Assembly: GCF_029265695.1 (NCBI RefSeq)
Contig: NZ_JAJUHW010000010.1
Coordinates: forward strand, 16,308 to 80,307
DNA from: Gracilinema caldarium
GTDB lineage: Bacteria; Spirochaetota; Spirochaetia; Treponematales; Breznakiellaceae
Direction of reading: 5' to 3'
Length of the DNA: 64,000 nt
The notes below the pieces were generated by a model, which was given only the letters and a program-made list of their open reading frames with translations, was not told the origin of the DNA and did no database searches. Positions 1 through 64,000 of this stretch are shown piece by piece (the first letter of the stretch is position 1; each line of letters begins with the position of its first letter). The position numbers were made by a program, and so were the translations under genes.

Positions 1-1035
1 TAAAAAAGCGATGGGGAACATTCCAATGGTCTGAACCAAGACCAGCCCCCCAAGGCCATAGATACTAAAGTTCTGCAGGCCCAGTAGCTGTTTGGTAATA
101 AGACCGTTATTTCCAAAAAGGAGAATAATAGACAGGGTTAAAGAAAAGGGCGGTGAAATAACCGGCATGGTTGCAAGAGTACTGATAAGCCGTTTGCCCC
201 TAATACTGGTCCGTTCGGTCACAAAGGCAAACAAAAATCCAATGATTGTTGATATACTGGCGGTTATAATGCCCAGTCGCATGGAGCCCCAAAGGGAAAC
301 CAAATAACGTGCAGATAGGGTAGATTTCCAAATCTCCCATGTAAAAATGCCGTCCTTTACAAAGGTAAGCCTTACCGCTTCCAGCAATGGGTATGCAATA
401 AACGCAAGGGCTATGCCAAAAAGAATAAGTATTCCATAGCCTGTTAAGGGGTCCCGTGCAAAGAGAACCACACTATAAATGATGACAAAAAGGAGCAGGG
501 CCAAGAGACAAAGATTGCGCAATAGATTTTCAAATTCCGCAGCAGATCCAGGGATGGTAAACACCACTAGTGCGCCCCGCAAATCAGCACTATTTTCGTC
601 CGGCACAGGTGCAAAAAACACATTGAGAGTGCCGGTATGGTTAGCCTTGTCCGATAGAGACTGTTTGCCCGCATAGGGTTCAAGGTAATAGACACTTTCA
701 AGACCTTTTTTAAAATCCGCCGTATCCTTAAACTGTTCCCATAACGAAAGGGCCGTTTTATCACCGGTAGGATTAATAAAGTCCCCTGTATCTGGCGATA
801 GATGCACATAAAGACCTTTGCTGCCTTCAATGGTCTGGGATAATTCCATAATCCATGTATCAAAAAGGTTGGCATCCTTTGGAGCAGTTTTAGCAAAAAG
901 GGTAATCTCTTTGAACTGGGCTTTTTCGGTCAGAGACCGGAAGGATCCAATTAAGGACGAATATATCCAGAAATCAATCACTGCAAAAAGGAGACCCACG
1001 CCCAACAATTTAAACCATTTCTTTTGGGGTACCAT
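1..1035 (-). CDS. ABC transporter permease (iron(III)/FbpB-type), partial, runs off the window start
   Basis: Manual minus-strand translation gives MVPQKKWFKLLGVGLLFAVIDFWIYSSLIG...FARDPLTGYGILILFGIALAFIAYPLLEAVRLTFVKDGIFTWEIWKSTLSARYLVSLWGSMRLGIITASISTIIGFLFAFVTERTSIRGKRLISTLATMPVISPPFSLTLSIILLFGN..., a BPD permease signature; lies just downstream of an iron SBP. Absent from the supplied ORF track because it has no stop in the window. Start uncertain (open upstream). Confidence 0.82.
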   Translation of the reverse strand, partial: MVPQKKWFKLLGVGLLFAVIDFWIYSSLIGSFRSLTEKAQFKEITLFAKTAPKDANLFDTWIMELSQTIEGSKGLYVHLSPDTGDFINPTGDKTALSLWEQFKDTADFKKGLESVYYLEPYAGKQSLSDKANHTGTLNVFFAPVPDENSADLRGALVVFTIPGSAAEFENLLRNLCLLALLLFVIIYSVVLFARDPLTGYGILILFGIALAFIAYPLLEAVRLTFVKDGIFTWEIWKSTLSARYLVSLWGSMRLGIITASISTIIGFLFAFVTERTSIRGKRLISTLATMPVISPPFSLTLSIILLFGNNGLITKQLLGLQNFSIYGLGGLVLVQTIGMFPIAFL

Positions 1036-1120
1036 GCTGCGGCTCCATAATGAAATGGGGACGTATCCGGAGCCGTAGAAAGCTGACACCGAACAGTCCC
1101 CATCAATCTGTGAACAGATT

Positions 1121-2128
1121 TTAGCGATTTACACCGATTTCATCCATCCAGCGTTTGAGAAGCCGGTCTTTATTAACCTTGTCTCCATCCCACGCCATAT
1201 CCTGATTAACGGTTTTTATTTCATTAATAGAGAGAGCCATAGGATGCTTTTCAGCTCCCTTAGCGACTAAAACCACATACCATTTGGTAAAGATTTTCTG
1301 AGCTTCCTTGGAAGAAAGAATCCAGTCATACAGTTTCTTGGCATTCACCGCATCTTTGCCGCCCTTTATTAAGGACATGGAAGCTAGTTCATAGCCTGTC
1401 CCTTCGGCGGGGGGGATAATTGCCACATTGGCGCCTTCTACCTTGAGTTTTACCTGGTCATGGGCATACCCAATAGCTATCGGTATTTCACCAATGGCAA
1501 CGCTCTTGCCGGGAGCAGATCCCGATTTGGTATACTGGTCAATGTTTGCATCCAGTTTTTTAAGGTACTCAAAGGCCTTGTTTTCATCACCGTTGAACAC
1601 ATACCGCATGGTGGTTAGCACATTATATGCGGTTCCCGAGGTGTTGGGATTGGCCATACGAATTTTGCCTTTGTACACCGGGTTTAATAGGTCTGCCCAG
1701 CTCTTCGGTATGGGCAACCCCTGTTCTTTTGCTTTGTCCAGGTTGATCACAAAGGTTAGGGGACCTACATAGAGTCCGATCCAGTAATCCTGCGGATCCT
1801 TAAATTGGGCAGGAGTATTTGCAGCAAACCGCGACTTATAGGGAGTGGTGAGTCCCTTGGACTTTGCGGTGATATGATCCAAGCCGACACCGCCAACCCA
1901 GATAGAAGCCTGGGGATTGGCTGCTTCTGCTTCCATACGGGCTACAGCTTCGCCGCCAGAGAGGCGCACAAAATTCACCGTAATGCCTGTTTCTTTTTGG
2001 AACTGTTCAAAGAGCTCCTTTGCCAGGGGTTCTTCCAATGTGGTATAGGCTGACAGGCTGTTCTGGCCAAAGGCAAGGGCAGCCGAAACGAGAATGGTGA
2101 GAACTAATAATCCGATCCGCTTTTTCAT
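1121..2128 (-). CDS. ABC transporter substrate-binding protein, iron(III)/AfuA-FbpA family
   Basis: Signal peptide MKKRIGLLVLTILVSAALAFG then SLSAYTTLEEPLAKELFEQFQKETGITVNFVRLSGGEAVARMEAEAANPQASIWVGG, typical of the family; adjacent permease. Confidence 0.9.
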   Translation of the reverse strand: MKKRIGLLVLTILVSAALAFGQNSLSAYTTLEEPLAKELFEQFQKETGITVNFVRLSGGEAVARMEAEAANPQASIWVGGVGLDHITAKSKGLTTPYKSRFAANTPAQFKDPQDYWIGLYVGPLTFVINLDKAKEQGLPIPKSWADLLNPVYKGKIRMANPNTSGTAYNVLTTMRYVFNGDENKAFEYLKKLDANIDQYTKSGSAPGKSVAIGEIPIAIGYAHDQVKLKVEGANVAIIPPAEGTGYELASMSLIKGGKDAVNAKKLYDWILSSKEAQKIFTKWYVVLVAKGAEKHPMALSINEIKTVNQDMAWDGDKVNKDRLLKRWMDEIGVNR

Positions 2129-2313
2129 CAAAAACCTCCTCAATGCAAAGCGTCGCGCCGTCTAGGGCCAAGCCCCCAGACAGCACATTTACATATCCTA
2201 AACCAATTTCTTACAGAATGCAAATAATAAGGGTCTAATATAGGGCTCCTCATATCATCAATTTTATTCGCCCCCTTGCATGCAGGCATACTGACCATAT
2301 ATAGTAACCTTCT

Positions 2314-4185
2314 ATGGAAACGATGAAACGTACCGTTACCTGCGGGGATCTTAAAAAAGCCGACGCAGGAAAAACTGTGATTTTGAACGGATGGGTCCAC
2401 CGCAAACGAGACCATGGGGGCATTTCTTTTATTAACCTGCGGGACCGCTATGGGGTTACCCAGGTTGTCGTTGATGCTGATGCCCCAGAGGCGCTTAAAG
2501 CGACCACTTCTGAGCTGCATAACGAATATTGTATCGCCGTCGAAGGGGTTGTACGGGCCCGGCCGGATAACATGGTTAATCCCGACATGGCCACAGGTGA
2601 AATCGAGGTCGTGGCAAAAAACCTGGTTATTTTGAGCCGCTGCGAGGTCTTGCCCTTCCAGATTGAAGAAAAATCCGACGCTAAGGAAGACCTGCGTCTT
2701 AAATACCGCTACCTGGATCTCCGTTCCGGAGGCATGCAGAAGCGCATAAAACTCCGAAACGATGTCACCTTTGCAGTCCGGGAGTGGATGCAGGCCCACG
2801 GTTTCTACGAAATTGAAACACCGACCTTTATTAAATCCACACCCGAAGGCGCCCGGGACTACCTGGTTCCGAGCCGACTCTATCCAGGAAAATTTTACGC
2901 CCTTCCCCAATCGCCCCAGCTTTATAAACAGATACTTATGGTCGCGGGCTTTGACAAATACTTCCAGATCGCCCGCTGTTACCGGGACGAGGATGCCCGG
3001 GGGGACCGGCAGCCAGAGTTTACCCAGATTGATATTGAGATGTCCTTTGTCAGCCGTGAAGACGTTCTTACCATGATCGAAGGCCTTTTTGGCTATGTCT
3101 TTAAAAAGACCTTGAATGTGACTCTTCCTGAAAAATTCCGCCGTATCAGCTACGACGACGCCATGGAGCTCTATGGCTCGGACAAGCCGGACCTCCGTTT
3201 TACCATGGAAATGCAGGACTTTGCACCCTATGTGGCAGATTCTACCTTCCAAGCCTTTAAGGATGCTCTGGCAAACGGCGAAGCGGAGCGTCAGGCCGCA
3301 GCAGCCAAGGGAGTTACCATCCCAGGCGGCGGCGTAAAGGCCCTGGTTGTTCCCGGAAAGGCCGACTACTCTCGCAAACAAATTGATGAACTTGAAGCGG
3401 CTGCGAAGATTTACAAAGCAAAGGGTATGGCCTGGATGAAGGTTGTTGCCGGTGCAGACGGCAAGGCAACTCTGGAAGGAGGGGCCAGCAAATTCTTCTT
3501 GCCAGCCGCTGACGGTTCTGGAGCCCCCGCAGACCTGGCGGGCCGGATCATTACGGGACTGGGAGCAAAGGTCGGAGACCTTATCCTTATGGTAGCGGAC
3601 AGCAAGCGTAAAATCGCCAACGTGGCCCTCGGCGCAGTCCGCTCCAAGCTCGGCAAAGACTTAGGCCTCTGTGATCCCAACCGCTTTGAGTTTGCATGGA
3701 TCATCGACTTCCCCATGTTCGAGTTCAACGAAGAGGAAAACCATTGGGAAGCGGCCCACCATATGTTCACCTGGCCCCAGGAAAAGTACCATGCCACCAT
3801 GGAAACCGATCCCGGTTCGGTTAAGGGAGACCTGTACGACCTGGTATTAAATGGCTTTGAACTCGCCAGCGGCTCTATCCGTATCCATGATCCGGAGTTG
3901 CAGAAAAAGGTATTCAAAATCGTAGGCTTTAACCCTGAGGACGCGGAAAAGAAATTCGGCTTCCTTACCGAAGCATTTAAGTACGGTGCCCCGCCTCACG
4001 GCGGTATCGCCCCCGGCCTGGACCGGCTCGTCATGCTCATGGCAGGGGAAACCTCGATTAAGGAAGTCATCGCCTTCCCGAAGAACTCCTTTGCTGTCAG
4101 CCCCATGGATGACTGCCCCAGCGAGGTCGACCAGAAACAGCTTGATGAACTGCACCTGGTGATAAAATACCCCGAAAAGAAATAA
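2314..4185 (+). CDS. aspS: Aspartyl-tRNA synthetase
   Basis: GWVHRKRDHGGISFINLRDRYGVTQVV, RYLDLR, FTQIDIEMSF, GIAPGLDRLVMLMAG: full-length class II AspRS. Confidence 0.98.
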   Translation: METMKRTVTCGDLKKADAGKTVILNGWVHRKRDHGGISFINLRDRYGVTQVVVDADAPEALKATTSELHNEYCIAVEGVVRARPDNMVNPDMATGEIEVVAKNLVILSRCEVLPFQIEEKSDAKEDLRLKYRYLDLRSGGMQKRIKLRNDVTFAVREWMQAHGFYEIETPTFIKSTPEGARDYLVPSRLYPGKFYALPQSPQLYKQILMVAGFDKYFQIARCYRDEDARGDRQPEFTQIDIEMSFVSREDVLTMIEGLFGYVFKKTLNVTLPEKFRRISYDDAMELYGSDKPDLRFTMEMQDFAPYVADSTFQAFKDALANGEAERQAAAAKGVTIPGGGVKALVVPGKADYSRKQIDELEAAAKIYKAKGMAWMKVVAGADGKATLEGGASKFFLPAADGSGAPADLAGRIITGLGAKVGDLILMVADSKRKIANVALGAVRSKLGKDLGLCDPNRFEFAWIIDFPMFEFNEEENHWEAAHHMFTWPQEKYHATMETDPGSVKGDLYDLVLNGFELASGSIRIHDPELQKKVFKIVGFNPEDAEKKFGFLTEAFKYGAPPHGGIAPGLDRLVMLMAGETSIKEVIAFPKNSFAVSPMDDCPSEVDQKQLDELHLVIKYPEKK

Positions 4186-4203
4186 AACTTCCAACAAACA
4201 AAC

Positions 4204-4238
4204 AAGGGATGTCCACGCAGTGTCCATGGACATCCCTT
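4204..4238. terminator. Hairpin after aspS (possible terminator)
   Basis: AAGGGATGTCCA (4204-4215) / TGGACATCCCTT (4227-4238), perfect 12-bp inverted repeat 20 nt after the aspS stop; no long T-tract. Confidence 0.6.
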
Positions 4239-4314
4239 CCCACCGCTTTTATAAATCCATTTTAGCTTTACCAAAATAGTTCGATAATAAAAACAGATTA
4301 GGAGGCTTTCCCCT

Positions 4315-5109
4315 ATGATTGAAATTGAGCAAAAACTTCTGGACCAGCTTTTTTTAATGAAGGAAGAATACCAGATTAAAGGTATTAAGGCTGAGTTTGA
4401 GGCAGAAGGGACGAGCTACCAGGACATGGTACGGCTGAGGCGCATCACCTTGCAAGCGGGGGTAAAGCTCTTTGTTAAAATTGGCGGGGTCGAGGCAGTC
4501 CGGGATCTTAAAGACTGTCTTGAGCTGGGGGTCGACGGCATCATCGCCCCCATGGTGGAGTCGCCCTTCGGCATTAAAAAATTTCTAGATGCCTACAGAT
4601 CAGTATTCCCCGCTAAGGACCACCATTTAGCCATCAATATAGAAACAAAACAGGCGGTTCAGCTCTTACCGGACATCCTTTCCGCTGCCTATCCAGCCAT
4701 CGATGCCATTACTATTGGGCGTACCGACCTGAGCGCATCCTATTTCGATCCCGGCATTACACCCGACAGTCACTTTATCTGGGAAACCATAGAGGCCATC
4801 ATCGAAACCGCTGCTGACCGCTTCGCTATTACCGTGGGTGGGAATATTTCGAACACAACCCAGGAACGTATGCCCCAGTACCCCCTGGCGGCCCGGACGG
4901 TGCAATTCGTAGAAACCCGCAAGGTCATCATTCCAACCGAGGTATTCCTTGCAAACCGCGCGGCCCTCTTGGACGCCCTCTGGTTCGAAGAACTATTTAT
5001 CCTTTCCCGCAAAGAAGTAAGCGAACGGTTCCTTGCACCGGACTTAAAACGGCTGGACAAGCTAGCCCGTCGAAGCAGCCCGAGCCCCGTACCAATAACT
5101 AAGGTTTAA
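4315..5109 (+). CDS. HpcH/HpaI aldolase/citrate lyase-family protein
   Basis: GVKLFVKIGGVEAVRDLKDCLELGVDGIIAPMVESPFGIKKF...INIETKQAV...ITIGRTDLSASY, a TIM-barrel aldolase/lyase signature. Confidence 0.75.
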   Translation: MIEIEQKLLDQLFLMKEEYQIKGIKAEFEAEGTSYQDMVRLRRITLQAGVKLFVKIGGVEAVRDLKDCLELGVDGIIAPMVESPFGIKKFLDAYRSVFPAKDHHLAINIETKQAVQLLPDILSAAYPAIDAITIGRTDLSASYFDPGITPDSHFIWETIEAIIETAADRFAITVGGNISNTTQERMPQYPLAARTVQFVETRKVIIPTEVFLANRAALLDALWFEELFILSRKEVSERFLAPDLKRLDKLARRSSPSPVPITKV

Positions 5110-5602
5110 ACTTACGCTTAAGCGTTCCAGGGTCAGGCGCTAGAATCGGCAGGCCAAGCAGCCTGGCCCGGTTATAGCGCTGAATAAGGACAAAAGGAAC
5201 ATTGGCTAAGAGGGCATACAAAAACATAATCAGGTTCGCAGGCCAGGGATTCCAGGGAAGGCAGAGAGGATAAAACACAAAGGGTAAAAGATGGGCAAGC
5301 TCTGCCCGGCAGGTTTCCTGCACAAAACGGGCAAGATACTCCCGGTCAAAACGTTCAAGCCGGGACTTATTAAAAGGGTGGAGAGAGAAAAACTCACCCG
5401 CCTCCGGAAGCCTGTCCTTCCAGGCTTGTATTCTTAGATACCGCCGATATACTGAGCCCTTCTTTTCCCAGGGGTGGATTCTAAAAAGCAGCCCTTCAGG
5501 CCGGTATAGACTATCCGGGAAAAGATGCACCATATAGCCGCTTGCAAAATGAACCGCCACCCAAAAAAGTGAATTGGCGAGGATATAGAAGAGCACCATC
5601 AT
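5099..5602 (-). CDS. CrtO-like glycosyl-4,4'-diaponeurosporenoate acyltransferase family membrane protein
   Basis: Small membrane protein, NSLFWVAVHFASGYMVHLFPDSLY...RIHPWEKKGSVYRRYLRIQAWKDRLPEAG...ETCRAELAH, resembling the CrtO acyltransferase family; next to a CrtQ-like glycosyltransferase. Confidence 0.7.
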   Translation of the reverse strand: MMVLFYILANSLFWVAVHFASGYMVHLFPDSLYRPEGLLFRIHPWEKKGSVYRRYLRIQAWKDRLPEAGEFFSLHPFNKSRLERFDREYLARFVQETCRAELAHLLPFVFYPLCLPWNPWPANLIMFLYALLANVPFVLIQRYNRARLLGLPILAPDPGTLKRKFKP

Positions 5603-6198
5603 TTAATCTGAACCCTCCGGCCCCGCCACTCTATGGGAAGACGCAATAGCTGCATCATAAAAGACCTCGCGAGCACGATTACAAAAAAGAGGGCAAAACA
5701 GGGAAAACCGAGAGAGCTCCACCAGCGGAAGGCCCCGATCCGCCTTACACCGGAAAATAAAACACCGGCAAAAACGAGATAGGCAGCACCAAAAAACAAA
5801 CCCGCCCTCAGCTGCGCCGCGGCGAGAGATCTTATCAACCCTATGGGGATACTGAAAGATAAGGTCATAATTGATGAAATGATCAGGATAGTCCAGAGAC
5901 TTGATCGCTGGGCTCCCAGGGCCATATTTTTTGACCAGCCGTTAAAAAGCGTATGAAAACCCTCTGCGTACATTCTAAAGGTTATTCGGTTCCTGTGGGG
6001 TATCGAATAGAGGGGGACCTTAAGCTTAGCAAAGGCCTGGCCTAACGCCATATCCTCCAGTATGGAGTCCCGAACCAGGAGGTGTCCCCCCGTAGCATGG
6101 TATGTTTCCTTATCTATGACCATACAGGGACCAAAAAAAACCGAGTTTTGTTTCAAAGGGATGCCGCCACTGGCCGAGATCAAGGCCAAGGATGGCAA
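5599..6198 (-). CDS. C-terminal part of a CrtQ-like family 2 glycosyltransferase (frameshifted)
   Basis: GPCMVIDKETYHATGGHLLVRDSILEDMALGQAF...FRMYAEGFHTLFNGWSKNMALG continues the GT2 domain of the overlapping upstream ORF; frames join at T8 (A8 on + strand, 6133-6140). Confidence 0.75.
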   Translation of the reverse strand: MPSLALISASGGIPLKQNSVFFGPCMVIDKETYHATGGHLLVRDSILEDMALGQAFAKLKVPLYSIPHRNRITFRMYAEGFHTLFNGWSKNMALGAQRSSLWTILIISSIMTLSFSIPIGLIRSLAAAQLRAGLFFGAAYLVFAGVLFSGVRRIGAFRWWSSLGFPCFALFFVIVLARSFMMQLLRLPIEWRGRRVQIK

Positions 6199-6748
6199 CC
6201 AGGTTGAAATAGAGAGAACACTGTTCGTAGGCCCTTTTCATAGCATGATAGGGCTGAACGCTGAGTACAGATCCTGGTCTGCTGTAACATGCAAGATACT
6301 CCAGGGCATCGGGGGCCAAAGTCACATCGGCATCAAAAAAAACAAGCAGGTCGCCCCTCGCTTCCAGAGCTCCTGCATAACAGGCTGCGCTTTTTCCTGT
6401 CCACCTGGGATCCCCTGGGGCTTCCAGCTGGGCAGCCGATAGTGTATCTGCAGGCTGAACAACCCGGCATCCAAACCGGCGGGCGAGCACAGCGGTTTCA
6501 TCGGTGGAACCATCATCCACAACAATGACTTCATAGGGCGTAAACGTCTGGTTTTGCAAAGATTCAAGCAGCGGGCCGAGCCTCTGTTCTTCGTTGCGGG
6601 CAGGAATAATGACCGAAAAACGTACTGCTTGGGAGGATACAGTGCTGCCTTGCAGATGGGAAAGCGGGGCGGTATAAAAGCGGCGCAGTCTCAGGAAACC
6701 GAGAGATGCGAGGTATGCACAGATGAGAAGCGGTATCAGGTCCTGCAT
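6110..6748 (-). CDS. N-terminal part of a CrtQ-like family 2 glycosyltransferase (frameshifted)
   Basis: FSVIIPARNEEQRLGPLLESLQNQTFTPYEVIVVDDGSTDET...GDLLVFFDADVTLAPDALEYL: GT2 nucleotide-sugar and DxD motifs; terminates shortly after the T8 tract. Confidence 0.8.
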   Translation of the reverse strand: MQDLIPLLICAYLASLGFLRLRRFYTAPLSHLQGSTVSSQAVRFSVIIPARNEEQRLGPLLESLQNQTFTPYEVIVVDDGSTDETAVLARRFGCRVVQPADTLSAAQLEAPGDPRWTGKSAACYAGALEARGDLLVFFDADVTLAPDALEYLACYSRPGSVLSVQPYHAMKRAYEQCSLYFNLVAILGLDLGQWRHPFETKLGFFWSLYGHR

Positions 6749-6757
6749 AATGGAACA

Positions 6758-7423
6758 CTATACACCCCAAGCGCTTTTTTCCGCCAGGCTCAATATTGCT
6801 TTTAAGTCCCTCTGGGTTACGCTCCTATGGGCGCTTTCAAGAAATTCATCCATCCCGCTGAATCCTTCCGCTTTGAGGGCCGCCGCTTGAATCCCCATTT
6901 CAAGCCGGTCAAGCTGGCGAACAAAACGGGATTCGGGGCTTTTACCCTCCTCAAAATCTTCCCACAGGGCAAGAAGACGCTCAGCTTCCGGCAAACCAGC
7001 TACAACCCGAAGGAAAGCTTCCCGTTCCCGTCTATATTTTTCTTCAGGCGATACACCGTCTACCGGCGTAATATCCCCTGCGTAGACCTCTCCCAGTTCA
7101 TGGACCAGGGCCATCTCCAGGCACCGAAGCCGGTCCAGACCGGCAAACTCTTCAGTTTGCCCAAGCCGATCCGCTAAAAGCAGGGCCAGAAGGGCCGTGC
7201 CAAAACTGTGGTCCGCCACCGATTCGGCCCTCGCTTCGCTGACACCCCGTTTCAGCCAGCCCTGGCGGAACAGGCCCTTAAGGTCCATGATCCGGACAAA
7301 GGTTCGCAGGACCGCTTCGGTGCCGGGCGGCTCTAACCCAATAGGGGCCTTTTGACGACTCTCTTTGTTTGGCGCACCCAAAAGCCGCCCTTCCCCATCT
7401 TGGAATTTACGCTTCATAGGCAA
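6758..7423 (-). CDS. HD-domain phosphohydrolase (YfbR/HDDC2-like)
   Basis: RTFVRIMDLKGLFRQGWLKRGVSEARAESVADHSFGTALLALLLADRL...LEMALVHELGEVYAGDITP: H..HD metal-binding motifs. Confidence 0.82.
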   Translation of the reverse strand: MPMKRKFQDGEGRLLGAPNKESRQKAPIGLEPPGTEAVLRTFVRIMDLKGLFRQGWLKRGVSEARAESVADHSFGTALLALLLADRLGQTEEFAGLDRLRCLEMALVHELGEVYAGDITPVDGVSPEEKYRREREAFLRVVAGLPEAERLLALWEDFEEGKSPESRFVRQLDRLEMGIQAAALKAEGFSGMDEFLESAHRSVTQRDLKAILSLAEKSAWGV

Positions 7424-8666
7424 GGATCCTCCGGTCCCAGCGGTCTACCACAAAGGCTAAAAAAGCCCAGATCAAGCAAACTGCGGCGGTTGCAAGCCAA
7501 AGCAGGGCATAGTTGCCTCCCCCAAGCAGCCAGCCCCCAGTAAGCGGGCCGATTACCCAGCCCGCAGAAAAACAGACACCCAGAAAGGACTGAAAGGACG
7601 CTCGCCAATTGGCAGGAGAATGCCGGGCAAGAAAGACCCCCATGTTTATGGAAGAGACGATTTCTCCGGTGGTCCAAATAACCGTGGAGACTGCAAACCC
7701 AATAAACGAAAGCCGCATGGCAAGCATACCGAATCCTATCACATAAAAAAGACCGGAAAGGGACATACAGCTCAAGGGAGTCCATGAACGAAGGAGCCGG
7801 GCAATCGGAATGGAAAAGAGGATTACCACCACCGCATTCAAAGACATAAGGTATCCCATAGAACGGGGACCCGCTTTGTCCATCACATGGGACACCGTCA
7901 TGGGAAGACCAAAGCCGGTTTGAGAATAGGTAAGACTGGAAAGGACTGCAAGACCCGCAAAGGCAAGCAGTATAGGCCGGGAAACAAAGGCTCGGAAGGC
8001 GCCCCGCCCATCATGATGTTCCAAACAGGATGCCACATGAGTTTCCTTGGGCATTTTTACACCCTGGCTTATCAAGAGAACTGAGAGCAGGGTTGTAAAA
8101 GCATCGCCCCGGAATAACCAAGGAATGGAACGTTCAAATAGGAATGCTGCCACCAGGGGTCCCAGAGCAACCCCCACATTGATAGACCAGTACTGGAGCC
8201 CAAAGACTTCCTTCCGTTTTTCCGGAGGAGCGAGATCAGTAAGTACCGCGCCGATGAGCGGCCGGGCCCCGCCGCGAAAGAGGCTGCCAAATACGATGAG
8301 TGCGGGCGCCCAAGGAACATGGACCATAAAACTGAGTAGCAGATTGATGAACGCCCCTGCGCTTTGGAACATAAGGAGGGCTTCTTTACGGCCTGTGCGG
8401 TCAGCGACCCAGCCAGAGAGAAGAGAACCTGCCATCGAAGCGGTAAACACCATGGAAATCACAAAACCCACACGGGCTGCTTCATAGCCCAACACCCGGG
8501 ATAAATAAAGGGCAAGAAAGGAACCCACAAAATCGCCAAAACGGTTAATCATGGTGGCAAAAAACATGGACCATAAAGAAGTACCAAGCCCGCGGTACGG
8601 AGCAAGAAGCCGTGCCGGAATACCTGCAAGGGACGATCCGAAGGATGCCAGTCTCGAATTATTCAT
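7407..8666 (-). CDS. Major facilitator superfamily transporter
   Basis: 12-TM hydropathy; SGWVADRTGRKEALL motif A, FGLQYWSINVGVALGPLVAAFL. Confidence 0.88.
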   Translation of the reverse strand: MNNSRLASFGSSLAGIPARLLAPYRGLGTSLWSMFFATMINRFGDFVGSFLALYLSRVLGYEAARVGFVISMVFTASMAGSLLSGWVADRTGRKEALLMFQSAGAFINLLLSFMVHVPWAPALIVFGSLFRGGARPLIGAVLTDLAPPEKRKEVFGLQYWSINVGVALGPLVAAFLFERSIPWLFRGDAFTTLLSVLLISQGVKMPKETHVASCLEHHDGRGAFRAFVSRPILLAFAGLAVLSSLTYSQTGFGLPMTVSHVMDKAGPRSMGYLMSLNAVVVILFSIPIARLLRSWTPLSCMSLSGLFYVIGFGMLAMRLSFIGFAVSTVIWTTGEIVSSINMGVFLARHSPANWRASFQSFLGVCFSAGWVIGPLTGGWLLGGGNYALLWLATAAVCLIWAFLAFVVDRWDRRILAYEA

Positions 8667-8788
8667 AATTGGCCCACTATAACCTAAACAATGGTAAGTG
8701 GGAATAGCGCGGTCTTCTCCGTTTCTTGACTAATAAAGCGTTATATTACACTATTTAAAAATACCAATTTTTAGGAGACACAAAGAGA

Positions 8789-9586
8789 GTGCTCAAACAT
8801 GTTCGGGGACGAAAAGTACGGCTTGAAGGCTTTAACAACCTTACGAAATACTTAAGTTTTAACATCTATGACCTCTGCTATGCCCGATCCCAGGAGTCCC
8901 AAATAGAATACCTGGAATATATCGACAAAGAATATGATTCGGAGCGGCTGAAAACAATCATAGAAGAAGTAACCCGGATTATCGACGCAAAATTAGTTAA
9001 TGTCACAACCCAGGATTATGATCCCCGCGGAGCCAGCGTGGTAGCCCTCATCAACGAGGATCATCCGGTTCTAAGTCCCGCGGTCTCCACCAACCACATG
9101 CCGGAGACTTCCATTGTAGGACACTTGGATAAAAGCCATATCACCGCCCATACCTATCCGGAATTCGACACCAGCACCGGGCTTGCCACTTTTCGGGTAG
9201 ATATCGATGTATCCACCTGCGGCATGATCAGTCCCCTCAGGGCTCTGCACTATCTCATCGACTGCTTTGATTCTGATGTGGTGCTTATCGACTATCGGGT
9301 CCGGGGCTTTACCCGGGACACCAGGGGAAACAAAATCTTTATTGACCATGACATCTCATCAATCCAGGATTTTATTGATGAAGATGTGCTTTCAGATTAC
9401 CTCGTCTACGACATTAACATCCTTTCGGATAATATTTTCCATACCAAAATGAGGAAAAAAGAGATAAAACTGAACGATTATCTTTTTGGACCTGAGATCG
9501 AAGACCTTTCACAGGATGAACGGAAACGAATTAAGGAGCTCATCCGCAAGGAAATGCAGGAGATCTTCGAATGCGAAAATTTCTAG
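8789..9586 (+). CDS. speD: S-adenosylmethionine decarboxylase proenzyme
   Basis: GTG start; LDKSHITAHTYPE processing-site region and CGMISPLRALHYLID, characteristic of the long bacterial SpeD. Confidence 0.93.
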   Translation: MLKHVRGRKVRLEGFNNLTKYLSFNIYDLCYARSQESQIEYLEYIDKEYDSERLKTIIEEVTRIIDAKLVNVTTQDYDPRGASVVALINEDHPVLSPAVSTNHMPETSIVGHLDKSHITAHTYPEFDTSTGLATFRVDIDVSTCGMISPLRALHYLIDCFDSDVVLIDYRVRGFTRDTRGNKIFIDHDISSIQDFIDEDVLSDYLVYDINILSDNIFHTKMRKKEIKLNDYLFGPEIEDLSQDERKRIKELIRKEMQEIFECENF

Positions 9587-10608
9587 ACCGAATTCTGTCT
9601 TCCAAGTCCTATGAAATCCGTGAGCGGGTGAGCCGGACTTCAGGATGGTTTTATCGGGCTAAAAAGATCTTATACCGCGGCAAAACGGCATACCAGAGCA
9701 TAGAACTATTGGAGACCGAGGAATTCGGCCGCACCTTACTTCTTGATGGGGCCACCCAGGTTATGGAGGCCAATGAATTTCAGTACCATGAACCCATGGC
9801 TCACATTCCCCTGCTTGCTCATCCGCAGCCTGAAAGGGTGCTCATCATCGGCGGCGGAGACGGAGGGGTCCTGCGGGAAGTCCTGAAGCACCCCACGGTC
9901 CGTCATGTGGACCTGGTAGAACTGGACGATGCGGTCATTGAATTTTCCCGGACCTTGCTTGCCTTCTGCAGCAAGGGTGCCTTTGACGATGATCGAGTCA
10001 GCATACATGTCCAGGACGGCAGAACCTTTGTCGAAACAGCTAATAATCAATATGACATTGTCATTATGGATATGACCGATCCGGCAGGTCCATCCCTGAG
10101 ACTCTACAGCCGGGAGTTCTTTTTAGCCCTGTCAAAGCTTCTAAAGGATGAGCGGGCTTATTTTATCATGCACAGCGAATCACCGGATTGCCGCCCCGAA
10201 GCCTTTGCTCGGATACACCGGACCCTCAGGTCCGTATTCTCCCGGGTAGAACTAGCGACCACCTGTATCCGCATGTACGGGGGCCTCTGGTCCTTTGCGA
10301 TTGCCAGCCTCGCCAGGGGCAGCCCCTCCAAGGGCGGCGCTGTTACGGTCGCCGCCCTCGACGGAAGCGCAAGCAAAACCGCCAGCGAGCCCGCCAGGGG
10401 CGGTACCGCACTGCGGGAATTTTCGATCTCCGAAATAAGGCGTCGCATGGACGAGCGGGGGTTATCGGGGCTGCAGGTTGTCGCGCCTGAAACCTGGCAG
10501 GCCTTTTTTGCCCCCTACCCCTACATCCAGACCCTTCTTGCTAAGGAGGGCGACATTTGCACCGACGAAAACCCAGAGTTCCCCGACAGTTTTGACTATA
10601 GGGGATAA
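9571..10608 (+). CDS. speE: Spermidine synthase (polyamine aminopropyltransferase)
   Basis: RVLIIGGGDGGVLREVLKHPTVRHVDLVELDDAVIEFSR, YDIVIMDMTDPAGPS; overlaps speD by 16 nt. Confidence 0.95.
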   Translation: MRKFLDRILSSKSYEIRERVSRTSGWFYRAKKILYRGKTAYQSIELLETEEFGRTLLLDGATQVMEANEFQYHEPMAHIPLLAHPQPERVLIIGGGDGGVLREVLKHPTVRHVDLVELDDAVIEFSRTLLAFCSKGAFDDDRVSIHVQDGRTFVETANNQYDIVIMDMTDPAGPSLRLYSREFFLALSKLLKDERAYFIMHSESPDCRPEAFARIHRTLRSVFSRVELATTCIRMYGGLWSFAIASLARGSPSKGGAVTVAALDGSASKTASEPARGGTALREFSISEIRRRMDERGLSGLQVVAPETWQAFFAPYPYIQTLLAKEGDICTDENPEFPDSFDYRG

Positions 10609-10660
10609 GCAATCACTCACGAGCCGCCTGAGGTTAAGCAGAGCTTACCCCCTTCCCCCC

Positions 10661-12349
10661 TCACACTTCCAGAGTCTTTAACCGCTGCTCCCCCAAGGGC
10701 AGATACAGCGCAAGCAGAACCGCAAAGAGAAGAAGCGGAAGCACCACAAGAATAAGGACAAGGAGCAGCCAGGTCTTGGCCCAGGCAAAGGCTGCAACAC
10801 CGGTACCCGCCAGAATGAGCATTTCAAGGAGTATCATCACTACCGCATTGACATTCTGTTTCATGGCCGCCACTGGGTTTTCCCAGGCAAGCTGAGGATT
10901 CAGGGTGTCGATGTAGAGACCTGCCAAATTAAAGAGGGCTGACAGCGTACTGGAAGCGGCAAGTACAAGAAGTACCCGCAATACATTAAAACGAAAAAGA
11001 AAAATCCCTAGAAATACCGCCATGAGGGAACCTGCAAGTCCAAAAACGAGGCCATGGAGCAGCTTTGCCATGAGATAGAGCCGCGGTGAAACCGGCAGGG
11101 TCTTCATATAGCTGATATGCTTGGCGTCCCGAGAAAGGGCCGTGCAGGTAATACTCGTGGCTGAACCGAGAAAGGCCCCGGCAAGACTACTCAACAGCAC
11201 CTGCTGCAGGGGCGAAAGGAGTGACCCAGCGGCGCTGCGCAGTTCATTCAGGGACCCTTGATTTCCCAAAGAAAACACTAGACTCACCGCAATAACGACG
11301 GGCATAAGCACAATGATGAAGGGCCCATTCAAAAAGTACACCGGCTCCCGATTCATGCTCCACAGTTCCCGGAGAAGGAGGGAAACAAGCTTTCCCCGCC
11401 GGGCCGTGCTTGCCTTGAGGAAGGCAACAGTCTGAGTTCGGTTCATCCGTCTGACATACTGTTCGGAAAAACCCTGTATAACCCGGGTATAGCGGGGGGC
11501 GAGGACGCTTAAAAGCCCGTAGGAAGCTGCAAGGACCGACATGAGGCAGGCAAGGAGACCAAGGGTATATAAAGGGTTTGCCGCACTGAGCAGGGCACCC
11601 AGCAAAAATTGCAGAGGCGGAAGTGCATCAAGAAGACGCAGGAAAGCTTCATTTGACCCCCGCAGGAGGACCGCCAGTTCTTCCGGGCCAGCTGATGAAG
11701 CGAGCAGCCGGTTTATGGATGCGTTAAAAAAGAGAATGATGACCATCATGGCCAATCCAATTAGCACCAGCATCCGATCCCGGTTCCTAAAAAACTTACT
11801 TACCGAAAGGAGCGGGATACTGATACAGTAGCCTAGGACGCTGACAACTATGACAGCCAGGATGATCTCAAGGAGGGCATTGACATAAAAGAGGGCGGAA
11901 ACACCTGCGGATATGCCATAAATGAGAAAACCGGTACCAATAGAAAGCAGAGCAATAAAGAATTGGGGAACCGCCAGGGCCAAAGCCTTGCCTGCAAGTA
12001 AAAAGACAGGCTTCGCCGGCAAAGTAGCCAGATAGGTTTCCATCTCGTTGGTATAGACAGTGGAAAAACTGGAGACAAAACTGAGAATTGCCACCAAGAG
12101 GCTCCCGTACAGCAGTGCGTAGACCAGCATGAGCCGCAGAAGCCCCAGCGTTGCAAAAACCTTATACAGGGATGAATAGACTTCCCAGGCCATATAACCG
12201 AAAACGCCGATGACATAGATAAAGAGGGCCAGGGTTCCCACCCCCTTTAAGAGCCCCTTTGGTGAAAGTTTACCCGACGAATCGCGAAGTGCAGGAAGGG
12301 CATAAAAGGTGGAAAAATAAAACCGGATAATGGCTGCCAATGATTTCAT
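10661..12349 (-). CDS. ABC-2 type transporter permease
   Basis: Multi-TM protein immediately downstream of (4-nt overlap with) an ABC ATPase. Confidence 0.75.
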   Translation of the reverse strand: MKSLAAIIRFYFSTFYALPALRDSSGKLSPKGLLKGVGTLALFIYVIGVFGYMAWEVYSSLYKVFATLGLLRLMLVYALLYGSLLVAILSFVSSFSTVYTNEMETYLATLPAKPVFLLAGKALALAVPQFFIALLSIGTGFLIYGISAGVSALFYVNALLEIILAVIVVSVLGYCISIPLLSVSKFFRNRDRMLVLIGLAMMVIILFFNASINRLLASSAGPEELAVLLRGSNEAFLRLLDALPPLQFLLGALLSAANPLYTLGLLACLMSVLAASYGLLSVLAPRYTRVIQGFSEQYVRRMNRTQTVAFLKASTARRGKLVSLLLRELWSMNREPVYFLNGPFIIVLMPVVIAVSLVFSLGNQGSLNELRSAAGSLLSPLQQVLLSSLAGAFLGSATSITCTALSRDAKHISYMKTLPVSPRLYLMAKLLHGLVFGLAGSLMAVFLGIFLFRFNVLRVLLVLAASSTLSALFNLAGLYIDTLNPQLAWENPVAAMKQNVNAVVMILLEMLILAGTGVAAFAWAKTWLLLVLILVVLPLLLFAVLLALYLPLGEQRLKTLEV

Positions 12350-13086
12350 GCTTCCCCGCCTCCGCTTTCCACCAGTTCCAGGAACAGGGATTCCAGGGAA
12401 CCGTCTTTTCCCCGAAGCTCCTTAAGTTCATCCAAGGTGCCGGTAAACATAATCTTTCCCTTATTGATGATAGCAAGCCGGTCGCAGACCTTTTCAGCCA
12501 CTTCCATCACATGGGTAGAAAAAAACACACAGGTTCCCGCCAGGGCCCGCTCCCGCATGAGTTCCTTAAGGTTAAAGGCGGCCTGGGGGTCAAGGCCGAC
12601 CAGGGGTTCATCGAGAATCCAGTTGGACGGCTCAGGGAGGAGGCTGGCACATACGAGGAGCTTCTGCTTCATGCCCCGGGAATAGCTGCCGATCCTTGCA
12701 GACAGCACGTCGGCTATTTCAAAGCGTCTGGTGTAGGTTTCGATGCGCTGCCGACGGGCATCCCGGTCAACGCCGTACAGGTCGGCAATAAAATTAAGGA
12801 ACTCAATGCCCTTAAGCCGCGCAAAAAGTTCCGGGTTATCCGGCACATAGCCGATACGGGCCTTTGCCTCAAGGGCCCGGGCGGGAAGTTCCAAACCATC
12901 CACCGAAATCGTCCCCCCATCGGCTTCAAGAGCACCGGTAATGAGCTTTATGGTCGTGGTCTTTCCGGCCCCATTAGGGCCAAGGAAGCCGAAAATAGAA
13001 CCATCAGGAATTGTCAGGTTGATGGAATCCAGGGCCTTCGTTTTATTTTTACTGTAGGTCTTGTTCACTCCCTGCAGGGTAATCAT
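12346..13086 (-). CDS. ABC transporter ATP-binding protein (CcmA/NatA-like)
   Basis: FGFLGPNGAGKTTTIKLITGAL (Walker A), YSRGMKQKLLVCASLL (signature), LDEPLVGLDP (Walker B). Confidence 0.95.
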   Translation of the reverse strand: MITLQGVNKTYSKNKTKALDSINLTIPDGSIFGFLGPNGAGKTTTIKLITGALEADGGTISVDGLELPARALEAKARIGYVPDNPELFARLKGIEFLNFIADLYGVDRDARRQRIETYTRRFEIADVLSARIGSYSRGMKQKLLVCASLLPEPSNWILDEPLVGLDPQAAFNLKELMRERALAGTCVFFSTHVMEVAEKVCDRLAIINKGKIMFTGTLDELKELRGKDGSLESLFLELVESGGGEA

Positions 13087-13099
13087 ATGGTCCCCCTTA

Positions 13100-14677
13100 T
13101 TACTGCAGTATGGTTATTTCTACCCGGCGGTTCTTTGCCCTGCCGGTCTCGGTGCTGTTGTCCGCAAGAGGCTTTGTGCCGCCCCAGCCTTTATAGATAA
13201 ACCGGTCCGCAGGAATCCCCCGGGCAACCAGTTCATCCACGATTTTTTTTGCCCGCCGGACCGACAGTTCCTGCTCTCCCGCGGGCCGACCCACGGCAGC
13301 GGTGTGGCCTTCCACAAGAATCAGAGGCTGCACCGCCCCTGCACCCGCAACCGACTGCAGGGCCCGGGCAATGATATCCAGCCGTCCCCGTTCAGAACTC
13401 AGGATCTCATCAGAGTCGGCTACAAAGCGGATATCCCGTACGGTAAGTTTTACCCCCTCGGGGACGGCTGCCACCTCGATGTTCTGGGCCGGCAGGTCCA
13501 CGACTGCAACAGAAGGTGCAGCGGAGGATGGGGCTGCGGGTGCAGGGGCGACCGGAGTGGATGACGCAGCCGGCGATGGAGTCTCTGCTGCCGGGGCAGA
13601 TCCCCCGCTCGTGGCCGCGGATGGCGGGGCAGCGCCCGCGAGACCCTGGTCAAGCTCGAAGTTTCCGCCGGACCGGAGCTGTTCGCCCGCGGCAGACACA
13701 GAAGCTGGGGCGGCCGCGGTGCTGGTAGTTCCAGAGGCCGCACCGCCAGAGCCCGCATCAACCGAATCTGCGCCGCCAACCTTTTCGACCCGTCTAGTCT
13801 GGCCGTTATCCCCGCCCAATTGCAGGGTAACCTGGGCCAAAACCGCCGAGCGGTCAAAGGGCAGAAAGCTTTCACTGAAACTCAGGGTAAACCCCTTGTA
13901 TCGTACCGAAGATCCATCGGGCCACAGGAAGGTTTCATCCAGCGTATCCCGCATCAAAACAAGCCGGCCGTCCGCAGATCGGATCAAAATATCTACCACA
14001 TGCTTTCCGCTTGCTTCGACAAAGGGACCAGAACCGCCCTGGCTTGCTCCAGGCGTTTTCGTCTGGGAGCTTCTTGATACAGCCTTGTACCGGGTGGCAT
14101 ATTGGGCTTGGATACGAAAAACATTTTCACCTTTATAAGATTCCTCACCCAGGAAACGGTATTCCACCACAATCGGAAGTTTTACCCGGTTTCCGTCGTT
14201 CCGGGGATCCACGATGCGTTCACCATGGGCAACCCAAGAATCGCCGGATCTAAGAGGTTTATCAGAGAAAAGCGGGAAATTACGTAGCTGCGGATACCCC
14301 TTATCATCTGCAATCCGCATGGAACCCGAGGGCGACAGGGTAAAATCGACGGGAATAATATCATCCAAAGGCCGAGCCGCCTTCTGCAGATCTCTCAAGG
14401 TTTCTTCAAACACATAGACCGTTCCGCGGTAGCGCTGGCCCGCTGGGTCTTGGACTGGATCGAGCCGATAGCGTGTCTCCCGGTACACATGGCCCGTGTA
14501 TTTTCCGTTATCATAGCGGGCCCAGTCGGACCGCTCCACAAGAATATAGGGCCCGGACACAGTCTGCCTTAAAACAACTCCCGCCTGGTTTTGGGGAAAG
14601 AGCGGCCACGAAAAAAGGATAAAAAGAAATACAATGATATTCTTACCCCAAAGAAAACTGAGCCGTTCCTTTTTCAT
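13100..14677 (-). CDS. OmpA-family C-terminal peptidoglycan-binding protein with Ala/Pro-rich linker
   Basis: C-terminal ILVEGHTAAVGRPAGEQELSVRRAKKIVDELVARGIPADRFIYKGWGGTKPLADNSTETGRAKNRRVEI (OmpA motif); N-terminal hydrophobic segment from MKKERLSF. Confidence 0.88.
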   Translation of the reverse strand: MKKERLSFLWGKNIIVFLFILFSWPLFPQNQAGVVLRQTVSGPYILVERSDWARYDNGKYTGHVYRETRYRLDPVQDPAGQRYRGTVYVFEETLRDLQKAARPLDDIIPVDFTLSPSGSMRIADDKGYPQLRNFPLFSDKPLRSGDSWVAHGERIVDPRNDGNRVKLPIVVEYRFLGEESYKGENVFRIQAQYATRYKAVSRSSQTKTPGASQGGSGPFVEASGKHVVDILIRSADGRLVLMRDTLDETFLWPDGSSVRYKGFTLSFSESFLPFDRSAVLAQVTLQLGGDNGQTRRVEKVGGADSVDAGSGGAASGTTSTAAAPASVSAAGEQLRSGGNFELDQGLAGAAPPSAATSGGSAPAAETPSPAASSTPVAPAPAAPSSAAPSVAVVDLPAQNIEVAAVPEGVKLTVRDIRFVADSDEILSSERGRLDIIARALQSVAGAGAVQPLILVEGHTAAVGRPAGEQELSVRRAKKIVDELVARGIPADRFIYKGWGGTKPLADNSTETGRAKNRRVEITILQ

Positions 14678-14761
14678 AATTCCAGTATCCGGCACAACGA
14701 TTTGTTTGTGCAAGTAGGCAACTCGGTTGCCAGCCATACAATTTTGACCAATAATAATTTT

Positions 14762-15934
14762 ATGACAGCGGTTCATTCGTTAAATATACTCTCTGCGGAA
14801 CTCGCCCAATCATTTCTCCAAAGACTCGGAGAACACATCGAGCAAAACATCAATATCATGAACCAGGAGGGCATCATCATTGCAAGCAGGGATACTTCCC
14901 GTATCGGAAGCTACCATGATGCGGCCCACCGGCTTATAAGATCCCAGTCGGCCAAAGAAGAAATTGAGGAGCAGGACGATCCTGCACCGGGGGTGAAACC
15001 TGGGGTGAATCTGCCGATCCAGCATAGGGGAGAGACTATCGGGGTAGTCGGCGTAACCGGTCGGCCCGCGGAAGTGCGGAGCCTTGCCTATGCGGTTAAA
15101 ATAAGCCTTGAAACCTTCATGGAACTGGAAGCACTGCGGGACAAAATGCTCCGCCAGCAGGCTGGCATGAACCGTTTTATCGCCAAGCTTCTTAATCCTG
15201 AATCGATGGACGATACATCCCTCCATGAGCTTGCCCGCAGGACCGGCTATGAAGCGGCCCTGCCTCGGACAGCAATCCTTATTACCCTTCCTCCCGGCAT
15301 GGAAACCGAAGCGGGTTTGCGGATCCTTAAGGAACAGCAGAACCGCAGCAAACAGGATATCCTAGCGGCAACGCCACAGGGAGATATATTGCTTTTTAAG
15401 GCCCTCGGCCAAACAAAAGGTTTCAGCCTCGGATCATGGGAAGAGGACATAACAACATTCTGGAGGGTCTTACAACATGATCTTCCGGCGAGTCAATTTT
15501 ATGTGAGCATGAAGCAGAAGGATGTAAGCCGTTATCACCTGGCATACCGGGAAATCCTTTGGCTTAAGGGCCATATACATCAAACTGACAATAAACCTGT
15601 CATGCTTTACCGGCATGTCATGGATCTTTTAACCGACCCAACCCTGAGATGGGAACTGGTGAGTCTTTTTGAATATACTCTTGAGGGAATCATACAAAAT
15701 GCCGGCGGCAGCTTGCCCCACTGGCTTTCAGAAACACTGCTCGCACTGGTTCGCGCCGATTATGCGATCCAAGAGGCGGCAGACCGGTTGCATCTACATC
15801 GCAATTCCCTTGCAAACCGGATTAAAAAAATCAATGATCTTACAGGTATCGATCTTATCACAGAGATCCACTGGCGGGACTATTTTCGAGTCCTTGCCTA
15901 TTTCATGAATCAGACTGTGCATAATGCACAGTAA
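14762..15934 (+). CDS. CdaR/PucR-family sugar-diacid-type transcriptional regulator
   Basis: MTAVHSLNILSAELAQSFLQRLGEHIEQNINIMNQEGIIIASRDTSRIGSYHDAA (diacid recognition domain) and C-terminal PucR HTH AIQEAADRLHLHRNSLANRIKKINDLTGID; start assigned downstream of the longest ORF. Confidence 0.9.
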   Translation: MTAVHSLNILSAELAQSFLQRLGEHIEQNINIMNQEGIIIASRDTSRIGSYHDAAHRLIRSQSAKEEIEEQDDPAPGVKPGVNLPIQHRGETIGVVGVTGRPAEVRSLAYAVKISLETFMELEALRDKMLRQQAGMNRFIAKLLNPESMDDTSLHELARRTGYEAALPRTAILITLPPGMETEAGLRILKEQQNRSKQDILAATPQGDILLFKALGQTKGFSLGSWEEDITTFWRVLQHDLPASQFYVSMKQKDVSRYHLAYREILWLKGHIHQTDNKPVMLYRHVMDLLTDPTLRWELVSLFEYTLEGIIQNAGGSLPHWLSETLLALVRADYAIQEAADRLHLHRNSLANRIKKINDLTGIDLITEIHWRDYFRVLAYFMNQTVHNAQ

Positions 15935-16012
15935 TAACACAAAAAAACAGAAAGATTGCCCTCAAAAATGCCCATAAATTGATTTACAATTATTATAAGC
16001 TTGGAGGCTCAT

Positions 16013-17152
16013 ATGACCATAATCGTCGCCCCCGATTCTTTTAAGGGCAACATGAGTGCCCAGGAAGCCTGCGCAGAAATCATTGCGGGTATTAGAGAGG
16101 CAGATCCGGCCATCAATACAATAAGCTATCCATTGGCCGATGGAGGAGAGGGAACCGCCCGGATTGTAACCGAAGCAACCGGCGGAGAGCTTATTTCTGT
16201 CAAAGTCCGGGGACCCTTAGGAGATACGGTAATCGCAGCCTTTGGACTTATCGAAGGGGGCAAAATCGCCATTCTCGATATGGCCAGCGCTTCCGGCATT
16301 GAGCTCGTACCACCGGGGAAACTAAATCCCCTTAAAGCAAGTACCTACGGCACAGGAGAACTTATCAAGGCCGCACTGGATGCAGGAGCCCGGGAACTGG
16401 TCATTGGTATCGGCGGAAGCGCCACGGTAGATGGGGGCATCGGCATGCTTCAGGCACTGGGATTTGAAATTCTAGATGATACAGGAAAGCCCGTCGGTGA
16501 AGGCGGCGAAGTCCTTCTCAAAATCAGCGAAATTCGCACCGAAAAAGCCGATCCTCGGTTAAAAGAGGTAACAATAAAAGTTGCAAGCGATGTAACCAAC
16601 CCCCTTACCGGGCCTGAGGGAGCTGCAGCAGTTTTTGGGCCCCAGAAGGGAGCAACGCCGGACATGGTACCGCTGCTCGACCAGGGGCTGAGCCGGCTCG
16701 GTCAAGCTTGGATCAAAGCAGGTCTTGCAGCAGACACAGATCATCCTGGCGACGGCGCCGCAGGTGGCCTCGGGGCGGCCCTGCGGATCTGTCTTGGAGC
16801 ATCCATCGAATCAGGGGCGTTCCTCGTGATGCAGTATACCGGTATGATGAAGGCACTAAAATATGCAGACCTGGTCATTACCGGGGAGGGCCGCACCGAC
16901 AGCCAGACAAGCCATGGCAAGCTCTGTGCTGTTGTTTCCCGGGTCTGCAAAGAAGCGGGTGTGCCGGTAGCCCTGCTTTCAGGAGCGTTGGCAGGAGATC
17001 TCAATCAGGTTCTCAGTCTCTTTGATTATGCGGTTTCTATTTCTATCGGAGAAGATTCACTTGATAAAATGATTCAAAATGGCCCCAGAAACCTTCGATT
17101 CGCCGCAGCCAATCTGGTACGGGCCTTAAAAATTGGAAAGGCCCTCGGTTAA
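16013..17152 (+). CDS. Glycerate 2-kinase (GarK/GlxK family)
   Basis: MTIIVAPDSFKGNMSAQEACAEIIAGI...PLADGGEGTARIVTEATGGE...GIGGSATVDGGIGMLQALG. Confidence 0.95.
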   Translation: MTIIVAPDSFKGNMSAQEACAEIIAGIREADPAINTISYPLADGGEGTARIVTEATGGELISVKVRGPLGDTVIAAFGLIEGGKIAILDMASASGIELVPPGKLNPLKASTYGTGELIKAALDAGARELVIGIGGSATVDGGIGMLQALGFEILDDTGKPVGEGGEVLLKISEIRTEKADPRLKEVTIKVASDVTNPLTGPEGAAAVFGPQKGATPDMVPLLDQGLSRLGQAWIKAGLAADTDHPGDGAAGGLGAALRICLGASIESGAFLVMQYTGMMKALKYADLVITGEGRTDSQTSHGKLCAVVSRVCKEAGVPVALLSGALAGDLNQVLSLFDYAVSISIGEDSLDKMIQNGPRNLRFAAANLVRALKIGKALG

Positions 17153-17182
17153 TACAGGAGTGGACAGGACGGGGCGTGATTT

Positions 17183-17254
17183 AAGCCTGGCTTGAGTTTG
17201 GCCAAGCTTGCCTCAGGCCAGGTTTTAGCCCGGCCTGAGACTAGCTCAAGGCTT
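17183..17254. terminator. Nested inverted repeat between convergent genes (candidate bidirectional terminator)
   Basis: Inner CTCAGGCCAGG-TTTTAG-CCCGGCCTGAG (17212-17239) inside an imperfect outer AAGCC(TGGC)TTGAG / CTCAAGGCTT pairing. Confidence 0.5.
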
Positions 17255-18062
17255 ACTCAGCGGCGGCTTCGACCACCTTGGCGCCCCATTGCTTAAGTCT
17301 GCCTTCTATAAAATCGAGACAGGCTTCGTGCTGGGCCTTTCCGCGGCCCTCTACCATCATAGGCTCACCGAACTCGATATATACGGTTCGATCCCGGTGT
17401 ACGGGCCCAAAACCCTTAAGCAGAGCTCCGTTGCTCCAATAGTCAGTTTTGAGCGCCACGGGAACTATGGGGACCCCCGCTTTGGCAGCAAGTTTTATTC
17501 CCAGACTGTTGAACTTGGTCCGGTCAAAAACTTCGGTCCTTGTACCCTGGGGGAAAATAATAATAGAAATACCCTTCACAAGCCGCTCAGAACCGCCAGT
17601 CAGCACCGCCTCCAGGTCTCCGCGGGGGTCTTTCCGGGTTACCGTAATAGGGTCCCGGGACCGCATAATGGGTCCCCAAATAGGGCCGTGTACAAGCTTT
17701 TCCTTGACTACATAGGTAACCGGCTTAATGGGGCAAATGAGACCGGGAAGTATGGTGGTTTCCATGGTTCCCATGTGGTTTGCCACAAAAACCATAGGCC
17801 CGGGGAACTTTTTAACATTATCCATGCCCCGGATATCAAACTTGGCGCCGCAGCTTTCCAGGTAGCCCATGAGTTCCCGGGAGCTGTCGGCCCAGACCTC
17901 ATCGGTATAGAGACCCTTTAAGGCCAGAGCCCGATACTTAAAAATAACTTTGATAAAAAAACTGTAGGGACTCCACCGAGAGCCCAAAAGAAGGTATTCC
18001 CTGAAGGCCCGCTTGACCTTATCGGGAGTCTTGTAGGAGTCGCCTTCGAATACGGTTGCCAT
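17253..18062 (-). CDS. 1-acyl-sn-glycerol-3-phosphate acyltransferase (PlsC family)
   Basis: VFVANHMGTMETTILPG (NHxxxxE-type motif), IIIFPQGTRTE. Confidence 0.88.
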   Translation of the reverse strand: MATVFEGDSYKTPDKVKRAFREYLLLGSRWSPYSFFIKVIFKYRALALKGLYTDEVWADSSRELMGYLESCGAKFDIRGMDNVKKFPGPMVFVANHMGTMETTILPGLICPIKPVTYVVKEKLVHGPIWGPIMRSRDPITVTRKDPRGDLEAVLTGGSERLVKGISIIIFPQGTRTEVFDRTKFNSLGIKLAAKAGVPIVPVALKTDYWSNGALLKGFGPVHRDRTVYIEFGEPMMVEGRGKAQHEACLDFIEGRLKQWGAKVVEAAAE

Positions 18063-18074
18063 GCTGTCTGCCGC

Positions 18075-20039
18075 CTATACCCGGTTTATAATACCGACCA
18101 GGGCATCAACAGTAAAGCCGAGGTGCTCGGCCACCTTGTCACCGGGGCCTGATTCTCCAAAGCGATCCACCGAAAGGATATCCGCTTCCTTTGCCCAGCC
18201 TTCCCAGCCCATGCGGCTGCCGGCTTCTACAACCACGGTCCGCACACCTTCAGGGATAATAGCATTCTTAATTTCCGCTGGCTGCTGTTCAAAAAGCTCC
18301 CGGCTTATCATCGATACCACCTGGACCTGTTTTCCCTGGACTTTTTCCGCCGCGGCGAGGGCCATGGGGACCTCAGAGCCGGTGGCAATAATGACCACAT
18401 CGGCTTTTCCCGCGGGCTTTTTCACGATATAAGCGCCGGTCTTAATGGTTTCCCGCCAGTCAGGATCGGCCTTTGAGAAAACCGGTACATTTTGCCGGGT
18501 GAGGGCTAATACCGTGGGACCGTCGGTCCGTTCAAGGGCCATTTTCCAGGCCAGGCTTGTTTCTTCAGCATCTGCGGGCCGCAGCACCCGTACATTCGGT
18601 ATGGCCCTGAGGCTTGCAAGGTGTTCTATCGGCTGGTGGGTCGGCCCGTCTTCCCCGATATAGATGGAGTCATGGGTAAGCACATAAATGACCGGCTGCT
18701 TCATGAGTGCCGAAAGCCGGAGGGCAGGCCGGAGGTAATCGGCAAATACAAGGAAGGTAGCACAGAAAGCCCGCAGTCCCCCGTGCAGCTGGATACCATT
18801 GGAGATGGCGGCCATACCAAACTCCCGGATACCAAAGTGAATATAGCGGCCGTTCCGCTGTACAGGTCCGAAAACGCCTGCTTCAGGAATGGCCACCGCA
18901 TTGGGGCTCTGAAGGTCCGCAGAACCGCCGACAAGATTCTTAATAGCCCGGGCCGCTTCCACCAGCACCTTATTGGAAGCCGTACGGGTGGCTATTTTTT
19001 CGCCCAATGCAAAGGCCGGATCCGTAAAGGTTCCAGGCGTAGCCGCAAAAAAGGCATCCCATTCGGCGCGCTTGTCCGGATTCGCCAGAGACCAGGCATC
19101 GAACAGAGACTGCCATTCGGAACGGGCCTTTTTCCATTCCTGCCGTTTCTGGGCAAAATACTCTTGAGCCTCGGGGGCAACATAAAATTCAGAGGGAATA
19201 CCCAGGGCGGCCCGGGCGGCGGCGATTTCGTCGGCCCCCAGGGGTGCGCCATGCACCGAGTGGCTTCCCTGTTTGTTGGGGGCCCCCTTACCGATAATTG
19301 AGGTCAGAATAATGAGACTCGGCTTGCTTGTTTCTGCCTTGGCTTTGGCCAACAGGTCCGCAATCTCATCAAAATTGTACATGGAACCCTTCAGCACCTG
19401 CCACCCATAGGCCTCGTAGCGTTTCGCCACATCTTCTGTGAACGACAGGTCCGTAGATCCATCAATGGTAATCTTATTTGAATCATAAAAGGCGATAAGT
19501 TTCCCCAGTTTAAGGTGACCCGCCAAACTCGATGCTTCGGCGGATACCCCTTCCTGGAGACAGCCGTCGCCTACCAGTGTATAGGTATAATGATTGATGA
19601 TTTGATGAGATGGGGTATTAAAGTGGGCCGCCAGATAAGCTTCAGCTATGGCCATACCAACCGCGGTTGCCATCCCCTGACCCAGGGGCCCCGTGGTCGT
19701 TTCGATGCCCGGAGCTGCGCCGTATTCAGGGTGGCCTGCACAGGGAGAACCAATCTGCCTAAAGGATTTAATATCATCCAAGGTGATGGGATAACCGCTC
19801 ATATGCAAGAGGGAATATAAAAACATGGAACCATGCCCAGCGGACAGTACAAAACGATCCCGATCAATCCAAGCAGGATCGCTGGGATCATGGCGCAAAA
19901 GCTCTCCATACAGGACAGCCCCCAATTCTGCCGCTCCCAGAGGAAGTCCCGGATGACCTGAATTGGCCTTTTGGATCGCATCCATAGAAAGTGAACGAAC
20001 ACTCAGTGCGACCTTCTCCAACGCTTTCGTATTCATCAA
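18075..20039 (-). CDS. tkt: Transketolase
   Basis: [88 protein letters not shown]. Confidence 0.97.
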
Positions 20040-20053
20040 TTACTCCTTATGCA

Positions 20054-20542
20054 TTATTTCCAGGCTACTTCCGCAGCGCGGATAGCCCCAATCAGTTCTT
20101 CCTTAGAAGCCCGCTGTTCCAAAAGATCCCGGAAGGCTTCCTGCTGGCAGAGGAAACTGATCCGTGACAGGGTCCAGAGGTGCGATTTTGGTGTGGCAGA
20201 TACGATGAGAATGAGAGTTTGGACTGGCCGGCCATCGAGGGCTTTCCAGTCTATTGCTTTTTGCAGAAAGGCTATAGTGATAAACTGATCATTGATATCC
20301 TTAAGCAAAGGGCTGCGGGGGTGAGGCAGGGCGATACCGTTTCCCACAGCAGTAGGCATGAGCTCTTCCCGTTCAATAATTGCCTTTTTAAGCTGCTCCC
20401 TGGTCAAACTGGGAGGCAGTTCTACAGTTTCTACCAGGCTATGAAGGGCCTCGCTCACCGTATTGCCGCTCACATTATAAAAAACACCACCCCGTTCAAG
20501 CAGGGTAGAAATATCCATCGAAGCTTCCGACTGTACAGCCAT
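20054..20542 (-). CDS. PTS fructose/nitrogen-type EIIA domain protein (PtsN-like)
   Basis: EREELMPTAVGNGIALPHPRSPLL: EIIA-2 active-site His context. Confidence 0.88.
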   Translation of the reverse strand: MAVQSEASMDISTLLERGGVFYNVSGNTVSEALHSLVETVELPPSLTREQLKKAIIEREELMPTAVGNGIALPHPRSPLLKDINDQFITIAFLQKAIDWKALDGRPVQTLILIVSATPKSHLWTLSRISFLCQQEAFRDLLEQRASKEELIGAIRAAEVAWK

Positions 20543-20544
20543 GC

Positions 20545-22587
20545 TTACTCCTTTTCCCCCTGTAAAGATAAAGATAACAATCGATTGTTACAAGTAGAAG
20601 TATCAAATTGGTCGGGGTCAAAATCTTTTCCCAGAGCCTTTCGAGATTCGGCCTGTTCGGCAGAATTGCCTTTTTGGAGTCCCGCCAGCATGCGCCTATA
20701 CCGCAAGGGGCCGCCAATATGCTCTGGCGGAGCCGCTCCGGCTCCGGCAATACAGACCACCCTTGAGGGAGCCTGTGCATCTTCTACCGGATGCAAATGG
20801 CTGATTCGAACCTCCCACTCGGCGTTGTAATCGTAATTATAAACAAATTCCGAAACTCCGGCATCGATAATTTCCCCGATAGAAACAAGCCGTTCATCCT
20901 TATCGCTGGTGCTGCCTTCCGTATCATACATTTCGCCGTCGATAACAAATCCGTGCATTTTTTCGCCCGACCAGCCAAATAGGGCAAGGATGATGCGATG
21001 CAGGTCCCAAAGCGAAAGGGAGTCATAAACTACAATACGGCGCCACACCGAAGTACCCGAAATTGCAAGCTGCAGAGCCTGCCACTGGGCTTTTTGCCGA
21101 AACTGCTGATCAGAGCGAACCACCGAAAGGCGGCTGCGCCGGTAACCGTCGAGGGCTTCCTGCACCCGGCGCTTTATGTCTTCGTAGGTTTCTATCATCC
21201 CTTCCAGTGCGGTGTCCATCATTTCCAGATCCGCCTTATCCAAGGGCTGTTCCAAATCCAGGTCTTCCAAAAGCCGCGCTGAGTGAAGCTGCAATTGGGA
21301 GAGCATTACCAGGGTATGCCGGGGAAGCCATGACTGATCCACCCCATGACCGCTCAGCTGATTCATCAATGAGACTACTGCGGTATGCAATTCGGCTGCA
21401 CTATGACGTATGGGCCCCATATCCTTATCAAGAAACAGGCTGTAGGTCTGGGCAAACTCCTCGTACACTTCCATGACATACTGGGACAGGAACAATTCAT
21501 CTTCCACATTCATTTTGATGGGAGCAGGGACGATACGGCCAATTAACGCAGGGAGCGCATCATCCTGTTGATAAAGGGCATCCCGGATGTAAGACTGAAT
21601 GACATATTCCGAAACCGGTAGTCCATAGGTGTACAACATGTCTTCGAGCTCAGTCTTATCCGGAGGGGCCCCGTCTTCGGTCCACCGGCTTCCGTCAGGA
21701 ATTTCTTTTCCCGCATACCAAAACCGGCTTTCCATGCCATAGGGGACCGTATCTATGGCATCGGTATACTCATATATAAAGGATTCTAAGCTTATAGCAG
21801 GGAGCTCTAAAAGCCGCTGGCCGCCATACCAGAAGGCAAAGGCAAGCTGTTCTTCTGTGGAAGAAGCGGGACCAATATGCTCAAAGGCGGTAAAAAAGCC
21901 CTGTTCTAACACCTGAGCCCACTCTACAGCCCCGTCGGCCAGAACATCTTTTGCCAACACATCAACAATGGTGAAAATACCGGCTTTCCAATCGGTTACC
22001 TGGACAACAAGACCGTTTCCGGGGACAAAACCTGTTTCACGGTAAAAGCTGCGGAGATCCAAGGTTGTAATGGAAACTTCTCCGGGCTCCTCGTAGGGGT
22101 CCGCATTAAAAGCGGCTTCATTGTCCGGGTTGTCCTTGGCAATATATTGAGGAGCATACTCTTCCCCATACAAACTGTAAAAAGGATAAAAATCTTCGGG
22201 CTTTCCTTCCGTGTGGGTCTTGGGAATGACATCATCCTTCCAGACAAACTGAAATTCATGGGGAAAAAGGATAGGATTCTCGAAGGGCAGACATCGATGC
22301 CCCGGAATCAGAATACCATTTTGGATTTCAAGCCGGCTGGGCTCTATAACAAAACGGACGTTCTCAAAAAAGCCCCGCCGGGTCTGATACATATTGTTCG
22401 GCAGGGGAAAGGCCAGCCTTCGCTTTTCTATAAACAATAGGATTTCTTCAGCTAAACGAGATTTTCCCGCCGAACCTGTTTTTTTATAGATGATTTCTAA
22501 TACATCACCAATAGTAAAGGGCTCAATTCGCTCTTCGAGAAAATCATACAGGATATCTTCCGCTTCAATGGTCATAAACATCCCCAC
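20545..22587 (-). CDS. Large protein with C-terminal plasmid pRiA4b ORF-3-like domain
   Basis: C-terminal LQLAISGTSVWRRIVVYDSLSLWDLHRIILALFGWSGEKMHGFVIDGEMY...FVYNYDYNAEWEVRI matches the pRiA4b ORF-3 fold pattern; ~490-aa N-terminal region of unknown function. Confidence 0.7.
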   Translation of the reverse strand: MGMFMTIEAEDILYDFLEERIEPFTIGDVLEIIYKKTGSAGKSRLAEEILLFIEKRRLAFPLPNNMYQTRRGFFENVRFVIEPSRLEIQNGILIPGHRCLPFENPILFPHEFQFVWKDDVIPKTHTEGKPEDFYPFYSLYGEEYAPQYIAKDNPDNEAAFNADPYEEPGEVSITTLDLRSFYRETGFVPGNGLVVQVTDWKAGIFTIVDVLAKDVLADGAVEWAQVLEQGFFTAFEHIGPASSTEEQLAFAFWYGGQRLLELPAISLESFIYEYTDAIDTVPYGMESRFWYAGKEIPDGSRWTEDGAPPDKTELEDMLYTYGLPVSEYVIQSYIRDALYQQDDALPALIGRIVPAPIKMNVEDELFLSQYVMEVYEEFAQTYSLFLDKDMGPIRHSAAELHTAVVSLMNQLSGHGVDQSWLPRHTLVMLSQLQLHSARLLEDLDLEQPLDKADLEMMDTALEGMIETYEDIKRRVQEALDGYRRSRLSVVRSDQQFRQKAQWQALQLAISGTSVWRRIVVYDSLSLWDLHRIILALFGWSGEKMHGFVIDGEMYDTEGSTSDKDERLVSIGEIIDAGVSEFVYNYDYNAEWEVRISHLHPVEDAQAPSRVVCIAGAGAAPPEHIGGPLRYRRMLAGLQKGNSAEQAESRKALGKDFDPDQFDTSTCNNRLLSLSLQGEKE

Positions 22588-22653
22588 TATGAACCGTATA
22601 GGCCCTGAGTATCAAGCGGTTTTCATGGGGAATGGAACCATAGCTCCAAAATG

Positions 22654-24054
22654 TCAGGGGCGCCCACTCAGCAGTGTTTCGACCAGAGCTTCCACATTGG
22701 CCGAAATGGTCCGGGCCTGTACGGTACGATTCATCGCCGCAGCCAGGGCCGGCGGTACCGGTACGGGGCCAACCAATTGTTCTACTGTTTCGGAAAATTT
22801 AGCCGGATGAGCAGTGCCCAAAACAGCCACAGGACCGGAAATATGGGCTAGCCTATGCTCACTGCTATGCTGCTGTGACTGCCATCGATCTACCGCAGCC
22901 CAACCCACCGCACCATGGGGATCAAGCACATAGCCAGTCCTGTCAAAGACCTCTGAGATCGTCTGTTTTGTGCTGGTATCGTCGATCCAGAAACCCATAA
23001 TATTGTTTCGCAATTCTTCATAGGTCCAATGAGAACTCATCCGTTCAAAGTTGCTCGGAGTGCCTACGTCCATAGCGTTAGAAATCGTCGCCACCGAAGG
23101 CCGCGGCTCGTATATCCCCGAAGCAAGATAATCCGGAATGGTCTTATTACTATTGGTTGCCGCAATAAAACCAGCAATCGGAGCACCCATAGCCTGGGCA
23201 TAAAGACCCGCAGTCAGATTACCAAAATTGCCGCTGGGAACACAGAATAAAATTTCCTTTCCAAGCTGCCCCGATCTGAGCACTCCTTGTTCGTGGGACT
23301 TTCCTCTGAGCCGAGGTGTAGGAACCAGGTCTTCACTGTAACGGCCAGCCTTTGCCAGCCCCGCAGCGGCAGCATAATATACAGCCTGAGGAAGTAGCCG
23401 GGATATGTTGATGGAATTGGCGGAGGAAAGATTGATGCGCCGGCTCAATTCAGGATGCACAAAGGCGCTTTTTACCAGCCGCTGGCAATCATCGAAACTG
23501 CCTTCCACAGCAATGGCCGCGACATTCCCTCCGAGGCCGGCTATCTGCCGTTCCTGCAGGGGGCTCACCCGGCCTTGAGGATACAGTACCGTAACCGAAA
23601 TACCTTCGACTCCAAAAAAACCATCAGCGACAGCCCCGCCCGTATCACCGGACGTGGCCACCAGTATATGGAGATCCCTATCCTCGTTCCGCCTCAGATA
23701 GGAAAAACAGCGAGCCATAAAACGGGCTCCAAAATCTTTAAACGCTGCGGTCGGGCCATGGAAGAGCTCTAGTACCAATCGGTCATCTACCGGAACGAGG
23801 GGTGCAGAAAAATTAAAGGCCGATTCTACCATGGCACCAAGAACAGAATCGGGTATATCCTCGTGAACAAAGGGCCGTATGGTCTCAAATGCAATGTCAA
23901 TAAAGGCCATGGTACCCAGGGAAGATCGGACCGCAGGAGTATAGCTTGGAATCTCCTGGGGAATATAAAGCCCACCATCCGAGGAGAGGCCGCCTAAGGC
24001 TGCGGCAGAAAAGGATACCGCCAGAGACTTGTCGCGGGTGCTAAAATATTTCAT
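22654..24054 (-). CDS. thrC: Threonine synthase
   Basis: MKYFSTRDKSLAVSFSAAALGGLSSDGGLYIPQEIP, FHGPTAAFKDFGARFMA (PLP Lys), VATSGDTGGAVADGF. Confidence 0.95.
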   Translation of the reverse strand: MKYFSTRDKSLAVSFSAAALGGLSSDGGLYIPQEIPSYTPAVRSSLGTMAFIDIAFETIRPFVHEDIPDSVLGAMVESAFNFSAPLVPVDDRLVLELFHGPTAAFKDFGARFMARCFSYLRRNEDRDLHILVATSGDTGGAVADGFFGVEGISVTVLYPQGRVSPLQERQIAGLGGNVAAIAVEGSFDDCQRLVKSAFVHPELSRRINLSSANSINISRLLPQAVYYAAAAGLAKAGRYSEDLVPTPRLRGKSHEQGVLRSGQLGKEILFCVPSGNFGNLTAGLYAQAMGAPIAGFIAATNSNKTIPDYLASGIYEPRPSVATISNAMDVGTPSNFERMSSHWTYEELRNNIMGFWIDDTSTKQTISEVFDRTGYVLDPHGAVGWAAVDRWQSQQHSSEHRLAHISGPVAVLGTAHPAKFSETVEQLVGPVPVPPALAAAMNRTVQARTISANVEALVETLLSGRP

Positions 24055-24074
24055 GGGCAACTTCCTCAACCGTT

Positions 24075-25112
24075 CTATTTTAATTTTTTGCGCAGTTTTT
24101 TCTGTTCATTCCTGCGTTTTGACCGGTCTTCCTGGTGCTGTTCTACCAGGGCAGGGCTACCAAGCTGTACCGTTCCCGGTTTATTGTTTGGCAGCCTGGA
24201 TGCGATGAACAGCCAGATACCGCCACCTAAAATCATCAGAAAGCAGAGTATTTGTCCAGTAGAGAAATTAAAAAAGGATGAGAATAAAGCTGGCGGCAGG
24301 CCCGTTTTTACCAGTTCTATCCGATACCCCAGATCTGCGTCGGGTTCCCTAAAATACTCAATAAAGAAACGGAAGGTTCCATATCCAATGATATAAAGCC
24401 CGATAAGAAATCCCTTAAAGGGCCGTTTATTCCGTAGATACCACAGAATAGCCCAGAGGACTATTCCTTCGAACAGAGCCTCATAGAGCTGGGACGGGTG
24501 ACGGGGCAGATTAACATAGCCATTGACCGGAACGATAGCGAGCTCTTCGGCAATGGTTTTTACCCACGGCAGATTGTAGGGGAATTGTTCTGCATGGGGA
24601 AAAATCATACCAATGGGACTAGTGGTAACCCGTCCGTAGAGTTCTCCGTTAAAAAAGTTGCCGAGACGACCAAAGGTATATCCCAGAGGGACCGCCGCTA
24701 CCAGCATATCCCCCAGTTCCCGGGCATCCCATTTTTTGTACGCGCAGTACCACACAAATCCTACAATCGCTCCCAAAAGGCCCCCATGGTAGCTCATCCC
24801 CTGGAGGCCTACGAATTTTTTGCCCTCAAAGGGCCAGAAAATTCGCCAGGGCTTTTGAAGGTAGATACCACTCGTATCATAGACAATGGTGGCAAAAATA
24901 CGGGCCCCAACTAAAAGGCCCACAATAGTCCAGAAAAACAAGGATGAAATACTGTCCTCATCCAGATGAAGGTTCCGTTCCTTTTGCTGCCTGCGAAAAA
25001 GCAGATAGGCAATTACAAAGGCTACCAGGTACATAAGCCCATACCAACGAACCGGAAGACCTGGAATTATCTCCGGCCTGATCCAGGTTGGATATTTAAT
25101 ATAGAGCGGCAT
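24075..25112 (-). CDS. lgt: Prolipoprotein diacylglyceryl transferase
   Basis: IPGLPVRWYGLMYLVAFVIAY, GRLGNFFNGELYGRVT, RHPSQLYEALFEG. Confidence 0.96.
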   Translation of the reverse strand: MPLYIKYPTWIRPEIIPGLPVRWYGLMYLVAFVIAYLLFRRQQKERNLHLDEDSISSLFFWTIVGLLVGARIFATIVYDTSGIYLQKPWRIFWPFEGKKFVGLQGMSYHGGLLGAIVGFVWYCAYKKWDARELGDMLVAAVPLGYTFGRLGNFFNGELYGRVTTSPIGMIFPHAEQFPYNLPWVKTIAEELAIVPVNGYVNLPRHPSQLYEALFEGIVLWAILWYLRNKRPFKGFLIGLYIIGYGTFRFFIEYFREPDADLGYRIELVKTGLPPALFSSFFNFSTGQILCFLMILGGGIWLFIASRLPNNKPGTVQLGSPALVEQHQEDRSKRRNEQKKLRKKLK

Positions 25113-25124
25113 ACTTACTCCTGC

Positions 25125-28028
25125 TTACAGATTTTTTTCCTGAATACGTCCCGTGTCGCGGTTAAAGTAAAAGACCACTCCGGTTCGTCTCTGTTTTACC
25201 TCATAATACCGTCCGTGGCTTTCCATGACCACCCCTGGGTACACAGTGCCCCGTACACGAATTTCCGATCCATGGTGTTCTTCAAATTTTTCCCGGAGCG
25301 TAAAAAGATGGAGCCCGTATTTTTCGAGCAGCTTCATAAGCCTGACCTTTTCTGCCCGGGCAGCGTCGAGGGCAGATCCAGAGGCTTCTAGTTTCTTGAG
25401 CCGCATTTCAATGTCTTGTAAAGCCTTTTTAATTTTTTCTATTTCCCGTTCAGCCACTTCGATCTGGTCCATGATTAGATAATCCTGCCCGAAGGAAACT
25501 TCGGTGTGGATCGCCCGCTCGGAACCGAGGTTGGCCGCATCTACCCCTTGCCGGGCCCGGCAGAGACCTCCCACAAAATTGCCCCGCTCGCTCACCAGAA
25601 TCAGGCGGCCATTGGTCTTGACGTTGCTGCCAAGACAGCCGTTCTGTATCCGGATATGCTCCACCGCAAGCAGCGTCGCCTGTTCCACAAAGCTCGCCTC
25701 TATGGTTTTCCGGGCCCGGACCACCCCCTTGCCCCCACCGATAATGCCCTGGCTTACCACAACCTTGCCACCAGATGAAACAAGGGCAGCCTCAACAGTA
25801 CCGCCAATCAAAACATCCTGGCCGCCAAAAACGGCAAAACCGGACTTAACCGAACCTGCGATACGAATTTCTCCCACAAAATTGATATTTCCCGTGGCAG
25901 GCCCCACATCGGTTTTTACCGCAAAGAGGGAAGTTATTTTAGCGCTCCAGCCATCGAATACCAGGTCTCCGGTTCGCTTGGCATACCACTCAAAGCCATT
26001 TTCAATGGGCTTTTCAAGAATACTTTCATCATGCTGAATCTTTACACTGGTCCCTTTTTCGGGGGACAAAACCGTCCCTTTAACATCAAAACCAGCTCGG
26101 CCTTCAGCGCCGGAATCTATTACCCGGGCAAGAAGCTGCCCTTCTTTGACCGCAGCCTTTTTGATCACCCCGTTGCCTTCTGGGCCAGCCTTAAGCTCTA
26201 CCAGCCAGGTAATCGAGCGTTCCCCTGCGGGAACCGGAGCCTGGCCACGGGCCACCAGCACCGATGAACAGGAACCGGTTTCCAAGGCTATCTTCAGCGC
26301 CTCAGCGACCGCACTGCCATCGATACCGCGGACGACCCCCGCCTCTGCAAGGGCCTGATTCACCGCCTCTGCGGTGAGGGGTTTCCCCAAGCCAGATTCG
26401 CGGACCAGGCTTAATCGAGCCTCCATAGCATCAGAAGAAAGACTCACGGTTATTTGGGCATCCTGATATTCCAGGATACAGGCCTGAAACAGGGGCGGCA
26501 CATGTTTTATACACAGGATACCTGATTTTTCAGCAATTATATCGGGGGGCCGCAGGGATATGTTTTGACAGACCCGAATATCAGGATCATTGCCGGGCAA
26601 GCCAGGAATCTCGCGGCCATAGACATCCATTCCTGTGGCTCCGGAAGTAGATTGGCTAATTAACCCAATACGCGCTCCCTTTTGCACCAGGGCTATATGG
26701 GTACACTCTTCCAGGGGAAAACCAAATTCTGAAACAAAATTGGCAGCAATCTTCGGATCCAAAGCAAGACGATCCATCTGTTCTTTCCGTTCTGCTTCCG
26801 GGAGCAATGAAATTGTCAATTTTATTTCTTTATCTTTTCCTCTACTTGGTGCTTTCCCCTGGACTAAAATGTAATCTTTAAGCTCTATGTCCTGGCCCTG
26901 AATAAAAGCCATGATATCGGCCTTGACCTTTTCGACATCAAAACCCCGGACACGGGAGTTCCGGATTGCATCAGAAATAGCTTTAAGGGTGAGCGGATTC
27001 CCGCCAGACAAGGATTTGCGGAGATTCAAGGTTGCAAGGAGCGTATCTTTTGAAACTACAACTTCCGCCATTCCATCCATCAATCTGGATAAGGGATGGG
27101 CAAGGAGTGCTTCTCCTTTCTGGACCGCATCCTGTATGAGCCGCAGCAGTTCCGGTTCTGCAAGTAAATCTTCCTTACGGGCGCCTTGAGAGACTGCCGC
27201 AGAAATAATATCTATCGCCTGTGGCAGGGGAAGCCGGGGGTTCCCAGGTTCAAAATATAAGAAGAAGGTGACATTATCTGTACCCCGTTCCACCCGCCAG
27301 CTATGGGAAGCCAGGGGAAGCATATCGGCCCAATTTCTCCCGATCCGCACTACGCCCGTACGCTCTGCCTTAATTTCGTTTTTATCACGAACAAGTCCCG
27401 CACCCAGAAAAAACTGGGCATCTGCTGAGGTATCGGGGAGGACCGGTTTGCCATAGACACTTTTACCTGGCTTGCCTGGTTTGGGCGGGGCTACCAAGCC
27501 AACACGCTGGCCCCGTTGGGCATAGGCATAGTCCAGCACCGTCGGATCAACATAGACTGGTTCTTGAACCTCTTTCTTGTCATAGGTAACAACAATCTCT
27601 TTTTTAGGCGGCAGAAACGGCAAAGGTCCAGGCTTAGTTACCTCCGTTTCCCGTTTAATCTTTTCTACCCGGATTTGGTAGAGCACCGGATTTCCAGCCT
27701 TTGCAGCCACCTCAGGGATGAGGGCGGCCAATTCCGGTGGTACCGGCAAATCCGACCAGGTAACCTGTTCCGGTACCGGCGGGACCGGTGCTTCACCCTT
27801 TACAACCGTTTCTGCCACAGGCCCCTTGGCTTTGGCAAAACGCTGTAAAATCTCCTCGATCAATTTCGGCGACGGAAGGGGGGTAATTCGTTTTTCGCCT
27901 AAAAGTTTTAAAATCCCTTCTCCGGACCATTCGGGGCCTTCTTTGGCAGGGCTGAATGAAAGTTTTACTTCCAGTTCAAGGCTGTCGACAACAATCTGCA
28001 TGTCACCTTTAACAACCGTTCCAGCCAT
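25125..28028 (-). CDS. FapA/DUF342-family protein (967 aa)
   Basis: IAGSVKSGFAVFGGQDVLIGGTVEAALVSSGGKVVVSQGIIGGGKGVVRARKTIEASFVEQA (right-handed beta-helix) with several upstream FapA-type modules. Confidence 0.82.
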   Translation of the reverse strand: MAGTVVKGDMQIVVDSLELEVKLSFSPAKEGPEWSGEGILKLLGEKRITPLPSPKLIEEILQRFAKAKGPVAETVVKGEAPVPPVPEQVTWSDLPVPPELAALIPEVAAKAGNPVLYQIRVEKIKRETEVTKPGPLPFLPPKKEIVVTYDKKEVQEPVYVDPTVLDYAYAQRGQRVGLVAPPKPGKPGKSVYGKPVLPDTSADAQFFLGAGLVRDKNEIKAERTGVVRIGRNWADMLPLASHSWRVERGTDNVTFFLYFEPGNPRLPLPQAIDIISAAVSQGARKEDLLAEPELLRLIQDAVQKGEALLAHPLSRLMDGMAEVVVSKDTLLATLNLRKSLSGGNPLTLKAISDAIRNSRVRGFDVEKVKADIMAFIQGQDIELKDYILVQGKAPSRGKDKEIKLTISLLPEAERKEQMDRLALDPKIAANFVSEFGFPLEECTHIALVQKGARIGLISQSTSGATGMDVYGREIPGLPGNDPDIRVCQNISLRPPDIIAEKSGILCIKHVPPLFQACILEYQDAQITVSLSSDAMEARLSLVRESGLGKPLTAEAVNQALAEAGVVRGIDGSAVAEALKIALETGSCSSVLVARGQAPVPAGERSITWLVELKAGPEGNGVIKKAAVKEGQLLARVIDSGAEGRAGFDVKGTVLSPEKGTSVKIQHDESILEKPIENGFEWYAKRTGDLVFDGWSAKITSLFAVKTDVGPATGNINFVGEIRIAGSVKSGFAVFGGQDVLIGGTVEAALVSSGGKVVVSQGIIGGGKGVVRARKTIEASFVEQATLLAVEHIRIQNGCLGSNVKTNGRLILVSERGNFVGGLCRARQGVDAANLGSERAIHTEVSFGQDYLIMDQIEVAEREIEKIKKALQDIEMRLKKLEASGSALDAARAEKVRLMKLLEKYGLHLFTLREKFEEHHGSEIRVRGTVYPGVVMESHGRYYEVKQRRTGVVFYFNRDTGRIQEKNL

Positions 28029-28051
28029 CGGCCATTATCTCCAAAAGTTTC

Positions 28052-29203
28052 CTAACGCCGGTCGCGATCAGACGGAAAGGATGAAAGAACTCTAACCAGT
28101 TTGCTTTTTAGAAACAGGTTTTCCTTCCGGAGCTGGTTAATTTCCAATTGTTGGGTTTTAACGGTTTCCACGAGATCTGCCATGGAAAGGGCTCCGCAGT
28201 GTAAAAGATCCTCCACGTATTCCATCTTCGCTTCAAAATCAACCTCAGCCTCCATCTCAGCTTCCTGAAAACTCTCTTCTATGGTCCTCCCCTCCAGGGG
28301 TACCCGGTCTTCCTCGGACTGCATAATTTTATCCGCAATCCGGTAAATTGCCTGAGACAGGATCGATTGGTTTTTATAAAGAATGATAGGGAGCCGGGCT
28401 GCCAGAGCCGTATCCTGCAGTGTATCCCGGTAAATAACACCTAGATGTTCAATCTCCAGATCCAAATATTCCGCACAGGACCGTCTGATTTTCTGGGCCA
28501 CTTCAGCACTCTTGGGGTCCTCGATCATATTCATAATTAACCGAGGATGGAAAAGCTTCATCCGTTCCTTGAATTTGGTATACGATTCATTGTCTATATC
28601 CCGGATAGCTTCCATTAATTTAGGAATATAGAGCTGCTGCAGGCTTGATCCGTCCTTTCGGAGCTGTTCCAGGTAGGCATAGGCACCGCTTCCCTTTTTA
28701 AAAGATGAATACATGAGACGAAACACGGTGTTTTTAAGAAAAAGATAGGCATTCAACGTTGCGGTTACCGTGGGAGTGGTTACCACAATTCCCTGGCCGG
28801 ACAGCAAAAAGAAATCCAAAATAGATTGATGAGTCCCCGCCCCGAGATCGAGCACGAGGATGTCGCAATCGAGGCTTAAAAGCCGGCGGGCTAAAGCACT
28901 CACCTGGGCAGGTTTTAAGTTAGCGCTGCCGGGTATTTCTGCGTCTCCTGGAATAAAACGCAGGTTTGGAATATCCGTATCAACCACAACCCGGGAAAAA
29001 TCGGATCGGAGATCACTTAAAAAAGTTCCAATTCCGGTTTTAGGAGCCCGGTACCCAATCAGAAGATGCAGGTTCGAAGCTCCCAGATCTAAATCCGCCA
29101 GGACAACCTTCTTTCCTGCCTGGGCAAATGCAATGGCCAGGTTAGCAGAAATCAGAGATTTACCAACACCGCCCTTTCCGCTGGCAATGGGAAGAATACG
29201 CAT
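28052..29203 (-). CDS. MinD/ParA-family P-loop ATPase (FlhG/MinD-like)
   Basis: ILPIASGKGGVGKSLISANLAIAFAQAGKKVVLADLDLGASNLHLLIG: deviant Walker A. Confidence 0.9.
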   Translation of the reverse strand: MRILPIASGKGGVGKSLISANLAIAFAQAGKKVVLADLDLGASNLHLLIGYRAPKTGIGTFLSDLRSDFSRVVVDTDIPNLRFIPGDAEIPGSANLKPAQVSALARRLLSLDCDILVLDLGAGTHQSILDFFLLSGQGIVVTTPTVTATLNAYLFLKNTVFRLMYSSFKKGSGAYAYLEQLRKDGSSLQQLYIPKLMEAIRDIDNESYTKFKERMKLFHPRLIMNMIEDPKSAEVAQKIRRSCAEYLDLEIEHLGVIYRDTLQDTALAARLPIILYKNQSILSQAIYRIADKIMQSEEDRVPLEGRTIEESFQEAEMEAEVDFEAKMEYVEDLLHCGALSMADLVETVKTQQLEINQLRKENLFLKSKLVRVLSSFPSDRDRR

Positions 29204-29616
29204 CAGTGATCCTCCGCCGGCCTCTTCATATACAATACCATACGTATTATGGTTGCAATCTCAAAGGGTATCAAGACGAGGATTGCAATCATAAAGGGTT
29301 CACCGGCAGTTCCAGTATACATCATAAGGGCTTTTACTATCGTTTTAAAAGAAGTAAACAGCCATAAAAGACCCGCCCAGACGAGCAGCGTTTTTCCAGC
29401 CACGTATAAAGAAACATAGTCCCGATATCTCGTTTCATCAATCCAAACAAAAAGCGCAATGAGCGCAAAAAGAATCTGCGGAGCCAGCAAATATCCTATC
29501 AAGGCAGGCCCAACAAAACCTGAGGGCTCTAGCGATACGGACAATACAAGCAAGATGACCATACGGGCAACTTCATACACAAGGACGCTCAAACCAAGGG
29601 GGCGATGTATTTTCAT
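29203..29616 (-). CDS. Hypothetical multi-TM membrane protein
   Basis: Four hydrophobic segments; overlaps the start of the MinD-like gene by 1 nt. Confidence 0.6.
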   Translation of the reverse strand: MKIHRPLGLSVLVYEVARMVILLVLSVSLEPSGFVGPALIGYLLAPQILFALIALFVWIDETRYRDYVSLYVAGKTLLVWAGLLWLFTSFKTIVKALMMYTGTAGEPFMIAILVLIPFEIATIIRMVLYMKRPAEDH

Positions 29617-29727
29617 GATAAAACTCTACGGGTTACAATCCCGCCGGTCAAGGGGTTATATAGGTATAATTACAATCATTTCCAGGCCCTTGGTTGACAA
29701 AGCCATGTTCATCTCTAGAATATACCT

Positions 29728-31242
29728 ATGAACGAACCACAAACTTTACCGCCCCAGCGGAAACGCTCCAATTCGCTTATTTGGATAAGCTCCGTCTTTT
29801 TATCCGGTCTATTGTTTCTGTTTGTTGCAGTCAGCGATATACAAGCCCAGAACAAACCTGCGGCAGAACAGAATTATCCTGCAATTATTCAAAACGTTTT
29901 TGATTTCATTCTCCGGCATTATGTAGATGAGGTGGATCCCAAAACCCTTTACGAAGGGGCCATGAAGGGCATGTTCGAATCTCTCAAAGACCCCTATTCC
30001 ACCTTTCTGACCGAAGCGGACATGTCAGACCTGAACGATACAACTCAGGGCTCCTTTGGGGGAGTAGGTTTGTATATCTCTAAACCAAGCGGTCCCCGGC
30101 CCGATGGGCTTCCGCCCTATGTGGAGGTAGCGGCACCTATAGAAGACACTCCAGGATGGAGGGCCGGCATACAGCCCGGCGACCTCATAATAGAAATTAA
30201 CGGAGAGAATACTGAAAAACTCACCATGGATCAGGTTCTTTCTAAACTACGGGGTGTCCCCGGTACAGAAGTCACCATCCTTATCCGGCGCGGGGATAAA
30301 ATGGAGTTTTCCGTTAAACTGACACGGGCCATTATAGAAGTTCCAACGGTTAAACATGCCATGATCGGCTCCGATATTGGGTATGTACGGATTATCACCT
30401 TTACCCCCATGACTACAGAGCGGGTCCAGCAAGCCATAAATGACTTTAGAAAAAACAACTACAAGGCAGTTATCGTGGATCTCCGCAACAATTATGGCGG
30501 GCTCTTGCAGTCAGCTATCGGCGTATCGGACCTCTTCCTCGATGGAGGAGTTGTGGTCTCCACCAAATCCCGGCTCCCCGGAGAAAACTCTGTCTTTACG
30601 GCCCGTAAAAACCCCTTAGTACCGGCCACTATTCCGGTGGTGGTGCTTATCAACCGGGGTTCCGCTTCGGCTTCGGAAATAGTAGCAGGAGCACTTAAGG
30701 ACCGCGGCAGGGCATACCTTATCGGTGAGCGATCCTTCGGAAAAGGTTCGGTCCAGCAGGTATATCCGATTGATGGATCAGGCTTTAAGCTGACCATGGC
30801 CCGGTATTACACACCCAGCGATGTCAATATTGATAAAAAGGGCATTCCCCCAGATCGGGAGATTAAGCTCCCCGAACTGACAGAAAAGGAAGCGGCTGCC
30901 CTAAACCGGCTCATCAACGACAACAAGATTCCTGCCTTTGTGAAGGCTGAACCTTCCGCAATCCCCGCACGGATCGAAGCCTTTGCAAAGGAACTATCAG
31001 CCGCCTACAATTTGGATATTACGCTCCTTAAACGGCTTATCCGGGATGAACGGAACCGGACGTCCATCGCACCGGTGTATGACCTTGAATACGATATTCA
31101 ACTTCAAGCAGCGGTTCAGGTTCTGCGGCAGGAAAATTTTGCAGAATTGATGAAATCTACAAAAACCCTCAAGCAGCTCCAGGATGCTGTCCAGGACAAT
31201 GCCGGAACCCAAGAGACCACCGATACAACAAAGAAACCTTAA
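29728..31242 (+). CDS. C-terminal processing peptidase (S41 family, PDZ domain)
   Basis: GGVGLYI, PDZ GWRAGIQPGDLIIEINGENTE, catalytic NRGSASASEIVAGALKDRGRAYLIGERSFGKGSVQ. Confidence 0.95.
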   Translation: MNEPQTLPPQRKRSNSLIWISSVFLSGLLFLFVAVSDIQAQNKPAAEQNYPAIIQNVFDFILRHYVDEVDPKTLYEGAMKGMFESLKDPYSTFLTEADMSDLNDTTQGSFGGVGLYISKPSGPRPDGLPPYVEVAAPIEDTPGWRAGIQPGDLIIEINGENTEKLTMDQVLSKLRGVPGTEVTILIRRGDKMEFSVKLTRAIIEVPTVKHAMIGSDIGYVRIITFTPMTTERVQQAINDFRKNNYKAVIVDLRNNYGGLLQSAIGVSDLFLDGGVVVSTKSRLPGENSVFTARKNPLVPATIPVVVLINRGSASASEIVAGALKDRGRAYLIGERSFGKGSVQQVYPIDGSGFKLTMARYYTPSDVNIDKKGIPPDREIKLPELTEKEAAALNRLINDNKIPAFVKAEPSAIPARIEAFAKELSAAYNLDITLLKRLIRDERNRTSIAPVYDLEYDIQLQAAVQVLRQENFAELMKSTKTLKQLQDAVQDNAGTQETTDTTKKP

Positions 31243-32081
31243 TGCGGCGGCTTCTTCTTGCTGAGCCCCCAGACCATACGGGAAGTATAGTGCTGGGGGG
31301 CAGGGATTTTCGCTATTTGGTACGGGTACTAAGGCTTGATCGGGGTGACCAGTTTCGTGGATTGCTTCCCGATGGCACCGAATCTCTCTTTAAGATTGTT
31401 GAAATCGGAAAAACAAGCCTTACTGCCCGTACGTTGGGATCGGTTCATAGTGATGAATCAACAGCATCGAAGGGCATACCTGCCAGCATTGTTGCAGACC
31501 GGGAACGCAGAGAACAGGTACCATCCGTATCGTCCATAATTCTTTGCCAGGCTTTGCCCAAGGGCCAGAAAATGGATCTCATTGTAAGGCAAGCCACAGA
31601 AGCAGGAGTTGCCGCAATCGTCCCCTTCGTATCCCGGTACTCAGTCCCGAAAGTGGATAAAACACAGGGGCTGCAAAAAATCGAACGATGGAACAGGATT
31701 ATTAAAGAGGCACGGCAGCAAAGCGGATCCGATGTGGCAACCCGCATCGAACCTATTACAGATGTAGCGGGACTAATAAGCTACTGGGAACAGGTTTGCC
31801 AGACATATAGCGAGAGCAGGGCTCTCTTACTCCATCAGGACCCACTTGCAAAGGGTACCCTGCATGGATATCTTGAGGGAAATGCCGAAACGGTCCTTAT
31901 CGTTGTGGGGCCAGAGGGCGGCTTTTCCCAAGAAGAAGCAGCTGAATTTATGGCCCACAATTTTAAGCCCCTGTTGCTTGGCGCAAATGTGCTACGGACC
32001 GAAACGGCCGCCATATATGCCATAGCCGCAGTCCAAGTTTTGCTACTGGAGAAAGCATCATGGAATCTGTCGAACAGATAA
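31242..32081 (+). CDS. rsmE: 16S rRNA m3U1498 methyltransferase (RsmE family)
   Basis: VLRLDRGDQFRGLLPDG..., QALPKGQKMDLIVRQATEAGVAAIVPF, VVGPEGGFSQEEAAEF, LLGANVLRTETAAIYA. Confidence 0.94.
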   Translation: MRRLLLAEPPDHTGSIVLGGRDFRYLVRVLRLDRGDQFRGLLPDGTESLFKIVEIGKTSLTARTLGSVHSDESTASKGIPASIVADRERREQVPSVSSIILCQALPKGQKMDLIVRQATEAGVAAIVPFVSRYSVPKVDKTQGLQKIERWNRIIKEARQQSGSDVATRIEPITDVAGLISYWEQVCQTYSESRALLLHQDPLAKGTLHGYLEGNAETVLIVVGPEGGFSQEEAAEFMAHNFKPLLLGANVLRTETAAIYAIAAVQVLLLEKASWNLSNR

Positions 32082-32803
32082 ATTGCCTAAAAGTTAAAAT
32101 CAGCAACGTGTCCATTGAACAACTTCCGGACATTTTATATGCCCTGCTGGAACAGGGCGGAAGCAATCATATTGTACTCCTTTCTCTTTGGGATTTGCTC
32201 AGGGCGAGAAAAAACAATGAATACCGAACCTATGTGCAAAACGCTGCATTGGTTATCCCCATATCAAAAAGCATCGTCGGCGGCATCCGTTTCTTAACAG
32301 GAAAAACGGTGCATCGGATTATGCCCTTTGAGTTTTTCATAAAAACCCTCACAGCCTTAGAAGAACGGGGTAAATCGGTGTACCTTTTGGGTTCTCGGCT
32401 TAAAAGCCTTAAACAGGCAGAGCGCAATTTGCGGCATACCTTTCCGCGGCTGCGGATAGTAGGGCGCTGTACCGGGGACTTTAAGCGAACCGAAGAAAAC
32501 ACCATTTTAACCGCAATCAGGAAGGCTGGCCCTTCACTGCTTCTTGTGGCTAAAGGGGTTTCTGGAGATGAGCGATGGCTCGCCCGCAACAAGGGAAATT
32601 TCGGACCGGGCATACAAATTTGGTGCAGTGATCTTTTTGATGTTTTTGCAGAACGGAAAAAACGCCCGGGCAAGAAAACCTTTGAACGGGGGCTTGAATG
32701 GATTGGTTATACCATACAAAACCCGCTGCGCATTTTTAGAATTTTCCCCTATCTATATTACAAGATTCTGTTATTATATTACAAACTGTTCCGCAGGGGG
32801 TAA
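32060..32803 (+). CDS. WecG/TagA/CpsF family glycosyltransferase
   Basis: NAALVIPISKSIVGGIRFLTGKTVHRIMPFEFFIKTL...KSVYLLGS...AERNLRHTFPRLRIVG...GPSLLLVAKGVSGDERWLARNK. Confidence 0.88.
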   Translation: MESVEQINCLKVKISNVSIEQLPDILYALLEQGGSNHIVLLSLWDLLRARKNNEYRTYVQNAALVIPISKSIVGGIRFLTGKTVHRIMPFEFFIKTLTALEERGKSVYLLGSRLKSLKQAERNLRHTFPRLRIVGRCTGDFKRTEENTILTAIRKAGPSLLLVAKGVSGDERWLARNKGNFGPGIQIWCSDLFDVFAERKKRPGKKTFERGLEWIGYTIQNPLRIFRIFPYLYYKILLLYYKLFRRG

Positions 32804-32805
32804 CT

Positions 32806-33900
32806 ATGTATTCCGTGCTATGTATCGATGATGCGGATGAGCAGCTTCAGGCACTCACGCTGCAACTCATCGATACATACCATGTAATCACCTGCAATAA
32901 GCCCCTTCATGCAATACCAATAATTACTAAATATCAACCCGACGCGGTCATTCTGGATTTGCAGATGCCTAAACGAAATGGGTTTGAGCTTTTGTCCGAA
33001 ATCGGTAAAATCGCAAACCCACCGCCAGTTCTCATGCTTTCAGGCCATGCGGATCCCATCTATGTCGTTCGAGCCTTAGGGCTTGGAGCGAAGGATTTTC
33101 TATCCAAGCCGTATACGGCTTCCATGTTACGGCATCGCTTAAAAAAGATAATCCTGTCATCCATTTCCCAGGACAACATAGATTTTACGCTTATCGGAGA
33201 ATCAGCGGCTCTCCAAACACTTAAAACTGAAATAGCTACATTTTCCCATTCAGAGCTGCCCATACTCATTCTGGGAGAAAGCGGCACCGGCAAGGATCTG
33301 GTTGCCAGAGAGATACACCGCCAGTCCAGCCGCAGCCAGGGCCCCTTTGTGGTCCGCAATATCGGGGCTATACCCTCAACATTGATAGAAAGCGAACTCT
33401 TTGGCTGCGAGGAAGGGGCCTTTACCGATGCACGGCCCCATAAGGGTTGTTTTGAATTGGCTAATGGGGGCAGTCTTTTTCTTGATGAAATAGGAGAAGC
33501 AAGCCCTGCGCTTCAAGTGGCACTCTTGAGAATAATCGAAGATGGGTATGTAAGACGCCTTGGGGGACAGGCGCTCCGCGAAATATCCTTTCGGCTGATT
33601 ACCGCTACTAATAAAAATCTTGACGAACTGATTGAGCTTAAATGTTTCCGTTCCGACCTGAAATACCGACTGGAAGGTATTACCATATACATCCCACCCC
33701 TCAGAGACCGCAAAGAAGATATTCCCGCTCTGGCAAAACACTTTTTAAAACCATACGGCACGGAAATTGCTGATAATGCACTCGCAAAACTCTCCAGCTA
33801 TTTTTGGCCCGGCAATGTACGGCAATTAAAAATGACTATTGAACGGGCCAGCATGCTTGCGGGAACAGGTCCAATACAGGCTGAGCATATTCGATTCTAA
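32806..33900 (+). CDS. Response regulator with sigma-54-activator-type AAA+ domain, no DNA-binding domain
   Basis: Receiver (AVILDLQMPKRNG, DFLSKPY), Walker A GESGTGKDLVAREIH, L1 loop EEGAFTDA, LANGGSLFLDEIGEASPALQVALLRIIE; ends at the AAA lid without a Fis HTH. Confidence 0.92.
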   Translation: MYSVLCIDDADEQLQALTLQLIDTYHVITCNKPLHAIPIITKYQPDAVILDLQMPKRNGFELLSEIGKIANPPPVLMLSGHADPIYVVRALGLGAKDFLSKPYTASMLRHRLKKIILSSISQDNIDFTLIGESAALQTLKTEIATFSHSELPILILGESGTGKDLVAREIHRQSSRSQGPFVVRNIGAIPSTLIESELFGCEEGAFTDARPHKGCFELANGGSLFLDEIGEASPALQVALLRIIEDGYVRRLGGQALREISFRLITATNKNLDELIELKCFRSDLKYRLEGITIYIPPLRDRKEDIPALAKHFLKPYGTEIADNALAKLSSYFWPGNVRQLKMTIERASMLAGTGPIQAEHIRF

Positions 33901-33905
33901 CTACT

Positions 33906-34388
33906 TTAATAAATATGCCGTATATCCAGTGCTTTTACGATAGGCACAAGGGTCTTCTCATCATAATCTTGGCCTATACCTTCATAGGAACCAAGGATCA
34001 GTACAGTCTGTCCGGGCTTAAGCTTCGTCTGAGACTGGGGAGAAAACCAAGAGCGGAATTGAAGCCCCTCGAATATAACATAGGTTCGATATAAATCAAC
34101 CTGATCTTCTCCGACCCAGGTTCCATTTAAAAGTTCAACTTCGGCGATAAAATTCTTATCCGTATCTTGATGCACAGTAATCGTGCCAATATCGCCATCC
34201 AGGAGGATTGCCTTATCTACAGGTATGGAGCTATCATCTTGGGTCTTTGCAGCCAGAAACAGATCACGAATGGTAATACTGAAATCGACTGAATAAATTC
34301 GCTTTACCGCAGAAGATTTCGCAGTTTGTGCTTGGGCAGCGCCAAAAACCAGTAATAAACAAGCAAGACCAATGAAAAAACGTTTCAT
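33906..34388 (-). CDS. Hypothetical exported protein
   Basis: Signal peptide MKRFFIGLACLLLVFGAAQAQ followed by ~140 aa. Confidence 0.6.
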   Translation of the reverse strand: MKRFFIGLACLLLVFGAAQAQTAKSSAVKRIYSVDFSITIRDLFLAAKTQDDSSIPVDKAILLDGDIGTITVHQDTDKNFIAEVELLNGTWVGEDQVDLYRTYVIFEGLQFRSWFSPQSQTKLKPGQTVLILGSYEGIGQDYDEKTLVPIVKALDIRHIY

Positions 34389-34439
34389 ATCAATAAGTAT
34401 GTAGCGGCTTGTCTGCTTTGACAAGGGTATAATCAGATA

Positions 34440-35159
34440 TCAATTTGCAAGCTTGCCGATTTTTCTGAAAATTCCTGCTAAATACTCCTGTTCCTCTTTG
34501 GTAATACCAGAACGGGCAAAAAGATCCCGAAAAAACCGTTCCTGCAGATCTCTTCCTGCCTGTTTATAAAAACCTATAGAAGCAAGTGAATCGGTAACCG
34601 TTTTCACAAGAGACTCAATTTCATTTTGAGAAACCGGCTTCCATGTTCCTTGTGTATCCTTTAATTCACAGCTTGTGAAATAGCGATGGATCACATAGGT
34701 GTACACCTGAACCGCATGAGATAGATTGAGCGAAGGGAAGGCTTCATCGACCGGAATATGGGAAGCCAGATTACAGATGGCGATTTCATCAGAGTCGAGA
34801 CCTGTCCGTTCGTTACCGAACACGATGGCCGCTGGCCCCGGATGGGTATAACAAAACTCCGCCACTTCTTCTGGAGTCATTGAAACATGTTTGCGCTTTT
34901 TCCCCCTGCGGCCAGTGGTACCAATCACGAAGGCGCAATCGGCAATGGCGTCTTTAAGGGTTGAATACAGTTCAGCCCCATCCCAAACATCTGTTGCATG
35001 GACCGCACGGGCCCGGATCTGTTCATCGACCAAAGGGGCTTCGGGAGAAACAATACGAAGATGCGAAAGCCCCATATTTTTCATAGCCCGGCATACGGCT
35101 CCTACATTTCCCGATTCAGCCGGCCGGGAAAGGACAACCACAATATCCAAAAGCTGCAT
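34440..35159 (-). CDS. TrmH/SpoU-family RNA methyltransferase (TrmJ-like)
   Basis: VVLSRPAESGNVGAVCRAMKNMGLSHLRIV, AIVFGNERTGLDSDEIAICNLASHIPV, SLNLSHAVQVYTY. Confidence 0.93.
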   Translation of the reverse strand: MQLLDIVVVLSRPAESGNVGAVCRAMKNMGLSHLRIVSPEAPLVDEQIRARAVHATDVWDGAELYSTLKDAIADCAFVIGTTGRRGKKRKHVSMTPEEVAEFCYTHPGPAAIVFGNERTGLDSDEIAICNLASHIPVDEAFPSLNLSHAVQVYTYVIHRYFTSCELKDTQGTWKPVSQNEIESLVKTVTDSLASIGFYKQAGRDLQERFFRDLFARSGITKEEQEYLAGIFRKIGKLAN

Positions 35160-35180
35160 AGTTGGAGTACTATAGCATAT

Positions 35181-35936
35181 ATGGATTCAATATTCAGTAG
35201 ACGTACCGCATTGGTTATCGGCGGATCAGGCGGTATTGGCAAAGCGATCAGCCTTGCTTTAGCCCGAGAGGGGGCCCATATCATTGTGCATGGCGGGTCT
35301 TCTCAGGAACGGCTGGATCAAACACTTCAAGACATTCAAAACATCCAAGGGGCAGCAGGCATCACGACAGCGGACCAATGCCACAGGGCACTGCTTAAAC
35401 CACTTAAGGGGCCAGAATCTGTTACGGAGCTGCTTGAACAGGTACCAAAGACGGATATTCTCGTTATTTCCTTTGGCCCCTTTCTTCGGAAACCCCTCAC
35501 ACAGCTGGAAGCAAATGACTGGGATTATATGACAAAAATGAATTTAGCATTCCCCGGAGCTTTGGTTTCCGCCTATTTGGATCAGATGCTCAGTCAGCAA
35601 TGGGGCCGTATTCTCCTATTCGGAGGCACCAACACGGAGAGTATCCGCGGGTTTTTAACAACCACAGCCTACGCTGCGGCCAAGACAGGCCTCGGTGTCT
35701 TAGCAAAATCGGTGGCACGAATCGGCGGCGCGGTTAATGTAACCTGTAATGTCATTTGCCCCGGCATGATTGATACCGAGTATCTAACAGAACAGGACCG
35801 CCGCTACGCCCGAGAAAAAGCGCCCGGTGGCACACTCATAGCGAGCGAAACTATTGCCAACATGGCCGTCGAGATTCTGAAACAGCCGCATCTTAATGGA
35901 GCGCTTATTCCCGTTGATAACGGTCTTGTAATATAG
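35181..35936 (+). CDS. Short-chain dehydrogenase/reductase (FabG-like)
   Basis: ALVIGGSGGIGKAISLALAREGAHIIVHG; TTTAYAAAKTGLGVLAKSVARIGG (YxxxK); NVICPGMIDTE. Confidence 0.9.
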   Translation: MDSIFSRRTALVIGGSGGIGKAISLALAREGAHIIVHGGSSQERLDQTLQDIQNIQGAAGITTADQCHRALLKPLKGPESVTELLEQVPKTDILVISFGPFLRKPLTQLEANDWDYMTKMNLAFPGALVSAYLDQMLSQQWGRILLFGGTNTESIRGFLTTTAYAAAKTGLGVLAKSVARIGGAVNVTCNVICPGMIDTEYLTEQDRRYAREKAPGGTLIASETIANMAVEILKQPHLNGALIPVDNGLVI

Positions 35937-35979
35937 CAAAAAACAACCTATCATTTTAGGGGAAACCGGTGGCACCTGT

Positions 35980-36008
35980 TTGACAAATTAGAGAGAGACG
36001 AATAATAT
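35980..36008 (+). promoter_or_regulatory. Sigma-70-type promoter upstream of the STAS-YbjN-PspA operon
   Basis: TTGACA (35980-35985), 17-nt spacer, TAATAT (36003-36008), 107 nt before the STAS ATG. Confidence 0.6.
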
Positions 36009-36114
36009 AGTGTATATTGGTCTCTTGTCAGCCGATACTATAGAGACGATAATTCTGTAGTGCAACAGCGGTTTTAAATCTTGGGCCCCATGGCCTCAGG
36101 ACGGAAGGAGCGTC

Positions 36115-36666
36115 ATGACTAATAACGATATCGTACCTGGGTTTGATGATGAGAAAGACGAAAGCCTCAAAATTAAACTACAGAAAGTAAATGAGGTTGA
36201 CGGTTGTCTGGTACTGTATCTCACCGGATATATTGATACATATAACTCTAACTACTTTCAGAAACGGGTAGCAAAAGCAATAGAAGCCGGATTTATACGG
36301 CTTATTTTCCAGTGCGGCGGACTCAACTATGTGTCGTCTACCGGCATCGGTTCTTTTACGGCCTTCCTTAAGTCGGTTAAACCCAGGGGCGGAGATCTGG
36401 TACTTTTGGAAATTCAGCCCAAAGTATATGAGGTTTTCCAGCTTTTAGGCTTTTCACAGTTCTTTAATATCAAGGACAATCTTGAAGAATCTATCGACTT
36501 TTTCCGTTCCGGCTCCACTACGGAAAAAACCTCGGTATTCCCCAAGATTTTTTCCTGTCCTATCTGTTCAAAAAAGCTCAAGGCAGTAAAGCCGGGCCGT
36601 TTCCGCTGTTCGGAATGCAAAACGATCCTGGCCATCGATAATGCGGGACAGGTTTTCCTGGGATAA
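36115..36666 (+). CDS. STAS-domain anti-anti-sigma-like protein with C-terminal zinc ribbon
   Basis: LNYVSSTGIGSFTAFLKSVKPRGGDLVLLEIQPKVYEVFQLLGFSQFF (STAS) and FSCPICSKKLKAVKPGRFRCSECKTILAID (CxxC...CxxC). Confidence 0.85.
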   Translation: MTNNDIVPGFDDEKDESLKIKLQKVNEVDGCLVLYLTGYIDTYNSNYFQKRVAKAIEAGFIRLIFQCGGLNYVSSTGIGSFTAFLKSVKPRGGDLVLLEIQPKVYEVFQLLGFSQFFNIKDNLEESIDFFRSGSTTEKTSVFPKIFSCPICSKKLKAVKPGRFRCSECKTILAIDNAGQVFLG

Positions 36667-36701
36667 GCCTCTTCTAGCCATAATCCGAAAAGGAGTTTTG
36701 C

Positions 36702-37091
36702 ATGGCGGAAACAAAAATTGAACGATATCTCATCGATTTAATGCTCACCTACCGTGATTTGGGCGATAACATGTGGATAATCGAAGACGAGCAGCACAGC
36801 CTGAACGGTGTTGTTGTGGTGTATGCCCATCCCCTTGTTATCATCCGGGTTCTCGTTATGCATACTCCAGAAAAAAACAAATTAGAATTGTTCACTAAAC
36901 TGCTGGAACTCAACGCCAGCGATGTAGTGCACGGGGCTTATGCACTTGAGAATAATGATATCATCTTGATTGACACCCTTGAATATGAGACTATGGATTT
37001 TGAAGAATTCAGAGCATCCTTGGAAGCAATGAGCCTGGCTTTAACGGAGCACTATTCAATTCTTTCTGAATATCTTCCCAAAACAAAGTAG
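36702..37091 (+). CDS. YbjN-domain (type III secretion chaperone-like fold) protein
   Basis: 129-aa protein; WIIEDEQHSLNGVVVVYAHPLVIIRVLVMHTPEKNKLELFTKLLELNASDVVHGAYALENNDIILIDTLEYETMDFEEF. Confidence 0.6.
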   Translation: MAETKIERYLIDLMLTYRDLGDNMWIIEDEQHSLNGVVVVYAHPLVIIRVLVMHTPEKNKLELFTKLLELNASDVVHGAYALENNDIILIDTLEYETMDFEEFRASLEAMSLALTEHYSILSEYLPKTK

Positions 37092-37104
37092 GAGGTCCTT
37101 CCGT

Positions 37105-37803
37105 ATGGGAATTTTTTCCAGACTGAAAACCCTCATATCATCCAACGTGAATGATATGATTAATAAAGCAGAAAATCCCGAAAAAATGCTGAACCAGCTG
37201 ATCATCGATATGAATGAGCAGCTGATAGAATCCAAGAAAGCCGTTGCGATGGCTATTGCGGATGAAAAAAAGCTGGAACGGGAAACCATGAATCAGCAGG
37301 CCCAAGCTCAAGAATGGGAACGCAAGGCCATGCTTGCAGTCCGGGCCGGCCAGGATGATCTTGCAAAAGAAGCGCTCCTGCGAAAACAGGAGTATGAAAA
37401 CAATTATGTAGAATATAAAAAGCAGTGGGAAGCCCAGAAAGCTTCGGTAGAAAAACTGAAAGAGAGCCTTCGGGAACTCCAGAACAAGATCGAAGAGGCC
37501 CAGCGCAAGAAAAACCTGCTTATTGCCAGGGCAAAACGGGCAGAGGCACAGCAAAAAATACAGAACACTATTTCCAACGTTACGGGCAACAAGAGTGCCT
37601 TTGAAGCCTTTGACCGGATGGCCCAGAAGGTAGACCAATTGGAAGCCGAAGCCGATGCGGCAAAGGAACTGGAGGATTTTTCAAAGGACACCAACCTGGA
37701 AAAACGCTTTGCGGCTCTTGAAAAATCCGATGCTTCTGCTGATTTAATGCTCCTTGAACTTAAAGAAAAAATGAAGGCCCTGCCTGAAAATTCATCAAAC
37801 TAA
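37105..37803 (+). CDS. pspA: PspA/IM30 family phage-shock protein
   Basis: MGIFSRLKTLISSNVNDMINKAENPEKMLNQLIIDMNEQLIESKKAVAMAIADEKKLERE. Confidence 0.95.
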   Translation: MGIFSRLKTLISSNVNDMINKAENPEKMLNQLIIDMNEQLIESKKAVAMAIADEKKLERETMNQQAQAQEWERKAMLAVRAGQDDLAKEALLRKQEYENNYVEYKKQWEAQKASVEKLKESLRELQNKIEEAQRKKNLLIARAKRAEAQQKIQNTISNVTGNKSAFEAFDRMAQKVDQLEAEADAAKELEDFSKDTNLEKRFAALEKSDASADLMLLELKEKMKALPENSSN

Positions 37804-37817
37804 TAGTTCAGGAACCT

Positions 37818-38432
37818 ATGTTTGATCAGGGAAATCTGTATGTAATCGGAGCCGATCCTGCAGTTCAGAGTTGGTTCCGGGCAGCACAATTTCCCTTTTC
37901 TGTTATTTTAGCCCATGAGGTGCCGGAAAAGGCAGCTCAATCCACACTCGTACTTGTCCCTAACAGTTTGATAGTCTCCAAGGGGTATTATCAATTAAAT
38001 AATCACCCCTTTATCTCATACGGGAACCTATCCGAAATAGAAACGGCGTTCTTCCTTGGGGCCCGTGATTTTATCAGTTATCCTTTTGACTACCGAGAAT
38101 TCACCGTCCGGGTCTCCCGTCAATTGTTCATGCAGCGGGAAATCCAGTTTCCGGAATACAACATTTCTTTACATGACAAAATTTTAAAAGGCCCTGCGGG
38201 GACTATTGAGCTGAATGACACAGAAGCATTGATATTGCGGATGTTAGCTGTTTCAGAAAAGCATCAGATCAGTCGTTCTGTTTTGCAGGGACAGCTTTGG
38301 CCTGGACGCCAAAAGACATCTCGGATAGCTGATATGGCCGTTTGCAGGCTCCGCCGCAAATTAGAGAGGGTTTCAGATAAAAATAAATCCTTTCAAATCA
38401 AGACACTATATGGTTTTGGGTACCAATTGTAA
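37818..38432 (+). CDS. OmpR-type winged-helix regulator with degenerate receiver-like N-terminus
   Basis: C-terminal trans_reg_C: GTIELNDTEALILRMLAVSEKHQISRSVLQGQLWPG...ADMAVCRLRRKLE...FQIKTLYGFGYQL. Confidence 0.82.
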   Translation: MFDQGNLYVIGADPAVQSWFRAAQFPFSVILAHEVPEKAAQSTLVLVPNSLIVSKGYYQLNNHPFISYGNLSEIETAFFLGARDFISYPFDYREFTVRVSRQLFMQREIQFPEYNISLHDKILKGPAGTIELNDTEALILRMLAVSEKHQISRSVLQGQLWPGRQKTSRIADMAVCRLRRKLERVSDKNKSFQIKTLYGFGYQL

Positions 38433-38453
38433 AGCACTTTAGTCATAAAATAA

Positions 38454-38689
38454 TGTGGAAAGCTTGTGGATAATTTGTGGCTTATACAAGAGTAGACAAT
38501 TCTATTGTCTATTTATGTAGACAAAGGACTTAATTGGTTGTAGCTAAATCTTTAATTATTTGTACTAAATCATAATATTACAATGAAATAAAAATTTATA
38601 ATTAAAGATTTCTATCTTCTTATAAATGTCAAAAATCTTTAATGATTGCGAAACTTTAACGAGTTTAGTAAAATTTAAATTGTGGATAA
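38454..38689. other. AT-rich region with DnaA-box-like sites (candidate DnaA-binding or replication-related region)
   Basis: Perfect TGTGGATAA (= TTATCCACA) at 38465-38473 and 38681-38689; TGTGG cores at 38454, 38465, 38476; AATCTTTAAT repeats between. Confidence 0.45.
38493..38511. repeat. Perfect inverted repeat TAGACAAT-TCT-ATTGTCTA
   Basis: 8-bp arms at 38493-38500 and 38504-38511, an additional GTAGACAA at 38518. Confidence 0.75.
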
Positions 38690-38759
38690 CCTGTTAATAG
38701 CCTGGGAAAAATTGGGTATAAATTCTGAATAATTTTTGCCTTGCATATGCTCATATTGC

Positions 38760-39626
38760 ATGGTAGGCTATGGTATTGTGAAAAGTACTCCCCGGCTTAT
38801 CATTTTAATCTTCGCATTTTTTATAGGGATCTTTGCCGTTTGTCTCGGTCTTAGTTTTCTCTTTGATTATATATTTAACGCCTGCAATGTACCGCCTAGT
38901 ACTATCAATGTGGGACAATTAATAAAAAACGTATTTTGGATGATTCAGATTATCACGCTTTACAGCACAGCTATTGTTGGCGTTAATTATGCTTATAGAA
39001 GAAAAATACCAGTATTTATATCAATACCGCTTTTATTTATTATTATTACCGGTTTTAGTATTGCAGTGACCTTTCTTTATGAAAGAAGTTTGCCGCTGCT
39101 TGGAACTCATGTTCCTATTACAAGCAATCTTGCAATTCAGCCGGGAACTATATTGTTCGAAGGAAACACAAAACAGGTTCTCATTCAAAACAAGGGAAGC
39201 TCTGTAAGGCTTACAAGTCTCCTTCCACAGCAAAACAGCCTTATCAACGACCTTATTCAGGACAGTACAGACCTGGGTAAACACTTAGCACAGTTTTGGG
39301 AAGCAGGCTTATTATCTTTTACCGTTGCAGTAGCATTACTTTTGTATTTCTTAACATCCCTGGGACCGCTCATTAATCTCAGTGAATGGCCATTGGCAAA
39401 CTTGCTTTTTGGACTGCTACTCTTGCGCTTTTCCCTCTGGATACAGAATTTTCTTTTTTCAGAACCTGTTATGAATATCATTGGGGCATTTATTACACCC
39501 GTGGTTCCATCAATAATGCTGCCTTTCATTGCATTGTTACCCCTTTTTATAGTGGGTACCTTTATTCATCTTTTTGCATTTTTATTATACTTAAGCAAGG
39601 ATAGGAAGAAATCCAATGGCTCATGA
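38760..39626 (+). CDS. Multi-TM membrane protein (possible LptF/LptG-like permease partner)
   Basis: About six hydrophobic segments; overlaps the next membrane gene by 11 nt; ATG at 38760 preferred over the TTG at 38736. Confidence 0.6.
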   Translation: MVGYGIVKSTPRLIILIFAFFIGIFAVCLGLSFLFDYIFNACNVPPSTINVGQLIKNVFWMIQIITLYSTAIVGVNYAYRRKIPVFISIPLLFIIITGFSIAVTFLYERSLPLLGTHVPITSNLAIQPGTILFEGNTKQVLIQNKGSSVRLTSLLPQQNSLINDLIQDSTDLGKHLAQFWEAGLLSFTVAVALLLYFLTSLGPLINLSEWPLANLLFGLLLLRFSLWIQNFLFSEPVMNIIGAFITPVVPSIMLPFIALLPLFIVGTFIHLFAFLLYLSKDRKKSNGS

Positions 39627-41412
39627 ACAGGAGATTAAAATCATACCTGTCCTGGCAGTTTATTCTCTTGCTGCTGTGGTGTTATTAATAGGCCGTTACT
39701 TTTTGCTTCCGCCGGAACCATTGCCGCTGCCCATTTATTGGCTGAGCTGGCCGCTCACAAAAAGCTTTATCGACTTTATTAACCTTTTTCCGATTCTGCT
39801 CTTTTCTGCAATTGCCTCTAGTTTTGTATTTACTATTGTCAAAGAACAGGAACACAGCCGGTTTTCCCCCCATTTTTTTAGCAGTATGGCTAAACCGCTG
39901 GTGATTATAATTGGGGCCAGTGCAGCATATGGAATACTGCTGCTGCTCATACAACCTTTGCTCTATGATGGTAAATATCAAATGCAAAGCCAGGCACGGC
40001 TTTTTAAAGAAGCCCGGGATAAGGCAGCAGCAGAAATCGCCCGGGAAGATTGGAAAGAAGCGGCATTACATCTTGCTATTTGCGAACGTATTTGGCAGCA
40101 AAGCGAAGAAACCCAAGCATTACGAGACACGTTGGCTATTGCAGAGGACAAAGAAAAGGCCAAAATGTTCAAAATTGAACATCCGGAAATTGAAAAGGGC
40201 TATATCGAAACATCAGAAGGAATAATCCCACTGCTTTCAGGACAGAAGGGTCCAGTAACAGTGAGGGAAGCTCTTAATCTGGCAGAGACCAATTTAGCAC
40301 GGAACAATTATTTTGATGCCCACTGGTATGCCACCTTGGCTAAAAAAATGACCAAACCGGGGACTCCTGAGGAAACAGAAGCAACCCTGCTTGCAACAAA
40401 AGCATGGAATGCTATCGCAGAAATAAAACCAACGCTAAAACAGGAACAGGAATACCGAATCTATAAAGAAAAACTTGAAGGGTATAATGCTATTCTAAGC
40501 GGAGACTGGATCCGGGCTTATTATATTTTTAACTCCCTTTTACGCATTGCCCCCTCAGATCCGGATGTAAAAAAATACTTCGACAATGCCCTTGCGGGAA
40601 CAAAAAATGTAGCATTCTTCCAAGATGAGGCGACCACAGCGGTGGGAGAAAATCTTTCTTTTGGAGTGTTTTCTATCCCTATAAAAGATGAAAAGGGGAA
40701 ACAACAGGGACTGGCTATTCTTACTATCGATTCTCTTACCATGTTCTCTGATGTAAGCTATGGGACCAAAGTTCAGCTTCAGATTTTTCAGAACAATGGA
40801 AGCCTTTCCCGTTCTGTTCAGTCTGCATATGCTAAATTCAAATCATTTACAGAGCAGCGTGAACAAAACAGTAACTCTAAAACCTTGCTACTCCTGAAAG
40901 CAATTGATAGGAACAAGCAGAACAGAAGCTGGAACCCTGTTTGGTCAGGAACTTCAGGAATCAGAGATACTTACGTCATGCTTGATATTTCATACGAAGA
41001 TTTTCTTCTTGCAAGTCATGCTCAGACAAACAGCAAAAATCTTTCTGTTGCAGAACTTTTCAAGGTCCAGCAACGGCTTGCCCAATATGGTTTTACACCC
41101 CAAATCTTCCAGAGAGAACTCATTAATCGTATAACTGATCCCTTTTTATGTCTGATATTAGGAATAGTGACTTTGACTATGGGTTGGCGCTTACGGCCCA
41201 ATAAAAAGCCAGGGCTTATCGCCTTTCCCATGTTTATTATCCTTCCTCTGGTCTCAGTAATTCTTTTAGAAGGAAGCAGAATAATTGGAACCATTGTAAA
41301 CACTGCATTGATTCTCAGCTTGACCATGCCCCTCGCCATTACGATCTGTATAATCAACATATCAATACTACTATTTATTGCGGTCCTCTTCCTTGCGGGA
41401 CAACGGAGCTGA
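39616..41412 (+). CDS. LptF/LptG (YjgP/YjgQ)-like permease with a helical periplasmic insert
   Basis: N-terminal TMs, long soluble middle with TPR-like helices (AREDWKEAALHLAICERIW...), C-terminal FQRELINRITDPFLCLILGIVTLTMGWRLRPNKKPGL with 3 TMs, LptF/G-like layout. Confidence 0.5.
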   Translation: MAHEQEIKIIPVLAVYSLAAVVLLIGRYFLLPPEPLPLPIYWLSWPLTKSFIDFINLFPILLFSAIASSFVFTIVKEQEHSRFSPHFFSSMAKPLVIIIGASAAYGILLLLIQPLLYDGKYQMQSQARLFKEARDKAAAEIAREDWKEAALHLAICERIWQQSEETQALRDTLAIAEDKEKAKMFKIEHPEIEKGYIETSEGIIPLLSGQKGPVTVREALNLAETNLARNNYFDAHWYATLAKKMTKPGTPEETEATLLATKAWNAIAEIKPTLKQEQEYRIYKEKLEGYNAILSGDWIRAYYIFNSLLRIAPSDPDVKKYFDNALAGTKNVAFFQDEATTAVGENLSFGVFSIPIKDEKGKQQGLAILTIDSLTMFSDVSYGTKVQLQIFQNNGSLSRSVQSAYAKFKSFTEQREQNSNSKTLLLLKAIDRNKQNRSWNPVWSGTSGIRDTYVMLDISYEDFLLASHAQTNSKNLSVAELFKVQQRLAQYGFTPQIFQRELINRITDPFLCLILGIVTLTMGWRLRPNKKPGLIAFPMFIILPLVSVILLEGSRIIGTIVNTALILSLTMPLAITICIINISILLFIAVLFLAGQRS

Positions 41413-42206
41413 TGAAATACCAAGAGATTTTTGATCGCCTGTCTTTCTGGATAAAAAATCACCGCCTTGCGATTTTGGGAGGAATTACGGGTCTTTTTGG
41501 CGGGTTCTTTACCGGTACGATTGGATTATTGCTGGGGATTTTGCTCGAACCGCTCGTCCATCAATATATAAAAGAACGTGCAATTAGAACATATTTAGTA
41601 GAAGCCGATCCCCATTTTACTGGAGAAAGCAAAGCTGGCATTACCGCATTTTGCGGTCTTGCTTTCATTTCCGTTATTCCCGACCAAGCACAGGAAATGG
41701 ACTTTGCCATAGATCATATTGTTCAGAGTGCATTGCAGTTGTTTCATTGTCCGCTGCAGGATGGAGCCGCCCTCGAACAGGTATGCCGGCTTGCAAAGGA
41801 AAATAAAAAAAACATCAATGTGGATCTGCTTGCAGAAAGTCTCAAAGCCAGGACGAAAAACTACATTGCACCGGAAAAGATGCTTGCTGTTCTTCGAGAA
41901 TTGGTAAATCTTTATGACAATAACGATTTTGATAAGCTCAATTCTATTGCACAGATCTTGTGCCCGGGTATAGAACCGGCGGGTCACCATTCGCCCTGGG
42001 GTATTCTGGGGTTAAAACCCGATTCGTCTGTTCAACAAATTAAAAAGGCCTTCCGCAAACTGGCGCTGCAATTCCATCCCGACCGGCTTTCCGCCCTCTC
42101 TGAGGAGCGTAGACGCGCTGCACAAGAACGTTTTATCCAGATTCGCCGGGCTTACCGGCAGGCTCTGGCAGAAAAACAGGAGCAAAAACGGGATCATTGC
42201 TCCTGA
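41412..42206 (+). CDS. Membrane-anchored DnaJ-domain (DjlA-like) co-chaperone
   Basis: N-terminal Gly-rich TM; C-terminal SPWGILGLKPDSSVQQIKKAFRKLALQFHPDRLSALS with HPD motif. Confidence 0.85.
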   Translation: MKYQEIFDRLSFWIKNHRLAILGGITGLFGGFFTGTIGLLLGILLEPLVHQYIKERAIRTYLVEADPHFTGESKAGITAFCGLAFISVIPDQAQEMDFAIDHIVQSALQLFHCPLQDGAALEQVCRLAKENKKNINVDLLAESLKARTKNYIAPEKMLAVLRELVNLYDNNDFDKLNSIAQILCPGIEPAGHHSPWGILGLKPDSSVQQIKKAFRKLALQFHPDRLSALSEERRRAAQERFIQIRRAYRQALAEKQEQKRDHCS

Positions 42207-42225
42207 ATCCTGCCATAATGGGTGC

Positions 42226-43509
42226 TTAGCATCCGTCACTACGCCTGATGTTGGCTCCCAAAACGGAAAGCCGGTCCACCAGATTCTCGTAACCCCGTTC
42301 GATCTGATATACATTGCGGATCAGGCTTTTACCTTCCGCGGCCAAGGCTGCAATCACCATAGCCATTCCAGCCCGGACATCCGGGGATGTTAGTTCAGAA
42401 CCGGTGAGCGGCGAAGGCCCAGTCACTACCGCACGATGGGGATCACAGAGGACAATCCGGGCCCCCATACCGATAAGTTTATCCACAAAGAACATCCGGG
42501 ATTCGAACATTTTTTCATGGATAAGCACAGTTCCTTCCACTTGTGTCGCCACAACGGTAATAATACTGGTTAAGTCCGGCGGAAAACCTGGCCAGGGGGC
42601 ATCATCAATCTTGGGAATCATACCGCCAAGATCGGTATTTACCTTAAGAGACTGATTTTTAGACACATGCAGGGTGGTTCCATCAACTTCCCATTGGATA
42701 CCAAGTTTTCCGAAGGCGATTTTTGCGGGCCGCAAATCTTCTGGACGGGTATTGGTAATGGTAAGTTCGCTTTTGGTAGCCGCAGCAAGACCTATAAAAG
42801 ATCCAACCTCCATAAAATCCGCACCGATGGCAAACTCTGTCCCCTTAAGTCGATCCACCCCATCAATTACGAGCACATTCGATCCTATGCCAGATATTTT
42901 GGCACCCATGGACACCAGCATTTTGCAGAGATCCTGCACATGGGGTTCACTGGCCGCATTTGTCAGGATGGTTCTGCCTGAAGCAAGGACCGCTGCCATT
43001 ATGGCATTTTCAGTGGCCGTTACCGAAGCTTCATCGAGGAAAATATCGGCACCCTTTAGGCGGGGAGCGGAAAATACAAAAATACCGTTAACTTCAACCT
43101 GGGCGCCTAGTTCGGTCAGTGCAAGAAAGTGGGTATCGAGCCTGCGGCGTCCGATTACATCCCCGCCGGGAGGAGGAAGCACCACCCTGCCGTTCCGGGC
43201 AAGCATGGGACCTGCAAACAGAATGGAAGCCCTGATTTTTTTAGCCAGGGCGATGGGGATTTCATCGCTTGTGATATTCGTCATATGGAGCCGGTAAGTA
43301 TTTTTTCCGGTTGCCTGGACGGTTCCGCCCAGGGCTTTGAAAACCTCCAGCATGACCTGAACATCTTCGATAGCTGGTATATTTTTAAGAACCACCGGTT
43401 CATCAGTCAGAAGGGCTGCGGCAATACAGGGAAGGGCCGCGTTTTTGTTTCCGCTGGCGGTAATGGTTCCCGAAAGGGTTTTTCCGCCTTCAATTAAGTA
43501 TTCGTGCAT
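42226..43509 (-). CDS. murA: UDP-N-acetylglucosamine 1-carboxyvinyltransferase
   Basis: YLIEGGKTLSGTITASGNKNAALPCIAAALLTDEPVVLKNIP, PGFPPDLTSIITVVATQVEGTVLIHEKMFESRM, RAGMAMVIAALAAEG. Confidence 0.95.
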   Translation of the reverse strand: MHEYLIEGGKTLSGTITASGNKNAALPCIAAALLTDEPVVLKNIPAIEDVQVMLEVFKALGGTVQATGKNTYRLHMTNITSDEIPIALAKKIRASILFAGPMLARNGRVVLPPPGGDVIGRRRLDTHFLALTELGAQVEVNGIFVFSAPRLKGADIFLDEASVTATENAIMAAVLASGRTILTNAASEPHVQDLCKMLVSMGAKISGIGSNVLVIDGVDRLKGTEFAIGADFMEVGSFIGLAAATKSELTITNTRPEDLRPAKIAFGKLGIQWEVDGTTLHVSKNQSLKVNTDLGGMIPKIDDAPWPGFPPDLTSIITVVATQVEGTVLIHEKMFESRMFFVDKLIGMGARIVLCDPHRAVVTGPSPLTGSELTSPDVRAGMAMVIAALAAEGKSLIRNVYQIERGYENLVDRLSVLGANIRRSDGC

Positions 43510-43635
43510 AAAAGTACCATATCCTGCAAAACTAAACTGGTCAACCGCCATGTAAGTCCTAAATTGCTAGAAGTTCAGGGTCGTCAATGCAAGCTTGATA
43601 AACCGCACTATTTGCGATATTTTCTAACAACCGAT

Positions 43636-46557
43636 ATGAAAACACCTATTTTACTGACCCGTTTTGGCAGAGCAGGACTCGGGCTTTTATTCTTCTTTTT
43701 GGTGACCCTGGGGCCTATGCATGCCCAGACATTTAAGCCCTTTACATCCCTTGCGGTGCTTAAAACGGATCATTTTGATATTATCTTCGCTGAAAAATCC
43801 CGCCCTACGGCCTTAAGGCTCGCGAGTTTTGCTGATGAAGTCTACAAAGAAGTAACGGCTCTCTTAGGTATTCAGCTGAGCGGCCGTATCCCCGTAACTA
43901 TAACAGCCGATACGGACCAGTTTAATGGGTACATGAATCCCCTGCCCTACCCGCATATCGTACTATTTGATACCCCCATGGATATCGAATGGACCGCATT
44001 CCAAGATCCGCTTCGTTCTCTTTTTTTGCATGAACTCACCCATGCGGTTTCTTTGAACAGCCGCGGCGGTATTGCCTCATTTTTACACAGGCTATTTGGG
44101 TCCTGGGTTAATCCGACCTTTTTGACGGCCCCGCTTTTTATGGTCGAGGGGGTCACCGTTAGTTTTGAAAGCCTCGACGGCTCAGGCCGGGCCTCTGATC
44201 CTTTGGTGGAACAGACTATACGGCAGGCGGTGACTGAAAACCGGGCTCTCACGCCTTTCCAGGCGAGCGGCGTTTATGACTATCCGCCCCTACGACGGAG
44301 CTACTATGAATATGGGGGACTTTTCTCTTCCTGGCTCCAAAAAATATACGGCATGGATCGCTATAGCCAATTATGGCAAGCCATGGGATCAGGTATTCCC
44401 CTATCCCTGTTTTATTACAACCACGGCTTTTATCGTCTTTTTAAAGACACCTACGGTGTACCGCTCAAAGATGCCTGGCAGCAGTTTCTCGCCTCCTATG
44501 CCACCACAGCCCCGGAACCGCTTAAGGAGAGGGACATACTTATCCGGGATCTCCAGATAGCTGGCCTAGCAGCCGCAGATTCGGTGGTGTACGGCATAGA
44601 CACAAAAGAGCATGTGCTCTTTGCCGTGGACTTAAGAAAAGAGACGAATCAGGCAAAAAAGCAGCGGATCCGTACGGTACCATCCTCTGCCTACGATCTT
44701 TCTATTAATCAGGCGCAGAACAGGCTGCTTATTTCCTATTACCGGTACGCCGGCGACCTGGCCAGTGCGGTGGTAGGGGAGTACACCACCGCGGGAAAAG
44801 CGACCGGCCGGGAATGGACTGGCATTTACAAGGCAAGCTATTTCCGGGATGGCATAGTCGGTATTGGATCCCGGCTCCATTATACGGACCTGGTGTATGT
44901 GGACGGCCCAGGTCGCCGGCATGTTCTTGCCCAGGGAAACGATCTTGTTCTTTTTTCCAAACCAGTCCCCATAGACGACCGGCGGATTGCCATCATTTTA
45001 AGCGTCAAAGGAGAGCGGCGGCTCGGCATCTTTAATGTAGAAGATAGTACTTTTTCCATCGTAAAGACCGGCCTCCCCGACGACGCTGAACGGTGGCGTT
45101 TTGTACGCAACCTGTCAGCCCGGGGGACTAGCCTTTTCTTTTCCTACAACGACGATCATAGCTTTTACAGATGGGGAAAACTAGACCTGGATAATCCTAA
45201 TCCTGAGAGGGCCCTCTATTTTTCTGAAAGCAAGCGTTCTGGCGGCGTGCTGTTGCCGGTTCAAACGACAGACAGTCTTGTGTACCGCGCTGCAGAAAGC
45301 ACCTGGGACCAGTTAGTCCGCTATCCCTTTAACGAACTCGAGGGGGCGAGCGGAATCTATTCGGCCTACCGGCTTGAACCCTTTGATATACAAGAAGGAG
45401 CAGAGCAGATGGGAACAGCGGTACTACCCTCCGCCGCCCAGAATAAGCCGAAAGAAACAGCCTACAATCCTATCCGCTACCTGAACCCCCTCAAATTCTG
45501 GCTCCCTGTGCCTCTTATCAATAATGTGGATAACAGTATCCGCATCGACGGCATGGGCATTATCACCTACCTCATGGATCCTACCGACACCAATACGGTG
45601 CTCATTAACGCTGGGGGAGATCTGGTCGGAAAGCTCGGCTATTTTGATATTTCCTGGACTTCACTGAACCTTGGGTTTCCGGTCTTTAGTTCCGTTTCTG
45701 ACCAGATGGAAGCCATAGAGTCCCTATCTGGTTATACTGCTTACCGGGCAAGCAGGGTGCAGTTTTCTAGCCCCCTCGTCTTTAATTTGGGGGATAAAAA
45801 CTTTAATCTCCATCTCATGCCATCGCTCTCCATGCTGCTTGCCGCCTTTGATCCCGGGGATGGAAGCAGCGCTTACCTGTGGACTTATGAGAAGCCCCTG
45901 TGGGCCTACGGCCTCAGTCTGGGGCTTTCCAATTTTTACCGGAAACCCTGGCAGCTTTTCGGGAACGGCGCCGGACTTGACCTGTTTGCCCGCTCGGTGT
46001 GGAAAGGAAACTCAAACCGTCTCGACGCAACACTTAAGGCGAGCAAGGAACCCCTTTCGTCCTGGTTTGCCCTGCGGGGGACAATCTATGGAGCCTGGGA
46101 CGAACGGGGGATGAGCCTGGACGGAAAAAGCGTTTCCTATGGCAATGCCCCCTTTGCGGATGTAGCGGCTTCCGAATATGCTTCTCAGGCGCCTGCAAAC
46201 CTCCCCTGGCTGGCAGGCGGAGAAGCGGAGTTAAAACTCTTTGCGATAGAAACTCAATCCAATATATCCCACCTCTATGTAAACCGCCTTTTCGGCACCC
46301 TGGCTTACCGCGGGGTAATCTATGAGGCTACTGAAAAAAGCAATCTGGAAGACGCTGGCGAAGCCCTTGCCAATAGACTGTACGGTTACCATTCTATCAT
46401 CGTGAAACTGGGAACCGTCGTATCGGCCACACCTATTACGTTAGCACCACTCCGTTATTCGCCCTTCTTCTGGGCTGCCATAAAGCTTTCTAACCTAAAG
46501 GACCAGGATGCAAGCAACGATTTCCAGCTAGGTTTTGCCCTTTCGTTTGAATGGTAG
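43636..46557 (+). CDS. Exported HEXXH metallopeptidase-like / TolB-propeller / beta-barrel fusion protein
   Basis: Signal peptide; LFLHELTHAVSLNSRGG plus downstream MVEGVTVSFES (gluzincin MA-like pattern); repeated propeller-like segments; C-terminal barrel-like strands ending LGFALSFEW. Confidence 0.72.
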   Translation: MKTPILLTRFGRAGLGLLFFFLVTLGPMHAQTFKPFTSLAVLKTDHFDIIFAEKSRPTALRLASFADEVYKEVTALLGIQLSGRIPVTITADTDQFNGYMNPLPYPHIVLFDTPMDIEWTAFQDPLRSLFLHELTHAVSLNSRGGIASFLHRLFGSWVNPTFLTAPLFMVEGVTVSFESLDGSGRASDPLVEQTIRQAVTENRALTPFQASGVYDYPPLRRSYYEYGGLFSSWLQKIYGMDRYSQLWQAMGSGIPLSLFYYNHGFYRLFKDTYGVPLKDAWQQFLASYATTAPEPLKERDILIRDLQIAGLAAADSVVYGIDTKEHVLFAVDLRKETNQAKKQRIRTVPSSAYDLSINQAQNRLLISYYRYAGDLASAVVGEYTTAGKATGREWTGIYKASYFRDGIVGIGSRLHYTDLVYVDGPGRRHVLAQGNDLVLFSKPVPIDDRRIAIILSVKGERRLGIFNVEDSTFSIVKTGLPDDAERWRFVRNLSARGTSLFFSYNDDHSFYRWGKLDLDNPNPERALYFSESKRSGGVLLPVQTTDSLVYRAAESTWDQLVRYPFNELEGASGIYSAYRLEPFDIQEGAEQMGTAVLPSAAQNKPKETAYNPIRYLNPLKFWLPVPLINNVDNSIRIDGMGIITYLMDPTDTNTVLINAGGDLVGKLGYFDISWTSLNLGFPVFSSVSDQMEAIESLSGYTAYRASRVQFSSPLVFNLGDKNFNLHLMPSLSMLLAAFDPGDGSSAYLWTYEKPLWAYGLSLGLSNFYRKPWQLFGNGAGLDLFARSVWKGNSNRLDATLKASKEPLSSWFALRGTIYGAWDERGMSLDGKSVSYGNAPFADVAASEYASQAPANLPWLAGGEAELKLFAIETQSNISHLYVNRLFGTLAYRGVIYEATEKSNLEDAGEALANRLYGYHSIIVKLGTVVSATPITLAPLRYSPFFWAAIKLSNLKDQDASNDFQLGFALSFEW

Positions 46558-47439
46558 CCCCTGCAGGGTCGCCAAATAAACACCTAAAATGACGGCCAGG
46601 GCGCCCCACCACTGGAGGGCTGCAAGCCGTTCATTGAGGGCGAAAAAGCCTGCTATAACAGTCACCACCGGAATAAGGTTGATGAACACCGAGGAGGTAC
46701 CGACACCGAGGTGCTGGAGGGCATACACATAAAACCAATAGCCCAGGGCTGAGCAAAAAACACCTAAATACGCTACATGGGCGAGCACAGTCCAGGAGAG
46801 GCTCTCCCAGAGGGGCTGTTCGAAGAACGCAAAGGGAATAAAGCCAAGAAAGCCAAACACCGATTGCCAATAGACGATATAGATACGGGACCGTTTTGCC
46901 GAAAGGCCCTGGGTAAGGAGGGCATAACCTACCCAGCTTAAAGCGGCGCCAAGCATAAAAAGGTAACCCACCGGATCCGAAACAGAACCAGAGAAACCTG
47001 TCGCAGGGAGGGAAGGCAGCACTACAAGATAAACCCCGAATACAGAGAGGGCTGCTCCAGCCCAGCGGCGAATGCGCAGGGGCTGCCGGGGCGGCAGGAA
47101 GCGTTCCATGACCATGGCAAGAACCGGTATTGCAGCAATAATGATGGAGGCTTCGGAGGCGCTTACCCGGGCAACACCATTGTTTTCAAAGTAAAAGTAG
47201 GCCGTTACCCCGATAAGGCCTGCTCCCGCAAGGGCGGGGACATCCTCGCGCTTTAGTCGGTCCTCCGGCGCAAGGCGCTTTTTTATAAAAAAAAGCACTA
47301 TGGTGCCCAGCAAAAAACGGAAGGCCCCGAGCGTCATAGGAGGCAGCACCGCTACGGATATTTTTATGGAAATAAAAGAAAGGCCCCAAAAAAGGACAGC
47401 CCCAATAATGGCCAAGAGCGCTCTACTTCGTGCCTGCAT
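46528..47439 (-). CDS. EamA/RhaT-family (DMT) transporter
   Basis: 10-[81 protein letters not shown]. Confidence 0.92.
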
Positions 47440-47526
47440 GATACACCTTGCGGAGAAAGTAAGTTCTGTATACTGTACTTGTACCACAGCGGTTATGCAA
47501 AAGTCTATTGTGAGGAGGAAATAAGT

Positions 47527-48018
47527 ATGAAAACCTGCCCCTGCGGTTCAGGAAAAGCCTACAGCGATTGCTGCGAAGCATATATTACGGGGAAGAAAAA
47601 GGCCCCTACGGCGGAAGCTCTCATGAGGAGCCGCTACACCGCCTATGCAGAACATGCCATCAACTATATTGTGGATACCTGCGTTCCCGAAGGCCGGGAC
47701 GATATTGATATGGAACAGACCCGCAGCTGGAGCGAGAAATCCCAATGGCTGGGGCTAAAAATTATTGGCACCGAAAAGGGCGGCCCCTCTGACACCGAAG
47801 GGGTTGTCGAATTCGAAGCATCCTATGCTCTGGATGGCCTTAAGGACGTTCACCATGAACGGGCCTATTTTAAGAAAATTGATGGCGCCTGGCTCTACGA
47901 CAAGGGAGAAATTGTTCCCACCACCATAGTCCGCGCTGCCCCCAAGGTCGGTCGGAACGATCCCTGCCCCTGCGGGAGCGGCAAAAAATATAAACACTGC
48001 TGCGGCAAAAACGCATAA
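47527..48018 (+). CDS. YchJ-family SEC-C motif protein
   Basis: [20 protein letters not shown]...[24 protein letters not shown]...[16 protein letters not shown]. Confidence 0.92.
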
Positions 48019-48031
48019 ACAACTCACACCT

Positions 48032-48055
48032 GCAGCCCCTCCGGCAGGGGGCTGC
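48032..48055. terminator. Hairpin between convergent ychJ-like and hydrogenase genes
   Basis: GCAGCCCC / GGGGCTGC inverted repeat, 8 bp. Confidence 0.5.
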
Positions 48056-48082
48056 CAGGGGGCGGCTGCGTAATATTAAGTT

Positions 48083-49558
48083 TTAATGAGCGGGAGCTGC
48101 CGTTTCCTGGGCAAGAACATGAGCGGTCTTGCTCGATTCTGCGATTTTTTTAAGCTGCATGGTGGCGACCTTAGGATTGGTGATCACCGAGGGTCCAGCC
48201 ACACAGCCCCCCTGGCAGGCCATAACTTCCAAAAGGTTACCTGTATGCTTGCCCTCTGCCCAGGCTTTGAGCACCTTAAAACTGTCTTTCGTGAGGCCGT
48301 CGATAGCCTCGCCCTTAAAGGGAATATGTGCGGGAAGATAGGCCTGCACGGCGCTGCTCACCCCTCCAGCCCAGGCAAAACTGCGTCCCCCGGCTAAGGC
48401 TTCTTCCGGAAGGGGCTTTTCTTCCATTTCCGCCACATCGATCCCCATGGCTACAAAAAGGGCACCAATTTCTTCCACCGAAAGCACATAGTCCACCAGA
48501 GGGTCATCCATCCCCTCTTTCCGTTTTGCAAGACAGGGTCCGATAAAGACCCGCAGATGATCCGGTTTTTCCCGGGCCGCAAGTTCTGCCGTATAGTGCA
48601 TAGGGGTCCTGGTATCCGAAACCCGTTCTTTAAGAGATGGCAGGTGCTTGTGGACCGCCTCCACATAGGCAGGACAGCAACTCGTGGTCATAAAGGGTTC
48701 TCCCTTTTCCATCCGTTCGGCAAACTCATGGGCTTCTTTTTCTGCGGTAATATCCGCCCCCCGGGCAACCTCGTAAACCGCATCAAAGCCAGAGCGCTCT
48801 AGGGCGGCAACGAGCTTACCCAGAGATGCCTTAAATTGGCCTGCCACTGCAGGTGCAAAGAGGGCTGCCAGTTTTTCTCCCCGTTTTTTAGCCTTGAGTA
48901 CATCGATAATCTGGGACTTGTCCATCATGGCGCCGAAGGGACATTCCCGCATACAGTTGCCGCAAAAAATACACTTATCGTAATCGATCCGTTCCTTTCC
49001 GTTGGCATCCTTGGTAATAGCACCTACCGGACAGGCCTCCTCGCAGGGAACAGGTATTTTGATGATCGCATGGTAGGGACAGACCTGCTGGCAAATGCCG
49101 CAGTTTACGCATTTTTCCTTATCAATAACCGCGTGCCCATCCACCATGCTGACTGCTTTTTTAGGACAGTTCATTACACAGGGCCGGGCAAGACAGCCCT
49201 GGCACGCGTTGGTCACCAGGAATTGGGTCTTAACACAGGCGTTGCAGGCCTCATCCAGAACCGTCAGAATGGGCGCCGTAATCCGATCTCGTTCCAGAGC
49301 TTCCCGGGCATAGACCGCAAGCGGTGTACCATCATCAACATACTGCTCTACAGAAAAGCCCAGCCGGGCGAGGATCCGGCTTTTTAAGATTTCCCGGTCA
49401 TGGTACACACAGCACCGGATGGATTGGTATGACGGGTCGCTGGTCATTTCGTAGGGGATCCGGTCAATATCCTTTTCCAGCCGGTCTTCCAGCATCAGTT
49501 TAATAATGGAAATCAAGATCTCCCGTTTAACCAGGGCAGCATTGTTATTATAGTGCAT
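48083..49558 (-). CDS. [FeFe] hydrogenase, monomeric, group B-like, with multiple [4Fe-4S] clusters
   Basis: Ferredoxin clusters CVNCGICQQVCPYHAI and CIFCGNCMRECPFGAM; H-cluster motifs TTSCCPAYVE, FIGPCLAKRKE, LEVMACQGGCVAGPS. Confidence 0.9.
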   Translation of the reverse strand: MHYNNNAALVKREILISIIKLMLEDRLEKDIDRIPYEMTSDPSYQSIRCCVYHDREILKSRILARLGFSVEQYVDDGTPLAVYAREALERDRITAPILTVLDEACNACVKTQFLVTNACQGCLARPCVMNCPKKAVSMVDGHAVIDKEKCVNCGICQQVCPYHAIIKIPVPCEEACPVGAITKDANGKERIDYDKCIFCGNCMRECPFGAMMDKSQIIDVLKAKKRGEKLAALFAPAVAGQFKASLGKLVAALERSGFDAVYEVARGADITAEKEAHEFAERMEKGEPFMTTSCCPAYVEAVHKHLPSLKERVSDTRTPMHYTAELAAREKPDHLRVFIGPCLAKRKEGMDDPLVDYVLSVEEIGALFVAMGIDVAEMEEKPLPEEALAGGRSFAWAGGVSSAVQAYLPAHIPFKGEAIDGLTKDSFKVLKAWAEGKHTGNLLEVMACQGGCVAGPSVITNPKVATMQLKKIAESSKTAHVLAQETAAPAH

Positions 49559-49821
49559 TAGCGTTCTCCTAATTTTTCTCCAATCTTTCGCAGTATGTCA
49601 GGAATGGTAGCCTGAGAGAGTACTTCCCCATCCACCAGGGCAAAGGGAGCCTTGCCATTGCTTTTATCCTTACAGTATCCAAGACAGGGAGACCCCTCCA
49701 GTTCCACATTGCCCTTCCACTTGGCGGGGATATGATCATCCAAGAGCAGCAGCTCCGAGCCGCCCATGACATAACAGGCGGTACCTGAACAGACAACAAC
49801 CTTAATAACCTTCTCATTCAT
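49558..49821 (-). CDS. Thioredoxin-like [2Fe-2S] ferredoxin (NuoE/HndA C-terminal-like)
   Basis: VVVCSGTACYVMGGSELLLL...VELEGSPCLGYCKDKSNGKAPFALVDGEV. Confidence 0.85.
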   Translation of the reverse strand: MNEKVIKVVVCSGTACYVMGGSELLLLDDHIPAKWKGNVELEGSPCLGYCKDKSNGKAPFALVDGEVLSQATIPDILRKIGEKLGER

Positions 49822-49832
49822 AGAATGCTCCT

Positions 49833-51074
49833 CTATATAAAACGGATGTGGATTTCCTTAAGATACTTTTCTTCCAGCAATCCCGCTATACGTTTGATGA
49901 TATTCCTGCGTATTTCCAGTTCAACCGGCATGGACGGATCCTGGTGGGCTTCGTTAATCTTTGTACCCACCACAAATTCGATACAGTCCGAGTTTAATAA
50001 GAGTTCCACAAGCTGGGTTGCAGGGTTGGATTTGAGCCGGTCAGGGCTCGCCGGATTTTCCAGAAGTTCTGCTGCGCGGCCCAGGGTGATGATTCCCTCG
50101 GTAACCAGATCTGCCCCCTCCATAAGGGAAGCGGGCGGAATGACCGGGTCTATATTTTTTAAGTTCACTTTGATGGATAGTCCTAGTTCACGGGCAACAA
50201 TGCTCGCCGTGGTGCCGCCGCAAAGGATCTTAGAGCCTTGAAAATCCCGGAACATCCGGGCCATTTCCGCATCCCGCCCCGGATCGATGGAAGGCCCCGA
50301 CATAAGAAGGAGCCGCCGGGGCTTACGGAAATAAATGACCGCGCAGGTAATGTCATCCTTTGGCTGATACGCATCGTGGGATTCCGCTTCCTGTACGACA
50401 GCCTGGGCAAGCCTGCGGGCAGATATATCCGGCGTTTCTCTGAGGAGTTTCATAATATAGGACTGGACCCGGGGCACCCCCCAGCCCAGGGGGTAGGAGC
50501 GGCTTCCCATGCCAGACTGGGAGACCCCATCGGAAAAAAACACGAGCCGATCTCCGCTTTTAGCCTCAAATTCGCTGTAGTGCATAACTGCCCGGGATAG
50601 GAGCGACACCGATCCACTCCTTAAAGGGGCTTGCCCTCCCTGCCTCCGTGAACCAGGCCGGTCGACCGCAATATCGTGTTTGAGCGGTTCAAGCAGGATC
50701 GGCTCAGCGGCCTCGCGAAAAAGGAGATAGGCCGGATTGTCATATTCAATGATTTTTACCCTGCTTTGGCTGTCTATATCCGCCAGGGTAAAGGTTGCGT
50801 AACTGATGCCCCGCTCCTTGCAAACCGGCAGGGTCTTCATAATTATCCGGGCAGCCTTGCGGAGCGGAATGTCCTCCGCCACAAAGCGGGCAGCCATGGT
50901 GGCGGTCAGGGTTGCCAGGACTCCGGCCTTAATGCCCGACCCGAGTCCATCGGAAAGGACTGAAATAATGCGGCCATCGTCGGTTTTCCGTGAGAGGAAC
51001 ACGTCACCCTCGGCGCCCTGGCCCTGTTTTTTACGGGCAAAATGGGCAACCTCGATAAAATTGGATCCATTCAT
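49833..51074 (-). CDS. SpoIIE/PP2C-type serine phosphatase
   Basis: ISVLSDGLGSGIKAGVLATLTATMAARFVAED, DRLVFFSDGVSQSG, PKDDITCAVIYF: PPM phosphatase Asp motifs. Confidence 0.88.
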   Translation of the reverse strand: MNGSNFIEVAHFARKKQGQGAEGDVFLSRKTDDGRIISVLSDGLGSGIKAGVLATLTATMAARFVAEDIPLRKAARIIMKTLPVCKERGISYATFTLADIDSQSRVKIIEYDNPAYLLFREAAEPILLEPLKHDIAVDRPGSRRQGGQAPLRSGSVSLLSRAVMHYSEFEAKSGDRLVFFSDGVSQSGMGSRSYPLGWGVPRVQSYIMKLLRETPDISARRLAQAVVQEAESHDAYQPKDDITCAVIYFRKPRRLLLMSGPSIDPGRDAEMARMFRDFQGSKILCGGTTASIVARELGLSIKVNLKNIDPVIPPASLMEGADLVTEGIITLGRAAELLENPASPDRLKSNPATQLVELLLNSDCIEFVVGTKINEAHQDPSMPVELEIRRNIIKRIAGLLEEKYLKEIHIRFI

Positions 51075-52834
51075 GGCTGGACCTCTCCGCCACTGCGGGA
51101 TGAGCCAGTATGCTCAAAGGATTCGATAATTGAGTTAAGGGTTGCCTCGGTTTCCGCCGCATTCTCGCCGAGCAGAAAGGCGATTTTTTGTACCACCGCC
51201 AGGTTTCGGGTTATTACTTTGCGGGCCTGGGAAACAATACGGTCCTTCTGCACCCAGGGATCGGTAACATCCTGGAAGACGCCCCCGGCATAGGCCCCCC
51301 GTTCAATCCCAAAAATGGTCCCATGGAGTATCCGGTTGTTAAATCGTATGTCCCGGTCAATTGCCTCTGCCCCGTTGAGCACATCCTGAAAGTACCGGGA
51401 AAAGGGGAGGAGTTTTTCCAGGGCCGCCCCTTCCAGTCCCGGCTTAGCCTCCCAGAGCTGCAGGGCCTCTTCGCCTAAAAGACGGGCAAAGTTGTAATTG
51501 CACTCCACAATGGCAAGCCGGGCATCCACAATAACTACTCCGCTCGGAATTGCCCGGATAAGGCCGTTAGCCTTTTTCTGCGCCAGTTTGCGCATATAGG
51601 ACACGCACATATCCGCTTCCGCCCTGCCAGCCAGCATGGCCCGGGCAAAGTCCCGGCAGGTATCGTAGCCGCAGCCGCCGCAGTTAAGCTCATCTTCCCG
51701 GCTGTACTTGCCGGTCCGCCGCAGGGCCTCCGCCAGTTCCTGTTCGCTGCAGCTTTCCGCCGCTACGGCCCTGCCCGTCCACCGCTGCGCCAGAACCGGT
51801 CCATGGCCCTCCAAAGTTTTCACCAGATCCCCTGCCGACCGGTTCTGGCCGTAGTCCAGCACGGAGAGCCGTTTGTTAATAGTGCCGGTACGTTTTTTTG
51901 ACCGGGGCCCGTTAATGCAGCCCCCGGGACAGGCAAGAAGCTCCAGGAAAAGTGGTTCCTTGAGCCTTCCCTTGCTTAATGCATCCTCTACATCATCCAG
52001 AGCGCGGGCAATTTCCTCTATGCCGGAAAAGGACATAAACCGGACCCCTTCGGTAACCTGCCAGCTTTTTATAGCCGCAATCATACCTCCATCCACGGGG
52101 TACAAGGCACCTTTGCCGGCCCGTTCGGGGATAATGCGAACATCAGGAGACGCTTTTACCAGGGGGAGGTGAATATTTGCTTCCGAGAGCCAGGTCCGCA
52201 GGTCTTCAAAATCGATGGCCACCGCCACATCCTGGCCCTGTTCATCGGCCTCCTGTTTTTTGGAAATACAGGGACCAATAAATACAACCGCACAATCATC
52301 GCCATACAGACGGCGAAGCATCCTGGCCTGGGATAAAAGGGGGCTTGCAAGGCTCGTTATCCTGTCAGCAAAGGCAGGCCGGTATTTGGCGATAAAATCC
52401 ACCACCGTAGGACAGGCGGAGCTCATCAATATGGATCCCCCCTGGGCTTGACTTAATTGAAGCGCCACTTCCTTTGCGACCAGGTCCGCACCCCAGGCGG
52501 TTTCGGAAACTGCCCAGAATCCGAGGTGCACCAATGCCGAGGCCATGCGATCCAGGTCTATGCCGGGAAATTCGGATGCGAAAGAAGGCGCCAGGGATGC
52601 GATAACCCGTTTCCCCGATTCAAGGAGCTTCCGGGCCCGTCCCAGATCGTTGCGAACCTTTTTGGCCCCCGCGGGACAAACTTCCACACAGTGACCGCAG
52701 AGAATGCAGAGATCCCTCAATACCGCGGCTCTTCCGTTTTCCACCCGTATTGCTTTAACCGTGCAGTGCCGGACACATTTGTAGCAGTCCTGGCATACGG
52801 TTTTTTCTGTATAAATTGGATTAAGGACATCCAT
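51071..52834 (-). CDS. Sensory-type [FeFe] hydrogenase with PAS domain (HydS-like)
   Basis: CQDCYKCVRHC and CILCGHCVEVCP clusters; modified H-cluster motifs MSSACPTVVD, FIGPCISKKQE, LELLACPGGCINGPR; NCGGCGYDTCRDFARAMLAGRAE; C-terminal PAS-like IPSGVVIVDARLAIVECNYNFARLLGEEA. Confidence 0.9.
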   Translation of the reverse strand: MDVLNPIYTEKTVCQDCYKCVRHCTVKAIRVENGRAAVLRDLCILCGHCVEVCPAGAKKVRNDLGRARKLLESGKRVIASLAPSFASEFPGIDLDRMASALVHLGFWAVSETAWGADLVAKEVALQLSQAQGGSILMSSACPTVVDFIAKYRPAFADRITSLASPLLSQARMLRRLYGDDCAVVFIGPCISKKQEADEQGQDVAVAIDFEDLRTWLSEANIHLPLVKASPDVRIIPERAGKGALYPVDGGMIAAIKSWQVTEGVRFMSFSGIEEIARALDDVEDALSKGRLKEPLFLELLACPGGCINGPRSKKRTGTINKRLSVLDYGQNRSAGDLVKTLEGHGPVLAQRWTGRAVAAESCSEQELAEALRRTGKYSREDELNCGGCGYDTCRDFARAMLAGRAEADMCVSYMRKLAQKKANGLIRAIPSGVVIVDARLAIVECNYNFARLLGEEALQLWEAKPGLEGAALEKLLPFSRYFQDVLNGAEAIDRDIRFNNRILHGTIFGIERGAYAGGVFQDVTDPWVQKDRIVSQARKVITRNLAVVQKIAFLLGENAAETEATLNSIIESFEHTGSSRSGGEVQP

Positions 52835-52840
52835 AATAAT

Positions 52841-53101
52841 CTACCGATCCATAGCAGCAAGAAGATCCTGCAGTACCATAGGGCTCACATGCCGATGAAT
52901 TTCACCGTCTATGATCACAATGGGCCCATCTTTGCAGAAGCCTTCGCAGAGGGTCCCCGTTACTTCCGCGTCCGCAAGCTCCGCCCGAATTTTCTTTTCC
53001 TGAATCAGGCGCTGTACCAGTTCGGCATTCACGCTGTTCCCCCGGGAAAAACAGGAGCTTCCCATGCAAATAACAATCCGATGCGGCTGTGCTGCAGTCA
53101 T
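52841..53101 (-). CDS. Thioredoxin-like [2Fe-2S] ferredoxin
   Basis: RIVICMGSSCFSRGNSVNAELVQRL...VTGTLCEGFCKDGPIVIIDGEIHRHVSP. Confidence 0.87.
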   Translation of the reverse strand: MTAAQPHRIVICMGSSCFSRGNSVNAELVQRLIQEKKIRAELADAEVTGTLCEGFCKDGPIVIIDGEIHRHVSPMVLQDLLAAMDR

Positions 53102-53130
53102 ATAGTCCTCACGTGTTTTATATATAATTT

Positions 53131-53142
53131 TTTATCGATAAA
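53131..53142. promoter_or_regulatory. Palindrome TTTATCGATAAA in the divergent hydrogenase / histidine-kinase promoter region
   Basis: 12-bp perfect palindrome 29 nt upstream of the first hydrogenase-operon gene. Confidence 0.4.
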
Positions 53143-53183
53143 GTCAAGACGATATTTATTAATTTGTTGACCTTTCATAGGCC

Positions 53184-54428
53184 ATGGCCTACTATTACCA
53201 CATGTATCGCTGGGACATCGTAAAACAAATAAAACCGCTCTGTCTGTTCATCAATATAAGCCTTTTTTATATTGCATTTTTTCAATATATCATCGATGGA
53301 CGTCCAGAGGGGATTCCCGATTTATGGGATGCCCAGTTTTATTTTCTCATTGCGCTGGCCTTTGTATTTTCCCTACTCACCGTAGCCCTTGCAGGGCGGC
53401 CTGTTGCTGCGATTCCCGGTTTGTTACTTTTAGTTACCATTGTTATCGCGGTCACCCCCGAAGGGAGCCGTATTGGCATCCGTCTTTCCCTGTTTGCTGC
53501 CGCAGCAGCTACCTCCGGCTTCAGCATCCCCTTTCCTTTTAATGCGATAATGATTCCTGCAACCATTTTTGCAACCCTTGCATCGATTCGTACCGAAATA
53601 GCCTGGGATTTGTGGCTTATTAAACCTGATTATTCTGAACGTTTAGGAAGCATTTTTGTAATCGGTGCGGTCGGCATTATTACCACTACCCTTTCTGCCG
53701 CCATCAGGACTATCAAAGAACAGCAAACCGAAATTGGGAACCTGGAAAATACAATTGCCCAGCTTACTACTGCAAATATTGGGTTTCAGGAATATGCAAA
53801 GTATATAGAAGAACAATCCCGAGAAGTGGAGCGAAAACGTATTACCAAGGAGATTCACGACATTATCGGTTATACGCTTACCACCGTAATCATGCTGTTG
53901 CGGGAAGCAAAACTCTATATAACTGCAAATTCGCATGTCAAGGATGTGCTCGATCAAGCGGATCAACATTGCCAAAGCGGACTTGAAGAAACACGACAAT
54001 TTTTAAGAATCCTAAGGTCGATTGAAACAACCAAAATCCCTTTAGTGGATGCGATTCGTAAATTAGCAAGTTCATTCCAGAATGCTACTGGTGTACAAGT
54101 TCAAATTGATTTTGGAAATGCTATTTACCCCGTAAATGAAAACATACAAAATACAGTCATCAGACTTTTGCAGGAGGGGATGACCAACGCCCTGCGGCAC
54201 GGAAAGGCAAGCCGCATTACGATCTCGCTTTGGATACATGAAGGGATGTTAATTATAGATATGATGGATAATGGCCGCGGTACTACTCAATTCAACGAAG
54301 GTATCGGATTAGCGGGCATGAGGGAAAGCATCTCTGCTCTGGGCGGACAATTTACCGCCGGTCCCATATCAGGCGGTTTTAAACTGACGGCCCATATTCC
54401 CATGCAAGGGGGAAACAATGAATCATAA
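53184..54428 (+). CDS. NarL/DesK-type sensor histidine kinase (HisKA_3)
   Basis: Multi-TM N-terminus; EVERKRITKEIHDIIGYTLTTVIMLLREAKL; MMDNGRGTTQFNEGIGLAGMRESISALGG. Confidence 0.92.
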   Translation: MAYYYHMYRWDIVKQIKPLCLFINISLFYIAFFQYIIDGRPEGIPDLWDAQFYFLIALAFVFSLLTVALAGRPVAAIPGLLLLVTIVIAVTPEGSRIGIRLSLFAAAAATSGFSIPFPFNAIMIPATIFATLASIRTEIAWDLWLIKPDYSERLGSIFVIGAVGIITTTLSAAIRTIKEQQTEIGNLENTIAQLTTANIGFQEYAKYIEEQSREVERKRITKEIHDIIGYTLTTVIMLLREAKLYITANSHVKDVLDQADQHCQSGLEETRQFLRILRSIETTKIPLVDAIRKLASSFQNATGVQVQIDFGNAIYPVNENIQNTVIRLLQEGMTNALRHGKASRITISLWIHEGMLIIDMMDNGRGTTQFNEGIGLAGMRESISALGGQFTAGPISGGFKLTAHIPMQGGNNES

Positions 54429-55107
54429 TACCATCAGAATACTGCTTGCAGACGACCAGGTGCTCTTTATCCAAAGCCTCAAACGGGTAATTGAAAGTCT
54501 GGATCAAGATATAGAAGTGGTCGGTATTGCCTATGACGGAGAAGAGGCAATTCGAATGGCCAGGGAGCTCCAACCCGATATAACCATTCTGGATGTGCGC
54601 ATGCCTAAAATTGATGGAGTCCACGCGGTTGAACATATCCGGAATCTTCACCCTCAGAGCAAAATCATCATGCTTACCACCTTTGATAATGACGATTATG
54701 TTCATGAAGCTTTGGCTAAAGGGGCCTGCGGCTATCTCCTAAAAGATATTGAACCCCAAAAACTGGTAAACGCCATACGGGCAGTCGCGGCCGGAACGGT
54801 TCTCATGTCAGAAACTATTGCAAATAAAATTATTGCCCAAATGGTTTCACAGACACAGACATCGGATAAAATCCAGGCAAAACCAAGGTTGATGAAAAGT
54901 TATCCGGACTGGTACCACGAATTAAGTTATAGAGAACGAGAAGTGGCGGTATTGCTTGCAAAAGGACTCGATAACCATGAAATATCCAACACCATGTTTC
55001 TCGCAGAACAAACAGTAAAAAATCATATTTCATCTTTGTATAAAAAACTAAATGTAAAAGATCGTACTTTGCTCATACAAAAACTAAAGCCCCTTTTGGA
55101 ACAATGA
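54418..55107 (+). CDS. NarL/LuxR-type response regulator
   Basis: RILLADDQVLFIQSLKRVIE..., DITILDVRMPKIDG; ELSYREREVAVLLAKGLDNHEISNTMFLAEQTVKNHISSLYKKLNVKDR. Confidence 0.96.
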   Translation: MNHNTIRILLADDQVLFIQSLKRVIESLDQDIEVVGIAYDGEEAIRMARELQPDITILDVRMPKIDGVHAVEHIRNLHPQSKIIMLTTFDNDDYVHEALAKGACGYLLKDIEPQKLVNAIRAVAAGTVLMSETIANKIIAQMVSQTQTSDKIQAKPRLMKSYPDWYHELSYREREVAVLLAKGLDNHEISNTMFLAEQTVKNHISSLYKKLNVKDRTLLIQKLKPLLEQ

Positions 55108-55111
55108 CACC

Positions 55112-55173
55112 GGTACTAAAATCAGTACCAAAATCGGTACTTTTAAGCATTCCCAACTTAAAAGACCGATTTT
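55112..55173. promoter_or_regulatory. 12-nt-periodic GGTACT/AGTACC half-sites merging into a long hairpin
   Basis: GGTACT 55112, AGTACC 55124, GGTACT 55136 with two identical AAAATC spacers; AAAATCGGTACTTTTAAG (55130-55147) / CTTAAAAGACCGATTTT (55157-55173). Confidence 0.65.
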
Positions 55174-55244
55174 AACATGTAAAACAGAAACACGGCTTTT
55201 GGCCGCAGCTTACCGACAACCTTTTGAGATGGAGGAACCCTTTT

Positions 55245-56576
55245 ATGAAGAAATTACTAGGCCTTGCACTTGTCTTTTCATGCCTGTCCGGGCTGCTCTT
55301 TGCAGCAGGCTCACAGGATACTGCCTCGACCGCACAAAAGAAACCAGTAACATTAACTCTTTGGACCCACGAAGATCCAAACCGGCAAAAAATGGAGGAA
55401 CAATTTGCTGCGGAATACATGGCTCAAAATCCCCATGTTACCATTAAATACAGCGTATTTCCTTCCACAAAAATTCAGGATCTCATTTCATCTGCCTATG
55501 CTGCAGGGAATGCTCCCAGTATTTGGAACCTTGAACTCCAGAAAGCCTATCCGCTCTTTATGCAAGGACTGGTAGCGCCTATCCCAGTACAGGCTCTGGG
55601 CTTTAAAAATGAACAGGCCCTTATCGATTCCTATCTTCCAGGGATGCTCGACCCGGTTACCGATAAGGACGGTAAATGGTTTGGGAAAAAGGGTAAAATT
55701 TATGGCCTCCCCCTTGAAATGGTTAACTACTGCATTTATCTGAACAAGAAAATCTTCCGAGATGCAGGGCTGGATCCAGAAAAGGACTATCCCAAGACAT
55801 GGGAAGATGTGATGAAAGTTTCTGAAAAAATCGTAAAACGAAACGGAGACATTATAATCCGCCGGGGCTTTGATTTCCGATACGGAGATTACCTTATTTC
55901 CTGGGTACCCATGGTTGAACAGCTGGGCGGAAAGGTAGTCAGTGATGATGGAAAAGAAGCGATTGTAAACACCGAAGCATGGATTAAAGCATTGAAATTT
56001 ATGCAGGAATGGGGTCCCAACGGTAAAAATCTTGGCGGACCCACCTACCCTGTGGCCCGGAAAATCTTTGACAACGACCGTGACGAAATCGCCATGCACC
56101 TTTCCGGCCTCTATCAAGAAGCCCGCATGAAAACCGCCAATCCAGATTTCTACAACAGCAAGGACTGGATGGTCATTCCTTATCCGGTTTTTAAGGGAGG
56201 AAAGGATATCAGCAACACCTACTATTTCCAGTACTATATGGTCAATTCCAAGATTCCTGAAAATGAACAGATTGAAGCCTGGAAATTCGTTGGCTATATG
56301 CTGAGCCATGGGGATATGTATCTGGAAAAGGTAGCCCTCACCCAGCCTACCAAGAAAGTATTTGAAGGAGAGGTATTCAAGAGTATGCCCTACAGCAATG
56401 TTTTTGCAAACGATCTAAAACGGGCCAAGGTAGTGTACCATTCTTCTTTCAGCTGGCGGGTCAACGAACTCATTAAAGAAGCAATCGAAAATGTTATGAT
56501 GAACAAGGTAGATCCTGCTGTTGCGGTTGCCAAACTTAAGAAGGACACACAGGCTTTGGTAGATGAAAATCGCTAA
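55245..56576 (+). CDS. Carbohydrate ABC transporter substrate-binding protein
   Basis: Signal peptide MKKLLGLALVFSCLSGLLFAAGS; VTLTLWTHEDPNRQKMEEQFAAEYMAQNPHVTIKY. Confidence 0.93.
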   Translation: MKKLLGLALVFSCLSGLLFAAGSQDTASTAQKKPVTLTLWTHEDPNRQKMEEQFAAEYMAQNPHVTIKYSVFPSTKIQDLISSAYAAGNAPSIWNLELQKAYPLFMQGLVAPIPVQALGFKNEQALIDSYLPGMLDPVTDKDGKWFGKKGKIYGLPLEMVNYCIYLNKKIFRDAGLDPEKDYPKTWEDVMKVSEKIVKRNGDIIIRRGFDFRYGDYLISWVPMVEQLGGKVVSDDGKEAIVNTEAWIKALKFMQEWGPNGKNLGGPTYPVARKIFDNDRDEIAMHLSGLYQEARMKTANPDFYNSKDWMVIPYPVFKGGKDISNTYYFQYYMVNSKIPENEQIEAWKFVGYMLSHGDMYLEKVALTQPTKKVFEGEVFKSMPYSNVFANDLKRAKVVYHSSFSWRVNELIKEAIENVMMNKVDPAVAVAKLKKDTQALVDENR

Positions 56577-56660
56577 GTAAAAACCTTTAAACGGAAACCT
56601 TTCAGTAAGCCGGCAGATTCGACTGCCGGCCCTATTCGCTGCTAATCGGAGGAACAACCC

Positions 56661-57581
56661 ATGAACATAGAAAAGCAAGTTAAAAAACGGAAAGGGGTGG
56701 AACAAGTTCAAGCTCGATGGGGCTGGTATTTTGTTATTCCGGCGCTTATCTTTTTTTCTGTTTTTTCATTTTATCCGATCATCAATGCATTTACCCTTAG
56801 CTTTTTTAAAAAGAATTTAATATCTCCCCTGCCGCCCCGTTTTACAGGTTTAAACAATTATATATTTGTGCTCCAGTCGCCCGATTTCTGGAATTCGGTA
56901 AGGGCCACTATAACCTTTACCCTCGGGACCTTCATACCCTTGGTACTGATGAGTCTTCTCATAGCCATACTTATTACCATACAGGGAAAACATTTCAGAA
57001 TCTGGCAGCTTTTATATTATTCACCCGCAGTACTTTCCTCCGCGGTCGCAGCCCTGATTTGGATGCTCATTTTTACCCCCACCGGCATTGCGAATCAATT
57101 TATCAATGCAATCAAACAAACAAGCGGTGTAGATATGCGCTGGCTTTCCAGCGGTGAAATGGTTCAGCTATCCACCATGATAGTTTATTTTTGGAAATAC
57201 ATAGGATACTTTACCGTACTTTATGTGACTGGCATTACCAAAATTCCTGCAGTGATCTATGAAGCCGCTACTATTGATGGAGCAAGCAGATCCCAGGCTT
57301 TCTTTAAAATCACGCTTCCCCTGCTCAAACCAACTACAGCCTTAGTTTCTATTATGGCAATGCTCCAGTGTCTTAAAACATTTTCGACCCAGTTTCTCTT
57401 TACTCAAAGCGGTGCACCAAAAGCCCCTATTAATGTCATCACTTTAAATATTTACAACACCGCCCTCAAGGAATACAACGTGGGCAGAGCGAGTGTGATG
57501 AGCATACTCTTATTTGTAGCCATGCTGATTCTCACCATCATCCAGCTCAAAATATCACGCAGCGATGAAGTCACCTATTAA
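56661..57581 (+). CDS. Carbohydrate ABC transporter permease (MalF/UgpA-like)
   Basis: FVIPALIFFSVFSFYPIINAFTLSFF; EAATIDGASRSQAFFKITLPLLKPT (EAA loop). Confidence 0.94.
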   Translation: MNIEKQVKKRKGVEQVQARWGWYFVIPALIFFSVFSFYPIINAFTLSFFKKNLISPLPPRFTGLNNYIFVLQSPDFWNSVRATITFTLGTFIPLVLMSLLIAILITIQGKHFRIWQLLYYSPAVLSSAVAALIWMLIFTPTGIANQFINAIKQTSGVDMRWLSSGEMVQLSTMIVYFWKYIGYFTVLYVTGITKIPAVIYEAATIDGASRSQAFFKITLPLLKPTTALVSIMAMLQCLKTFSTQFLFTQSGAPKAPINVITLNIYNTALKEYNVGRASVMSILLFVAMLILTIIQLKISRSDEVTY

Positions 57582-57591
57582 GGAGCCCAAC

Positions 57592-58467
57592 ATGCCAAGT
57601 AAAACTATCGCCAGCGTTTTTGCTAAACATCGTATTCAAAATAGTATAGATATTTTAATACGCATCTTCCTACTTCTATTTGCCTTTGTGATTTTGGTAC
57701 CCCTGGTATTTATGATTACCGCATCTTTTATGCCTTCCGCTGAAATAACCAGAATGCCTTATCGCTGGATTCCTTCCCGTATTGCATGGAACAATTTTTA
57801 TAGGGCTTTGGCGGGAAATGATGGGAATTTTACCTATATCAGAAACATTTTAAATTCTCTTTTTGTATCGCTAACCGTCGCATTCACCACGGTGATTTTA
57901 TCCTCTGTTACCGGATACAGCCTCGCAAAGTTTAATTTTAAGGGTAAGAATATTGTATTCATGTCGATTATGATGACCATGATGATCCCCTTTGAAACGA
58001 TTATGGTCCCTATGTATATGGTTGCACTTAAACTGGGTCTGCAAAATAGCTACCAGGGCCTTATTATTCCTTTTATGATGAATGCCTTTGGGGTGTTTTT
58101 AATGAAGCAGTACCTCCAAACCTTCCCCAAAGACATTATAGATGCGGCTCGTATCGATGGTTGTTCGGAACCTAAAATTTTCCGCAGCATAGTCCTGGTA
58201 AACTCCGGCCCTGCGGTGGCAAGTCTCGCTATTTTAACATTCAGACAGCAATGGGATAATCTTTTGTGGCCCCTTATGATCGCCCAGGATAAGAAATTTA
58301 AAACTATTCCAACCTATATAGTGAGCTTTGCTGAGGAGAAACTTTCCGATGAAGGGGCAATGATGGCTGCTGCTCTTATTGCCAGTATCCCAGTAATCAT
58401 TATGTTTTTAACCTTGTCCAAATATTTTGTCGGCGGTTCTTCGGTATATTCTTCTGGGAAAGAATAA
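57592..58467 (+). CDS. Carbohydrate ABC transporter permease (MalG/UgpE-like)
   Basis: FMITASFMPSAEITRMPYRWIPSRIAWNNF; DAARIDGCSEPKIFRSIVLV. Confidence 0.94.
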   Translation: MPSKTIASVFAKHRIQNSIDILIRIFLLLFAFVILVPLVFMITASFMPSAEITRMPYRWIPSRIAWNNFYRALAGNDGNFTYIRNILNSLFVSLTVAFTTVILSSVTGYSLAKFNFKGKNIVFMSIMMTMMIPFETIMVPMYMVALKLGLQNSYQGLIIPFMMNAFGVFLMKQYLQTFPKDIIDAARIDGCSEPKIFRSIVLVNSGPAVASLAILTFRQQWDNLLWPLMIAQDKKFKTIPTYIVSFAEEKLSDEGAMMAAALIASIPVIIMFLTLSKYFVGGSSVYSSGKE

Positions 58468-58468
58468 C

Positions 58469-59350
58469 CTACAGCCCCTTCATCTCCCCCCAAAAGAGGC
58501 CCAAGGTTTCCTTTCCGGAACTTGGGCCATGGCAGTCGGACCCATAACTGAGACGGAGGCTTCTCTTTTTAGCCTCCGTTGCTACCATTTTGTTGATTTC
58601 CGCGGTGTCTCCGTTCCGGTACCAATATAGTTCAAGGCCATCGACTCCTAAGCTGCTAAAATAATCCAGAATTTCTTTAAGCCGCTTCTGTTCCTGCCTC
58701 ATTTGTTCTGCCGAGTCATCAAACTCATGGCCGATATGGGGCAGCACCACGATGCCCCCATCCGCATGTACTTTCCGTATAACATCCGCACAAGAAGGCT
58801 TTTGGTAAGGTGTTCCCGAAAGAAGCCCTGTCTCCAAATAGGCTTTCTTAAAAGAACGATAGGAAATATCCTGGGGTAAGATGTTGTGGTTTTTAAAGTA
58901 CAGGAAAAGATCAACCTTGTTAAAAGAAAGGGCCTCTGCATCCAGTTCAGGCCGCCCCTGCCGCTTATGGTTTAAGAGGTCATCAAAAGAAAGGTGGGCC
59001 TTTACAAAATGACGCTGGGCCTTTTTGATCGCGGAACGTACATACTCGAGCCGGTATTTAGTAAGAGAAGCGAGCAAGTCCTGCGTATGAGCATACTGCC
59101 CCTCAGGAAAATATGCTAATAGTTCACTCCGGTAGCCAATTTCCGGAGCGCTGCAATCAATTTCAACGGCGGCGGTGTTTTTAAGCCCCAATGTTTGGGC
59201 AGCCCGCTTAAGTTCATCAATTCCACCGAGGGTATCATGGTCAGTGAGGGCTATCCACTGGAGACCCGACCGGTAGGCCCGTTCTGCTACTTCGGCAGGC
59301 CAATCGGTCCCATCGGAAAATCGGGAATGGAGATGCAGGTTAGCTTTCAT
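58469..59350 (-). CDS. PHP-domain metal-dependent phosphoesterase
   Basis: MKANLHLHSRFSDGTDWPAEVAERAYRSGLQWIALTDHDTLGGIDE. Confidence 0.92.
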   Translation of the reverse strand: MKANLHLHSRFSDGTDWPAEVAERAYRSGLQWIALTDHDTLGGIDELKRAAQTLGLKNTAAVEIDCSAPEIGYRSELLAYFPEGQYAHTQDLLASLTKYRLEYVRSAIKKAQRHFVKAHLSFDDLLNHKRQGRPELDAEALSFNKVDLFLYFKNHNILPQDISYRSFKKAYLETGLLSGTPYQKPSCADVIRKVHADGGIVVLPHIGHEFDDSAEQMRQEQKRLKEILDYFSSLGVDGLELYWYRNGDTAEINKMVATEAKKRSLRLSYGSDCHGPSSGKETLGLFWGEMKGL

Positions 59351-59458
59351 CCACTACAGCATAAACGAGGATGTAAAGATTGTCACTTAAGAAAATATCA
59401 AGCCATTGGCTGCCCTTGACAGAGCATCCTGTTTTACGATATTGTTAATCACCTTTCT

Positions 59459-59545
59459 GGAGCGGTGTCCGAGTGGTTGAAGGAGGCGGTCTTGAAAACC
59501 GTTGAGCCTGCGAAGGTTCCGGGGGTTCGAATCCCCCCTGCTCCG
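59459..59545 (+). tRNA. tRNA-Ser(UGA)
   Basis: Acceptor GGAGCGG/CTGCTCC, anticodon loop CTTGAAA (TGA), long variable arm, GGTTCGAATCCC T-arm. Confidence 0.95.
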
Positions 59546-59648
59546 GTGATCCTTGCGACTGCCGGCTTTTCTACCAATGGTTTTCGAGCTTTAGCAACTC
59601 GAATAGGTGGGGGATGAGAAAAATAAGGCGTATTCAGCGCCTTATAAA

Positions 59649-59763
59649 CCTTCGCCGACCGGAGGGAGGAAAAGGTGGTAGGAAGCCACCGACAGAAGGT
59701 GTAGGTGGGTTGGAAGGAGCATACAGGATGTATGCGACTGTAAACCGAATCCCCCCTGCTCCG
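59649..59763 (+). repeat. tRNA-Ser-associated structured repeat, copy 1
   Basis: CCTTCGCCGACC...GGTGGTAGGAAGCCACC...GCATACAGGATGTATGC...ACCGAATCCCCCCTGCTCCG; last 18 nt duplicate the 3' end of the preceding tRNA. Confidence 0.88.
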
Positions 59764-59783
59764 TTGTCCAGAACAGGTCCCTT

Positions 59784-59871
59784 GGAGCGGTGCGAGAGTG
59801 GCCGAATCGGGCTCCCTGCTAAGGAGTTGAACCCCTAAAGGGTTCCGGGGGTTCGAATCCCCCCTGCTCCG
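59784..59871 (+). tRNA. tRNA-Ser(GCU)
   Basis: GGAGCGG/CTGCTCC acceptor, anticodon loop CTGCTAA (GCT), long variable arm. Confidence 0.94.
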
Positions 59872-59952
59872 AATAATGTGGCGTATAGCCATTTTCTGTT
59901 CCGTTGAACAAGCGGGCTTCAAAAACCACCTTCATGGGGATGAGAACTGAAG

Positions 59953-60067
59953 CCTTCGCCGACCAACGGGAGGAAAAGGCAGCAGGATGCTGCTGGCAGA
60001 AGGCGGAGGCGGGTTGGAAGGCCCGTACAGGATGTACGAGGCTGGAGACCGAATCCCCCCTGCTCCG
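59953..60067 (+). repeat. tRNA-Ser-associated structured repeat, copy 2
   Basis: CCTTCGCCGACC...GGCAGCAGGATGCTGCT...CGTACAGGATGTACG...ACCGAATCCCCCCTGCTCCG; the duplicated tRNA end continues ~22 nt further (to ~60089). Confidence 0.88.
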
Positions 60068-60130
60068 AATAATGTGGCGTACAGCCATTACGACAGAGCG
60101 GGCAGATGGTTAATCCCTCTGTCACAAAAT

Positions 60131-60204
60131 GAGGCTGTAGCTCAGCTGGATAGAGCTTCAGATTGCGGATCTGAAGGTCGGAGGTTCGAATCCTCTCAGC
60201 CTCA
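60131..60204 (+). tRNA. tRNA-Arg(GCG)
   Basis: Acceptor GAGGCTG/CAGCCTC, anticodon stem TCAGA-TTGCGGA-TCTGA (GCG at 60165-60167), D-loop AGCTGGATA with A20. Confidence 0.92.
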
Positions 60205-60212
60205 GGCTTATT

Positions 60213-60299
60213 GGAGAGATGCGAGAGCGGTTGAATCGGACGGTCTCGAAAACCGTTGAACTCGTAAGGGTTCCGAGGGTTCGAATCCCTCTCTCTCCG
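60213..60299 (+). tRNA. tRNA-Ser(CGA)
   Basis: GGAGAGA/TCTCTCC acceptor, anticodon loop CTCGAAA (CGA), long variable arm. Confidence 0.94.
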
Positions 60300-60368
60300 C
60301 TGAAGTTCCCGTTTCGAGGAAATCGAGGGATTCGAACAAATAAGGCGAAATGAAATGAGCCTTATAAG

Positions 60369-60483
60369 CCCTCGCCGACCAACGGGAGGAAAAGGCGGCA
60401 GGAAGCCGCCGACAGAAGGCGGAGACGGGTCGGAAGGAATGTACAGGATGTACATGACTGGAGACCGAATCCCTCTCTCTCCG
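60369..60483 (+). repeat. tRNA-Ser-associated structured repeat, copy 3
   Basis: CCCTCGCCGACC...GGCGGCAGGAAGCCGCC...ATGTACAGGATGTACAT...ACCGAATCCCTCTCTCTCCG; tail duplicates the 3' end of tRNA-Ser(CGA) (21 nt incl. CTG). Confidence 0.88.
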
Positions 60484-60537
60484 CTGGGATGTACTGGCGA
60501 CGGTGCATCAATGTAAAAAAATGAGGACTAATAATTT

Positions 60538-60625
60538 GGAGAGATGACCGAGCGGCCGAAGGTGCACGATTGGAAGTCGTGTGTACCCCTAAAGGGTACC
60601 GAGGGTTCAAATCCCTCTCTCTCCG
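60538..60625 (+). tRNA. tRNA-Ser(GGA)
   Basis: GGAGAGA/TCTCTCC acceptor, anticodon stem CACGA-TTGGAAG-TCGTG (GGA), long variable arm. Confidence 0.94.
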
Positions 60626-60646
60626 TATTCCCCGTCATCAGGAATC

Positions 60647-60743
60647 ATGCGAAAAAGCACTACCCAACCCCGCCAGGTCCGGAAGGAAGCAACGGTAAGT
60701 AGCTGCTTTTTGCGCCGTGACCATCCTGGTGGCGGGGTTTTTT
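60647..60743 (+). ncRNA. ffs: Bacterial small signal recognition particle RNA (4.5S)
   Basis: CCCCGCCAGGTCCGGAAGGAAGCAACGG...GTGACCATCCTGGTGGCGGGG + T8; conserved AGGTCCGGAAGGAAGCA domain IV. Exact 5' end uncertain. Confidence 0.9.
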
Positions 60744-60773
60744 TTCATCCCTAATCCATGTATACTGAACGAT

Positions 60774-62729
60774 ATGGCTTATGAAGTAACCGCAACAAGA
60801 AGACGCCCCAAAACGTTCGATGAGATGGCAGGCCAGGAATTTGTCGTGGCCACCCTGAAAAGTTCCATCGAAACAGGACGGATTGCCCATGCGTACCTCT
60901 TTTCAGGCCCCCGGGGCTGCGGCAAGACCAGCGCAGCCCGTATTCTCGCCCGGTCCCTGAACTGTGAAAAGGGCCCCACTGCTACCCCCTGCGGAGTCTG
61001 TACCAACTGTGTGGAAATTGCCCGCGGGTCCAGCATGGATGTTATCGAGATTGATGGGGCCAGCAATACCAGTGTCAATGATGTACGCCAGATTAAGGAT
61101 GAGGTTCTGTTTCCGCCGAATGCGGGCCGCTACAAGGTGTATATCATCGATGAAGTGCACATGCTTTCGAACAGTGCCTTTAATGCCCTGCTTAAAACAA
61201 TCGAAGAACCGCCGCCCTATATCGTTTTTATTTTTGCCACCACCGAATTGCATAAAGTGCCGGCAACCATTAAAAGCCGTTGCCAGCAGTTTGCATTCCG
61301 GCTCATTCCCATCGATACGATTAAAAACATCCTGGCCGATGCATGTCGAGAATTGGGAGTCACCGCTGAAGATGAGGCCCTTTTCTGGATAGCGAAGGAA
61401 TCTACCGGAAGTCTCCGGGATGCCTACACCCTCTTTGACCAGGTGGTAGCCTTTTCAGAAGGCCATATCCGCACGGAACTCATCCGGGAGAAGCTGGGCC
61501 TTGTCGGACTTGATGCTATCAATAGACTGGCAGAGGCCTGTGTACAGGAACAGGCGGCGGAGGCTCTCCTGCAATTGGATACAATCCTGGAGCAGGGTGT
61601 AGCCATAGAGCAGCTTGTTATCGATCTGGCGGAATACTTCCGCAGCATCCTGCTTCTCAAACAGGGTATCAACCGGGAAGCCCTGCTGGGCTACAGCGCC
61701 GAGCGGTTTTCATCAATAGTAGTAGAATCATTAAACTCCAAACAGATAGAACAGGCATTGAGCATACTGCTGAATGTGTATCGGGATATCCGGTATTCCC
61801 TATCTCCCCGGTTTGAGCTTGAGACGGCAATTTCCAGGCTCAGCTGGCTCCGCCGCTGGATTGCCCCCTCGGAATTAAAAGAACAGGTGGATATACTGAG
61901 GAACAGCATCCTAAACCCTCATAGGGGTGCCTTCCAGACAGCTGCGTTTGACCCACAGCCCCGGACAAGCGCAGACCGGAAGGCACCAGAAACCGATATC
62001 AGATTACAGGAGCCGATACCCACAGGGGCATCACAGGGGGGAATCGAAAAGGCTCCATCATTAACCGAGGGTTTTAAACAATATCTTGCTGCCAGGGCGA
62101 GCCAGCGGGATTATAACGGGTTCCCTGACCAGGGTTCAAAGATTGGGAACCACGTTGAGAATACAACAGCTGCGGTGGGCACAGCTGGGGCTGCGACACC
62201 GGTGGTAACAGCTGCACAGATGGCACCGGCAGCTTCGGCGGCAAGGATAGCACCGGTCGTAGCACCGGCACCGGCTGAAGCGATAGCACCGGCGGAACCG
62301 GCGGTACCAGCGTCACTTACGGAACAGACTGAAGCTCAGGCTCAAGGGGCACCCAAAGGTCGGCATCTTGAACCAGACCAGATATCCGAGCTGCGGCAGG
62401 AGCTCATCAACCTGTTAAAGAAAGAACGGGGCATGCTTGCTTCGGGCCTGGAAAAAACCGCGGATTGGCGATTAGAACTGGATAATCCTGAAGGGCCTTC
62501 CCTAATTATTCCAGCCAGAGACAGGCTAAGTGCGGACTTGCTGCAAAAAGAAAAGCATAGTATCAGCGGAGCCTTGCACCAGATGGGTTACACCCATTTA
62601 CAGATTGCAATTACTATGGTGGAACCGAAGGATTTAGCAGGGGGAGAACCGGGAGTCGACAACCAGATTCCCCCTGCGGTGGAAACCGTTCGGAAGCTCT
62701 TTCGGGGCACCATTGTACGGATAAAATAG
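60774..62729 (+). CDS. dnaX: DNA polymerase III subunit gamma/tau
   Basis: MAYEVTATRRRPKTFDEMAGQEFVVATLKSSIETGRIAHAYLFSGPRGCGKTSAARILARSLNCEKGP...EVHMLSNSAFNALLKTIEEPP. Confidence 0.97.
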   Translation: MAYEVTATRRRPKTFDEMAGQEFVVATLKSSIETGRIAHAYLFSGPRGCGKTSAARILARSLNCEKGPTATPCGVCTNCVEIARGSSMDVIEIDGASNTSVNDVRQIKDEVLFPPNAGRYKVYIIDEVHMLSNSAFNALLKTIEEPPPYIVFIFATTELHKVPATIKSRCQQFAFRLIPIDTIKNILADACRELGVTAEDEALFWIAKESTGSLRDAYTLFDQVVAFSEGHIRTELIREKLGLVGLDAINRLAEACVQEQAAEALLQLDTILEQGVAIEQLVIDLAEYFRSILLLKQGINREALLGYSAERFSSIVVESLNSKQIEQALSILLNVYRDIRYSLSPRFELETAISRLSWLRRWIAPSELKEQVDILRNSILNPHRGAFQTAAFDPQPRTSADRKAPETDIRLQEPIPTGASQGGIEKAPSLTEGFKQYLAARASQRDYNGFPDQGSKIGNHVENTTAAVGTAGAATPVVTAAQMAPAASAARIAPVVAPAPAEAIAPAEPAVPASLTEQTEAQAQGAPKGRHLEPDQISELRQELINLLKKERGMLASGLEKTADWRLELDNPEGPSLIIPARDRLSADLLQKEKHSISGALHQMGYTHLQIAITMVEPKDLAGGEPGVDNQIPPAVETVRKLFRGTIVRIK

Positions 62730-62740
62730 GAGAGGAGTTG

Positions 62741-63064
62741 ATGGATATGAATCCCTTTGAAATACTAAAAAACGCTCAGAAAATACAGGAACAGATGGCA
62801 GCCATGCAGCAGCGCCTCGGAACCATTGTGGTTACCGGTTCGGCCGGTGGTGGAATGGCCCAGATTGATATGAACGGCCGCATGGAAGTCCTGGCGGTCC
62901 GGCTTGCTCCCGAAGCGGTGAATGCCGACGATATTCCCCTTCTACAGGATCTCATTAAAGCGGCCTTTACCGATGCAATGGAAAAGGTAAAAGAAACCTT
63001 ACAGAGCGAATATGGTGCCATGGCGGGAAGTATGGGCATAAATCCGGGGATGCTGGGCTTTTAA
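62741..63064 (+). CDS. YbaB/EbfC family nucleoid-associated protein
   Basis: MDMNPFEILKNAQKIQEQMAAMQQRLGTIVVTGSAGGGMAQIDMNGRMEVLAVRL; between dnaX and recR. Confidence 0.93.
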   Translation: MDMNPFEILKNAQKIQEQMAAMQQRLGTIVVTGSAGGGMAQIDMNGRMEVLAVRLAPEAVNADDIPLLQDLIKAAFTDAMEKVKETLQSEYGAMAGSMGINPGMLGF

Positions 63065-63651
63065 TGAACGCTATCGATCGGCTGGTAGGCCTCCTCACCA
63101 AATTACCGGGTATCGGGAAAAAAACCGCCGGGAGGCTAGCCTATTTTATTCTTGATGCGGACCCCAGCTATGCCCGGCAGCTGGCGGAGGAACTGCAGAG
63201 CCTGCACGATCATATCAGGCGCTGTTCCGTATGTGGCAGTTTTACCGAATCGGACCCCTGCCCAATCTGCCAGGATCCCGGAAGAGACCAGAGTGTACTC
63301 TGTGTGGTGGAACGGGCCCAGGATGTGCGGGTAATCGAAGAGGGCCATGAATTCCACGGCCGCTACCATGTGCTTGGGGGGCTTATAGCGCCCCTGGACG
63401 GCATCGGTCCGGACAAACTGGCCATAGGTCAGCTCATGAACCGGATCCGCAGGGGAGGCATTAGGGAGATCATCCTGGCATTAAACCCCACCGTCGAAGG
63501 GGATACTACGGCCCTGTATTTACACAAAATTTTAAAAGAAACCGGGGTACAGGTTTCACGGCTGGCTTCGGGGCTCCCGGTTGGGGGCGACCTGGAATAT
63601 GCGGATCGGCTCACCCTTTCCCGGAGTTTCCGCGGCCGGATCCCGATGTAA
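63064..63651 (+). CDS. recR: Recombination protein RecR
   Basis: LPGIGKKTAGRLAYFIL, CSVCGSFTESDPCPICQDPGRDQSVLCVVE, YHVLGGLIAPLDGIGPDKL. Confidence 0.97.
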   Translation: MNAIDRLVGLLTKLPGIGKKTAGRLAYFILDADPSYARQLAEELQSLHDHIRRCSVCGSFTESDPCPICQDPGRDQSVLCVVERAQDVRVIEEGHEFHGRYHVLGGLIAPLDGIGPDKLAIGQLMNRIRRGGIREIILALNPTVEGDTTALYLHKILKETGVQVSRLASGLPVGGDLEYADRLTLSRSFRGRIPM

Positions 63652-63661
63652 GGGTGTTGGC

Positions 63662-64000
63662 TTATTTTTCCATTATTTTATAACACTCATCAATAACCGC
63701 TTCGATTTTAGAAAGTGAAAAGCCCAGGGCTTCAAGCTGTTTTTGCTCCTGACTTTGTTCCCAGTTCATATAGGGGTTGCTGTAATTCCGTTTCAGGTAC
63801 TCATAGACCAGATCTTCCGCCTCCGCTGGGAGAGAGAAGAATAGCCCCCGGCCCTTGCCAAGCACCCGGCGGATTGCGTTTCGGGCATGGGATAAAAAGA
63901 GGTCCTGGTAGACATCGTAGGATCGGCCGGAAAGCTGCATCAGCCGCTCAGAAACGGAGAAGCGGCGTACCGGAACTTCGAGGGCTTGTGGTCTAGTTTC
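63662..64000 (-). CDS. Hypothetical protein, partial (continues past the window end)
   Basis: Minus-strand frame remains open to 64000 (ETRPQALEVPVRRFSVSERLMQLSGRSYD...); no family recognised. Confidence 0.55.
   Translation of the reverse strand, partial: ETRPQALEVPVRRFSVSERLMQLSGRSYDVYQDLFLSHARNAIRRVLGKGRGLFFSLPAEAEDLVYEYLKRNYSNPYMNWEQSQEQKQLEALGFSLSKIEAVIDECYKIMEK

Follow-up and report, generated by a model that had tools for sequence, protein, structure and literature searches.

Repeats ending in a copy of the local tRNA tail behind serine tRNA genes of Gracilinema caldarium: a widespread and apparently mobile spirochaete family

Why should three serine tRNA genes of one cluster each be followed by a short repeat that ends in a copy of that same tRNA's 3' end? 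The question is raised by a stretch of 64,000 nucleotides from Gracilinema caldarium, the whole of which is referred to as the window. We report that the repeats, described in an earlier note on this DNA, are real, not due to chance and part of something larger than first described; added here are an antisense copy of the tRNA T-arm, a fourth copy in the genome, the spread of the family and an anatomical match to the tRNA-linked repeats (TLRs) of Escherichia coli. We consider it probable, with some reserve, that the three repeats are of the tRNA-linked kind in a spirochaete form, i.e. mobile elements at T-loops with locally matched arms that are transcribed together with their host tRNAs; CsrA binding is a weaker part of this reading.

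The tRNA cluster and its three units

The cluster has the order Ser(UGA)-Ser(GCU)-Arg(GCG)-Ser(CGA)-Ser(GGA)-SRP RNA. Using ARAGORN, the plus-strand serine tRNA genes hosting units 1, 2 and 3 were placed at 59458-59546 (UGA), 59783-59872 (GCU) and 60213-60300 (CGA), and tRNA-Arg(GCG) at 60130-60205. As the earlier note had also seen, tRNA-Ser(GGA) (60537-60626, plus strand; ARAGORN) is without the repeat. The small SRP RNA comes directly 3' of the cluster (60636-60734). A plus-strand promoter-like site ahead of the cluster (59416-59445; TTGACA, a spacing of 16/18, and GATATT/TATTGT) was detected by pattern scan, and its TTGACA is kept in a congener, genome G001. The first convincing plus-strand intrinsic terminator in a pattern scan is at the end of the SRP RNA (60723-60738), and within the tRNA cluster the terminator scan gave only a weak 5-pair match, at 59878. 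The elements thus lie within a single tRNA-SRP transcription unit, and co-transcription with the tRNAs, followed by excision, is to be expected. Downstream of the SRP RNA there is a dnaX-like coding stretch, recognised from its sequence only.

All features of the three units are on the plus strand. Unit 1 corresponds to a 218-bp segment (first tail, spacer, antisense copy and core; 59528-59745) as defined by alignment with the empty site in G001, its left and right limits being ambiguous by the 18-bp repeat. It includes a degenerate antisense copy of the T-arm (GGGGGATGAGAAA, 59609-59621, identified by sequence; compare GGATGAGAA of the E. coli RtT repeats), an extra hairpin specific to the lineage of this genome (AATAAGGCG/CGCCTTAT, 59623-59646) and a structured core (59648-59745) with helices P1 (59648-53/59695-700), P2 (GGTGGT-AGGAA-GCCACC, 59674-90) and P4 (GCATAC-AGGAT-GTATGC, 59719-35), after which the tail copy CGAATCCCCCCTGCTCCG follows (59746-59763). 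In unit 2 the duplicated segment comprises 40 bp of tail and trailer, reaching 22 bp beyond the tRNA, with the first copy at 59854-59893 and the second, which has one mismatch, at 60050-60089; between them are a degenerate antisense T-arm copy (GGGGATGAGAAC, 59936-59947, again by sequence) and the structured core (59951-60049). Unit 3 has a first tail consisting of the tRNA 3' end plus 3 bp (60282-60302), a clear antisense copy (GAGGGATTCGAAC, 60325-60337) detected as inverted repeats, an extra hairpin of the same own-genome lineage (60339-60366), the structured core (60367-60465) and the tail copy CGAATCCCTCTCTCTCCGCTG (60466-60486).

With the T-loop taken as the starting point, unit lengths are 218, 196 and 184 bp; as first noted, the units are tiny and without a recombinase open reading frame (ORF). 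The original description also holds in that the three cores form one repeat family (74-80% identity over 128 nt), that the tail duplicates begin at 59528/59746, 59854/60050 and 60282/60466, and that each core carries the tail of its own upstream tRNA. The cores fold better than shuffled sequences (z between -2.9 and -4.6). The fourth copy is found on another contig of this genome (G000 contig C23:9959-10112; L004, L034), where a second tRNA-Ser(CGA) precedes it. It adjoins a second Ser(CGA)-Ser(GGA) pair at the contig end and is diverged (about 80%) from unit 3; this pair represents a second tRNA cluster or a strain mixture in the assembly.

Distribution, linkage to tRNA and tmRNA genes, and mobility

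We aligned 30 copies and derived a covariance model from them. Within the order it has matches in 255 of 394 genomes, representing 69 of 92 genera, and in a phylum-wide set in 47 of 296; under full scoring, six selected genomes have 4-18 copies each. Treponema and other spirochaetes were among the matches listed in a pattern scan of named genomes. The covariance-model matches listed also include Candidatus Omnitrophota, a Margulisbacteria MAG and groundwater Deltaproteobacteria MAGs; single MAGs might be contaminated, and seven Omnitrophota records agree with each other. The Omnitrophota copies stand behind tRNAs with an encoded CCA, and the CCA is copied too. No exact copy of the motif was found in IMG/VR viral contigs, and literature searches returned no description of the spirochaete family.

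The model includes the closing stem and so favours copies of the tRNA type, which makes a scan with the internal motif only, blind to the tail, the fairer test of linkage. Hits close to contig ends aside, there are 101 motif hits, and for 92 of these a tRNA or tmRNA gene lies at most 400 nt upstream on the same strand; the hosts comprise 29 tRNA species in addition to nine tmRNA cases. By comparison, one of 20 set-aside loci, probable chance matches chosen by phylum and a missing model match (four of the 20 were not scored by the model), has a tRNA or tmRNA gene upstream. Cores at other tRNA 3' ends with matching tails, as the earlier note had expected, are present in relatives. Six motif hits have neither tRNA nor repeat, and copies without a recognised tRNA in G385, G207 and G060 stand behind tRNA 3' halves or tmRNA. 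Elements behind such halves (anticodon region onward) occur at L079, L085, L086, L097 and L107; the halves are probably the footprints of ordinary islands, which would have split the tRNA and removed the tail together with the element.

Two genomes, G033 and G005, have dispersed intergenic cores without tRNA tails inside a larger GC-rich repeat (L252, L254, L255, L258-L260), and these copies are a MITE-like offshoot. In the Margulisbacteria MAG the cores (L178:137-383 and 1457-1567) are not tRNA-linked, and two are in tandem. A core found mostly away from tRNAs had been named in advance as speaking against the insertion reading; this is the situation in G033, G005 and Margulisbacteria, and it does not apply in general.

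The predicted empty site was found in G001, which shares the tRNA cluster. Its Ser(UGA) site equals that of the window minus exactly 218 bp, the gap falling in the T-loop after GGGGGTT and before CGAATCC, and the downstream flank is that of the window; with two genomes compared, insertion in one or precise loss in the other both fit. G001 likewise lacks a unit at its Ser(GCU) site, and the Ser(CGA) site is filled in both genomes. For 18 of 31 comparable copies the core is nearer to one at the tRNA of another amino acid in the same genome, and for the other 13 it is nearer to one at the same tRNA in another genome, a split which indicates both long residence (Ser, Gln, Pro) and hopping.

These data bear on the alternative that the repeat is an old host RNA gene that does not move, its tails and antisense arms being matched by local tandem duplication and gene conversion. 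Such a history would explain why copies linked to Ser, Gln and Pro(UGG) tRNAs have their nearest relatives at the corresponding tRNA of other genera, and it would accommodate tandem arrays and recombinational changes in copy number of the kind seen at E. coli proK. It is difficult to reconcile with the empty site in G001, with hosts spanning 29 tRNA species and tmRNA, and with similar cores at different tRNAs in one genome (the Met- and Leu-linked cores of G001 are 89% alike), and we regard it as unlikely. Mobility of this widespread family is well supported.

Matched arms, fold and possible routes of spread

DNA searches in relatives revealed a constant order: first tRNA tail, spacer, antisense T-arm copy, core and second tail. 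The spacer is the trailer, often with an intrinsic terminator, such that in many loci a terminator lies between tRNA and element. The core, approximately 95 nt and folded, is followed by a copy of the upstream tRNA 3' end beginning in the T-loop, while just 5' of it nearly every copy has an antisense version of the same T-arm (GGGGATTCGAA type; 9-20 nt), which may extend into the acceptor strand and is complementary to both tails. Decayed and truncated copies occur, and a fitting antisense stretch is still present in several copies that have lost the 3' half.

Both arms fit the local host. For 102 copies and 1000 shuffles of the tRNAs, the mean agreement with the own tRNA is 16.75 of 18 positions for the tail copy (shuffled 11.6, maximum 12.4) and 8.46 of 9 for the antisense stretch (shuffled 6.81, maximum 7.18). 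The gap between own and shuffled tRNAs is larger once Ser tRNAs are excluded: for the 46 non-Ser copies the values are 16.3 against 9.8 (maximum 10.9) for the tail and 8.3 of 9 against 5.8 (maximum 6.5) for the antisense stretch.

Near-fresh copies give some insight into how the arrangement might arise. In L039, L059 and L060 the duplicated segment abuts the antisense stretch and 37-43 bp are identical or nearly so; L039 and L060 also show microhomology, a few bases long, where the antisense stretch begins to adjoin this segment. The duplication in fresh copies extends a variable 20-60 bp past the tRNA, through trailer and terminator. In the tandem arrays L106 and L107 the terminator is kept in each unit, although the stem sequences can differ. 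A tRNA-Pro(GGG) gene is followed by five near-identical tandem units in which trailer and terminator are repeated (G575:C1:3216617-3217496; L232).

The earlier note had read the arrangement as the att-like architecture left by site-specific insertion. The start in the T-loop and the empty site agree with this, whereas the variable duplication past the tRNA, the antisense copy of the target and a covarying, RNA-like fold do not; its two other readings, a non-autonomous mini-element and a tRNA-derived RNA unit, are both compatible with our results. In its explicit form the att-like reading has tiny integrative elements, or footprints and satellites of an integrase, inserted by a tyrosine recombinase at the T-loop, the tail being a displaced attachment half-site. 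tRNA 3' ends are classic integration sites, filled and empty sites exist, and 3'-half footprints of ordinary islands adjoin some copies. Still, an inserted circle would import a foreign tail, yet the tails fit the host tRNA, the repeat runs on variably through trailers and terminators, the fold covaries, and no ORF-bearing form appeared among the regions opened; we hold this explanation to be quite unlikely.

Retro-type insertion, a special case of the mobile reading, would have the element RNA copied into a nick in the T-loop by target priming, with a variable duplication and an antisense end formed by snap-back. It is a possibility, albeit not a probable one: the T-loop start and variable end of the duplication, the junction microhomology in L039 and L060 and the structured, RNA-like core all agree with it, and against it reverse transcriptase domains (Pfam RVT_1) gave no match in the carriers G001, G060, G018, G025, G042, G118 and G073, although the enzyme could have acted in trans and since been lost. 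The carriers lacking RVT_1 include two complete genomes with 7 and 18 copies (the latter being G060).

Several candidates for helpers, cargo or known relatives were discarded. The presence of a resident reverse transcriptase does not track the element. A small reverse transcriptase gene lies approximately 560 bp from a tRNA-Met element in G248 (G248:C1:2608445-2609705; L102), and this proximity is probably a coincidence. A resident Y1 transposase fares no better, Y1_Tnp being absent in several carriers and abundant in the non-carriers G026 and G013. No core with an ORF, i.e. an autonomous form, was found in 20 further regions opened, and 5'-half motifs without a listed covariance-model match were mostly complete copies, the rest being chance. 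Between near-identical copies in G248 (L088/L093) there is a lipoprotein-like ORF plus unrelated sequence, which is not cargo-like. The cores match no Rfam family, and RF00391 (RtT) gave no hit in the window at E<=1 or in nine loci at E<=0.1. The idea of an internal guide as in group I introns, with AACC-GGTT pairing to the 5' exon, was dismissed since pairing beyond two A residues ignores the tRNA.

For the mobile reading that we prefer, the steps may be as follows. A small non-coding element would be placed at the T-loop of a tRNA gene, and the 3' segment of the target (the tail, often with trailer and terminator) is doubled, giving the observed order of tRNA 5' part, segment, antisense, core and segment; because the segment is present twice, the tRNA stays intact. 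The tail copy would arise with this target duplication, and the antisense arm could be generated or repaired with the tail as template inside the hairpin, i.e. by polymerase template switching. The folded core has two arms, P1-P2 and P3-P4; the antisense arm, itself observed in the sequence, is predicted to close the fold by pairing with the second tail. In this manner the family would spread to new tRNA and tmRNA genes. After transcription the second tail might be recognised by the tRNA's own 3'-end processing, as has been proposed for the E. coli RrB repeat.

The 30-copy alignment supports five helices, P0 (antisense with second tail) and P1 to P4: paired cells make up 94.9%, double changes occur in 23 of 30 pairs, and none of 500 shuffles reaches any of the covariation measures. 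Pairing in P0 (90%) is less perfect than in the other helices. Among 117 unique copies there are 3156 Watson-Crick, 55 G-U and 27 A-C cells, i.e. G-U cells are only twice as common as A-C. The scarcity of wobbles fits either strong selection or upkeep of stems by template switching, a process described for RNA hairpins (PMC8794818), and hence the covariation supports a conserved fold and does not of itself indicate an RNA function.

The same scarcity, together with structure being more conserved than sequence, would be expected if the fold mattered as DNA, as in attC- or CTX-like single-stranded hairpin recombination substrates whose closing stem recreates a duplex target site. The purine-rich conservation of one strand and the GGA loops look like RNA, the Y1 transposase family does not track the element, and rRNA-linked TLRs in E. 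coli are transcribed and processed (PMC8144298), so that we judge a DNA hairpin substrate very unlikely. When tRNA and element are folded together by free energy (71 cases), the antisense stretch pairs with the tail of the tRNA itself in 46 and with the second tail in 4; co-transcribed elements could therefore disturb tRNA folding unless the tRNA folds first. This prediction and the complementarity to both tails would suit a switch in which the antisense chooses between the tails and the state of the core, set by ligand or protein, controls tRNA maturation. That terminators often separate tRNA and element, that the hosts are unrelated tRNAs and tmRNA, and that decayed and truncated copies are tolerated make such a switch highly improbable.

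As to a role of the RNA, a GGA is present in the P2 loop of 104 of 106 copies, mostly as CANGGANG, and in the P4 loop of 72, all of which have it in both loops; about a third of the P4 loops are without GGA. CANGGANG is the preferred hairpin of CsrA/Rsm proteins, and each of the nine genomes tested has a CsrA gene. To judge from its GGA hairpin loops and the CsrA of the hosts, the element RNA may bind CsrA. An RNA function of the element is likely; CsrA binding is the less secure of these steps.

Comparison with tRNA-linked repeats and other known systems

The closest known kind is the TLRs of E. coli, including RtT/rttR (RF00391) at tyrT-tyrV and rrA, rrB and rrF of the rRNA operons. In the literature 22 TLRs are reported for K-12 at ten loci; they have been described since 1978 and have no known function. 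To our knowledge they have been described only from E. coli and its relatives. Shared features are the location behind a stable-RNA gene, the occurrence in tandem units, which may stand between two terminators, and a terminal stretch, 18-19 bp in E. coli, that repeats the 3' end of the gene upstream without change. E. coli repeats also have an antisense arm that suits the local tRNA: the 178-bp tyrT-tyrV repeats (RtT) end in the tRNA-Tyr tail and carry the antisense GGGGAAGGAT, the proK element has the Pro tail with the Pro antisense GAGGAT, and the element in the Arg cluster has GGGAGGAT with ATCCTCCC. The GGATGAGAA edge is shared by window units 1 and 2 and the E. coli Tyr and Pro repeats. 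We found no mention of this arm in the openly accessible TLR literature consulted. The copy number at proK varies across E. coli strains (L284-L288), being two, one, or none with a truncated remnant, and the difference is a precise 168 bp; in two strains transposase genes of IS621 and IS1397 are close behind the remnant. The rrB repeat (rrnB T1-T2; L298:307-426) carries GCGGATTTGAAC, which resembles an antisense tRNA T-arm, while its tail copies 5S rRNA; a trace of an earlier tRNA host is possible.

There are also differences. The spirochaete family has another core sequence without an Rfam match, its host range (29 tRNA species and tmRNA) is much wider, 5S rRNA hosts were not seen, and the tail copy starts mostly at C56 compared to near 58-59 in E. 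coli. Homology of the core sequences is only hinted at: blastn between spirochaete and E. coli repeats gave no hit, and the hits of the spirochaete model are weak, namely RrB as the top hit in the rrnB region, in register (11.9 bits; E 0.01 in 801 bp), the two TLRs as best hits in the Arg region (in register, 10.9 and 5.8 bits) and the Pro TLR in register (3.8 bits), with the Tyr repeats out of register.

A wider reading, which we offer as tentative and falling somewhat short of probable, is a cross-phylum class of mobile non-coding elements, E. coli TLRs included, that would parasitise the T-loops of tRNA and tmRNA genes and rewrite both edges at each landing, the sense tail by target duplication and the antisense arm by hairpin-templated copying; such an element would be a self-retargeting RNA with no protein of its own. 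Since 1978 neither a function nor an origin of TLRs has found acceptance. The set from spirochaetes and further phyla is a second one, much larger and more diverse; it shows tail copying to be general and adds a diagnostic antisense arm, tmRNA hosts, empty and filled sites and a fold supported by covariation. Both movement and an RNA role thereby become testable, also in E. coli K-12. In addition, tail copies and antisense arms confuse the annotation of tRNA genes and attachment sites.

With CsrB/RsmY-type RNAs the elements have in common GGA in CANGGANG-type hairpin loops and a host that encodes CsrA; they differ in that a unit has only one or two of these hairpins and that GGA can be missing from one. 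GGA loops are also found in E. coli RrB, which binds CsrA through its GGA motifs (PMC8144298). With integrative elements and genomic islands they share the duplication from T-loop to 3' end and the intact tRNA, and they differ from these in unit size (<300 bp), in having no integrase or cargo, in a duplication that runs into the trailer, and in the antisense copy and covarying fold. REP- and MITE-type repeats are likewise short, non-coding, multi-copy and rich in hairpins, and the copies in G033 and G005 are dispersed as in these; unlike them, the spirochaete family in most genomes targets tRNA and tmRNA genes, in one orientation and with target-specific arms. The three repeats of the window are best classed, on the basis of anatomy, with the tRNA-linked repeats, of which they would be a spirochaete variant.
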